Of a stretch of 37,085 bases of DNA, positions 1-37,085 are shown piece by piece. The stretch lies in assembly GCA_016866385.1 (NCBI GenBank), contig VGMU01000022.1:1-37085 (forward strand), in the 5' to 3' direction. The position numbers and the translations under genes were made by a program. This DNA comes from Bacteroidota bacterium (GTDB lineage: Bacteria > Bacteroidota > Bacteroidia > Cytophagales > Cyclobacteriaceae). The notes under the pieces were generated by a model, which was given only the letters and a program-made list of their open reading frames with translations, had not been told where the DNA came from and did no database searches. Within the stretch, counting starts at the first letter, position 1. Each line of letters begins with the position of its first letter.

Positions 1-193
1 GGTCTGCCAAGCACAACTTGATCGACTTCCCGGAGTAAAAGGCATGGGCAAACCCGAACGAATTCTGAAGGAAATTCTGGCGAGTGGAATGGATGATTTT
101 CAACTTGTATTCCAAGAATTCAACCAAAAAGCAGGAATCTATGGCTTTGGGGACTTGCAGGTGAAGGAAATGGTAAAAAGTCTTAATTCCTGA
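1..193 (+). CDS. 3' end of an unidentified protein (partial)
   Basis: An open frame enters from the left edge in frame 2 and gives 63 residues before a TGA at 191-193. The composition is typical of a soluble protein, with mixed charged and hydrophobic residues and no membrane segment. I do not recognise the family from this tail and assign no function. The next 250 bases are AT-rich and no terminator is obvious after the stop. Confidence 0.6.
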   Translation, partial: VCQAQLDRLPGVKGMGKPERILKEILASGMDDFQLVFQEFNQKAGIYGFGDLQVKEMVKSLNS

Positions 194-443
194 TAACTAT
201 TACTCCAATAGGTAGGCCTATTTGATTGCAATAGAACCGATAAAACTGAATTTGATATACAAAAAAAATGAAATTTTATTTTAATATTTAATCAATACGC
301 AAAACTTAAGGTATACCTGTTTTGAAAAATAAAAATTTTAATTTAGAATTGAATAATCAATATGGAGCAGGAAACCATTCTAAAAACTGGGAGTTATTGA
401 AAAGCCTTACGAGTAGAGCCAATAAACAAAAAACCCAAGAGCT

Positions 444-671
444 ATGGAAAACTCTGAAAATCCTCAAATTGTCAAAACATCTGAATGGTTAATTACCTAC
501 CTAATCGCATCAATTCCGTTAGTTGGAATCGTTATGCTTTTTGTGTGGGCATTTGGAAGTTCAACAAATCCTAGTAAATCCAATTGGGCAAAAGCTAGTT
601 TAATATGGATTGCTATTATTACAGTGATTTATTTCATTTTTGGAGCAGCATTAGTTGCGTCAATGATGTAA
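444..671 (+). CDS. Small two-helix membrane protein
   Basis: A 75-residue protein with two hydrophobic segments, roughly residues 17-37 and 49-72, separated by a short polar stretch rich in Ser, Asn and Lys (about 39-47). This is the layout of small inner-membrane proteins of unknown function that are common in Bacteroidota. There is no signal peptidase site. A strong hairpin terminator follows about 30 bases after the stop, so the gene ends its own transcript. No function can be read from the sequence or its neighbours. Confidence 0.75.
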   Translation: MENSENPQIVKTSEWLITYLIASIPLVGIVMLFVWAFGSSTNPSKSNWAKASLIWIAIITVIYFIFGAALVASMM

Positions 672-704
672 TTTAGATAAGCTTTTTATTCTCTAAAAGT
701 TAAA

Positions 705-742
705 CAGCCTACCTGTACAAATTCAGGTAGGCTGCTTGTTTT
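705..742 (+). terminator. Rho-independent terminator after the 75-residue membrane protein
   Basis: A perfect 11-bp inverted repeat (705-715 with 724-734, arm CAGCCTACCTG) encloses an 8-base loop and is followed by a T-rich run. It lies between two convergent genes. The plus-strand side has the better T tract; on the minus strand it could also stop xerD transcription. Confidence 0.85.
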
Positions 743-791
743 ATTAATACAGCATTTTTAAGCTAGAGGCTTAGTTATACGGTAAGGTTAG

Positions 792-1688
792 TTAACTCCT
801 AGGATGAAAACTATTCAATACCTGCCGGAGATATTCCCGATCCAAGTGGGTATAAATTTCCGTGGTGGTGATGCTTTCGTGTCCCAGCATTTCCTGAACG
901 GCCCTCAAATCTGCCCCCCCTTCTATCAAGTGGGTAGCAAAGGAATGTCTGAAGGTATGTGGGCTGATGTTCTTTTTGATCCCTGCCAGCAGGGCTGTTT
1001 TTTTGATGATCAAAAAAAGCATCACCCTAGTCAATTTCTGCCCCCTACGGTTGAGAAAAACATATTCTTCATGGCCCCTGGAGGGGGTCTGATGGACTCT
1101 AACATGCTCCTGGTATAGGGCCAAATGATGCAAGGCATCCTTTCCAATAGGCACCAAGCGCTCTTTATTTCCTTTGCCTACCACCCGCAAAAACCCCACA
1201 TCGGTAAAAATTTGGCTCTTCTTGAGCTCTACCAATTCGCTAACACGCAGGCCCGAACTGTACAAAACTTCTAACATGGCCCGATTTCTATGGCCTTCAG
1301 GTTCTCCCAAGGGAATGGCTTCCAATAACTTTTCAATTTCTTCAAAACTCAAGGTATCGGGTAATTTTCTCCCCAGCTTTGGAGCCTCCAAGAGTTGAGA
1401 AGGATCCTCTGAGAGTCGATCCTCATAGACCAAAAATCTATAAAACGCCTTGATGCCAGAGAGGATGCGAGCTTGGGAGTAAGAGGATATTTCAAGCTTT
1501 GCCAAGGCGGTCACAAATCTTCTCAGGTGCTCCAGTTCCAACTGTAAAGGACTCAAGGAGGGAAATTCCTTTTCGGCAAAGGCTGCCAACTTTTCCACAT
1601 CTCGCGTGTACGCTTCTATGGAATTAGGACTCAAGGAGCGCTCCAAAGAAAGGTAATGACGAAATTGTTTAATCAGTTGGGTCCACAT
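792..1688 (-). CDS. xerD: Site-specific tyrosine recombinase XerD
   Basis: Housekeeping tyrosine recombinase that, with XerC, resolves chromosome dimers at dif near the terminus. It has an N-terminal SAM-like core-binding domain (about residues 1-90) and a C-terminal catalytic domain. Counting from the Met codon at 1688, the catalytic residues are Arg148, Lys172, His244, Arg247, His270 and Tyr279, and the length is 298. This is exactly E. coli XerD numbering and length, so I prefer this start over the in-frame ATG five codons upstream at 1703. No attachment site, cargo or second integrase is nearby, so it is not a mobile-element integrase. The DUF885 gene ends about 100 bases upstream on the same strand. 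Confidence 0.95.
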   Translation of the reverse strand: MWTQLIKQFRHYLSLERSLSPNSIEAYTRDVEKLAAFAEKEFPSLSPLQLELEHLRRFVTALAKLEISSYSQARILSGIKAFYRFLVYEDRLSEDPSQLLEAPKLGRKLPDTLSFEEIEKLLEAIPLGEPEGHRNRAMLEVLYSSGLRVSELVELKKSQIFTDVGFLRVVGKGNKERLVPIGKDALHHLALYQEHVRVHQTPSRGHEEYVFLNRRGQKLTRVMLFLIIKKTALLAGIKKNISPHTFRHSFATHLIEGGADLRAVQEMLGHESITTTEIYTHLDREYLRQVLNSFHPRS

Positions 1689-1789
1689 GGAAAGCAAATA
1701 CATAAGCTAAAGGTAGGTGTAAATCATCTCCTGAAATGCTAAAATCAAGCGAGAGTTTACAAAGAGTAGGCTTTTTTTATTCAAGGGCG

Positions 1790-3472
1790 CTAATCCAAAA
1801 ATTTCCAGCTGGCCCGATGATCTTTAGAAAGGGACTTCCCAGTCACTTTGGCCCGCAGAATTTCTATAGGCATGGCGTTCTGACTTAGAATCAAGTCGTG
1901 AAATGTTTTTTCTGGCATTTTCCCCGAGTCTACCATTTCTTGGCGAAGCGAATGGATTTGCAAGGCTCCCACCATGTAAGCAATCTGATACAAAGGCCCA
2001 TAGCTGCCCTCAAAGGATCTCCGTACCTCCGCCTCGGCATTGGCCCGTTCGTGACCCACACGATTTACGAGCAAATCGATGCATTGCTGAGGAGTCATAT
2101 TGCCCAAATGGTAATTGAGTGAAAAAATAATGCGGGAGGCTCTATGCATCCTCCAAAAAAGCATGCCTACCTTATCTTTGGCGTCCCGAGGAAACTTTCG
2201 GTCCCAGAGTACAAACTCCCAGTACAAGGCCCAACCTTCCGTCCAAAAGGGGGTTCCAAAAGGACGTCGGTGCGTCATGTAGCGCTGGTTCATGAATTGC
2301 TGCAAATGGTGTCCAGGTATAAGCTCATGCTGTACTGTAGCTCTAGAAAAATGAGGATTGTTTCCTCGCATGGACATCATTTTCTCTTCATGGCTCATCT
2401 CTGAAGTGGGATAAGCTATCTGAATGACTTCGCCTCCTAAGAAGAATGGACTCACGCGCTGTCGCTCTGCGGAAATCATGCTGGTCCTCCAAGTTTCAAT
2501 CGCCAAAGGCGGCACGGTCAACCAGTCATTTTTGACCATTAAGTCAATGGCTTCTTCACCCAATCTGACCACCTCCTCGGGCCATGCCCCTGCAGGAAGA
2601 TAGGTATTTTTGACCTCTTCCAATGCGGCCTTCCAATCGTTGCCGTATCCCATTTCTTGGGAAGCCTTCAGCATCTCCTTTTCGCACCAGGCAAACTGCT
2701 TTTCGGCCTCAGCGATCAGTTCCTCTGGGCTGTAGGCGATCATTTCATAAGCCAACTGCTTTTCCAAGGCCTCCCTTCCAATAGGTCTTCCTATGATCCC
2801 ACTGCCGTCGTCCTTGACCGAATTGCTGTAGTGGGCCCGCAGCGCTTTGGCATAGCCTTTCATGCCCTCATCTATTCTCTTCCAAGGTTCAGGCATCCAC
2901 CAAGTAAAAGCAGGGTCAAAATCGTAATAGAAATCGTAAGATTCTTTAACCGCCTTGTGTAAACTTTCAATGGCTTGGGCTGCCAAGTCCGCCCGTTGCC
3001 AAGAGCTGTATTTGGGGGTACTGGGAAGTGCTTTCATTTGGGACTCCAGAACCTTCGCTACCTCGTTCCATTGATGAGCCAAAGCTTGTGCCTCCGGTTG
3101 TGCCGCCCTACGTCGACTTACCACAAACTCCTCTAGGGGCTTGCCAAATGCAAGTACCGACTGAACCTGCAAAAATTCCCTTTTTGCCAAATCCAAGTCA
3201 GACAGTTCCCTTTCCAAATAATTCCTGAAAAGCAGGTAATCTATCTTCCCATCTTCTGATAAGGAAGCATAGGCCTGCGCCTGCAATGTTTGCAAATAGC
3301 CCTGCGTAAAGGATTCCATGCGTTTGAAATATTCATCGGAAAGCCTATGGGTATACAATCGGGAAAGAGCACCCCGGTCAGCTTGGTAGTTTTGGATCAA
3401 GGTCACAAGTTCGGTAGCCGAGGCCGCAAAGGAGCAAGAGGCAAATAAGAGAATAAAACAGATTTTTTTCAT
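1790..3472 (-). CDS. DUF885-family secreted metalloprotein (putative peptidase)
   Basis: A 560-residue exported protein. From the Met at 3472 it begins with a signal peptide (Lys-Lys, then a hydrophobic core) and a likely cut near Ala-Ser-Ala. A Cys near residue 13 makes a lipoprotein possible but the lipobox is poor. The DUF885 hallmark HExxPGHH lies at residues 382-389, and an EGWALYWE motif at 412-419 probably supplies the third metal ligand. DUF885 proteins are predicted zinc-dependent peptidases, but activity is not established for most members. An in-frame ATG nine codons upstream (3499) would put charged residues before the signal peptide, so I reject it. The divergent neighbour is the paraoxonase-like gene. 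Confidence 0.88.
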   Translation of the reverse strand: MKKICFILLFASCSFAASATELVTLIQNYQADRGALSRLYTHRLSDEYFKRMESFTQGYLQTLQAQAYASLSEDGKIDYLLFRNYLERELSDLDLAKREFLQVQSVLAFGKPLEEFVVSRRRAAQPEAQALAHQWNEVAKVLESQMKALPSTPKYSSWQRADLAAQAIESLHKAVKESYDFYYDFDPAFTWWMPEPWKRIDEGMKGYAKALRAHYSNSVKDDGSGIIGRPIGREALEKQLAYEMIAYSPEELIAEAEKQFAWCEKEMLKASQEMGYGNDWKAALEEVKNTYLPAGAWPEEVVRLGEEAIDLMVKNDWLTVPPLAIETWRTSMISAERQRVSPFFLGGEVIQIAYPTSEMSHEEKMMSMRGNNPHFSRATVQHELIPGHHLQQFMNQRYMTHRRPFGTPFWTEGWALYWEFVLWDRKFPRDAKDKVGMLFWRMHRASRIIFSLNYHLGNMTPQQCIDLLVNRVGHERANAEAEVRRSFEGSYGPLYQIAYMVGALQIHSLRQEMVDSGKMPEKTFHDLILSQNAMPIEILRAKVTGKSLSKDHRASWKFLD

Positions 3473-3692
3473 ATCAAGTTGTCGTGGGTACAGAAACACG
3501 GGTTTCGGCGGGTGACTTCCCTAGGTCAGAGAAATAAGAGTCTCGGAGCAAAATCAATCCCTAGCTGAATAACACAAAAAATTGGCTAAATTGAATAACC
3601 GATGGTATAAAATTTACCAAATTCATTAATTCTACCTTAGCTCCCTTCCCGTCTTAAGGGTGTGGATAACCCAAATTCAACTCCAAGGTTCC

Positions 3693-4742
3693 ATGAAAAA
3701 AATTCTTCTCCTAAGTTGCCTTTTACTTGCCTTGATGGCAGGCTTCTTTCTGTACACATTTTACTCCACTGGATATTTTAGAGAAATTGTAGATGGAAGT
3801 GAGGCAGGTGAGGTCTATACTACCTTTGCTCTACCTGGGGTAGAAGATATCGCCCTTGCCAAAGAAGATAGCCTTCTGCTCCTCTCAGTAGACGATAGGG
3901 CAGCTAGAAGAGAGGGGAAGGAAGGCATGCATGGGATTTACTTGGTAGATCTTCGAGAAGACTCCTTACAAGCTATCTCGATTTCTTCCCATCTAAACTT
4001 TCCCTTTTATCCTCATGGCATCAGCGTATTCTACCTAGATAGTGCTAGGTATGGACTAATGGCCATCAACCATGTGGAAGGCAAGCATTCCATAGAATCC
4101 TTCATTCTTCAGGGCAAAAGTCTAGAGCATGTAGGCACCCTTACAGGGAAAGCATTGATCAGTCCCAACGATCTGGTGATGGTAAGCCCAGAAGCCTTCT
4201 ATTTTTCCAATGACCACGGCTACACTTCATCCCTAGGACTGCTTGCGGAGAATTACCTAGGACTTAGCGTAGCAAACGTGGGCTATTACGACGGTAAAAG
4301 CTTTCGTTCAGTCGCTGATAACCTATCCTTCCCCAATGGACTCCAAGTAGATCCCTCCAAAAAATTGCTCTACGTGGCCAGCTCTAGGGGATTTATGGTT
4401 CGCGTATTTGATGTACTTCCTGATGGGAACTTGGCCTTCGTAGAAGATATTCCTACGGGGACGGGTGTTGACAACATAGAGCTGGACCCTCAAGGAAAAC
4501 TGTGGATTGGTTGTCACCCTAATCTGCTGACATTTGCCTCCTACGCTGGTGGAAATGCCGCACTCTCCCCTTCTGAAGTGATCACCATAGATTACCAAAA
4601 AGGGAAAAAACCAGAAGTTAGATCCGTATGGACAAATTCGGGGGCTCAACTCTCCAGCGCCTCGGTAGCAGTACCGTTTGACAAGTACCTGTTTGTAGGC
4701 AATGTCATGGACAGTAAGGTACTGGTACTAAAAAAAGAGTGA
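3693..4742 (+). CDS. Paraoxonase/SMP-30-like arylesterase or lactonase
   Basis: A 349-residue six-bladed beta-propeller hydrolase of the paraoxonase (PON) type, anchored or exported by an N-terminal hydrophobic segment (about residues 4-23). The calcium and active-site set of PON1 is traceable. Glu51-Asp52, Asn159, Asn215 and Asp260-Asn261 match the calcium ligands, and His108 (in PHGIS) and His127 (in NH) match the catalytic His dyad. Family members hydrolyse lactones and aryl esters; the natural substrate here is unknown. The ATG at 3693 directly precedes the Lys-Lys-hydrophobic start and follows an AAGG, so I prefer it to 3660. It lies just upstream of the hydroxyproline operon but appears to have its own terminator. 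Confidence 0.85.
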   Translation: MKKILLLSCLLLALMAGFFLYTFYSTGYFREIVDGSEAGEVYTTFALPGVEDIALAKEDSLLLLSVDDRAARREGKEGMHGIYLVDLREDSLQAISISSHLNFPFYPHGISVFYLDSARYGLMAINHVEGKHSIESFILQGKSLEHVGTLTGKALISPNDLVMVSPEAFYFSNDHGYTSSLGLLAENYLGLSVANVGYYDGKSFRSVADNLSFPNGLQVDPSKKLLYVASSRGFMVRVFDVLPDGNLAFVEDIPTGTGVDNIELDPQGKLWIGCHPNLLTFASYAGGNAALSPSEVITIDYQKGKKPEVRSVWTNSGAQLSSASVAVPFDKYLFVGNVMDSKVLVLKKE

Positions 4743-4805
4743 CTTTTGCAACCTGAACAAAGAAGTCCATAACCTACAACTAGCCTCTATATTTACTCCG
4801 CTTAT

Positions 4806-4840
4806 GAAAAATTCTTTCTGCCTAGGAATTTTTCTTGATC
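4806..4840 (+). terminator. AT-rich hairpin, possible terminator
   Basis: A 9-bp inverted repeat (4806-4814 with 4826-4834, arm GAAAAATTC) lies about 65 bases after the paraoxonase-like stop, followed by a T-rich stretch. The stem is AT-rich and therefore weak. It separates this gene from the hydroxyproline operon. Confidence 0.4.
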
Positions 4841-4876
4841 TTTTGGAGAAAAGAATACTTCCCTATAAACTTTACT

Positions 4877-4884
4877 TACTTTTG
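4877..4884 (+). promoter_or_regulatory. Candidate -7 box for the hydroxyproline operon
   Basis: TACTTTTG matches the Bacteroidota -7 consensus TAnnTTTG exactly and would start a transcript about 34 bases before the deaminase ATG. I do not see a clear -33 TTTG at the usual spacing, so this is a half-supported promoter. Confidence 0.35.
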
Positions 4885-4924
4885 AAAATAACTCATCACA
4901 ACACTCCAATTCCCCATTGAGCTT

Positions 4925-5815
4925 ATGAACTGGAAAGGCGTTTTTCCCGCAGTAACCACCAAATTTCATGCAGACGGCAGTCTAGACATGGACCTTTTTT
5001 TCAAAAACCTGGACTTCCAACTGGCCTCCGGAGTACATGGAATCATTTTGGGAGGAACCCTCGGAGAAAGCTCCGTACTGTCACAAGATGAAAAAATCAC
5101 GCTCACTCGAGAAACAGTCAAACACGTAAACGGACGGGTGCCCGTAATCCTTAACATCGCAGAAGGAGCAACCCAAGAGGCGCTATTCTGGGCCAAAAAA
5201 GCGGAGGAACTAGGAGCTTCTGGATTGATGATACTTCCTCCCATGCGCTACGCTGCAGATGCTCGTGAAGTAGTAGCCTACTTCAAAGCGGTGGCCAATT
5301 CCACTGCCCTTCCCATGATGATCTACAACAATCCGGTAGACTACAAGACCCTAGTCACTTTGGAAATGTTTGCAGAACTTGCGGATTGCCCCAATATCCA
5401 AGCCATCAAGGAATCCACTCGAGACATTTCCAACGTGACTCGGATGATCAATCGTTTTGGAGACCGTTTCCAACTGCTTTGCGGAGTGGATACCCTAGCC
5501 TTAGAAGAATTGCTCATGGGTGCTGTAGGATGGGTAGCTGGTCTAGTTTGCGCTTTTCCTAGAGAAACAGTGGTCATTTACAACCTGGTTCAGGAGGGAA
5601 AAATCGAAGAGGCCCGCAAGATTTATCGCTGGTTTTTGCCCCTGCTCGAACTCGACATTCATCCCAAGTTGGTGCAGTACATCAAACTTGCCGAATCCCA
5701 TTGTGGCATAGGTTCAGAACATGTACGTGCCCCTAGGCTTACCCTCATTGGGGAAGAACGCACAAGAATTGAAAAAATAATTTTGGATGGGATTAAAAAT
5801 AGACCGATACTATAA
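4925..5815 (+). CDS. Delta1-pyrroline-4-hydroxy-2-carboxylate deaminase (DHDPS/NAL family)
   Basis: A 296-residue class-I-aldolase-fold TIM barrel of the dihydrodipicolinate synthase/N-acetylneuraminate lyase family. The GTLGE motif is at 44-48, the catalytic Tyr at 134 (in IYNNP) and the Schiff-base Lys at 162 (in AIKEST). Sequence alone does not separate DapA, KDG aldolase and hydroxypyrroline deaminase. The operon does: it is followed by a semialdehyde dehydrogenase, a two-Cys hydroxyproline epimerase and a D-amino-acid oxidase-type enzyme. The inferred job is to deaminate and dehydrate delta1-pyrroline-4-hydroxy-2-carboxylate to 2-oxoglutarate semialdehyde in the cytoplasm. A DapA role in lysine synthesis is unlikely in this setting. 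Confidence 0.85.
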   Translation: MNWKGVFPAVTTKFHADGSLDMDLFFKNLDFQLASGVHGIILGGTLGESSVLSQDEKITLTRETVKHVNGRVPVILNIAEGATQEALFWAKKAEELGASGLMILPPMRYAADAREVVAYFKAVANSTALPMMIYNNPVDYKTLVTLEMFAELADCPNIQAIKESTRDISNVTRMINRFGDRFQLLCGVDTLALEELLMGAVGWVAGLVCAFPRETVVIYNLVQEGKIEEARKIYRWFLPLLELDIHPKLVQYIKLAESHCGIGSEHVRAPRLTLIGEERTRIEKIILDGIKNRPIL

Positions 5816-5826
5816 AGAAATAGTGT

Positions 5827-5974
5827 GGAAATACAGTAGAAATACACTGCGCTTCGCTACGTGAAATAATCTAGAGAAGTACAATGGAAATTCGAACTTG
5901 AATTCCCTATTTCCCCTAGCCTTTCGGCTAGGGCTATTTCAACTCTATCTCCACCGTATTTCTACCTTGTTTCC
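5827..5974. repeat. Inverted-repeat intergenic element, copy 1
   Basis: The ends are near-perfect inverted repeats (5827-5845 and 5956-5974; 16 of 19 match, left arm GGAAATACAGTAGAAATAC). Inside are a 17-base segment at 5850-5866 that is identical in copy 2, and an 8-bp hairpin CCCTAGCC-TTTC-GGCTAGGG at 5914-5933. The element fills almost the whole gap between the deaminase and dehydrogenase genes and carries no ORF. It resembles a MITE or large REP-type palindrome. Confidence 0.75.
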
Positions 5975-6002
5975 CTAGTAATTCCCCTAAATCCAATACA
6001 CC

Positions 6003-7448
6003 ATGAATACCAATTCCATCTTTCAGGCAGCCCAAGAAGCTTTCCTTTTCTACAAAAACCTCTCAGGAAAAGAAAAAGGAGATTTTTTGGAGAAAATTGC
6101 AGAAATCTTGGAATCCCGAAGGGAGGAAATCGTCCCCCTGGCTGTGCGCGAATCCAATCTTCCTGAAGGGCGAATCCAAGGAGAACTGGGAAGGACCACG
6201 GGTCAAATTCGCCTTTTTGCCAACCTGGTAAAGGAAGGGTCTTGGGTAGAAGCCAGCATCGACCCTTCCCTACCGGATCGAAGCCCCCTCCCTCGAGCAG
6301 ATATCCGTCGATTTTTGTCTCCACTCGGCCCGGTAGTGGTCTTTGGAGCTAGCAATTTTCCCTTGGCCTTTTCCACGGCAGGAGGGGATACCATCTCAGC
6401 GCTAGCTGCAGGATGCCCAGTGATCTACAAGGCACACCCCGCGCATCTTGAAACCTCTAGACGTGTTGCCAACTGCATTCAACAAGCTCTTATTGCCTGC
6501 AGCCTTCCTTCAGGATTATTTACCCATGTAGAAGGTGGAATTGCGGAAGGCCAAGCCTTGGTGCAGCATCCCTTGGCCAAGGCAGTGGCCTTTACGGGTT
6601 CTCAAGCAGGAGGCATGGCCCTATTCCAATTGGCCAACCAGCGGAAAGAACCCATCCCCGTGTTTGCCGAAATGGGTTCGGTCAACCCTATTTTCTGTTT
6701 TCCAAATAAGCTCAGCAAAGAAAGGGAGGCTTTGGCCAAGGCATTTATTGCTTCCCTCACCTTGGGTGTAGGACAATTTTGCACCAACCCCGGGTTGATT
6801 TTCGTTCCGGCCAGTCAAGCCAAGGCTTTTGAAGCCTCCTTGGTCGCCGAACTACAAGGAATTGCCACAGCTCCCATGCTCCATCCCGGTATCGCGCAAG
6901 CTTATTACGATGCAATCCAAGTCATGGAAGCCCAGGAAGAACTTCGTTGGATAAAAGTTTCGGACCCCAAGCATCTCTTGAATGGTAGTACGGCCTTGGC
7001 AGAAATCCAGGTTGCCGATTGGCTGAAAGATAAGCAGTTTCAAAAGGAAGTATTTGGAGCCTTTGCCTTGATGGTGGTGTACCAAGATGTAGCCGATTTG
7101 GTAGAAGTAGCGAAGCAACTACAAGGCCAATTGACCATCACCCTGTGGGCGGAGCCGGAAGAACTTCAATCCCAACTCTACCTGATCAACTTGCTCGAAG
7201 AAAAATGTGGAAGAATCCTCTTCAAGGGTGTTCCTACCGGGGTAGAAGTAGGCCATGCCATGCAGCATGGAGGACCTTTTCCCTCCACTACTGCAGTGCA
7301 AAGCACCTCCGTGGGCGCTTACGCCATCAAACGATTCGCACGTCCCCTTGCCTTTCAGGACATGCCCCATTCCCTACTTCCCGATGCCTTACAGGACCAC
7401 AATCCGCTAGGAATTTGGAGGCAAGTGAATGGAATTGTAACTAAATAA
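6003..7448 (+). CDS. 2-oxoglutarate semialdehyde (2,5-dioxovalerate) dehydrogenase
   Basis: A 481-residue NAD(P)-dependent aldehyde dehydrogenase. Expected catalytic positions are visible: Asn118 in the SNFP motif, Glu223 in FAEMGS, and the nucleophile Cys260 in GQFCTNPG. The GQFCTNPG context and the FPLAFSTAGGDT segment are typical of the KGSADH branch. In this operon it should oxidise the deaminase product, 2-oxoglutarate semialdehyde, to 2-oxoglutarate, feeding the TCA cycle. Palindromic repeats lie on both sides. Other ALDH substrates cannot be excluded from sequence, but the neighbours make this assignment strong. Confidence 0.9.
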   Translation: MNTNSIFQAAQEAFLFYKNLSGKEKGDFLEKIAEILESRREEIVPLAVRESNLPEGRIQGELGRTTGQIRLFANLVKEGSWVEASIDPSLPDRSPLPRADIRRFLSPLGPVVVFGASNFPLAFSTAGGDTISALAAGCPVIYKAHPAHLETSRRVANCIQQALIACSLPSGLFTHVEGGIAEGQALVQHPLAKAVAFTGSQAGGMALFQLANQRKEPIPVFAEMGSVNPIFCFPNKLSKEREALAKAFIASLTLGVGQFCTNPGLIFVPASQAKAFEASLVAELQGIATAPMLHPGIAQAYYDAIQVMEAQEELRWIKVSDPKHLLNGSTALAEIQVADWLKDKQFQKEVFGAFALMVVYQDVADLVEVAKQLQGQLTITLWAEPEELQSQLYLINLLEEKCGRILFKGVPTGVEVGHAMQHGGPFPSTTAVQSTSVGAYAIKRFARPLAFQDMPHSLLPDALQDHNPLGIWRQVNGIVTK

Positions 7449-7449
7449 T

Positions 7450-7564
7450 GGAAATACGATGGAAAAAGACTACGCTTCGCTACGTGAAAAAGGTCTAAAA
7501 AGAATCTGGTTCTATTTCTCCGAGCTTGCTCGGATTATTTCTATTGTATTTTTATTGTATTTCG
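7450..7564. repeat. Inverted-repeat intergenic element, copy 2
   Basis: Starts two bases after the dehydrogenase stop. The left arm (7450-7468) and right arm (7546-7564) are imperfectly complementary as DNA; several differences would be G-U pairs in RNA. It shares with copy 1 the 17-base segment CGCTTCGCTACGTGAAA (7473-7489) and, at the matching place, a short hairpin of different sequence (7519-7534, TCCGAGC-TT-GCTCGGA) flanked by TATTTC. Sequence drift with kept pairing suggests the structure matters. Confidence 0.7.
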
Positions 7565-7590
7565 TTTAATCATTCTACACCCAGAAAAAA

Positions 7591-8595
7591 ATGCCTTCAC
7601 GCCATACCTTTTCTTGCATCGATGCCCATACCTGCGGCAACCCCGTCCGGGTAGTCTCGGGAGGCGTTCCTTTTTTAAAAGGAAAAAATATGCTCGAAAA
7701 ACGCCAGTATTTTCTAGATCACCTGGATTGGATACGAACCGGACTGATGTTTGAACCACGAGGCCACGACATGATGTCTGGCTCTATGCTATTTCCTCCA
7801 CATGATCCAGAAAATGATTTTGCAGTACTTTTCATCGAAACATCCGGCTGCCTTCCCATGTGCGGGCACGGGACCATTGGCACGATCACCATTGCAATCG
7901 AGGAAGGCTTAATTCATCCCAAAACCCCAGGATTTTTGAGAATGGAGGCCCCAGCAGGCTTGGTTTTGGTAGAGTACCGCCAAGAGGGAAATAAGGTGAA
8001 ATCGGTCAAATTGACCAACGTGAAAAGCTACCTCGCGGCAGAAAATCTAGACATAGAAATCGAGGAGCTGGGTACGCTCAAGGTAGACGTGGCCTATGGT
8101 GGGAATTTCTATTGCATCGTCGATCCCCAGGAAAATTTTAAAGGTATTGAGCACTTCAAAGCAGAACAACTCATAGCTATGGCACGTAATCTGCGACAAA
8201 AAATGAACGAGCGCTACGAGTTTGCACATCCCGAACACCCTCAAATCAAAGGCTTATCTCATGTATTATGGACGGGCAAACCCATGGATCCAAACAGTAC
8301 GGCCCGAAACGCTGTTTTCTATGGAGACAAGGCCATTGACCGATCCCCTTGCGGAACAGGCACCTCTGCACGAATGGCACAATGGTACGCCAAAGGATGG
8401 CTCAAACCTGGGGAAGAGTTTATCCACGAAAGCTTTATCGGCTCCAAGTTTATCGGAAGAATCGAGGAAGTAAGTACCCTAGGAGGGAAGCCCGCCATCG
8501 TTCCCAGCATAGAAGGTTGGGCCAAAGTCTATGGCTACAATACCATCATCCTGGACGAGGACGACCCCTACGTACATGGCTTTCAAGTGATTTAA
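7591..8595 (+). CDS. 4-hydroxyproline 2-epimerase (proline racemase family)
   Basis: A 334-residue cofactor-independent epimerase. The two catalytic Cys residues of the proline racemase fold are both present: Cys91 in MCGHGTIG and Cys254 in SPCGTGTSA. Related dehydratases have Thr or Ser at the first position, so an epimerase or racemase is indicated. With a D-amino-acid dehydrogenase and the hydroxypyrroline deaminase alongside, the inferred reaction is trans-4-hydroxy-L-proline to cis-4-hydroxy-D-proline, the first step of the pathway. The acidic C-terminus (EDDPYVHGF) is as in many bacterial homologues. It acts in the cytoplasm. Confidence 0.92.
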   Translation: MPSRHTFSCIDAHTCGNPVRVVSGGVPFLKGKNMLEKRQYFLDHLDWIRTGLMFEPRGHDMMSGSMLFPPHDPENDFAVLFIETSGCLPMCGHGTIGTITIAIEEGLIHPKTPGFLRMEAPAGLVLVEYRQEGNKVKSVKLTNVKSYLAAENLDIEIEELGTLKVDVAYGGNFYCIVDPQENFKGIEHFKAEQLIAMARNLRQKMNERYEFAHPEHPQIKGLSHVLWTGKPMDPNSTARNAVFYGDKAIDRSPCGTGTSARMAQWYAKGWLKPGEEFIHESFIGSKFIGRIEEVSTLGGKPAIVPSIEGWAKVYGYNTIILDEDDPYVHGFQVI

Positions 8596-8600
8596 GAACC

Positions 8601-8731
8601 AACCTTTGAGGTTTTTAAAACCTCGAAGGTTTAGAGGTCTAAAAGACCTCAGAGGATAAACCAAAACCTCGAAGGTTTAATTCAAATTCTAATCCTTCGA
8701 GGTCTAAAATACCGGAGAGGATAAATCAAAA
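8601..8731. repeat. REP/BIME-like palindromes (family of the 35-kb array)
   Basis: Hairpin 1 has arms 8601-8614 and 8618-8631 (AACCTTTGAGGTTT with AAACCTCGAAGGTT) and a 3-base loop. Hairpin 2 (8634-8640 with 8644-8650) is GAGGTCT/AGACCTC, also with a 3-base loop. A looser palindrome joins 8666-8675 and 8694-8703. A roughly 29-base segment at 8638-8666 recurs nearly unchanged at 8703-8731, so the region holds a duplication of about 65 bases. It fills the gap before the D-hydroxyproline dehydrogenase gene and belongs to the same family as 35073-35339. Confidence 0.8.
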
Positions 8732-8740
8732 GCTTCTTTA

Positions 8741-9988
8741 ATGAAACCAACCCTTATCATCGGAGGCGGAATCGTAGGATTGTTTACCGCCTATTACCTT
8801 CAAAAAACAGGAGTAGAAGTGGCCATCCTGGATAGGACTGACCTCAAGGACAATTGTTCTACGGGCAACGCCGGTATGATCACTCCTAGCCATATCATTC
8901 CTCTGGCTGCCCCGGGAATGATTAGTAAGGGAATCGCTTGGATGTTTTCTTCCAAGAGCCCCTTCTACATACATCCAAGGCTAGACTTTAAACTTGCTCA
9001 ATGGTGTTTGCTTTTTTTTAAGGCAAGCTCTGCCACCCAAGTGAGTAAAAGCATGCCCTACCTCAATCACCTCACCCTCTTTAGCAAGGCCTTGTACCAA
9101 GAGTTTGAAGCCGAACATCCAGATTCTGCCGTACACCTTTCCAAAAAAGGCCTGATGATGGTTTACCAAACCGAGGCGGTAGAAAAAGAAGAAATTGAAT
9201 TGGCCCATTTGGCAAAAAAATACCAGCTTGAAGCAGAAGTCTTGTCTACCCAAGAAATGCAAGCCCTGGAGCCCAACCTAGAAGTGAAAGCCAGAGGAGC
9301 CGTATATTTCCCTGGAGACGCCCACTTGGATCCAGGCGTCCTGTATGCTTACCTAAAAAACTACTTGCAGGCCAAAGGAGTGACATTCTACTCCGATACC
9401 CAAGTAAATGGATTTGTCTCTTCTGAGGGCAAAATATCTGCTGTGCTTACCGAACAAGGGACCATAGAAGGATCTCATTTTGTCCTTTGTGGAGGAGCCT
9501 GGACGGCTGAGTTGGCAAAAAAATTAAACTTCTCTCTGCCCCTGATGGGAGGCAAAGGATATAGCTTTGTTCAACCCAACCGTCCCGCCATTCAACTTCC
9601 TACCATCCTTACAGAAAGAAAAGTGGCTGTAAGTCCCTATGGAGATTTTGTGAGGTTTGGAGGCACGCTGGAAGTTGCAGGAACCAACGAGCGGATCAAC
9701 CTCAACCGAGTAAGAGGCATTTTCGAGTCCATTCGCCAATATTATCCGGACTTCCAAGCCACCTTTCCTGAGGAAGATCAGATTTGGAAAGGATTGCGTC
9801 CTTGCTCGCCTGATGGACTACCGTATATAGGCGCGGCTCCGGGACATCAAAACGTCTGGGTGGGTGCTGGCCATGCGATGCTAGGCCTGACCATGGCTCC
9901 TGCCACGGGCAGACTTCTTGCCGAGCTCTATCACCAAAAAAATACCTCTTTAGATATCCAAGGATTTGAGGTGGGTAGGTATGCCTAA
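8741..9988 (+). CDS. FAD-dependent D-hydroxyproline dehydrogenase (DAO/DadA family)
   Basis: A 415-residue flavoprotein. The dinucleotide-binding motif IIGGGIVGLFTAYYL is at residues 6-20, followed by the acidic end of the second strand (LDR near 30-32). The C-terminal DAO signature region (RPCSPDGLPYIG, then a GHAMLGLTMAPATG segment) is intact. Such enzymes oxidise D-amino acids. As the last gene of this operon it should convert cis-4-hydroxy-D-proline to delta1-pyrroline-4-hydroxy-2-carboxylate, the deaminase substrate, passing electrons to the respiratory chain. It is a single-subunit type; no small iron-sulfur partner subunits lie next to it. Confidence 0.88.
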   Translation: MKPTLIIGGGIVGLFTAYYLQKTGVEVAILDRTDLKDNCSTGNAGMITPSHIIPLAAPGMISKGIAWMFSSKSPFYIHPRLDFKLAQWCLLFFKASSATQVSKSMPYLNHLTLFSKALYQEFEAEHPDSAVHLSKKGLMMVYQTEAVEKEEIELAHLAKKYQLEAEVLSTQEMQALEPNLEVKARGAVYFPGDAHLDPGVLYAYLKNYLQAKGVTFYSDTQVNGFVSSEGKISAVLTEQGTIEGSHFVLCGGAWTAELAKKLNFSLPLMGGKGYSFVQPNRPAIQLPTILTERKVAVSPYGDFVRFGGTLEVAGTNERINLNRVRGIFESIRQYYPDFQATFPEEDQIWKGLRPCSPDGLPYIGAAPGHQNVWVGAGHAMLGLTMAPATGRLLAELYHQKNTSLDIQGFEVGRYA

Positions 9989-10081
9989 TTCCAAAAAAGA
10001 TTGATCCGTTTCTTAGGCTTTTTCGCCAGAAATTTATTTGAACCTTACCTATAAATCCTGGAGAACCCCTACTTTTAAGGC

Positions 10082-10660
10082 ATGAAGAGCGCACTAGTTT
10101 TGGTGATCGTGGGGTGGCTATGTTTCGCCTGCGATCCAGTATGGCTACCCAAGCCTGCTGGATACAACCGCATAGACTTACCTTCTCCTGCTTACCAGAC
10201 CTTAGAGGGCAATTACCCCTACCGCATGCAATTGTCTACTTACAGTCAGGTGGAGCCCGATTCGTTTAACCTCAAGGAAAAGGCATGGATCAATCTGAAC
10301 TACCAAGATTTTGGGGCAAAAGTGCACTTGACCTACAAAAAGATTGACGACAATACGGACTTCAAAACCCTATCCTCCGATGCGTTTAAGCTCACTGCCA
10401 AACATCAAATCAAAGCCTATGGGATAGAAGAGGCCGTACTGATTACTCCAAAGGGGTATGCTGCCGTAGTGGCAGAACTCACAGGCGAGGTGCCCACACA
10501 ATTTCAATTTTTTGTGACCGATTCCACCACTCATTTCCTTCGGGGAGCCTTGTATTTCAACACCGCTCTCAAAAACGACTCCTTGGCTCCAGTCATTGAA
10601 TACATCAAACTAGACATGGCTCATTTGATCAACTCGGTGGAGTTTGATCCCAAAAGGTGA
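10082..10660 (+). CDS. gldD: Gliding motility lipoprotein GldD
   Basis: A 192-residue protein with a lipoprotein-type N-terminus: hydrophobic core, then Cys17 preceded by Cys-Phe-Ala, a relaxed lipobox. The segment after it (PKPAGYNRIDLPSPAYQTL, then YPY) is the conserved start of GldD proteins. GldD is needed for Bacteroidota gliding and is associated with the type IX secretion/gliding apparatus at the cell envelope. It sits alone here, between the hydroxyproline operon and a symporter, with no other gld or spr gene in the window. It overlaps no neighbour and converges on the symporter gene. Confidence 0.88.
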   Translation: MKSALVLVIVGWLCFACDPVWLPKPAGYNRIDLPSPAYQTLEGNYPYRMQLSTYSQVEPDSFNLKEKAWINLNYQDFGAKVHLTYKKIDDNTDFKTLSSDAFKLTAKHQIKAYGIEEAVLITPKGYAAVVAELTGEVPTQFQFFVTDSTTHFLRGALYFNTALKNDSLAPVIEYIKLDMAHLINSVEFDPKR

Positions 10661-10666
10661 GTTCCT

Positions 10667-10689
10667 CCTAGAAATTTTTTCTTTCTAGG
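10667..10689. terminator. Hairpin between convergent gldD and symporter genes
   Basis: An 8-bp perfect inverted repeat (CCTAGAAA at 10667-10674, TTTCTAGG at 10682-10689) with a T-rich loop begins six bases after the gldD stop and overlaps the symporter stop codon. The T tract after the stem is modest on the plus strand. Confidence 0.4.
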
Positions 10690-12460
10690 TAATTTTCTTC
10701 CAAGAAAATAAAATCATCAATCCTCCTGCTACGGCAATGGCTCCAGCTATGAATCCTTGTGCCAGCTCCCCGTAGATGAAAAATCCTGTGGAAAACAACG
10801 CGGCATAAACCATGACCGTGCCCACCATCATCAAGCCAATCTCCGTACCCAATTGTCCCTTTTCTTGGACTTCTGCTGGATACCTATCCAATACCTTTTT
10901 CCATCCTAAGGAAGCAGGCTTTACCTTGCGGTAAAAAGAGAGCAGCACTTCGTCCTTCTCTGGCTGAGTGAGGAAGGTAACCAATAGCCATCCTACGGTA
11001 GTGATGGACACCGAGTATACCAGCTTCAGGTAGGATTGCGATTCCGAAATAGCTATCCAACCCACCTTGGGATTGATGACTTCAAAAAAGAGGGCTACTA
11101 CAAAAGAGATGGCCATGGCTGAAATTTCGGTGTAGGCATTGATCCTCCACCAAAACCACCTCAGAATAAATATTAAGCCCGTACCTGCGCCAATCTGTAG
11201 CAAGATATTGAAGGCAGATAAGGCCGAAGACATGGCCAAGGCCAAAACGGCGGAAAGCAGCATGAGCACCACCGTGGAGATCCTTCCTACGGCTACCAAC
11301 TCCTTGTCACTCGCCTCTGGCTTGACAAATCGCAAATAAAAGTCATTCACCACATAGCTAGACCCCCAGTTGAGGTGGGTAGAAAGCGTAGACATCACCG
11401 CTGCGATCAAGGAAGCCAAAACAATCCCTACCATCCCTGTGGGAAGAAAAGAAAGCATGGCAGGATAGGCCAAATCGTCTCCTATCTTGTCAGCAGGAAT
11501 GTGTGGAAATGCCTTTTGCAAGTCGCCCAGGGTAGGAAATAAAATCAAAGACCCCAAGGCCACGATGATCCAAGGCCAAGGTCTTAAAGCATAGTGGGCG
11601 ATGTTAAACAAAAGCGTAGCACCAATGGCATTTTTTTCGTCCTTGGCAGAAAGCATGCGCTGAGCAATGTATCCCCCTCCTCCAGGCTCTGCTCCCGGGT
11701 ACCAGGTGGCCCACCATTGGATGGCAATTGGCATAATAAAGAGCGGAATGTAGACATTTGGGTCCGTAAAATCTGGAATAAAATCCAACTTGGGCGCCAC
11801 CAACTCGTGGCTCAGTAGCTGCTGCAGCGAACCCACATCTGGCATGCCCAATACAAAATAGGCTGCACCAAAAGATCCTGCCATGGCAATGAAAAATTGG
11901 AAAAAGTCTGTTAACAATACCCCTTTTAGGCCTCCAAAAGAGGAATACACTACAGTCACAATGGAGGCGATCAATAAGGTTTGCAAGGGACTTAATCCGA
12001 GCATGACTCCCCCGATTTTTATAGCCGCCAGGGACACGGTGGCCATGATCACTACATTGAAAAATACCCCCAAATAAATGGCTCGAAATGCCCGTAAAAA
12101 AGCAGCCCCTTTGCCAGCGTAGCGCATTTCGTAAAACTCCAAATCGGTGGTTGCTTCCGAGCGTCTCCAGAGCTTGGCATACACAAAGACCGTTAGCATT
12201 CCGGTCAACAAAAAGGCCCACCAGGCCCAATTCCCCGCTACTCCATTTTTTCTTACCATGTCCGTGACCAGGTTAGGGGTATCGGCAGAAAATGTCGTCG
12301 CGACCATGGATACTCCTAAAAGCCACCAGGGCATATTTCTCCCCGATAGAAAAAATTCTTTTGCAGAACTGCCTGCGGATTTGGAAGTGGCAAGACCGAT
12401 CAACAGGGAAATGACAAAAAACGCGGCAATGATGCCCCAGTCCAAGGCGGTTACATTCAT
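10685..12460 (-). CDS. Sodium:solute symporter (SSS family)
   Basis: A 591-residue polytopic membrane protein with about 13-15 hydrophobic helices and SSS-family features: an N-terminal DWGIIAAFFVISLLIG helix, SAKEFFLSGRNMPWWLLG, and FSADTPNLVTD after helix 2. It should couple sodium entry to uptake of a small solute. The substrate is not readable. The nearby hydroxyproline operon makes hydroxyproline a candidate, while the adjacent sugar-kinase-like gene suggests a sugar instead. The start is set at the ATG at 12460, where the first helix begins; the longer frame (12574) adds 38 residues with no family likeness and runs through a promoter-like site. Confidence 0.9.
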   Translation of the reverse strand: MNVTALDWGIIAAFFVISLLIGLATSKSAGSSAKEFFLSGRNMPWWLLGVSMVATTFSADTPNLVTDMVRKNGVAGNWAWWAFLLTGMLTVFVYAKLWRRSEATTDLEFYEMRYAGKGAAFLRAFRAIYLGVFFNVVIMATVSLAAIKIGGVMLGLSPLQTLLIASIVTVVYSSFGGLKGVLLTDFFQFFIAMAGSFGAAYFVLGMPDVGSLQQLLSHELVAPKLDFIPDFTDPNVYIPLFIMPIAIQWWATWYPGAEPGGGGYIAQRMLSAKDEKNAIGATLLFNIAHYALRPWPWIIVALGSLILFPTLGDLQKAFPHIPADKIGDDLAYPAMLSFLPTGMVGIVLASLIAAVMSTLSTHLNWGSSYVVNDFYLRFVKPEASDKELVAVGRISTVVLMLLSAVLALAMSSALSAFNILLQIGAGTGLIFILRWFWWRINAYTEISAMAISFVVALFFEVINPKVGWIAISESQSYLKLVYSVSITTVGWLLVTFLTQPEKDEVLLSFYRKVKPASLGWKKVLDRYPAEVQEKGQLGTEIGLMMVGTVMVYAALFSTGFFIYGELAQGFIAGAIAVAGGLMILFSWKKIT

Positions 12461-12491
12461 AGGGTTTAGGGTTAATTGAATTGACAATAAA

Positions 12492-12499
12492 CAAAAATA
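12492..12499 (-). promoter_or_regulatory. Candidate -7 box for the symporter gene
   Basis: On the minus strand TATTTTTG matches TAnnTTTG and would give a leader of about 25 bases before the ATG at 12460. No clear -33 TTTG is seen at the standard distance. The position supports the shorter symporter start. Confidence 0.35.
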
Positions 12500-12679
12500 T
12501 TCCTTCAACCGAGAACCTCTCCTTACTTTTTTTAATGAATCCTGCCCTTTTTCCCTCCACTCTTGGATGGTCAAAGGATCAGCTCCCTCCTCTTCATTGC
12601 ATTGAAAAGGAATTTTTACATTTCAGATCCTTTGGTTCCTTTCCTGCATTTTCAAGCAATTCTTTCCTAATTTGGTCCC

Positions 12680-13750
12680 ATGGAAGATGCCCTTGTCGCC
12701 TTACTCCCAGAAGCTTATCCCCAGTTCCAGGGAGGTTCCTTGACTCTTATTCCATTTGGTGAAGGGCTCATCCACCAAACGTATCTGGTTCGACAGGGAG
12801 GGAAGCAATGGATACTCCAAGGATTCAATGAGACGGTATTTACCTATCCCCAACGCATTGAACACAACTTGGCTTTACTTTCTGATCGAGTTCGCCTTCG
12901 TCCTCTTCCCTTTACCTTACCGCTTCCCCTAAGCAACGTGCAGGGCAAGGGACTTAGCCTCCTGCAGGGGAAAAAGTACCGCTTGTTTGAGTTTGTAGAA
13001 GGAAAAACACTCCAAGGTATTTCCTCCCTCCCGCAAGCCAAGTTGGCTGCTCAAGCCTACGGCACCTTTGCCTCCTGGGCCCAAGAACTTCCAGTGGAAG
13101 CCTTTCAAGAAACCATCCCAAATTTTCACCGCCTCGACCTACGGTTTGCCCGGCTCCAGGAGGTTGCTAGCACCTCATCTAAGCTTAGCAAAGAGGTAGA
13201 AGGCCTGCTTCATCTGTATTTGGAGCAAGCCCCCTTGGTCACCTGGTATACAGATCAACTTCCAATCTTGCCTCAGAGGGTCACCCATAACGATACGAAG
13301 ATCAACAATTTGATTTTTTCAAGTGATTTAAATCGGGTGGAGGCTGTGGTGGATTTGGACACCTTGATGGGGGGATACCTCCTGTATGACTTGGGTGACT
13401 TGGTACGTACAGTAGCTTGTAGCCTCCCAGAAACATCCACCCAATGGCAGGACGTTCGCGCCATTCCCGAAGTGGTTCAAACCCTGATTCTTGGATATTG
13501 GGAGGGCTTGTCAGGAGCCATTTCTCCTCAGGAAACAGCCTCCCTTCCCTACGCTGGAGAAGTGATGACCTTGATCATGGGCCTACGGTTCTTGACCGAT
13601 TACCTAGAAGGAAATGTGTATTACCGCGTGACTTATGAAGATCAAAATTTGCATCGCGCCAAAAACCAAATGGCTTTGCTTCAAAGCCTACAGTCCCAGC
13701 GGGAACATTTTCAACACACAATACAAAAACTAACTCCAGGGGTTCGCTAG
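12680..13750 (+). CDS. Phosphotransferase of the APH/choline-kinase fold (N-acetylhexosamine kinase-like)
   Basis: A 356-residue kinase with an APH-type fold. The catalytic loop HNDTKINN is at 203-210 (Asp205 catalytic, Asn210 metal ligand), followed by the metal-binding VVDLDT at 223-228. The HNDTKxNN form is that of NahK-like N-acetylhexosamine 1-kinases rather than of aminoglycoside resistance enzymes. The likely substrate is therefore a sugar or sugar derivative, phosphorylated in the cytoplasm. It diverges from the SSS symporter, so the two may form an uptake-and-activation pair. A sugar nucleotidyltransferase that could use its product lies 8 kb away. No signal peptide or membrane segment. 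Confidence 0.75.
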   Translation: MEDALVALLPEAYPQFQGGSLTLIPFGEGLIHQTYLVRQGGKQWILQGFNETVFTYPQRIEHNLALLSDRVRLRPLPFTLPLPLSNVQGKGLSLLQGKKYRLFEFVEGKTLQGISSLPQAKLAAQAYGTFASWAQELPVEAFQETIPNFHRLDLRFARLQEVASTSSKLSKEVEGLLHLYLEQAPLVTWYTDQLPILPQRVTHNDTKINNLIFSSDLNRVEAVVDLDTLMGGYLLYDLGDLVRTVACSLPETSTQWQDVRAIPEVVQTLILGYWEGLSGAISPQETASLPYAGEVMTLIMGLRFLTDYLEGNVYYRVTYEDQNLHRAKNQMALLQSLQSQREHFQHTIQKLTPGVR

Positions 13751-13818
13751 GATTTTTACCAAAGTTTTGGCATTTACTCCCCTGCAGGCGTATCTTGGGG
13801 TACACAACTGCGTTGCAC

Positions 13819-15912
13819 TTGGCCACCATTTTTGACACCCGCATCGAATACCTGAGGGGCGTAGGCCCACAGAAGGCCGAATTGCTCAACAAAGAGCTGG
13901 GGATTTTTACCTACGGGGACCTACTGCAGCATTACCCTTTTCGCTACGAGGACAGAAGCACCTTTTTAAAAATTAGTGCCTTGCACGAAGAGCTAGAGCA
14001 TGTGCAGGTGATTGCCCGAATCAAAAAAGTAGAACTATTGGGCATGGGAGCAAAAAAGCGCCTGGTTGCCCATGTAGAAGACGAAACGGGGGAAATGGAG
14101 ATGACTTGGTTTAAGGGCATCTCCTGGATTCAAAAAAAATTACCCCTCGGCGCGAGTTATATTTTCTTGGGAAAACCTGCCTTGTTTGGAAAAAAATGGA
14201 GCATGGCACATCCAGAGATGGAGCCCTCCTCTGCCGCCAGTGAATCTAGGCCCAAGTTTCAACCCGTTTACTCCACCACCGACAAGCTTCGGGCTAGGTT
14301 TTTAGATTCTAGAGGAATCTCTCGTGCCCTAGAGTCCCTCATTCCCTTAGTTTATTCCCATATTCCCGAAACCTTACCCCAGGAAATATTGCAGCAATAC
14401 CAGCTCCTAGGTAAGCAGGAAGCCATGCGGCAAATTCACTTCCCTAGCTCCCTAGAATTGCTCTCACGGGCACGAAAAAGACTAAAATTTGAAGAATTTT
14501 TCTACCTCCAGCTTCGTCTGCTCCGAATGAAGGTAACCCGCATGGAAAAATCTATGGGTCAGGTGCTATCCAATACCCAACTCTTGACAGAATTTTACAA
14601 ACATCACCTGCCTTTTGAGCTTACCCAGGCCCAAAAGCGGGTGATCCGGGAGATGTACGAAGACATGAGGTCGGGCAAGCAAATGAATAGGCTGGTCCAG
14701 GGGGATGTGGGAAGTGGCAAAACCATGGTAGCCTTTATCAGCATGCTCCTTGCCATAGGGTCAGGGGCACAAACCTGCCTGATGGCCCCTACCGAAATTT
14801 TGGCCAATCAGCATTTTGAAGGCCTGCGCCCCTATGCAGAGCGGCTTGGTCTTTCCATAGCTTTACTTACCGGCTCCACCAAAAAATCGGCTCGAAAGGA
14901 ATTGCACGAAGCCTTGGCCAAGGGCACCTTACCTATACTCCTGGGAACTCATGCCTTGTTGGAAGAAGAGGTGCAATTCAACAACTTGGGACTGGCTATC
15001 GTCGACGAACAGCATCGCTTTGGGGTAGCGCAGCGGGCAAAACTTTGGGCTAAAAATGAGCTGTACCAGCCCCACGTCTTGGTCATGACAGCCACGCCGA
15101 TCCCCCGCACCCTGGCCATGACCCTGTATGGGGATTTGGAGGTATCGGTGATCGACGAGCTCCCTGCGGGAAGGAAGCCCATACAAACCGTACACCGATA
15201 CGACAAGGATAGACTGAAAGTATTTGGATTTATCCAGCAAGAAATTAGCAAAGGCAGGCAGATATACATCGTGTATCCCTTGATCGAGGAATCCAAAAGC
15301 TTGGACCTAAAAAACCTGATGGATGGCTACGAGAGCATTGCGAGAGCTTTTCCCCACCATCCCCTCAGTATCGTCCATGGAGGGATGAAAGCGGAGGACA
15401 AGGACTACGAAATGCAACGCTTTGTCAAAGGGGAAACCAAGATCATGGTAGCCACCACGGTGATTGAAGTGGGTGTGAATGTGCCCAATGCCTCGGTGAT
15501 GGTCATTGAGAATGCTGAGCGATTTGGTCTTTCTCAGCTCCACCAACTTCGCGGAAGGGTGGGCCGAGGAGCTGAGCAAAGCTATTGCGTACTCATGAGC
15601 AAGTACGAGCTGAGTAGAGATTCCCGCGTTCGTTTGGAGACCTTGGTACGCACCAACGATGGATTTGAGATTGCCGATGTGGACCTGAAGCTCAGGGGCC
15701 CAGGTGACCTTATGGGAACTCAACAAAGTGGAATTACCGATTTACTGATTGCCGATTTGAGTAAAGATGCCCCCTTGTTGACTCTAGCCAGGGATGCAGC
15801 TCAGCAGCTCTTGCGGGAAGACCCCTCCCTGGAGCTCCCTCAGCATGCCCCTGTCCTCAGACAAATCTCCCAGCAAAAAGCTACGGCAGTCAATTGGAGT
15901 AGGATCGGTTGA
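13819..15912 (+). CDS. recG: ATP-dependent DNA helicase RecG
   Basis: Branch-migration helicase that remodels stalled forks and Holliday junctions. Numbering from the upstream TTG at 13795 (705 residues), the order is: N-terminal domain opening with IEYLRGVGP, wedge OB-fold (about 60-140), Walker A GDVGSGKT at 303-310, DEQH box at 404-407, TATPIPRT at 432-439, then a C-terminal helicase domain with QLRGRVGRG. No ATG exists near the start. I prefer the TTG at 13819, because it gives M-A-T-I-F-D-T-R-I-E, close to homologues; the TTG at 13795 adds eight residues. It converges on a small membrane protein gene eight bases away. Confidence 0.93.
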   Translation: MATIFDTRIEYLRGVGPQKAELLNKELGIFTYGDLLQHYPFRYEDRSTFLKISALHEELEHVQVIARIKKVELLGMGAKKRLVAHVEDETGEMEMTWFKGISWIQKKLPLGASYIFLGKPALFGKKWSMAHPEMEPSSAASESRPKFQPVYSTTDKLRARFLDSRGISRALESLIPLVYSHIPETLPQEILQQYQLLGKQEAMRQIHFPSSLELLSRARKRLKFEEFFYLQLRLLRMKVTRMEKSMGQVLSNTQLLTEFYKHHLPFELTQAQKRVIREMYEDMRSGKQMNRLVQGDVGSGKTMVAFISMLLAIGSGAQTCLMAPTEILANQHFEGLRPYAERLGLSIALLTGSTKKSARKELHEALAKGTLPILLGTHALLEEEVQFNNLGLAIVDEQHRFGVAQRAKLWAKNELYQPHVLVMTATPIPRTLAMTLYGDLEVSVIDELPAGRKPIQTVHRYDKDRLKVFGFIQQEISKGRQIYIVYPLIEESKSLDLKNLMDGYESIARAFPHHPLSIVHGGMKAEDKDYEMQRFVKGETKIMVATTVIEVGVNVPNASVMVIENAERFGLSQLHQLRGRVGRGAEQSYCVLMSKYELSRDSRVRLETLVRTNDGFEIADVDLKLRGPGDLMGTQQSGITDLLIADLSKDAPLLTLARDAAQQLLREDPSLELPQHAPVLRQISQQKATAVNWSRIG

Positions 15913-15920
15913 TTCAGCCC

Positions 15921-16259
15921 TTAGCTCTTGGATTTTTTTGAAAATAAATTAATCAAACGCTGCAAAAGGCGCTTTTCTTTTTCCCAAAAAAAACGAAACT
16001 GCCCGAAGATTGCCCCATAGATCAGTAGGACGATTTGGTAAAGGGGCAAGACTAGGATCAAATACAAAAAGGTATGCAGCGCCCCTTGGGTACCCCCACG
16101 TACTATTCCAAAAAAATCCAAGATGGGATTTTTGATCAGCAAGATGGTCGTGCCCGTGCAGGCAAAAACCAGCAAAACGAGGACGACTTGAAAAAGACTT
16201 TTCAATTTCCATTTGGCCTTGAGTCGCTCTAAAAATCCTAGTTTGGTAGGGGAATTCAT
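15921..16259 (-). CDS. Small two-helix membrane protein
   Basis: A 112-residue protein with hydrophobic helices at about residues 23-42 and 64-87 and basic ends: KAKWKLK before the first helix and a Lys/Arg-rich tail after the second. It may belong to a small Bacteroidota-specific membrane family of unknown function, but I cannot name it with certainty. It starts six bases after the lysC stop on the same strand, so it is probably the last gene of a ribH-lysC operon. No catalytic motif is visible. Confidence 0.75.
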   Translation of the reverse strand: MNSPTKLGFLERLKAKWKLKSLFQVVLVLLVFACTGTTILLIKNPILDFFGIVRGGTQGALHTFLYLILVLPLYQIVLLIYGAIFGQFRFFWEKEKRLLQRLINLFSKKSKS

Positions 16260-16265
16260 AGATGA

Positions 16266-17585
16266 TTACCAGGTAAATACGCCTTCATTCAGCCTCCGGA
16301 GAGCCTCCACTTTGTACTTTCCATCTACGAGGATGGAAACATTGTGCTTGCTTCCTCCAAAAGAAACCATGCGAACAGGTATATCTATCAAGGAATTCAT
16401 CACCGATTGAATCGAACCCTTGGTCTCAGCCACTCGATTTCCCACCACGCAGACGATGGCTTGATCGTGATCTACCTCTACCGTACCCAAGTGACGCAAT
16501 TCCTCTACTATCTGATCCAAGTGACTCAGGTCATCAATGGTCACCGACACGGCCACCTCGGAAGTAGTAATCATGTCTATGGGAGTTTTGTAGGCTTCGA
16601 AAACCTCGAAAATCCGGCGCAAAAATCCATAGGCAAGGAGCATGCGAGAGGATTTGATTTTGATGGCCGTGATACCGTCCTTGGCTGCAATGGCTTTTAC
16701 CCCAGTTTCAGCTACTTCTGCCTTGATTAGCGTGCCAGGAGCCATTGGATCCATGGTATTGAGCAGCCTCACGGGCACGTTATGCAATTGTGCTGGCCAG
16801 ATGGAGGCTGGATGAAGGATTTTTGCGCCAAAGTAGGCCAGTTCTGCCGCTTCATCGAAAGATAGCTCAGCGATAGGTCGGGTCTTGTCTACAATCCTGG
16901 GATCATTGTTGTGCATCCCATCGATATCTGTCCATATTTCGCATACCGAAGCTTGCAATGCTGCCGCCACTAGGGAGGCCGTGTAATCGCTCCCTCCACG
17001 CTTGAGGTTGTCTACTTCATTGCGGTGGTTTTTACAGATATATCCTTGAGTGATGAAAAGACGCTGATTGGGATGCTTGGCAAGCAGGGCTTTCAGTTTA
17101 TCTGAAATTTTTCCTAGTTCTGGCTCGGAATTTTCATCTATACTCATAAAATCCAAGGCAGGAAGTAATACGGAGGGAATGCCTAACTCCTCTAGGAGGG
17201 CATGAAAAAGTTTGGTGGATAAAAGTTCACCCTGAGCCAAAATATCGCGTTGAATTGCCTCATTGAAGGAAATTTTGAGCAGGATATGTAAAAGCTCAAA
17301 ATGCTCTTTGAGGATGGCCTCGGCCTTTTCTCTCGCTGACGGTGTAGTCAAGAGGGCTGGATAAAATTCCAGGTAATGGGCATGCAATTTTTCTATACGA
17401 TCCTTTGCCAAGCCCTTATCTCCTTGAGCCAAGGCCTCCCCTATGCCTACCAAGGCATTGGTAGTTCCTGACAAGGCAGATAAAACTACCAAGGTAGGTT
17501 CGCTGCTACTACAGATCAGGTCTTTGACCTGATGCATTCGCTCAGGACGGCCCACAGAGGTACCCCCAAACTTCATGATTTTCAT
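16266..17585 (-). CDS. lysC: Aspartate kinase (monofunctional)
   Basis: Catalyses phosphorylation of aspartate, the first step towards lysine, threonine and methionine. A 439-residue protein with the amino-acid kinase domain opening KFGGTSV at 5-11, a GELLS motif near 119-123, the GGSDYTA substrate loop at 197-203 and WTDIDGM at 218-224. Paired ACT domains fill about residues 300-439, so allosteric inhibition by an end product is expected. It is not fused to homoserine dehydrogenase. The gene starts 18 bases after ribH stops on the same strand. Confidence 0.95.
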   Translation of the reverse strand: MKIMKFGGTSVGRPERMHQVKDLICSSSEPTLVVLSALSGTTNALVGIGEALAQGDKGLAKDRIEKLHAHYLEFYPALLTTPSAREKAEAILKEHFELLHILLKISFNEAIQRDILAQGELLSTKLFHALLEELGIPSVLLPALDFMSIDENSEPELGKISDKLKALLAKHPNQRLFITQGYICKNHRNEVDNLKRGGSDYTASLVAAALQASVCEIWTDIDGMHNNDPRIVDKTRPIAELSFDEAAELAYFGAKILHPASIWPAQLHNVPVRLLNTMDPMAPGTLIKAEVAETGVKAIAAKDGITAIKIKSSRMLLAYGFLRRIFEVFEAYKTPIDMITTSEVAVSVTIDDLSHLDQIVEELRHLGTVEVDHDQAIVCVVGNRVAETKGSIQSVMNSLIDIPVRMVSFGGSKHNVSILVDGKYKVEALRRLNEGVFTW

Positions 17586-17603
17586 AGGATACTAGGTTGA
17601 GGT

Positions 17604-18080
17604 TTAAAAGCAGAGCATTTTTATGGCGGTGATGGCCGCTTCGTCTCCCTTGTTGCCGTACTTGCCCCCTGCGCGATCCAAAGCCTGTTGTTGGGTATTG
17701 GGGGTGAGTACCCCAAAAATAACGGGCTTATTGTAGGTGAGGCTGACCTGGGTAAGACCTTGTGCTACGGCTTGACATATAAAATCGAAGTGGCGTGTCT
17801 CTCCTTGAATGACGCAACCCAGACAGATCACGGCATCTATTTCCTTGTCTTGGGCACACCACTGGGCTCCGAGTGAAAGTTCGAAAGAGCCAGGTACCAA
17901 TTTTTTAAGAATGTTTTCTTTTTTTACTCCATGCTGCAGCAGGGTCTGGAAGGCTCCGGAATAGAGTGCCTGGGTCACTTCATCGTTCCATTCGGAAACA
18001 ACAATTGCAAATTTTTTGGTAGACACATCCTGGATGTTGGTGGAAGTATGTGTACTTAGATTTTTTAATGAAGTAGCCAT
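17604..18080 (-). CDS. ribH: 6,7-dimethyl-8-ribityllumazine synthase
   Basis: Penultimate riboflavin enzyme, condensing the 5-amino-ribitylamino-uracil with 3,4-dihydroxy-2-butanone 4-phosphate. The 158-residue protein from the ATG at 18080 shows Trp31-Asn32, PGSFE at 63-67, GETRHFD at 93-99 with the catalytic His97, and Arg136 for phosphate binding. An upstream start at 18110 would place ten residues inside the preceding terminator, so I reject it. It is cytoplasmic and expected to form an icosahedral or pentameric assembly. Downstream on the same strand are lysC and a small membrane protein. Confidence 0.94.
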   Translation of the reverse strand: MATSLKNLSTHTSTNIQDVSTKKFAIVVSEWNDEVTQALYSGAFQTLLQHGVKKENILKKLVPGSFELSLGAQWCAQDKEIDAVICLGCVIQGETRHFDFICQAVAQGLTQVSLTYNKPVIFGVLTPNTQQQALDRAGGKYGNKGDEAAITAIKMLCF

Positions 18081-18104
18081 AACTGGAATAGGTAGGTCTA
18101 GGGT

Positions 18105-18140
18105 AAACAAAAAAGAGTAAGATCTAGTAGACCTTACTCT
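18105..18140 (-). terminator. Terminator between the TPR gene and ribH
   Basis: A 12-bp stem with one mismatch (18114-18125 with 18129-18140) and a 3-base loop. Read on the minus strand it is followed by a run of six T. It ends the TPR-gene transcript just before the ribH ATG, so ribH must start from a promoter within or past this hairpin, or by readthrough. Confidence 0.8.
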
Positions 18141-18162
18141 TCAAGTATGCAGGATTCACGCA

Positions 18163-18867
18163 TTACTTGGCAGCAAGGCCTTCCAAGCGTGCTTTGTGTT
18201 TTCGAGCTAAAGCAAATTCAAAAGACTCGTAATACTTCTCCTCGATTTCAGCGTAGGTTTTGATCGCATCCTCAATTTTTCCAGCTTCCTCTTGAGCTAC
18301 GGCCAACTTGGCCAAGTACTTAGGAGACATGTATTTGTTTTCATGGGTGCGGGCAGCCTTGGTATATTGGGCAATCGCCTCCTCGGTATTTCCCAACTCC
18401 AAGTTGGCATCGCCAATCAAGGAATAGGCTTTGGATTGAACCAAATAATCGTCTGAAGAAAATTCCTCCAAATGGGTCAAGGCATCTTCAAATTTTTTCT
18501 GAGAAAGGTAAATGGAGCCTATGTACAGGTGAGACAAGTTGGCGGCGTCGGTACGTGGATAGTTTTCCACAATACTCAAAAATCCTTTGTTGATTCCATC
18601 CCCGTTTAGGGCAAAATCCACACTGTCTTGTTCGAAGAAATAGACCGCCTGAAACATTTCGGCTTGGGCCTTATCGTTTTGCGTTTCAGTGGTATACTGG
18701 AAAAACAAAATTCCTCCAATAAGTATTCCAGCAGCGATCAAGACCCCTGCGACTATTTTGCTATTTTTTTTCAAGAAATCCTCTCCAGGAACCAGCTTTT
18801 GAGCCAGAACTTCTGGATTCTCAATTAGCTCGGCTTGTTCGGGTTTCTGTGCTTGCTTCTTTGCCAT
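18163..18867 (-). CDS. TPR-containing, membrane-anchored protein (YfgM-like)
   Basis: A 234-residue protein from the ATG at 18867. An acidic, Lys-rich N-terminus is followed by one transmembrane helix (about residues 38-57), then a helical region with TPR-type repeats (SHLYIGSIYLSQKKFEDAL, KAYSLIGDANLELGNTEEA and similar, about 110-225). This is the layout of the YfgM-like family, which is linked to the Sec translocon and periplasmic chaperones in other bacteria; a role here is only inferred. The upstream in-frame start at 18876 is a TTG and is less likely. A good promoter lies immediately upstream and a terminator downstream, so it is a single-gene unit. Confidence 0.85.
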   Translation of the reverse strand: MAKKQAQKPEQAELIENPEVLAQKLVPGEDFLKKNSKIVAGVLIAAGILIGGILFFQYTTETQNDKAQAEMFQAVYFFEQDSVDFALNGDGINKGFLSIVENYPRTDAANLSHLYIGSIYLSQKKFEDALTHLEEFSSDDYLVQSKAYSLIGDANLELGNTEEAIAQYTKAARTHENKYMSPKYLAKLAVAQEEAGKIEDAIKTYAEIEEKYYESFEFALARKHKARLEGLAAK

Positions 18868-18886
18868 ATCACTCAAATTTCGGTCG

Positions 18887-18916
18887 CAAATATACGCTTT
18901 TTATCTAATTCACAAG
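18887..18916 (-). promoter_or_regulatory. Bacteroidota-type promoter of the TPR gene
   Basis: On the minus strand CTTG (18913-18916) is followed 18 bases later by TATATTTG (18887-18894), close to the TTTG-N19-TAnnTTTG consensus. Transcription would start near 18880, only about 13 bases before the ATG at 18867. Confidence 0.55.
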
Positions 18917-18978
18917 CCTAGACTGGGAAGCTGGCACTGGCCACTTGCCCCAGGTCCTTTGGCAGTGCCGGGATTGAC

Positions 18979-19998
18979 TTATTCCATGACAAATGGATAG
19001 TCGGCCTGCACGTAAACGTCTTTGAAAGCATCCATGCCGTCGGGCCATGGGGATTCTTCTGCAAACTTGACCGCATCTTCTACTTGATTTTTTACTTTTT
19101 TACCTATCGCTTCAATTTCTTCTTCGGTAAGGATCTGGTGTTGGCGAATGGTATGCAGAACTTGCTCGATGGGGTCGCGTTGCTTGTATTCTTCAACTTC
19201 CTCTTTGGTTCTGTATTTTTGAGGATCAGACATGGAATGTCCTTTGTAGCGGTAGGTTCTAAATTCCAAAAGGGTAGGACCATCTCCTCTGCGGGCTCGG
19301 GCGGCGGCCTCGGCTACGGCTTCGTGCACTGCTTCCACGTCCATTCCATCCACTGGGAAGGAAGGCATGTCGTAAGCCTCCCCTATTTTGTACAATTCGG
19401 TCACGTTGGAGGTACGAGCCACGGAAGTTCCCATGGCATAGCCGTTGTTTTCTATGACAAAGATCACTGGGCTTTTGTAGAGCATGGCCAAGTTGAAGGC
19501 TTCGTGCACTGCCCCTTGGCGGATGGCGCCGTCACCCATTTTGGTGATGCATACATTCTTGGTGCCTGCATATTTTTCGGCAAAGCCTATGCCCAATCCC
19601 ATAGGGACCTGAGCCCCTACGATGCCATGACCTCCCATGAAGTTTCTCTCCTTATCAAAAATATGCATAGAGCCTCCTTTTCCCTTGGTCGTGCCGGTAG
19701 CCTTTCCGTAGAGCTCTGCCATGACAGCGCCTGGATCTGTACCTAGTCCCAGAGGATGCGCATGACATCGGTAGGCAGTAATCCACTTATCGTCTTTGGT
19801 CAGGGCAGTGATGGCTCCTGAAGCACAGGCTTCTTGGCCAATGTAGAGATGACAAAATCCTCGAATCTTTTGCTGACCATAGAGCTGGCCTGCTTTTTCC
19901 TCAAACCTCCGCATCAAGAGCATACTTTCATACCAATACGCGTATGTCTCCTTGGAATAATTTACTTTAGACTTAGCAACTGTAGTTTTCTTTGCCAT
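18979..19998 (-). CDS. pdhA: Pyruvate dehydrogenase E1 component, alpha subunit
   Basis: ThDP-dependent decarboxylase alpha chain of the pyruvate dehydrogenase complex. The 339-residue protein shows GFCHLYIGQEA near 47-57, the GHGIVGAQVP loop, the ThDP motif from GDGA (155-158) to the Asn pair at 184-185, and a YRYKGHSMSDP phosphorylation-loop-like segment. The form resembles the mitochondrial type, with separate alpha and beta chains. The beta-subunit and E2 genes are not adjacent in this window, so pdhA is transcribed alone from its own promoter. A branched-chain oxo-acid E1-alpha is a less likely alternative. Confidence 0.93.
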   Translation of the reverse strand: MAKKTTVAKSKVNYSKETYAYWYESMLLMRRFEEKAGQLYGQQKIRGFCHLYIGQEACASGAITALTKDDKWITAYRCHAHPLGLGTDPGAVMAELYGKATGTTKGKGGSMHIFDKERNFMGGHGIVGAQVPMGLGIGFAEKYAGTKNVCITKMGDGAIRQGAVHEAFNLAMLYKSPVIFVIENNGYAMGTSVARTSNVTELYKIGEAYDMPSFPVDGMDVEAVHEAVAEAAARARRGDGPTLLEFRTYRYKGHSMSDPQKYRTKEEVEEYKQRDPIEQVLHTIRQHQILTEEEIEAIGKKVKNQVEDAVKFAEESPWPDGMDAFKDVYVQADYPFVME

Positions 19999-20032
19999 AA
20001 GGTACTCGTCAAAATATGCTAATTTTAGGCCT

Positions 20033-20040
20033 CAAATATA
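20033..20040 (-). promoter_or_regulatory. Candidate -7 box for pdhA
   Basis: TATATTTG on the minus strand matches TAnnTTTG exactly and would give a leader of about 28 bases before the pdhA ATG. It is the same octamer as in the TPR-gene promoter. No clear -33 element is seen. Confidence 0.4.
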
Positions 20041-20090
20041 ACAATCCCGACCTAAAAATCAGGGATGTAGTCAAATAATTCCACGAAAAC

Positions 20091-21212
20091 ATGATCCTGG
20101 AGTCCCTCCAACTCATCCAGTTTAAGAATCACAGCAACACCCAATTGGCCTTTAGCCCTGGGGTAAATTGCTTGCTGGGGAAGAATGGAAGTGGAAAAAC
20201 GAATGTCTTGGACGGCATCCATTACCTCTGCCTCACCAAAAGCGCACTTCACGGGAGCGATGCCTTGCAGGTGCAACACGGCAAAGATTTTTTTACCCTG
20301 AAGGGCAATTTTATAGTTCAGGCCTCTCCCTTGGAAGTGCGATGCTCGGTGGAAATGGGCAAAAAAAAGCAAGTATTTCAAAACGGAAAGTGGATTGAAA
20401 AAGTGAGCGATCACGTGGGCCATATCCCCATCGTACTCATCGCTCCAGACGATACCGATCTTATCAAAGGAGGTAGCGAAGGAAGAAGAAAATTTTTTGA
20501 TGGACTATTGAGCCAGCTGGACCGCAACTACCTGGAGCAACTCATCCGCTACCATCACTTTTTGAAGCAGCGCAATGCGCTTTTAAAACAGTTTGGAGAG
20601 ACGGGTAGAAGGGATTTGACCTTATTGGATACCTACGACGAGGAATTGATCCGATTGAGCGTGCTTTTGGCAAATCGAAGGGCTGCCCTATTGTCTGAAA
20701 TAGGACCACTGATCCAAGCGCATTACCTGAGTCTTTCCTCGGGCAAAGAAAAGGTAGAGGTGATCTATCAAACCGAAGCCTTGCAGCCTGATTTTTCGGC
20801 AAACTTTCTCCGCCTGCGGCAAAAAGATTTAGCAACCAAAACGAGCAATGCAGGAATACATAAAGACGATATTGATCTTCGCATCGATTCCTATCCTTTG
20901 CGGAAAGTAGGCAGCCAAGGGCAGCAAAAATCTTTTCTCATCGCACTCAAACTGGCTCAATTCCACTATTTTGAAAAGGCAAAAGGAGAAAAGCCTTTGT
21001 TACTTCTTGACGATATTTTTGATAAACTTGACGATGAGCGCATTGCCAAGCTCTTAGAGATGGTGGCTCAAGGAAATTTTGGACAACTCTTTTTGACCGA
21101 TGCTCGACCAGAGCGCTCTAGAGAATTTCTAAAATCCCTAGGAAAAGAAGTAGGTTACTACATCCTCCATGAGGGTCAGGTAATAGCTACCGATTCTCTA
21201 CCCCCAAAGTGA
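20091..21212 (+). CDS. recF: DNA replication and repair protein RecF
   Basis: SMC-like ATPase that helps load RecA at gaps through RecOR. The 373-residue protein has Walker A GKNGSGKT at 30-37, a signature region near QGQQKSFLIALKLAQ, and Walker B LLLLDD at 303-308. It is divergent from pdhA with a 92-base gap that must hold both promoters. Its last 15 bases overlap, tail to tail, the 3' end of the nucleotidyltransferase gene. It is not next to dnaA or dnaN here, which is common in Bacteroidota. Confidence 0.94.
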   Translation: MILESLQLIQFKNHSNTQLAFSPGVNCLLGKNGSGKTNVLDGIHYLCLTKSALHGSDALQVQHGKDFFTLKGNFIVQASPLEVRCSVEMGKKKQVFQNGKWIEKVSDHVGHIPIVLIAPDDTDLIKGGSEGRRKFFDGLLSQLDRNYLEQLIRYHHFLKQRNALLKQFGETGRRDLTLLDTYDEELIRLSVLLANRRAALLSEIGPLIQAHYLSLSSGKEKVEVIYQTEALQPDFSANFLRLRQKDLATKTSNAGIHKDDIDLRIDSYPLRKVGSQGQQKSFLIALKLAQFHYFEKAKGEKPLLLLDDIFDKLDDERIAKLLEMVAQGNFGQLFLTDARPERSREFLKSLGKEVGYYILHEGQVIATDSLPPK

Positions 21213-22103
21213 AGTGGGATATTCCCCTTGTTGATGCATCCGCTGCAAAGCCTCGATGACCAAGGGACGGTCCTCTGTGTAGGTCACCCCAAACCAAGTC
21301 TTTCCTCCAGGAAGAATCTCGAAAGCAGCCTTGCCGGATTGAATCAAGGCATTGGCTACCGTGGGTATATAAAATTCAGATTTGAGGTTGGTCACGTTGG
21401 CTGGCAAAAACTCCTTCCAAAGTGCGTCGATTTCCCCAAATACGGAAGGGTGAAATCCCCAAAAATTCATGCTCACGGGCGTATGAAAGGGGATTTCTAG
21501 GATTTCTCCTTCTCCCCTGCTGAGGATGGCATCTCCTTCTCTAGCGATAGAAGTTCTCTCGGTCATGCCAACCAACTGACCTTTTTCATTGGTTTGGCAG
21601 ACTCCACGACTCACGGTCCCGTGTGTAGACAACACATTTTGTATGGCATAGCCTACCATGGCATGAAGGTCTGGACGCACCTGTTCACGAAGAAACTCTC
21701 CCAATACAGCAAAAGCCTCCTTGCCATAAAAGTCGTCGGCATTGATCACTGCAAAAGGTTCTTGGATGGCATCCTTGGCACAAAGCACCGCATGTGCTGT
21801 ACCAAAAGGCTTGATGCGTTCTGCTTGTCGGTAGGATTCTGGAACAAAACTATCTAGGGATTGGATCACCCAGTCTACCTCTATTTTGTCCCCAAACTTG
21901 GGCATAAACTTCTCTTGCGCAAGGCTCAAAATTTCCTGCCTCACTATCATCACCACTTTTCCAAAGCCCGCTCGAATGGCATCGTAAACGGAATATTCTA
22001 AAATTGTTTCCCCTTGTGGGCCAAATCCATCGATTTGCTTGTTGCCCCCGTACCGACTGCCCATTCCGGCGGCCAATACGAGAAGTGTAGGTTTGCTTAC
22101 CAT
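21198..22103 (-). CDS. Sugar-phosphate nucleotidyltransferase
   Basis: A 301-residue GT-A-fold nucleotidyltransferase. It opens with LLVLAAGMGSRYGGNKQI, the nucleotide-binding signature with its catalytic Arg and Lys, and has a second metal-binding motif INADDFYG near residue 115-125. Such enzymes make NDP-sugars from sugar 1-phosphates; the sugar is unknown. The start is set at the ATG at 22103. The longer frame to 22169 would translate straight through an excellent promoter. A NahK-like kinase 8 kb away could supply a sugar 1-phosphate, but this link is inferred. Confidence 0.85.
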   Translation of the reverse strand: MVSKPTLLVLAAGMGSRYGGNKQIDGFGPQGETILEYSVYDAIRAGFGKVVMIVRQEILSLAQEKFMPKFGDKIEVDWVIQSLDSFVPESYRQAERIKPFGTAHAVLCAKDAIQEPFAVINADDFYGKEAFAVLGEFLREQVRPDLHAMVGYAIQNVLSTHGTVSRGVCQTNEKGQLVGMTERTSIAREGDAILSRGEGEILEIPFHTPVSMNFWGFHPSVFGEIDALWKEFLPANVTNLKSEFYIPTVANALIQSGKAAFEILPGGKTWFGVTYTEDRPLVIEALQRMHQQGEYPTSLWG

Positions 22104-22124
22104 GTAGTCTATTAAAAAACGCTT

Positions 22125-22155
22125 CAAAGGTAGTCCCTTTTCCCTTTTACACAAA
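22125..22155 (-). promoter_or_regulatory. Consensus Bacteroidota promoter of the nucleotidyltransferase gene
   Basis: On the minus strand TTTG (22152-22155) is followed by exactly 19 bases and then TACCTTTG (22125-22132), matching TTTG-N19-TAnnTTTG in full. The predicted leader is about 15 bases. This is the best promoter match in the window. Confidence 0.65.
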
Positions 22156-22174
22156 TTCAATTCTTGCATATTAA

Positions 22175-22330
22175 AGGTTTATTTTTAAACCTATTTTTTA
22201 TTTTTTTTATATTTTTTTGATTTTTTAAGCTTGTTTTTAACCTTATATAATTAATAAAAACATCTATTTTTTATTTTTTTGTTATTTTTTTACCCTATTT
22301 TTTGATTTTGTTTTATTTTTTGACTTTCTT
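22175..22330 (+). other. Extremely T-rich leader upstream of glnK-amtB
   Basis: Begins with a 7-bp hairpin (AGGTTTA-TTTT-TAAACCT, 22175-22192) and continues as long runs of T broken by single A, G or C up to about 22330. A T-rich block starting at 22191 recurs in altered form at 22264, 73 bases on. No ORF is present. The strand asymmetry is strong (T on the coding strand of glnK). It could be part of a regulatory leader or a DNA-bending promoter region. Confidence 0.6.
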
Positions 22331-22372
22331 TACTGCCACATTGACAAATAATCACAACTTCTATTGTAAAAA

Positions 22373-22711
22373 ATGAAAAAAATCGAAGCCATCATCCGCA
22401 CCTCTCGATTTGATTACATCCACCGATGCATTTCCAAATTGGGCGTCAAGTTTCTCTCCTTCTACGAAGTAAAAGGGATGGGATTTGAACATGCCCGACA
22501 GGAAACGTACCGAGGAGTAGCCTACGAGCCCGCCTACATTCCGCGCACCAAACTTGAAATCGTCGTTCCAGACGATTTAGCAGAAGGCGTCATCAACTGT
22601 ATCCTCCAAGAAGGAAAAACCAACGAAGTAGGCGACGGGAAAATTTTCGTCTACGATGTACTCGAAGCCTACCGCATTCGCAACCAAGACACGGGCGAAG
22701 CCGCCCTCTAA
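22373..22711 (+). CDS. glnK: PII nitrogen regulatory protein (GlnB/GlnK family)
   Basis: A 112-residue trimeric signal protein that reports nitrogen, energy and 2-oxoglutarate status and usually gates the ammonium channel encoded next to it. Alignment without gaps to E. coli GlnB keeps Tyr51 (uridylylation site), GDGKIFV with Lys90, and the RIR at 101-103 for ATP phosphates. However, Gln39, which coordinates Mg and 2-oxoglutarate, is Glu here. Lys58, which binds 2-oxoglutarate, is Arg. The T-loop around them is also divergent. It is followed 39 bases later by amtB, the classic pairing, hence the glnK symbol. Confidence 0.92.
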   Translation: MKKIEAIIRTSRFDYIHRCISKLGVKFLSFYEVKGMGFEHARQETYRGVAYEPAYIPRTKLEIVVPDDLAEGVINCILQEGKTNEVGDGKIFVYDVLEAYRIRNQDTGEAAL

Positions 22712-22750
22712 TCATTTCTATATCACTTCACCGCCACCGCTCTCTCAACT

Positions 22751-23992
22751 ATGGAAGCACCTGTTCAAGACCTATTCACCATCAACAACCTCTGGATGAT
22801 GATATCCACCTTGTTGATTTTTATCATGCACCTCGGATTTGCCACCCTAGAAGCAGGCCTAACCCGAGCTAAAAACACCGTCAACATCCTCTTTAAAAAC
22901 ACGATTATCCCGGCCATCGGGATCCTCTCCTATGCCTTCGTGGGCTTCAACCTGATGTATCCTGGGACTGACTTTGCAGGCGCCTTCTTTGGATTCTCGG
23001 GATTTGGTCTCTCCCTTCCTGAGGGCTGGGACAGTAGCAATTACAATGCAGGCTACACCTATTTCACTGACTTTATCTTTCAAGCGATGTTTGCTGCAAC
23101 AGCTGCCACCATTGTATCTGGAGCAGTTGCCGAACGAGTAAAGCTGGGACCCTTTATCATCTTCTCCCTAATCTATGTAGGCTTTTGCTACCCAGTGGTA
23201 GGCATGTGGAAGTGGGGAGGAGGATTCTTAAATACCCTGGAAACTCCCTTTTATGATTTTGCTGGATCCACCATCGTACACAGCGTAGGGGGTTGGGCAG
23301 CCTTGGTAGGCGCATTTCTTCTTGGTCCACGAATCGGAAAATATACGCCAACCGGTATGAAGGCAATTCCAGGTCACAACATCCCCATGGCAACAATGGG
23401 GGTATTCCTACTCTGGTTTGGCTGGTTTGGATTCAATGGCGGCTCTGTCCTGAGCGCAGACCCAGGCACCGTTTCTCGCGTATTTGTGACCACCTCGCTT
23501 GCTGCTTCCGCTGGTGCCATCGGAGCACTCCTCACCTCTTATATCAAATTCAAAACCTATGACATCACCATGGTGCTCAATGGGATCTTGGCTGGTCTAG
23601 TAGGCATCACCGCAGGCGCCGACAAAATGGGCGTGATGGATTCCATTTACATTGGAGCCATCGGTGGAGTCTTGGTAGTACTTTCGGTCATTGCTTTTGA
23701 CAAACTCAAAATCGATGATCCAGTAGGAGCAATTGCAGTACACCTCATTGGTGGGATCTGGGGTACATTGGCCGTCGGGATATTTGGGGATTTGGCAGGA
23801 TTGAACCAGCTTATCTCCCAACTTATAGGAATCGCAGCTGTAGGTGCCTTTTGCTTTGGTAGCTCCTGGCTGATTTTCTTCACCCTAAAGCGAACGGTCG
23901 GCATTCGGGTCGATGAAAAAGAAGAGGTCGAAGGCCTAGACATCAACGAACACCAGATGCGGGCTTACCCCGATTTTGCAACGAAGGATTAA
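22751..23992 (+). CDS. amtB: Ammonium transporter
   Basis: A 413-residue Amt/Mep/Rh-family channel with about 11 transmembrane helices. The pore twin-His pair is present: His177 in STIVHSVGGWAALVGA and His331 in AVHLIGGIWGT. Also visible are the AMFAATAATIVSGAVAER segment and the FGWFGFNGGS signature (223-232). There is no cleavable signal peptide. It is cotranscribed with glnK, whose product should plug the cytoplasmic face when nitrogen is ample. A strong terminator follows. Confidence 0.95.
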   Translation: MEAPVQDLFTINNLWMMISTLLIFIMHLGFATLEAGLTRAKNTVNILFKNTIIPAIGILSYAFVGFNLMYPGTDFAGAFFGFSGFGLSLPEGWDSSNYNAGYTYFTDFIFQAMFAATAATIVSGAVAERVKLGPFIIFSLIYVGFCYPVVGMWKWGGGFLNTLETPFYDFAGSTIVHSVGGWAALVGAFLLGPRIGKYTPTGMKAIPGHNIPMATMGVFLLWFGWFGFNGGSVLSADPGTVSRVFVTTSLAASAGAIGALLTSYIKFKTYDITMVLNGILAGLVGITAGADKMGVMDSIYIGAIGGVLVVLSVIAFDKLKIDDPVGAIAVHLIGGIWGTLAVGIFGDLAGLNQLISQLIGIAAVGAFCFGSSWLIFFTLKRTVGIRVDEKEEVEGLDINEHQMRAYPDFATKD

Positions 23993-24008
23993 AAACTAAA
24001 CCACATAT

Positions 24009-24042
24009 AAATCCCCTGAGAAGTTCAGGGGATTTGCTTTTT
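24009..24042. terminator. Bidirectional terminator after amtB
   Basis: A perfect 11-bp stem (24009-24019 with 24025-24035, arm AAATCCCCTGA), 5-base loop, then GCTTTTT on the plus strand. It also lies at the 3' end of the convergent 67-residue ORF, whose stop codon overlaps the T tract. Confidence 0.88.
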
Positions 24043-24244
24043 ATGCCCTTGGAAGTAAAGCCAGGGGCCCCACATGGCGCAGTAGGATGGCCTGATGCAG
24101 GTGTCCAAATTTCTCATAGCACCACATTTTCACTTCCAAGATCTCTGCAGGAAGCAAGTAAGCCAAACCCTTTTTCAGTTCTCTTTCAAAAAGAAATCCA
24201 TTGAAACTTACTTTTTGCAGAATCGTCTTCACATAGTCTAGCAT
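24041..24244 (-). CDS. Small conserved-looking protein of unknown function
   Basis: A 67-residue soluble protein beginning MLDYVKTILQKVSFNGFLF, then a basic/acidic helix (ERELKKG) and a LLPAEI...WCYEKFG segment. It resembles short uncharacterised Bacteroidota proteins, but I cannot name a family with certainty. It converges on amtB and ends at a shared terminator, which supports a real transcript. The upstream gap to the BatD-like gene (about 110 bases) could hold divergent promoters. Confidence 0.6.
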   Translation of the reverse strand: MLDYVKTILQKVSFNGFLFERELKKGLAYLLPAEILEVKMWCYEKFGHLHQAILLRHVGPLALLPRA

Positions 24245-24357
24245 AGTTTTAAAAATTTTGAAGGCATTAACTGAATTTAAGTTGTTGTACGACAGCTAAT
24301 CCGAAGATGTTGCGTTATTTTGAGGGGATTAGTTGGAATTACCCTATTTTCGCAACG

Positions 24358-25806
24358 ATGAAGACAATGACACTAAAAGGATTCCTTTTTTTATGTGGCA
24401 TGTTCCTGCTTCTCGGCATGGGATGGGCGCAGGAGGTTAAGGTAGAACTTGGTCCTGATGAGATAGGCATCAACGAAACCTTTACCATCAAGGTGACTTT
24501 GTCCAATGAAAAAATAAAATCTTACGATCAATTCCCTGAAATCCAAGGATTTCAGAAACAAGGAATTTCTCAGTCCTCTTCCATGAACATCATCAATGGA
24601 CAGATGAGCAGTTCCAACAGCGTCATCCAGTACTACAAACCCAGTAGAAAAGGGCAATTTACCCTAGGGAGATTTTCGGTGCTCATCAATGGAAAGTCCT
24701 ACGCATCTGCTGGCAAGAGGATCACCGTAAAAGATGCGGTCACCAACCAAGGCGCAACAGGCAATGCCTATGACCCCTTTGCCGATTTTTTTGGAAGAAA
24801 TGCTGAAGCTCCTGAGTTTGTCGAAGTCGCTGACGATGCCTTTTTTGCCGTTACAGTAGATAAAAATGAAGTTTATACCGGGGAGGGTTTTACCCTAGAC
24901 GTTTCCTTCTTTATGTCCGAACAAAACCAAGCCCCCTTCCAATTTTACGAACCAGGAAAGCAGCTAGACGCCATCTTAAAAAAACTTAGGCCTGCCAATG
25001 CTTGGGAAGAAAATTTCAACATAACCAACATTGAGCCTGAGACAGTAGAGCAAAACGGCAAAAGATGGATCAAATACAAAATTTTTGAAAGTACTTTTTT
25101 TCCCTTTTCGGAAGGAAAAATCCAAATCCCAAATGTGCCCTGGGAGATGATCAAGTACCGGGTAGCTAAAAATCCTTCTCTTTTTGGGGCCAACAGACAA
25201 GAAGATTTCAAAACGTTTTACTCCACCCCCAAAGTAATTACCGTAAAACCCCTTCCTCCCCACCCACTCAAAAATGAAGTAGCTGTAGGGCAATTTCAAT
25301 TACGGGAAAATATCAATACCCTCGAAGTGGAAACAGGCAAAGGATTTAGCTACAACTTTGGTGTTTCTGGAGTGGGCAACATCAATTCCCTCAATGCCCC
25401 CAAGCGCCTGCCAGGCACCAACCTCAATGCTTTTGACCCCAACGTCAGACAGCAAATCAACCGCGGAAATGGGCGTGTATCGGGTATCAAAGAATTTGAT
25501 TACTTCATCACCCTCAACGAAGCGGGTGAATACAACCTCAACCAATACTTCGAATGGATTTATTTTGATCCTGCACGAGAAGTCTACGACACCTTACGCC
25601 CTGCTGCAAAAATTTTAGTTTCGGGCGAATCAAAAATAAATGAGGCCCTCTCGGGACAAAGACTAGGGGGAATTTATGACCGCATTGAGACGGAAAGCAA
25701 TCAATTTTTAAACGAGCAATATAAATACTATTTTACCACCGCAATCAACGTACTACTTCTAGCGGCTTTAGCTGTACTGGCAGTAACGATCATCCGCAAA
25801 AAATAA
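24358..25806 (+). CDS. BatD-like protein
   Basis: A 482-residue envelope protein of the BatD (oxygen-tolerance) family: signal peptide ending near GWAQ, Ig-like extracytoplasmic repeats opening [17 protein letters not shown], and one C-terminal membrane helix (about residues 457-479) with a short basic tail. BatD usually works with the VWA proteins BatA and BatB and a MoxR ATPase, but none is present here; it stands with aroC. The ATG at 24358 starts the signal peptide; the frame extends 17 codons upstream without sense. Its TAA overlaps the aroC ATG by one base (TAATG), implying coupled translation. Confidence 0.8.
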
Positions 25807-26891
25807 TGGGCAATTCTTTTGGCAGGCTTTTTAGGGTTACCACCTTTGGCGAATCGCACGGCAAGGCCCTGGGCGCGATTGTAGAAGGCTGCCCTGCCGG
25901 ATTGACGCTTGATTTGGAAAAAATCCAAGCAGAAATGCAGCGACGAAAACCGGGTCAGTCCAAAATCACTACCCAACGCAAAGAGGAAGATGAGGTGGAG
26001 CTGCTGTCTGGAGTGTTTGAAGGAAAAACTACAGGCACACCTATAGGACTGCTTATCCCCAACGAAGATCAAAAAAGCAAGGACTATAACCATTTGGCAG
26101 ATACCTTTCGCCCTTCCCATGCCGACTATACCTATTTTGAAAAATACGGCCATAGAGATTACCGAGGAGGAGGCAGGTCCAGTGCTCGGGAAACCGCCGC
26201 TCGGGTAGCCGCAGGGGCCATAGCCAAACAGTTTTTAGCTACACAAAAAATTCGCATTCAGGCCTATGTATCCCAAGTTGGAGATCTTATTCTTGACAAA
26301 TCCTATACCGAACTTCATCTGGATGCTGCTGAGGAAAATATCGTCCGATGCCCAGATCCTCAAATGGCAGAGCAGATGATTGCCCTGATCGATCGGGTCA
26401 GGCTGGAGCGAGACACCATAGGAGGTGTGATCACCTGCGTGATCAAAAATTGCCCTCCTGGATTGGGGGAACCCGTATTTGATCGCTTGCATGCAGACCT
26501 AGGAAAGGCCATGCTAAGCATCAATGCAGTAAAAGGGTTTGAATACGGAAGTGGATTTGCTGGGGTACAGCTTCGTGGATCTGAGCACAACGATGCCCTT
26601 GTCCAAAAAGGGGGAAAAATCCATACAAGTACCAACCACTCCGGAGGCATACAAGGAGGAATTAGCAACGGAGAAGACATCTATTTCCGCGTGGCCTTCA
26701 AGCCCGTAGCCACCATCATGCAAGACCAAGCTTCGGTCAATACCCAGGGAGAAGCAGTAACCGTCAGTGGGAAAGGGCGGCACGATCCCTGCGTAGTTCC
26801 AAGGGCTGTTCCCATCGTGGAAGCCATGGCTGCCTTGGTCATCGCCGACTTTCTTTTACTATCCAAAACCAATAAACTCCATACCCTCTAA
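25806..26891 (+). CDS. aroC: Chorismate synthase
   Basis: Last enzyme of the shikimate pathway, converting 5-enolpyruvylshikimate 3-phosphate to chorismate using reduced FMN. A 361-residue protein with the family start [18 protein letters not shown], the central [23 protein letters not shown], and the C-terminal [17 protein letters not shown]. All three signatures are intact and the length is normal. It overlaps the stop of the BatD-like gene by one base, and a symporter gene begins 12 bases after it, so the three probably share a transcript. Confidence 0.97.
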
Positions 26892-26903
26892 CCCCAGTAT
26901 CCC

Positions 26904-28220
26904 TTGAAAAAATTACCCTTACACACGCAAATTATCATTGGCTTGATATTGGGTCTGATCTTTGGACTCGTTTCCATCAAGACGGGCATACCCAAGTGGA
27001 TTACCTTGGATTATATTAAACCTGTAGGAACAATTTTCATCAATGGGCTCAAATTGATTGCCATGCCCCTGGTGTTGGCTTCGCTCATCATTGGGGTATC
27101 CAATTTGGGGGATATTTCCAAGCTGAGCCGCATTGGAGGCCGTACCCTATTCTTATTCTTGGCAACTACCGTGGTGTCCATCTCTATAGGGCTGGCCTTG
27201 GTAAATATTTTCCAGCCCGGCACCGCATTGCCAACAGAAACCCGTGAAAAGCTGATGAGTTTGTATGAAGGAGATGCTGGAAAAAGGGCCGAATCAGCTG
27301 CCCAGTTTCAAGAACAGAGCCCCTTGCAGCCCATCGTAGACATGGTGCCTCAAAATATCTTTTTGGCTACCACCGACAATGCCGCCATGCTGCAAGTGGT
27401 ATTTTTTGCCATTCTCGTAGGAATAGCACTGCTTCAAATCCCCAAATCCAAAGCCGCTCCCGTGGTGGCTTTCTTTGATGGATTCAATGAGGTCATTACC
27501 TTGATTGTAGGGTATATCATGATCATTGCTCCCTATGGAGTTTTTGCCTTGATGTCCTCTTTGATTGTGGAAATTGCGGGCGACAATCCTGATTCGGCCC
27601 TCTCCTTACTTTTGGCTTTGTTGAAGTACAGTTTGATTGTCTTGGCAGGACTATTTATTGCCATGCTAGTGATGTTTCCACTCCTGCTGAAGGCCATGTC
27701 GAAGGTTCGTGTGAGTGACTTTTTCAGGGCAATCCGCCCTGCGCAGCTGCTTGCCTTTTCTACCAGCTCTAGCAATGCCACCTTGCCCGTGACCATGAAG
27801 CTTACCCAAGAGGAACTCGGGGTATCTGAAAATATCTCCAGTTTTGTCCTACCACTAGGCGCTACTGTCAACATGAATGGGACCAGCTTGTACCAAAGTG
27901 TGGCGGCCGTATTTATCGCTCAAGCCCTAGGCATGGAGCTTAGCTTCTCGCAGCAAATCATGATTGTCCTAACCTCCACCCTGGCCGCAGTAGGCTCGGC
28001 AGGAGTTCCTGGTGCAGGATTGATCATGTTGATCGTGGTCTTGGAAGCCATAGGCGTTCCTGCTGCAGGCATCGCCTTGATCATGGCTCCAGACCGTATT
28101 CTAGACATGTTTAGGACGGTGGTGAATATCACCGGAGACGTGGTGGTAGCCGCTGTGGTAGCTAGCAAAGAGGGAGAGCTCCCCAATGGGGCCCAGCCCA
28201 TCCAAAAAACTGAAGGTTAA
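26904..28220 (+). CDS. Dicarboxylate/amino acid:cation symporter (DAACS family)
   Basis: A 438-residue transporter of the GltP/DctA type for glutamate, aspartate or C4-dicarboxylates. It has about eight helices plus re-entrant hairpins, with the HP1 serine-rich motif STSSSNATLPVT and the helix-7 motif NMNGTSLYQ that bind cation and substrate. An insert of about 35 residues with acidic and Gln-rich content (around 105-145) lies in an early loop. The start is a TTG at 26904: it begins a typical MKKLPLHTQIIIGL and there is no ATG between the in-frame aroC stop and the first helices. A terminator follows. Confidence 0.9.
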   Translation: MKKLPLHTQIIIGLILGLIFGLVSIKTGIPKWITLDYIKPVGTIFINGLKLIAMPLVLASLIIGVSNLGDISKLSRIGGRTLFLFLATTVVSISIGLALVNIFQPGTALPTETREKLMSLYEGDAGKRAESAAQFQEQSPLQPIVDMVPQNIFLATTDNAAMLQVVFFAILVGIALLQIPKSKAAPVVAFFDGFNEVITLIVGYIMIIAPYGVFALMSSLIVEIAGDNPDSALSLLLALLKYSLIVLAGLFIAMLVMFPLLLKAMSKVRVSDFFRAIRPAQLLAFSTSSSNATLPVTMKLTQEELGVSENISSFVLPLGATVNMNGTSLYQSVAAVFIAQALGMELSFSQQIMIVLTSTLAAVGSAGVPGAGLIMLIVVLEAIGVPAAGIALIMAPDRILDMFRTVVNITGDVVVAAVVASKEGELPNGAQPIQKTEG

Positions 28221-28234
28221 ACTATCTTGCACAG

Positions 28235-28267
28235 AAAAAAAGTCCCGAATCTATCGGGATTTTTTTA
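28235..28267. terminator. Bidirectional terminator between convergent genes
   Basis: A stem around TCCCGA-ATCTA-TCGGGA flanked by A7 on the left and T7 on the right (28235-28248 with 28254-28267), so either strand has a T tract. It overlaps the aminotransferase stop codon. Confidence 0.85.
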
Positions 28268-29326
28268 TGGCCTGTAGGAAGCTAAAAAATCAAGCATTTT
28301 ACCAAACTCTGTATCGGTAATGGCAGGGAAATTGGCCACCCTAAAGCTGCTGGACTTCAGCGGCCCATAGCCTCCGCCCAAGCTAATTCCCTCTCTTTCT
28401 GCAGCTTTCTTGACGGCGCTGATCACCTGCTCTTCAGCGGCGATAGCTGCTACCGTTGTGCTTCTTGTGGCTGGATTTTCCACCAACAACTCAAAGACAG
28501 GGGAGCTTTCAATGACTTCTTCCAACCTGGCCATTCGACCCCGAAGTCTAGCATCCACCTGACCAATAGGATCCATGTCTTGCAAAACACGATGGAGTAA
28601 ATATATTCCCAAAACGTTTGGGGTGTAATGAGTTTGGTAGCTTTCGGCATTTTCCAACATAAAGCTAAGGCTATTGTAACGCCCTCGCTCTCCTTTTCGA
28701 GCTACTTTTTCCTTGGCTTGGGCAGAAAGAAGCAATATGCCAAGGCCAGCGGGAAGACCAAAACATTTCTGAACGGAGGCGTACCAAACGTCAGCCAAGG
28801 TAAAATCTAAAACGATTCCCCCCATGGAAGAAGTTGTATCTACCGAAATCATCTTTTCTGGATAGCGCTCTCCAAGTGCTTTAAGCACATCCATCGGCAC
28901 TTGGGAGGCGTTGGAAGTTTCATTTTGAGTGACTGCGATCAAATCAAACTCAGGCCCCAAGTGCAATTGATCTACGGGTATAACCTGATGAGCAGGCAAC
29001 TGCAGTCCTCGAGTGGCAGGTAGGATGTACTGCGCATACTCCAACCATTTTTTGCCGAAGGACCCCGAATACAAATGATAACTCGCCTTCTCTACCAAAG
29101 ATTGGGAAATGATTTCCCAGCTTTCGGTTGCCGAAGAGGTAAATAGAAGAGTAAAATCGGCAGGCATCTGCAATTTTTCCCTAAACAGGGATTCCGTATC
29201 CCGATACAAATCCATGAAGACTGCACTGCGGTGGTTGGCGCTTAGGATCCCTTGGGTATAGGCATCTTGAAGGTAGCTGGGTAAGGCATCGTAGACCTTG
29301 GAAGGTCCTGGTGCAAAAGTAATCAT
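28265..29326 (-). CDS. Class-V aminotransferase, phosphoserine aminotransferase-like
   Basis: A 353-residue PLP enzyme of fold type I. The start FAPGPSKV, the Asp163 cofactor residue in SVDTTSSMGG, the Schiff-base Lys187 in SVQKCFGLPAG and the late Arg in SSSFRVANFP are as in the SerC/alanine-glyoxylate aminotransferase group. SerC is the most likely activity (serine synthesis), but the sequence departs from classical SerC, so another amino donor or acceptor is possible. Its ATG overlaps the aroQ stop by four bases (ATGA), which implies translational coupling. Confidence 0.75.
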   Translation of the reverse strand: MITFAPGPSKVYDALPSYLQDAYTQGILSANHRSAVFMDLYRDTESLFREKLQMPADFTLLFTSSATESWEIISQSLVEKASYHLYSGSFGKKWLEYAQYILPATRGLQLPAHQVIPVDQLHLGPEFDLIAVTQNETSNASQVPMDVLKALGERYPEKMISVDTTSSMGGIVLDFTLADVWYASVQKCFGLPAGLGILLLSAQAKEKVARKGERGRYNSLSFMLENAESYQTHYTPNVLGIYLLHRVLQDMDPIGQVDARLRGRMARLEEVIESSPVFELLVENPATRSTTVAAIAAEEQVISAVKKAAEREGISLGGGYGPLKSSSFRVANFPAITDTEFGKMLDFLASYRP

Positions 29327-29751
29327 GGGATAGATTTGCTTAAAAAATATTGAATGGCCAAGGCATAGCCCTGCAATCCTAAGCCTGAAATCATTCCCAC
29401 ACAGGATTTGGACAAAATACTTTTGTGCCTAAATTCTTCTCGCTTGTACAAGTTTGAAATGTGCACCTCTAGGGTAGGCGCAGGAACTGCAGCGATAGCA
29501 TCGGAAATGGCCACAGAAGTATGGGTATATCCCCCTGCATTGAGGATAATTCCATCCACCTCAAATCCCACTTCCTGAATTTTATTGATCAATTCCCCTT
29601 CCACATTGCTCTGAAAATAGGACAGCTGTACTTGCGGAAATTGGGCCTGAAGTTTAGGTAAAAAGGAATCAAAGGATTCGTTACCATAAACCTCTGGCTC
29701 TCTCTTACCGAGCAAATTCAAATTGGGGCCGTTGATGAGTTGTAGTTTCAA
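29323..29751 (-). CDS. aroQ: 3-dehydroquinate dehydratase, type II
   Basis: Third step of the shikimate pathway, dehydrating 3-dehydroquinate. From the TTG at 29751 the 142-residue protein reads MKLQLINGPNLNLLG, the standard family start, with Tyr22 (VYG), Asn71 and His77 (NAGGYTHTS), His97 (EVHISN) and Arg108 at expected active-site places. The frame extends to a GTG at 29793, which would add 14 residues without family likeness. Neither start is ATG. It is coupled to the downstream aminotransferase and converges, via that gene, with aroC's operon. Confidence 0.92.
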   Translation of the reverse strand: MKLQLINGPNLNLLGKREPEVYGNESFDSFLPKLQAQFPQVQLSYFQSNVEGELINKIQEVGFEVDGIILNAGGYTHTSVAISDAIAAVPAPTLEVHISNLYKREEFRHKSILSKSCVGMISGLGLQGYALAIQYFLSKSIP

Positions 29752-29814
29752 AGGGCAATAGGATAAAGGTTTGTCAAAGGTACAGCCTTGCACCGAGCTT
29801 GCAAAAATTTGCGC

Positions 29815-30474
29815 TTAGGGACTTTTAGGTTTGCGATCGATCAGTCTAAAGAGATAGGCAAGAGTAAATTCCAAATTGGTAGACCGCATATCAAAAATAC
29901 GGTCTTGAGACTCAGGATTAGTGAAATCATAGGCAAACCTGCCCTCTGCAGCTAGGGTACTTTTTCCAAAAAGTTTAGAAATTCCTATGCCTGCAGTGAG
30001 CCCATACATGTTTTTATTGGGCCTATCTCCAGCTTGTGCATAGGTAGGCAATTCTTTAGGAATCCCCCCACTATACTCCCTTGAGAGGTCCTCTACTGCT
30101 CTCAGTCTTCCGATATGTGGGCCAAACTTCACCTGGAACCTTCCCGACCTCCCCGCAAATATGCTGGCAAGCAAGGGGATTTTGAGGTAGGTAAACTCGG
30201 TTTGGTTTACCTTCCCCGCATCATTGCTTTGCGCAAAGCCCAGGGTGAGTTGCTGTACATTGAGTTCTATGCCAGCGTTTTTGGAATCGAGGTATTCCAA
30301 TACTAGCGCAAAAGTAGGTGCTATTACGCCGTCCACAGTTTTACTTCTTGTGCCTGCTGTGGCTTGGTAGCTGTAAGAAGACGTAGCCATTCCCCCACGA
30401 AAGCCCAAACTCAATTGCGCCCACGCAACGCTTGGTAGAAAACTTACGACTAGAAGAAAAATAGCTTTTTGCAT
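29815..30474 (-). CDS. Outer-membrane beta-barrel protein (PorT-like)
   Basis: A 219-residue exported protein: signal peptide ending near AWA-Q (residues 1-19), then alternating strands such as LSLGFRGGMATSSYSY, FALVLEYL, LTLGFAQ, YLKIPLLASIF, RFQVKFGPHIG, MYGLTAGIGIS and LEFTLAYLFRL, fitting a small 8-strand barrel of the PorT/outer-membrane beta-barrel family common in Bacteroidota. No substrate can be read. It starts 31 bases after the plug/MG2 gene ends on the same strand, so the two envelope proteins are probably coexpressed. Confidence 0.82.
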   Translation of the reverse strand: MQKAIFLLVVSFLPSVAWAQLSLGFRGGMATSSYSYQATAGTRSKTVDGVIAPTFALVLEYLDSKNAGIELNVQQLTLGFAQSNDAGKVNQTEFTYLKIPLLASIFAGRSGRFQVKFGPHIGRLRAVEDLSREYSGGIPKELPTYAQAGDRPNKNMYGLTAGIGISKLFGKSTLAAEGRFAYDFTNPESQDRIFDMRSTNLEFTLAYLFRLIDRKPKSP

Positions 30475-30505
30475 CCCCTAACCTACATAATTCTTTTGAG
30501 CTCCC

Positions 30506-33256
30506 CTACTTTTTATTGAGTAGGAAGGTACCCTTGATCACCGCCCCAGCGGCCGTCAACCCACGAACTTCCAGGACTACAGGGCCAGCAGTATCGTTGG
30601 AAAAGAAAGAAAGCTTTACCTCTCCTTTTTCATCGGATACCAAATAAGGATTCCAATACAAAGTTTGTCTATCGTCTTTTTCCAGGACGGAGTCCCCTTC
30701 TTCATGGCGTAATGGCACAAATTCATGGGTCACAGCAAAGCCCTCCACCGTAAACCGGATCATCCCCTTGCCAGCAAGTTGGTCGGGAGAACCTTCCTCG
30801 TAGGTATCCTTGAGGTAGACTGCTATCACTCCATTTCGACCTTGGTCACCCAGCATGGGCACCATTCTTGATACCACTTCTACCCGATCAATGTCAAATG
30901 GATTGATGGTGCGCAAGTTGTCGGCTGCTGTAGACATTGCCCCTGGCACCAAGACTACACCATCGACCATAATTATGGGCTCCATGCTTCTAGAGGCCGA
31001 TACCGCCCCTCCACGAAGGCGGATGGTCTGCTGACCTGTGCCGCCTACCAAGGTCACTTGAGCTCCAGGGATATTGCCCACCAAGCTATTGACCAAGTCG
31101 GTGGAGCTGCCCGTTTTGGTAAGCTTTTCTCCCTCGATCACGTAATCAGGTTTGCCATAGATGGCTTTCCCCTCTGCTTCTTCGTTGGCCGTTTTATCAT
31201 CCTTATTCTTATTTTCAACAGGTAGTCTAACAGGAGCAGCAAGGGTGTTGACCTTTGGAAAATAGGGCTGCTGGGGTAAAACTACGGGAGCCTTTAATGG
31301 ATCTAAAATTCTTACCTGCAAGGCTCTGCCCTTTTTGTCAGCGGCAACAAGTCCCAAGCGCATTGAACCGTAAAATTCCATCCCTTCGATACGAAAGTCT
31401 CCTTCCAAGGTAGAAGGAAGGGAAAGCATGCCCTGAAATTCATTGATGAAGGCAGTGATTTCTGTAGCCACACCCCTTCCCTTATCGTCTGTCACCTTGC
31501 CAGATACGGAAAGTTGTGTCTCTATGGGGTAGGAAAAGCGGTCCGTACCCAAGGATACTGGAATATCACTGAGGCCGAGGCTGCTTGGAAGATCAGGTCC
31601 CCTGGGGATAGGGAGGACTTGCTCTGCATCCCAAATCCCTACCGAGAGGGTAGCAGGGGCCGGCCTGCCTTGAGAATCTCTTAGTTGCAAAACAAGGCCA
31701 ACTTCTTCCCTGGGTCCAAAGCTTTGTTTGTCTACCTGAATACTCACCCCCTGATTGGTCCATGACTGAATGGCCTCCTCTGGAGCAATACGTTGGTAAG
31801 GAGTTAGGACACTCAGAGGGTAGATAAAATACTGGTTCGGGCCATAATTTCGCATCCAATTGGTATAGGCTCGGAGGAAATACCGCTCCCCAGAAAGGGT
31901 GTCGGGCAGAAGCAGGTCGCCCACCACGATGCCGTCGCGAATGGGGTATTTTTGTGACAGCAGGATATCTCTTTCTTCGTTGATCAACTCCAGGTGCATC
32001 ACTTTGCTTAGGGCGTCGCGGAGGTAAGGGTTGCCGTAGGCAAAATACCCTTTGAAATACAGGGTGTCCCCTGCGTAATAGTAGGGCTTGTCACTGTGCA
32101 GGTATACTTTTTCCTGGTAATTTTTGGCCGTTTTGGAGAGATCCTGAAGCAAGAGGGCTTGTACGGCATCGTAATCCAAGGGGAGCAAATTGGAGATGCG
32201 CTTGCGGTCCATGTCTCCTGAAAACACCACCTCTTCTGGATTGAGGACCATCCCATTGTCACGTACCCGCAATTGCCCTTGCTTGACCTCTAGCCAGGAG
32301 ATGGGGTATGGCGCATCCTTATACGTATTGGCTTGAGCAAATCCTTTTTGGTAGTGGATCTCTATTCTGCCTTTGAGCTGTAGCAGATAGATTCCAGGAG
32401 ATTCTCCAGGGATCACCAAGGGATCTGCTTTGTAGGGCACCACGGATTTACCCAGTTCGTTGGCAAAGATATCCGAACGCATATTCATGCTTGCCGAGCC
32501 TCCCGGCTTGTCTCCATAGAGGTAAAACCCTTCGCGCTCCTGCGTGCCCTTGATCAAGGCACGAAACAAATTCATGGGGGAGCGTTGGTAAATATCAGAT
32601 CGATTTTTTTCCCAAAGGGCCTGTTGACTCTCTGTACTTGGGGTCAATGGCTCAAAACGGGCCGCCCCCACAATGCGGTAGGAGGTGGGCGCATCCACAA
32701 ATTCTTTCAAGTTGAAGGTGATCTTATACCCCAAGAAAAGGTTTTCTATTTCCAAGGGCTGTTCGGCCCTTGCCAAGAAGGACCCCTTTTCACTACTCTC
32801 GGGAAAGTCGATTACCCAAGGATTGAGGATGCGTGTTTGGGTAGCCGCCTCATCGGTGCCTATAAACAGGTTTTGAAATTTGCGCAAGTCCCTTTCCCAG
32901 TCTTTGTCTCTAGAGGATTTGATTTCTTGTTCGGAAAGCTCCTGTACCAATGGGGTCATGCTCAGGTTGAGGGTAAATGTCCCTCCAGGCTTGAGGGTGA
33001 TTTTCCGTAGCTCTGCGCTATATCCCAAAAAAGAAAACCCTATCTCTTGAGACCCAGGCTCCAAACCTGCCAAGGTAAAGTTGCCCTGCAGGTCGGTAAT
33101 GGTGGATAGGGTGGTATTGTTGACAAATACCGAACAAAAAGGAAGGGCTTCGCCCGTCTCTGCATCCTTCACCTGACCCGTGACCGTAGCGGTCTGTGCC
33201 CAAGCCCAAAGGGGCAGTAAAAGCATAAGGAGTACGGTAGCTAGGTGCTTTTTCAT
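30506..33256 (-). CDS. Carboxypeptidase-regulatory/MG2/TonB-plug domain protein without a barrel
   Basis: A 916-residue exported protein from the ATG at 33256. Order: signal peptide (1-20, ending AWAQ); carboxypeptidase-like regulatory beta-sandwich (about 23-105); a Bacteroidota region with a WEKNR...YQRSPMNLFRAL motif (about 180-240); a macroglobulin MG2-like segment with YLHSDKPYYYAGDTLYFKGY (385-404); further Ig-like domains; and a TonB plug domain (about 705-816: IPGAQ, TIRLRGG, MVDGVV, RVEVV). No C-terminal 22-strand barrel follows, so it is not a complete TonB-dependent transporter. It probably acts in the periplasm or at the outer membrane. The exact role is unknown. Confidence 0.85.
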   Translation of the reverse strand: MKKHLATVLLMLLLPLWAWAQTATVTGQVKDAETGEALPFCSVFVNNTTLSTITDLQGNFTLAGLEPGSQEIGFSFLGYSAELRKITLKPGGTFTLNLSMTPLVQELSEQEIKSSRDKDWERDLRKFQNLFIGTDEAATQTRILNPWVIDFPESSEKGSFLARAEQPLEIENLFLGYKITFNLKEFVDAPTSYRIVGAARFEPLTPSTESQQALWEKNRSDIYQRSPMNLFRALIKGTQEREGFYLYGDKPGGSASMNMRSDIFANELGKSVVPYKADPLVIPGESPGIYLLQLKGRIEIHYQKGFAQANTYKDAPYPISWLEVKQGQLRVRDNGMVLNPEEVVFSGDMDRKRISNLLPLDYDAVQALLLQDLSKTAKNYQEKVYLHSDKPYYYAGDTLYFKGYFAYGNPYLRDALSKVMHLELINEERDILLSQKYPIRDGIVVGDLLLPDTLSGERYFLRAYTNWMRNYGPNQYFIYPLSVLTPYQRIAPEEAIQSWTNQGVSIQVDKQSFGPREEVGLVLQLRDSQGRPAPATLSVGIWDAEQVLPIPRGPDLPSSLGLSDIPVSLGTDRFSYPIETQLSVSGKVTDDKGRGVATEITAFINEFQGMLSLPSTLEGDFRIEGMEFYGSMRLGLVAADKKGRALQVRILDPLKAPVVLPQQPYFPKVNTLAAPVRLPVENKNKDDKTANEEAEGKAIYGKPDYVIEGEKLTKTGSSTDLVNSLVGNIPGAQVTLVGGTGQQTIRLRGGAVSASRSMEPIIMVDGVVLVPGAMSTAADNLRTINPFDIDRVEVVSRMVPMLGDQGRNGVIAVYLKDTYEEGSPDQLAGKGMIRFTVEGFAVTHEFVPLRHEEGDSVLEKDDRQTLYWNPYLVSDEKGEVKLSFFSNDTAGPVVLEVRGLTAAGAVIKGTFLLNKK

Positions 33257-33307
33257 GAAGGTCAGGGGGATCAAGACTCGGCGGAAAGAGTATCCTGTTG
33301 ACTCAGG

Positions 33308-33484
33308 TCAATCCTCTCTTTCCTTGAGCTTTTTATCCTCCACATTTTTGTTGAGGAAGTTGTTGATAGTGTCTATGGAAAAGCTGGAAGAAATCTCTCC
33401 AAAAGAATTGATTTCCATGGAAAATCCCTCCAAGTCCTTGTGTACGCGAGGCTGCGCTTGCTTTTTTTTCTTCTTTGAGTTCAT
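33308..33484 (-). CDS. Small protein (58 residues) coupled to gltX
   Basis: A short ORF starting one base after the gltX stop (TAA-C-ATG) and ending at TGA 33308-33310. It opens with a run of five Lys (MNSKKKKKQ), then VHKDLEGFSMEINSFGEI, then an acidic/Asn-rich helix NNFLNKNVEDKKLKER. The composition is that of a real small soluble protein, and I recall similar short ORFs in Bacteroidota, though I cannot name a family. Its tight spacing after gltX and 51-base gap to the plug protein gene place it in the gltX transcript. Confidence 0.75.
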   Translation of the reverse strand: MNSKKKKKQAQPRVHKDLEGFSMEINSFGEISSSFSIDTINNFLNKNVEDKKLKERED

Positions 33485-33485
33485 G

Positions 33486-35027
33486 TTATCCTACAAGTGG
33501 TAAGGTATGTAACGCAAATCGGATTCTTTTGGCTACTTCTTGAGGGCCCAATATTGCAAAAACTTCCATCAAGTCAGGCCCCGCTCCCCAGCCGGTGACA
33601 GCTAGCCTTACCGCTTGCATTACTTTTCCCAACTTAATTTCCAATGCTTCCGCGGTAGCTTCAAGCAAGGCTTTGGCCGAGCTGGCATCAAAGGGAATAC
33701 TATTGTCTGCCTCTAGGGCAGCCGCATAGGTCTCCAACACGGTCTTGGCCTCAAGGTTCCATTTCTTCCCAGCCACTTCCTCATCAAACTCGCTCGGTGC
33801 CTGCCAGAGCAGTTGGCTGTCTTTCCAAAAATCCCCTGGAAAGGTCACGCGTTCTCTGAGCAGGTGTACGACGGCCGTAGCTTTGCCTTTCTCAAGCTGC
33901 ACTCCTGCGGCTTGAGCATCTTGAAGAAGGTACTCCCGCTGATGCTCCACGGAAAGTTGGCGGAGGTAATGCTCGTTAAACCACTTCGCTTTGGCGATGT
34001 CAAACTTGGTTCCTGCCTTTCCGATTCGATCGATGGAAAAGGCCTCCACCAATTCCGAAAGAGAAAAAATCTCCCGTTCATCTCCCGGATTCCATCCTAG
34101 AAAGGCAAGGAAGTTGAGCAGAGCATCTGGCAGGTAGCCTGTTTCCCTAAAGCCACTTGATTTTTCCCCTGAAAAGGGATCGGTCCAGTTGAGGGGGAAG
34201 ACGGGAAATCCCAATTTGTCTCCATCTCTTTTGGAGAGCTTGCCGTTGCCGTCCGGCTTGAGAAGCAGGGGCAGGTGAGCAAACTGAGGCATGGACTCCT
34301 CCCAACCAAAAAATCGATACAAGAGTACATGCAAGGGAGCCGAGGGCAACCATTCCTCTCCGCGAATCACGTGGGTAATCCCCATGAGGTGGTCATCCAC
34401 GATATTGGCCAGGTGGTAGGTAGGCATGCCATCTGATTTCATGAGCACCTTATCGTCTAAGGTGCTGGTATGTACCACCACCCAACCGCGGATCAAATCC
34501 TGAAAGCGCACTTCTTCCTTCAAGGGGAGCTTGGCACGGATGACGTAGGGCTGTCCCGAGGCCAATCGTTCCTGCACCTCTGCTTTGGAGAGGGTCAGGG
34601 AATTTTTCATTTGGGTACGAGTGATGCTGTTGTACTGAGGCTGTACCACGCGTGCGGCAGTGAGTCGCTCGCGCATGGCTTCCAGCTCCTCCGCGGTGTC
34701 AAAGGCATAGTAGGCGTGCCCTTTTTCGATCAGGTCTAGCGCATAGGGCAAATAGCTTTCTTTGCGCTCGGATTGTCGGTAGGGACCTACGGCACCCGGC
34801 TTCCAGGGGCTTTCGTCGGGGGAAATCCCTAGCCAGGCTAGGGATTCTTGGATGTATTCCTCTGCCCCTGGGACAAAGCGGGTTTGGTCGGTATCTTCTA
34901 TGCGGAGAAGGAACTTTCCCCCCATTTTCTTGGCAAACAAGTAATTGTATAGGGCCGTACGCAAGCCACCGATATGAAGGGCTCCTGTGGGGGAGGGAGC
35001 AAAGCGTACGCGAACTTCTTGATTCAT
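33486..35027 (-). CDS. gltX: Glutamyl-tRNA synthetase
   Basis: Class-I synthetase charging tRNA-Glu (and, if a GatCAB route exists, tRNA-Gln). The 513-residue protein has RFAPSPTGALHIGG with the HIGH-type motif at 18-21, LRIEDTD near 41-47, and the KMSKS-type loop KLSKR at 263-267, followed by an alpha-helical anticodon-binding domain. Length and motifs are normal. A promoter-like box lies 25 bases upstream, directly beside the palindromic array, and a 58-residue ORF follows after one base. Confidence 0.96.
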   Translation of the reverse strand: MNQEVRVRFAPSPTGALHIGGLRTALYNYLFAKKMGGKFLLRIEDTDQTRFVPGAEEYIQESLAWLGISPDESPWKPGAVGPYRQSERKESYLPYALDLIEKGHAYYAFDTAEELEAMRERLTAARVVQPQYNSITRTQMKNSLTLSKAEVQERLASGQPYVIRAKLPLKEEVRFQDLIRGWVVVHTSTLDDKVLMKSDGMPTYHLANIVDDHLMGITHVIRGEEWLPSAPLHVLLYRFFGWEESMPQFAHLPLLLKPDGNGKLSKRDGDKLGFPVFPLNWTDPFSGEKSSGFRETGYLPDALLNFLAFLGWNPGDEREIFSLSELVEAFSIDRIGKAGTKFDIAKAKWFNEHYLRQLSVEHQREYLLQDAQAAGVQLEKGKATAVVHLLRERVTFPGDFWKDSQLLWQAPSEFDEEVAGKKWNLEAKTVLETYAAALEADNSIPFDASSAKALLEATAEALEIKLGKVMQAVRLAVTGWGAGPDLMEVFAILGPQEVAKRIRFALHTLPLVG

Positions 35028-35051
35028 GGATGTAATAAACTGCTAAGGGGA

Positions 35052-35059
35052 CAAAGATA
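35052..35059 (-). promoter_or_regulatory. Candidate -7 box for gltX
   Basis: TATCTTTG on the minus strand fits TAnnTTTG and would give a leader of about 18 bases before the gltX ATG. The place where a -33 element would lie is inside or next to the first hairpin of the palindromic array, and no TTTG stands at the right distance. Confidence 0.4.
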
Positions 35060-35072
35060 GGAATTTGTTGCC

Positions 35073-35339
35073 GACCTTTGCGGTCTTTTAGACCGCGAAG
35101 GTCCAAATAAAGGGGATATAGGAGTAAACCTTCGCTGTTGAAAAAAACAGCATAGTTTGGGCCTGACCTTTGAGGTCTTACAGACCTCGAAGGTCTAACT
35201 AGGTTAATGATGGAGTAAACCTTCGCTGTTTTGGAAACAGCAAAGGTTAGGTCCACCTTTGCGGTCTTTTAGACCGCGAAGGTCTAAATGAAGGGGATAT
35301 AGGAGTAAACCTTCGAGGTCTTGGAGACCTCAAAGGTTT
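35073..35339. repeat. BIME-like tandem array of six paired palindromes
   Basis: Six hairpins with 14-15 base arms, five of them with 3-base loops, lie at 35073-35103, about 35126-35159 (degenerate right arm, longer loop), 35165-35195, 35218-35248, 35255-35283 and 35307-35339. They alternate between orientation A (ACCTTTG...CGAAGGT) and its inverse B (AACCTTCG...CAAAGGTT). A-spacer-B units repeat three times with a period near 90 bases, and a spacer with GGGGATATAGGAGTA is shared by the first and third. Inner stems differ (GCGGTCT, GCTGTT, GAGGTCT) but remain complementary. This array is what fills the roughly 360-base gene-free gap between gltX and rplS. Confidence 0.9.
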
Positions 35340-35370
35340 AAAAAAAAAGGCCCCGTATGAACGGAGCCTT
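35338..35370 (-). terminator. Terminator of the rplS operon
   Basis: On the minus strand GGCTCCGT-TCAT-ACGGGGCC (35368 down to 35349, one G-U pair) is followed by eight T. It lies about 20 bases after the rplS stop and directly abuts the palindromic array. Confidence 0.85.
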
Positions 35371-35390
35371 TAGGTAGAATTGGGCTTGCC

Positions 35391-35756
35391 TTACTGCTTG
35401 CCTCCGATTTTTTCTTTGATACGAGCCGCCTTTCCTTGACGACCTCTCAAATAGAATAGTCTAGCTCTTCTCACCTTTCCTTCTCTCACCAAATCGATTT
35501 GTTCGATGGAAGGAGAGATAATAGGGAAAATACGCTCTACTCCAATGCCGTTTGACACCTTACGTACGGTAAAGGTCTCTCCATTGGTGTTGGGATTTTT
35601 GCGTTGAATGACCGTACCCTGAAATTGCTGGATACGCTCTTTGTTACCTTCGCTGATTCGTACGTGTACGTTGATGGTATCACCAGATTTGAAAGAAGGG
35701 AATTTGGCTCTCGCCTCGCTGTATTCCGCTTCTACAATTTTCAATAGATTGCTCAT
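35391..35756 (-). CDS. rplS: 50S ribosomal protein L19
   Basis: Ribosomal protein at the 30S-50S interface. The 121-residue sequence shows [26 protein letters not shown], then [15 protein letters not shown] and the basic tail [21 protein letters not shown], all standard for L19. It ends the conserved translation cluster rpsP-rimM-trmD-rplS, after a 75-base gap following trmD, and has a strong terminator behind it. Confidence 0.97.
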
Positions 35757-35831
35757 AGCTGTATGGTTTATGCTTTCGCAGTGTTCCGCCGCAGCGGCAT
35801 TAATGAATTACTTTTTTAATTTCTCTTTTTC

Positions 35832-36521
35832 CTATTCCCAGCCCGAACCTTGAAGTAGGTCAGGGCGTTTTTCTTGGGTAAGTCGAAGAGACGTTTCAAA
35901 TCTCCATTGGCTTATCTTGGCCTCGTGTCCTGAGAGCAGTACCTCGGGAACTTCTCTTCCTTCAAATACTGCTGGCCGGGTGTACACCGGCGGAGCAAGA
36001 AGCTTGTCCTGGAAGGAATCCGTCAAGGCAGAGGTCTCGTCGTTGAGCACTCCGGGGATTAAGCGGATGAGGGCGTCGGCGACGACCGCAGCTGCCAGTT
36101 CTCCTCCTGAGAGCACATAGTCTCCTATGCTGATCTCCTTGGTGATGAAGGCATCCCTCACCCGCTGGTCTACCCCTTTGTAATGACCACAGAGGATCAG
36201 GAGGTTTTTCGTTTGGGAAAGGGTATTGGCCATGGCTTGATCGAAGGTCTTTCCATCGGGAGTCATGTAGATGATTTCATCGTACGTTCTCTCCTTTTGA
36301 AGGGCCTCGATGCAGCGAGCGATGGGCTCGATCATCAATACCATCCCAGCACCTCCTCCGAAAGCATAATCGTCCACCTGCTTTTGATTGCCGGTGGCGT
36401 AGTCTCGGAGGTTATGAATCCTCACGCGGGCGATGCCTTTGTCTTCTGCTCTTTTGAGTATAGAGTGTGAAAAAGGTCCTTCCAACAGCGCAGGGACTAC
36501 CGTGATGAGGTCAATGTGCAT
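35832..36521 (-). CDS. trmD: tRNA (guanine-N1)-methyltransferase
   Basis: Methylates G37 of tRNAs with G at position 36, preventing frameshifts; uses SAM and works as a dimer. The 229-residue SPOUT-fold protein shows [10 protein letters not shown], the [11 protein letters not shown] loop (about 51-61), [11 protein letters not shown] (about 111-121) and the knot motif [15 protein letters not shown] (about 130-144). It starts four bases from the end of rimM. The Pro usually seen in GGGPGM is Ala here, a minor change also found in some homologues. Confidence 0.96.
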
Positions 36522-36524
36522 GGC

Positions 36525-37055
36525 TCATTCTTCCAGATAAATGTCAAGTAAGCCTTGGGGCAATCGGCAGAAAACTTTTTTTGCTGCCTTATCCACCTGA
36601 GCAATGATGCCGTCCTGTAGGGGGATCAACACTTCTTTGCCCTTGTGGGTTACTCCAAGGAGGTCCTGGGTTTCCAAATCGTAGATGACTTGCACAGGCC
36701 CTACGGGTCCGGTGATCTCATCGACTACCTCAAACCCAATCAACTCGTGGTAATAGTACTGCCCCTCTTTCAATTCGGGAAGTTCGCTGAGGGGAAGATA
36801 GGCTTCCGATCCCACGAGCACTTCTACCGAATCGATGGTGTGCAGGTCTTCAAACTTGGCCAGAGCCTTTCCTCCAGGCTGGATCACAAAGTGCTCCAAA
36901 AAGAAGGGGGTCAGTCGACCTTTTTGTTCGAGAAAGAGGTGCTCCAATCCTTCGTATGCCTCCGGATCGTCTACATCGAGCACCACGTTGACTTCACCAC
37001 GTAGTCCATGAACTTTGGCAATTCTGCCTATTAAAAAGCACTGCTCCTTGTTCAT
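36525..37055 (-). CDS. rimM: Ribosome maturation factor RimM
   Basis: Binds ribosomal protein S19 and assists 30S head assembly. The 176-residue protein has the N-terminal RimM domain (FLIGRIAKVHGLRGEV at 7-22) and a C-terminal PRC-barrel (YYYHELIGFEVVDE, then VLIPLQDGIIAQVD). The length is normal. It lies 12 bases after the partial rpsP stop and three bases before trmD, in the usual translation operon order. Confidence 0.95.
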   Translation of the reverse strand: MNKEQCFLIGRIAKVHGLRGEVNVVLDVDDPEAYEGLEHLFLEQKGRLTPFFLEHFVIQPGGKALAKFEDLHTIDSVEVLVGSEAYLPLSELPELKEGQYYYHELIGFEVVDEITGPVGPVQVIYDLETQDLLGVTHKGKEVLIPLQDGIIAQVDKAAKKVFCRLPQGLLDIYLEE

Positions 37056-37067
37056 GGCAAGCTAATC

Positions 37068-37085
37068 TTATTCTGCGTCAGCAGC
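37068..37085 (-). CDS. rpsP: 30S ribosomal protein S16, last five codons (partial)
   Basis: Only Ala-Ala-Asp-Ala-Glu-stop is inside the window. The identification rests on gene order: S16 precedes rimM-trmD-rplS almost universally, and Bacteroidota S16 proteins often have Ala/Glu-rich tails. The sequence itself is too short to prove it. Confidence 0.6.
   Translation of the reverse strand, partial: AADAE

Follow-up and report, generated by a model that had tools for sequence, protein, structure and literature searches.

An untagged REP/BIME hairpin family in Cyclobacteriaceae with a likely RAYT partner elsewhere in the genome

The six hairpins between gltX and rplS described here very probably form a BIME of three units, each made of two inverted REP hairpins. 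Their family occurs chiefly in Cyclobacteriaceae; its likely cognate RAYT, a single-strand HUH transposase, is encoded elsewhere in the same genome within a REPtron. We class the hairpins as a REP/BIME family that has a REPtron but lacks the usual GTRG tag. A sequence-only reading of the window, that is, of the whole 37,085-nucleotide stretch analysed, contig 22 of the draft genome, had compared the array with BIMEs and the RAYT transposases that move them. Many extragenic copies, inner stems that are paired, and the presence of a RAYT-like gene flanked by the same hairpins all support this comparison.

Within the window, the six palindromes (35074-35337) alternate in orientation, with G-foot and A-foot types taking turns along the array (Table 1). 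The result is a tandem of three units with two inverted REPs in each, the arrangement that defines a BIME or REPIN. The alternation and the unit count stand as first described from the letters alone; one of the six palindromes, however, is degraded. The outer arms, said to be nearly unchanging, are exact in the other five, although part of their constancy follows from choosing copies by the arm pattern itself. A covariance-model match covers hairpin 2 (35125-35160, E 1.6e-5). The array folds far better than shuffled sequence on both strands (z -10.0 and -11.4; none of 200 shuffles as good), and has no Rfam match at gathering scores. Two stretches of the window are 97% alike over 61 bases, yet carry different hairpins at their ends. 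The proposed placement between the rplS terminator and gltX was correct: a terminator-like site adjoins the array on the rplS side, such sites numbering two against 1.2 expected, and gltX lies downstream.

Table 1. Positions of the hairpins and neighbouring features in the window
Feature	Position	Strand	Remarks
Additional hairpin copy of the same kind	8602..8630	-	elsewhere in the window
gltX	33486..35027	-	glutamyl-tRNA synthetase (Pfam: class I E/Q type); downstream neighbour
REP hairpin 1	35074..35102	-	G-foot type; inner stem CGGTC
REP hairpin 2	35128..35157	+	A-foot type; inner stem CTGTT; right outer arm degraded to CATAGTT
REP hairpin 3	35166..35194	-	G-foot type; inner stem AGGTC
REP hairpin 4	35219..35247	+	A-foot type; inner stem CTGTT
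REP hairpin 5	35255..35283	-	G-foot type; inner stem CGGTC
REP hairpin 6	35309..35337	+	A-foot type; inner stem AGGTC; same 29-mer at five other places in the genome
Terminator-like site	35346..35371	-	behind rplS; adjoins the array
rplS	35391..35756	-	ribosomal protein L19; upstream neighbour

Read as ACCTTCG...CAAAGGT, the hairpin contains a single C.A mismatch, which becomes a T.G wobble on the opposite strand. The outer-arm pattern admitted both paired and unpaired forms at this position, and 30 of its 32 sites in the genome keep the mismatch, the other two being fully paired there. This bears out the earlier claim that an asymmetric T-G position is kept and marks orientation. One site (C52) is unlike the family; within the family proper, the mismatch is present in 30 of 31 pattern hairpins. 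The foot on the C.A strand is also conserved among the 30 mismatched copies. Base -1 is A or G in all of them and pairs with the base after the hairpin in 29, while base -2 is A in 29. None of the 30 has a GTRG tag directly 5' of the hairpin, and CGTC is absent from their listed 5' tetranucleotides. In many palindromes of the window array and of the inspected RAYT-like loci, the arms are themselves small palindromes (ACCT-TCG-AGGT), such that each hairpin could alternatively fold as two small ones.

The family resembles the E. coli REP/BIME system (y-z1, y-z2) and its TnpAREP, as described in the available portion of PMC8266576. Both have alternating inverted imperfect hairpins with a mismatched lower stem and a freer upper stem, both have two hairpin types per unit, and in both the repeats border the gene of an HUH protein. 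Unlike E. coli REPs, the present hairpins have no GTAG foot, and carry a single C.A mismatch instead of an AA-GC bulge.

The hairpins are short extragenic palindromes with many dispersed copies, as expected of REPs. The outer-arm pattern occurs at 32 sites in the 2.65 Mb draft genome, against three for a reversed-pattern control. The genome-wide covariance-model count that had been proposed gave at least 43 sites at E<=0.001 (our count from 79 rows; 150 of the 1912 candidates from the first look were scored), so the family is not confined to the window locus. The model adds 13 further sites, mostly imperfect. Of the 30 C.A copies, 27 lie outside every open reading frame of at least 130 amino acids; the other three fall within a spurious frame that runs into gltX and matches nothing in Pfam. 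The contigs G000:C66 (L018) and G000:C84 (L020) carry hairpins that are alike, as are their flanks and spacing; this may reflect either paralogy of the region or a mixture of strains in the assembly.

Although the outer arms are constant, the inner stems vary while remaining paired. Copies were picked by their outer arms alone, which leaves inner pairing free of selection by the search. The five inner pairs are all formed in each of the 30 C.A copies of the genome (shuffled mean 14.8), and stems are therefore not unpaired as often as paired, the outcome that would have spoken against covariation. Inner stems are also fully paired in 25 of 32 copies from stretches of G085 (shuffled mean 13.2), and in 88 of 100 copies from named-genome stretches (shuffled mean 47.6), the latter being a weaker test in that the retrieval pattern fixed three inner positions per side. 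The 30 own copies include 28 distinct sequences. Changes on both sides are seen at four stem pairs, one being the A-T/G-C pair immediately beyond the arms. Double-changed cells number 26 against 6.4 in shuffles, the covariation score is 0.201 against 0.075, and 91.8% of cells are paired against 85.5%; none of 500 shuffles reached any of these values. Two further measures are unexceptional: the tally of pairs in which a double change occurs (4 against 2.7 shuffled, 47/500 as high) and that of additional pair types (5 against 5.9 shuffled, 482/500 as high). The claim that inner stems covary with pairing kept is thus upheld by three of five measures and by the complete pairing of the own copies.

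Paired stems might also arise without selection, by template switching during replication, one arm serving as template for the other (quasipalindrome correction). Both E. coli and RNA hairpins provide described cases of this process (PMC7202029 and PMC8794818, in the parts available), and several observations fit it. Half-changed stems occur at the rplS-gltX locus of two sister genomes (G154 and G157), 14 of 83 array copies in G097 and G108 fall short of full pairing (the other 69 have it), and the own copy at C54:8385 resembles C54:8476 with its mismatch corrected. However, such correction should erase the C.A mismatch, which the own family hairpins almost invariably retain, and it leaves the difference between inverted neighbours, described below, unexplained. 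We therefore regard it as a somewhat unlikely source of the pairing.

Inverted hairpins that lie side by side almost never share an inner stem. Among 112 inverted neighbours no more than 60 bases apart, only one pair has the same inner five bases, against a shuffled mean of 33.7 and minimum of 20, although these shuffles overstate significance because arrays share ancestry. With exact arms required, the count is 0 of 75. Neighbours in the same orientation, no more than 130 bases apart, share their inner stem in 47 of 63 cases. Two further genomes were sampled at 15 loci each, with no 120-mer in common with the stretches used earlier. Inverted pairs in G097 share the inner five bases in 0 of 24 cases (shuffled mean 5.4), three of these pairs (C7) falling in a Mongoliibacter ruber stretch (L048) and hence not being independent. 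The result for G108 is unexceptional (7 of 27; shuffled mean 10.5, minimum 3). Together, the two genomes have common inner stems in 7 of 51 pairs and identical hairpins in none, the latter figure being uninformative given shuffled means of only 1.1 and 2.6 and a minimum of 0. When strands of real pairs were folded, 104 of 150 folded mostly locally, 44 mostly across the pair, and two were ties. All 300 homotypic controls folded across and none locally, as a perfect inverted repeat must.

We tentatively propose that these hairpins could represent an untagged class of REPs in which the transposase reads the A-R foot and the C.A mismatch, and the upper stem is a free identity segment. This segment would have to differ between inverted neighbours so that each hairpin folds alone; hence stems would be diverse yet paired. 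Recognition would take place on single-stranded DNA and would include the constant lower arm, while the upper stem would need only to be paired, leaving its sequence free to drift or to be exchanged. Two identical inverted partners would anneal into one long perfect hairpin, which might be both unstable and liable to hide the foot-plus-mismatch substrate. In the case of the E. coli enzyme TnpAREP, what counts is the mismatch and the lower stem, the sequence of the upper stem being free, according to the available part of PMC8266576. A related pattern has been reported for GTAG/CGTC tagged repeats, which prefer heterodimers in most families and exclusively form them in some (PMC3733652, in the part available). 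Its authors saw no obvious explanation there, and suggested protection from SbcCD cleavage. Unlike those repeats, the present family is untagged, and shuffled partners as well as neighbours in the same orientation served as baselines for its preference. That inverted neighbours so seldom match puts the heterodimer preference set out in that portion of PMC3733652 into a sharp and testable form.

The same locus in sister genomes offers a natural series of one to four units. The orthologous locus has three units in the present genome (G000), three plus one hairpin in G157, four in G151, two in G154, one in G152, and one degraded unit in G149 that the strict pattern missed and that was found on reading the locus. 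The sister-strain comparison that had been suggested thus shows unit number varying from one to four over six genomes. Among nine sister loci with gltX in the stretch, strict hairpins are absent at G148, G161, G164 and G170; the loci of G161 and G170 were also read directly, and no array was seen.

Inner stems at this locus change stepwise, as the half-changed stems of G154 and G157 show. Replacement of whole hairpins is also suggested: the hairpin nearest the terminator is of the CTGTT type in five sisters, whereas in the window it is of the AGGTC type and identical to five others in the genome. The sequence-only reading had offered a choice between selected structure and copying of whole units from a diverse pool. 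Both processes together give the best answer.

An array in this position might instead be kept for a local role in RNA or chromosome function, such as protection of the rplS mRNA 3' end, attenuation before gltX, or binding of gyrase or IHF. The array abuts the terminator-like site behind rplS, and persists in some form in six genomes, our own included. Against this, its size ranges from one degraded unit to four, G161 and G170 show none, and copies occupy many other intergenic gaps. A local role consequently appears improbable. Under the REP/BIME reading, the place beside the rplS terminator would be a tolerated insertion site.

If the hairpins are REPs, a RAYT should accompany them. The first lead was a RAYT-like gene in G126, obtained by a Y1 protein search of high-copy genomes and flanked by a single hairpin on one side and five on the opposite side. 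The guess that such a gene exists in the present genome proved right: an intact 187-aa RAYT-like HUH frame without a stop, related to the G126 gene, lies at G000:C54:7799-8362. It has three hairpins to either side, of which one has a damaged arm and one lacks the mismatch. The protein carries the motifs NHFH and YIHWNP; H56, H58, Y119, N123 and P124, residues of the RAYT/TnpAREP motifs, are invariant in eight aligned rows. A profile built from eight relatives hits the solved TnpArep chain 4er8 at E 5.7e-6. The own protein scores 67.8 bits against NCBIfam NF047646, under the cut-off of 80, and searching Pfam with it at E 0.1 gave nothing. Several relatives show a similarity match that splits near residue 70 while the frame stays open. 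A different candidate, the genome's sole Pfam Y1_Tnp match (C44:20907-21083), was rejected as a RAYT, being a truncated IS200-like piece at a contig end.

Four sister genomes also encode a RAYT with strict hairpins on both sides (2, 4, 4 and 7 in the fetched stretch), and here, as at C54, the gene bordered by repeats constitutes a REPtron. The tree has 35 rows; all 11 RAYTs whose stretch contains strict C.A hairpins fall into one clade (support 93/92), and none of 500 label shuffles was as clustered. Hairpins number from 12 to 50 per genome in seven genomes of the clade and G085, whose RAYT (64% identical) has a stop and was left out of the tree. This one-stop gene (L244, G085:C1:2126023-2126577) nevertheless lies amid five strict hairpins, and its genome has 50 copies. 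The next best match, in G093, comes from a genome with zero hairpins. Among 30 RAYT-like loci inspected, nine have C.A hairpins and 20 have different palindromes, including that of the same-genus G130; the remaining one (L276) has no palindrome at the threshold used. Around more distantly related RAYTs, it is mostly other palindromes that occur. Some of these lie inside the gene itself; RAYT-like genes that contain palindromes are those of L275, L281-L285, L289, L292, L293 and L371. We consider it likely that the RAYT mobilises the hairpins; gene position and the account in the available part of PMC8266576 suggest that it would use their lower and upper stems as in E. coli. No transposition event was seen.

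The association of hairpin and transposase is not universal. Of 17 further genomes with at least five hairpins, 15 were run against the RAYT profile, and no RAYT assignable to the clade came out of any of them, G097 (66 hairpins) and G001 (57) among them. Both RAYTs of G123 fall outside the clade, and those of G108 and G143, left out of the tree, have no strict hairpin nearby. A sixteenth hairpin-rich genome, G138, has an 89% identical RAYT piece with hairpins beside it. This suggests that in those 15 genomes hairpins spread or persist without a detected partner.

It is very improbable that the hairpins are remnants of a MITE or an IS200/IS605 element moved by an ordinary IS transposase. Matches to Y1 transposases are common, occurring in 121 of 148 family genomes. 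Nevertheless, none of 30 fetched Y1 loci has a strict C.A hairpin, while RAYT-like loci of one clade do, and the genome's own IS200-like piece, cut at the contig end, lacks the tyrosine at the expected place (by eye). A custom Y1 profile was built from 10 seeds without RAYT types, and its few matches in named stretches were not used as evidence of absence.

The protein also departs from the tagged systems. In E. coli, E100, H101 and R104 contact GTAG (contacts from the available part of PMC6006769), and the corresponding residues here, aligned by eye, are R, K, and K or N. Judged by the motifs printed in that part of the paper, NH[FY]H, FQ and YIHxNP are nearest to the second motif line of TnpAY1 subclass 2.1, which is listed as being without REPs. 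The same source reports atypical untagged structures for subclass 2.6 of Bacteroidetes (Quentin et al. 2018). The present system extends REP/RAYT partnerships to an untagged Cyclobacteriaceae family with a matching transposase clade. The open-licence literature searched, including by literal sequence, contained no report of this hairpin family. The accessible part of PMC12306157 lists three Bacteroidota species (two Flavobacterium and one Thermoflavifilum), and the terms Cyclobacter and Cytophag are absent from it.

The distribution of the hairpin centres on a single family. The C.A pattern occurs in 62 of 148 family genomes, single sites including chance matches, and 25 of the 148 have five or more sites (our count from the table). 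One member of the family, G097, carries hairpins at contig positions matching those of the Mongoliibacter ruber stretch L048, which suggests that the family is Cyclobacteriaceae. A scan of named genomes gave at least 119 stretches, 80 of them listed with titles. Among the matches listed, 39 of the 80 titled stretches contain the C.A form, and 36 of these are Cyclobacteriaceae by title, with the family checked for Algoriphagus and Mongoliibacter. The remaining three matches listed are one Parabeggiatoa, one Cytophagales and one Bacteroidetes MAG. Fully paired forms of the palindrome were found in many phyla; these same-worded sequences (Chloroflexi, cyanobacteria, Beggiatoa relatives and others) lack the C.A mismatch and were set aside. 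Elsewhere in the window, positions 357-423 (+) match the Rfam DUF805 RNA motif (RF03081) at 54.5 bits, just over its gathering score of 51.1.
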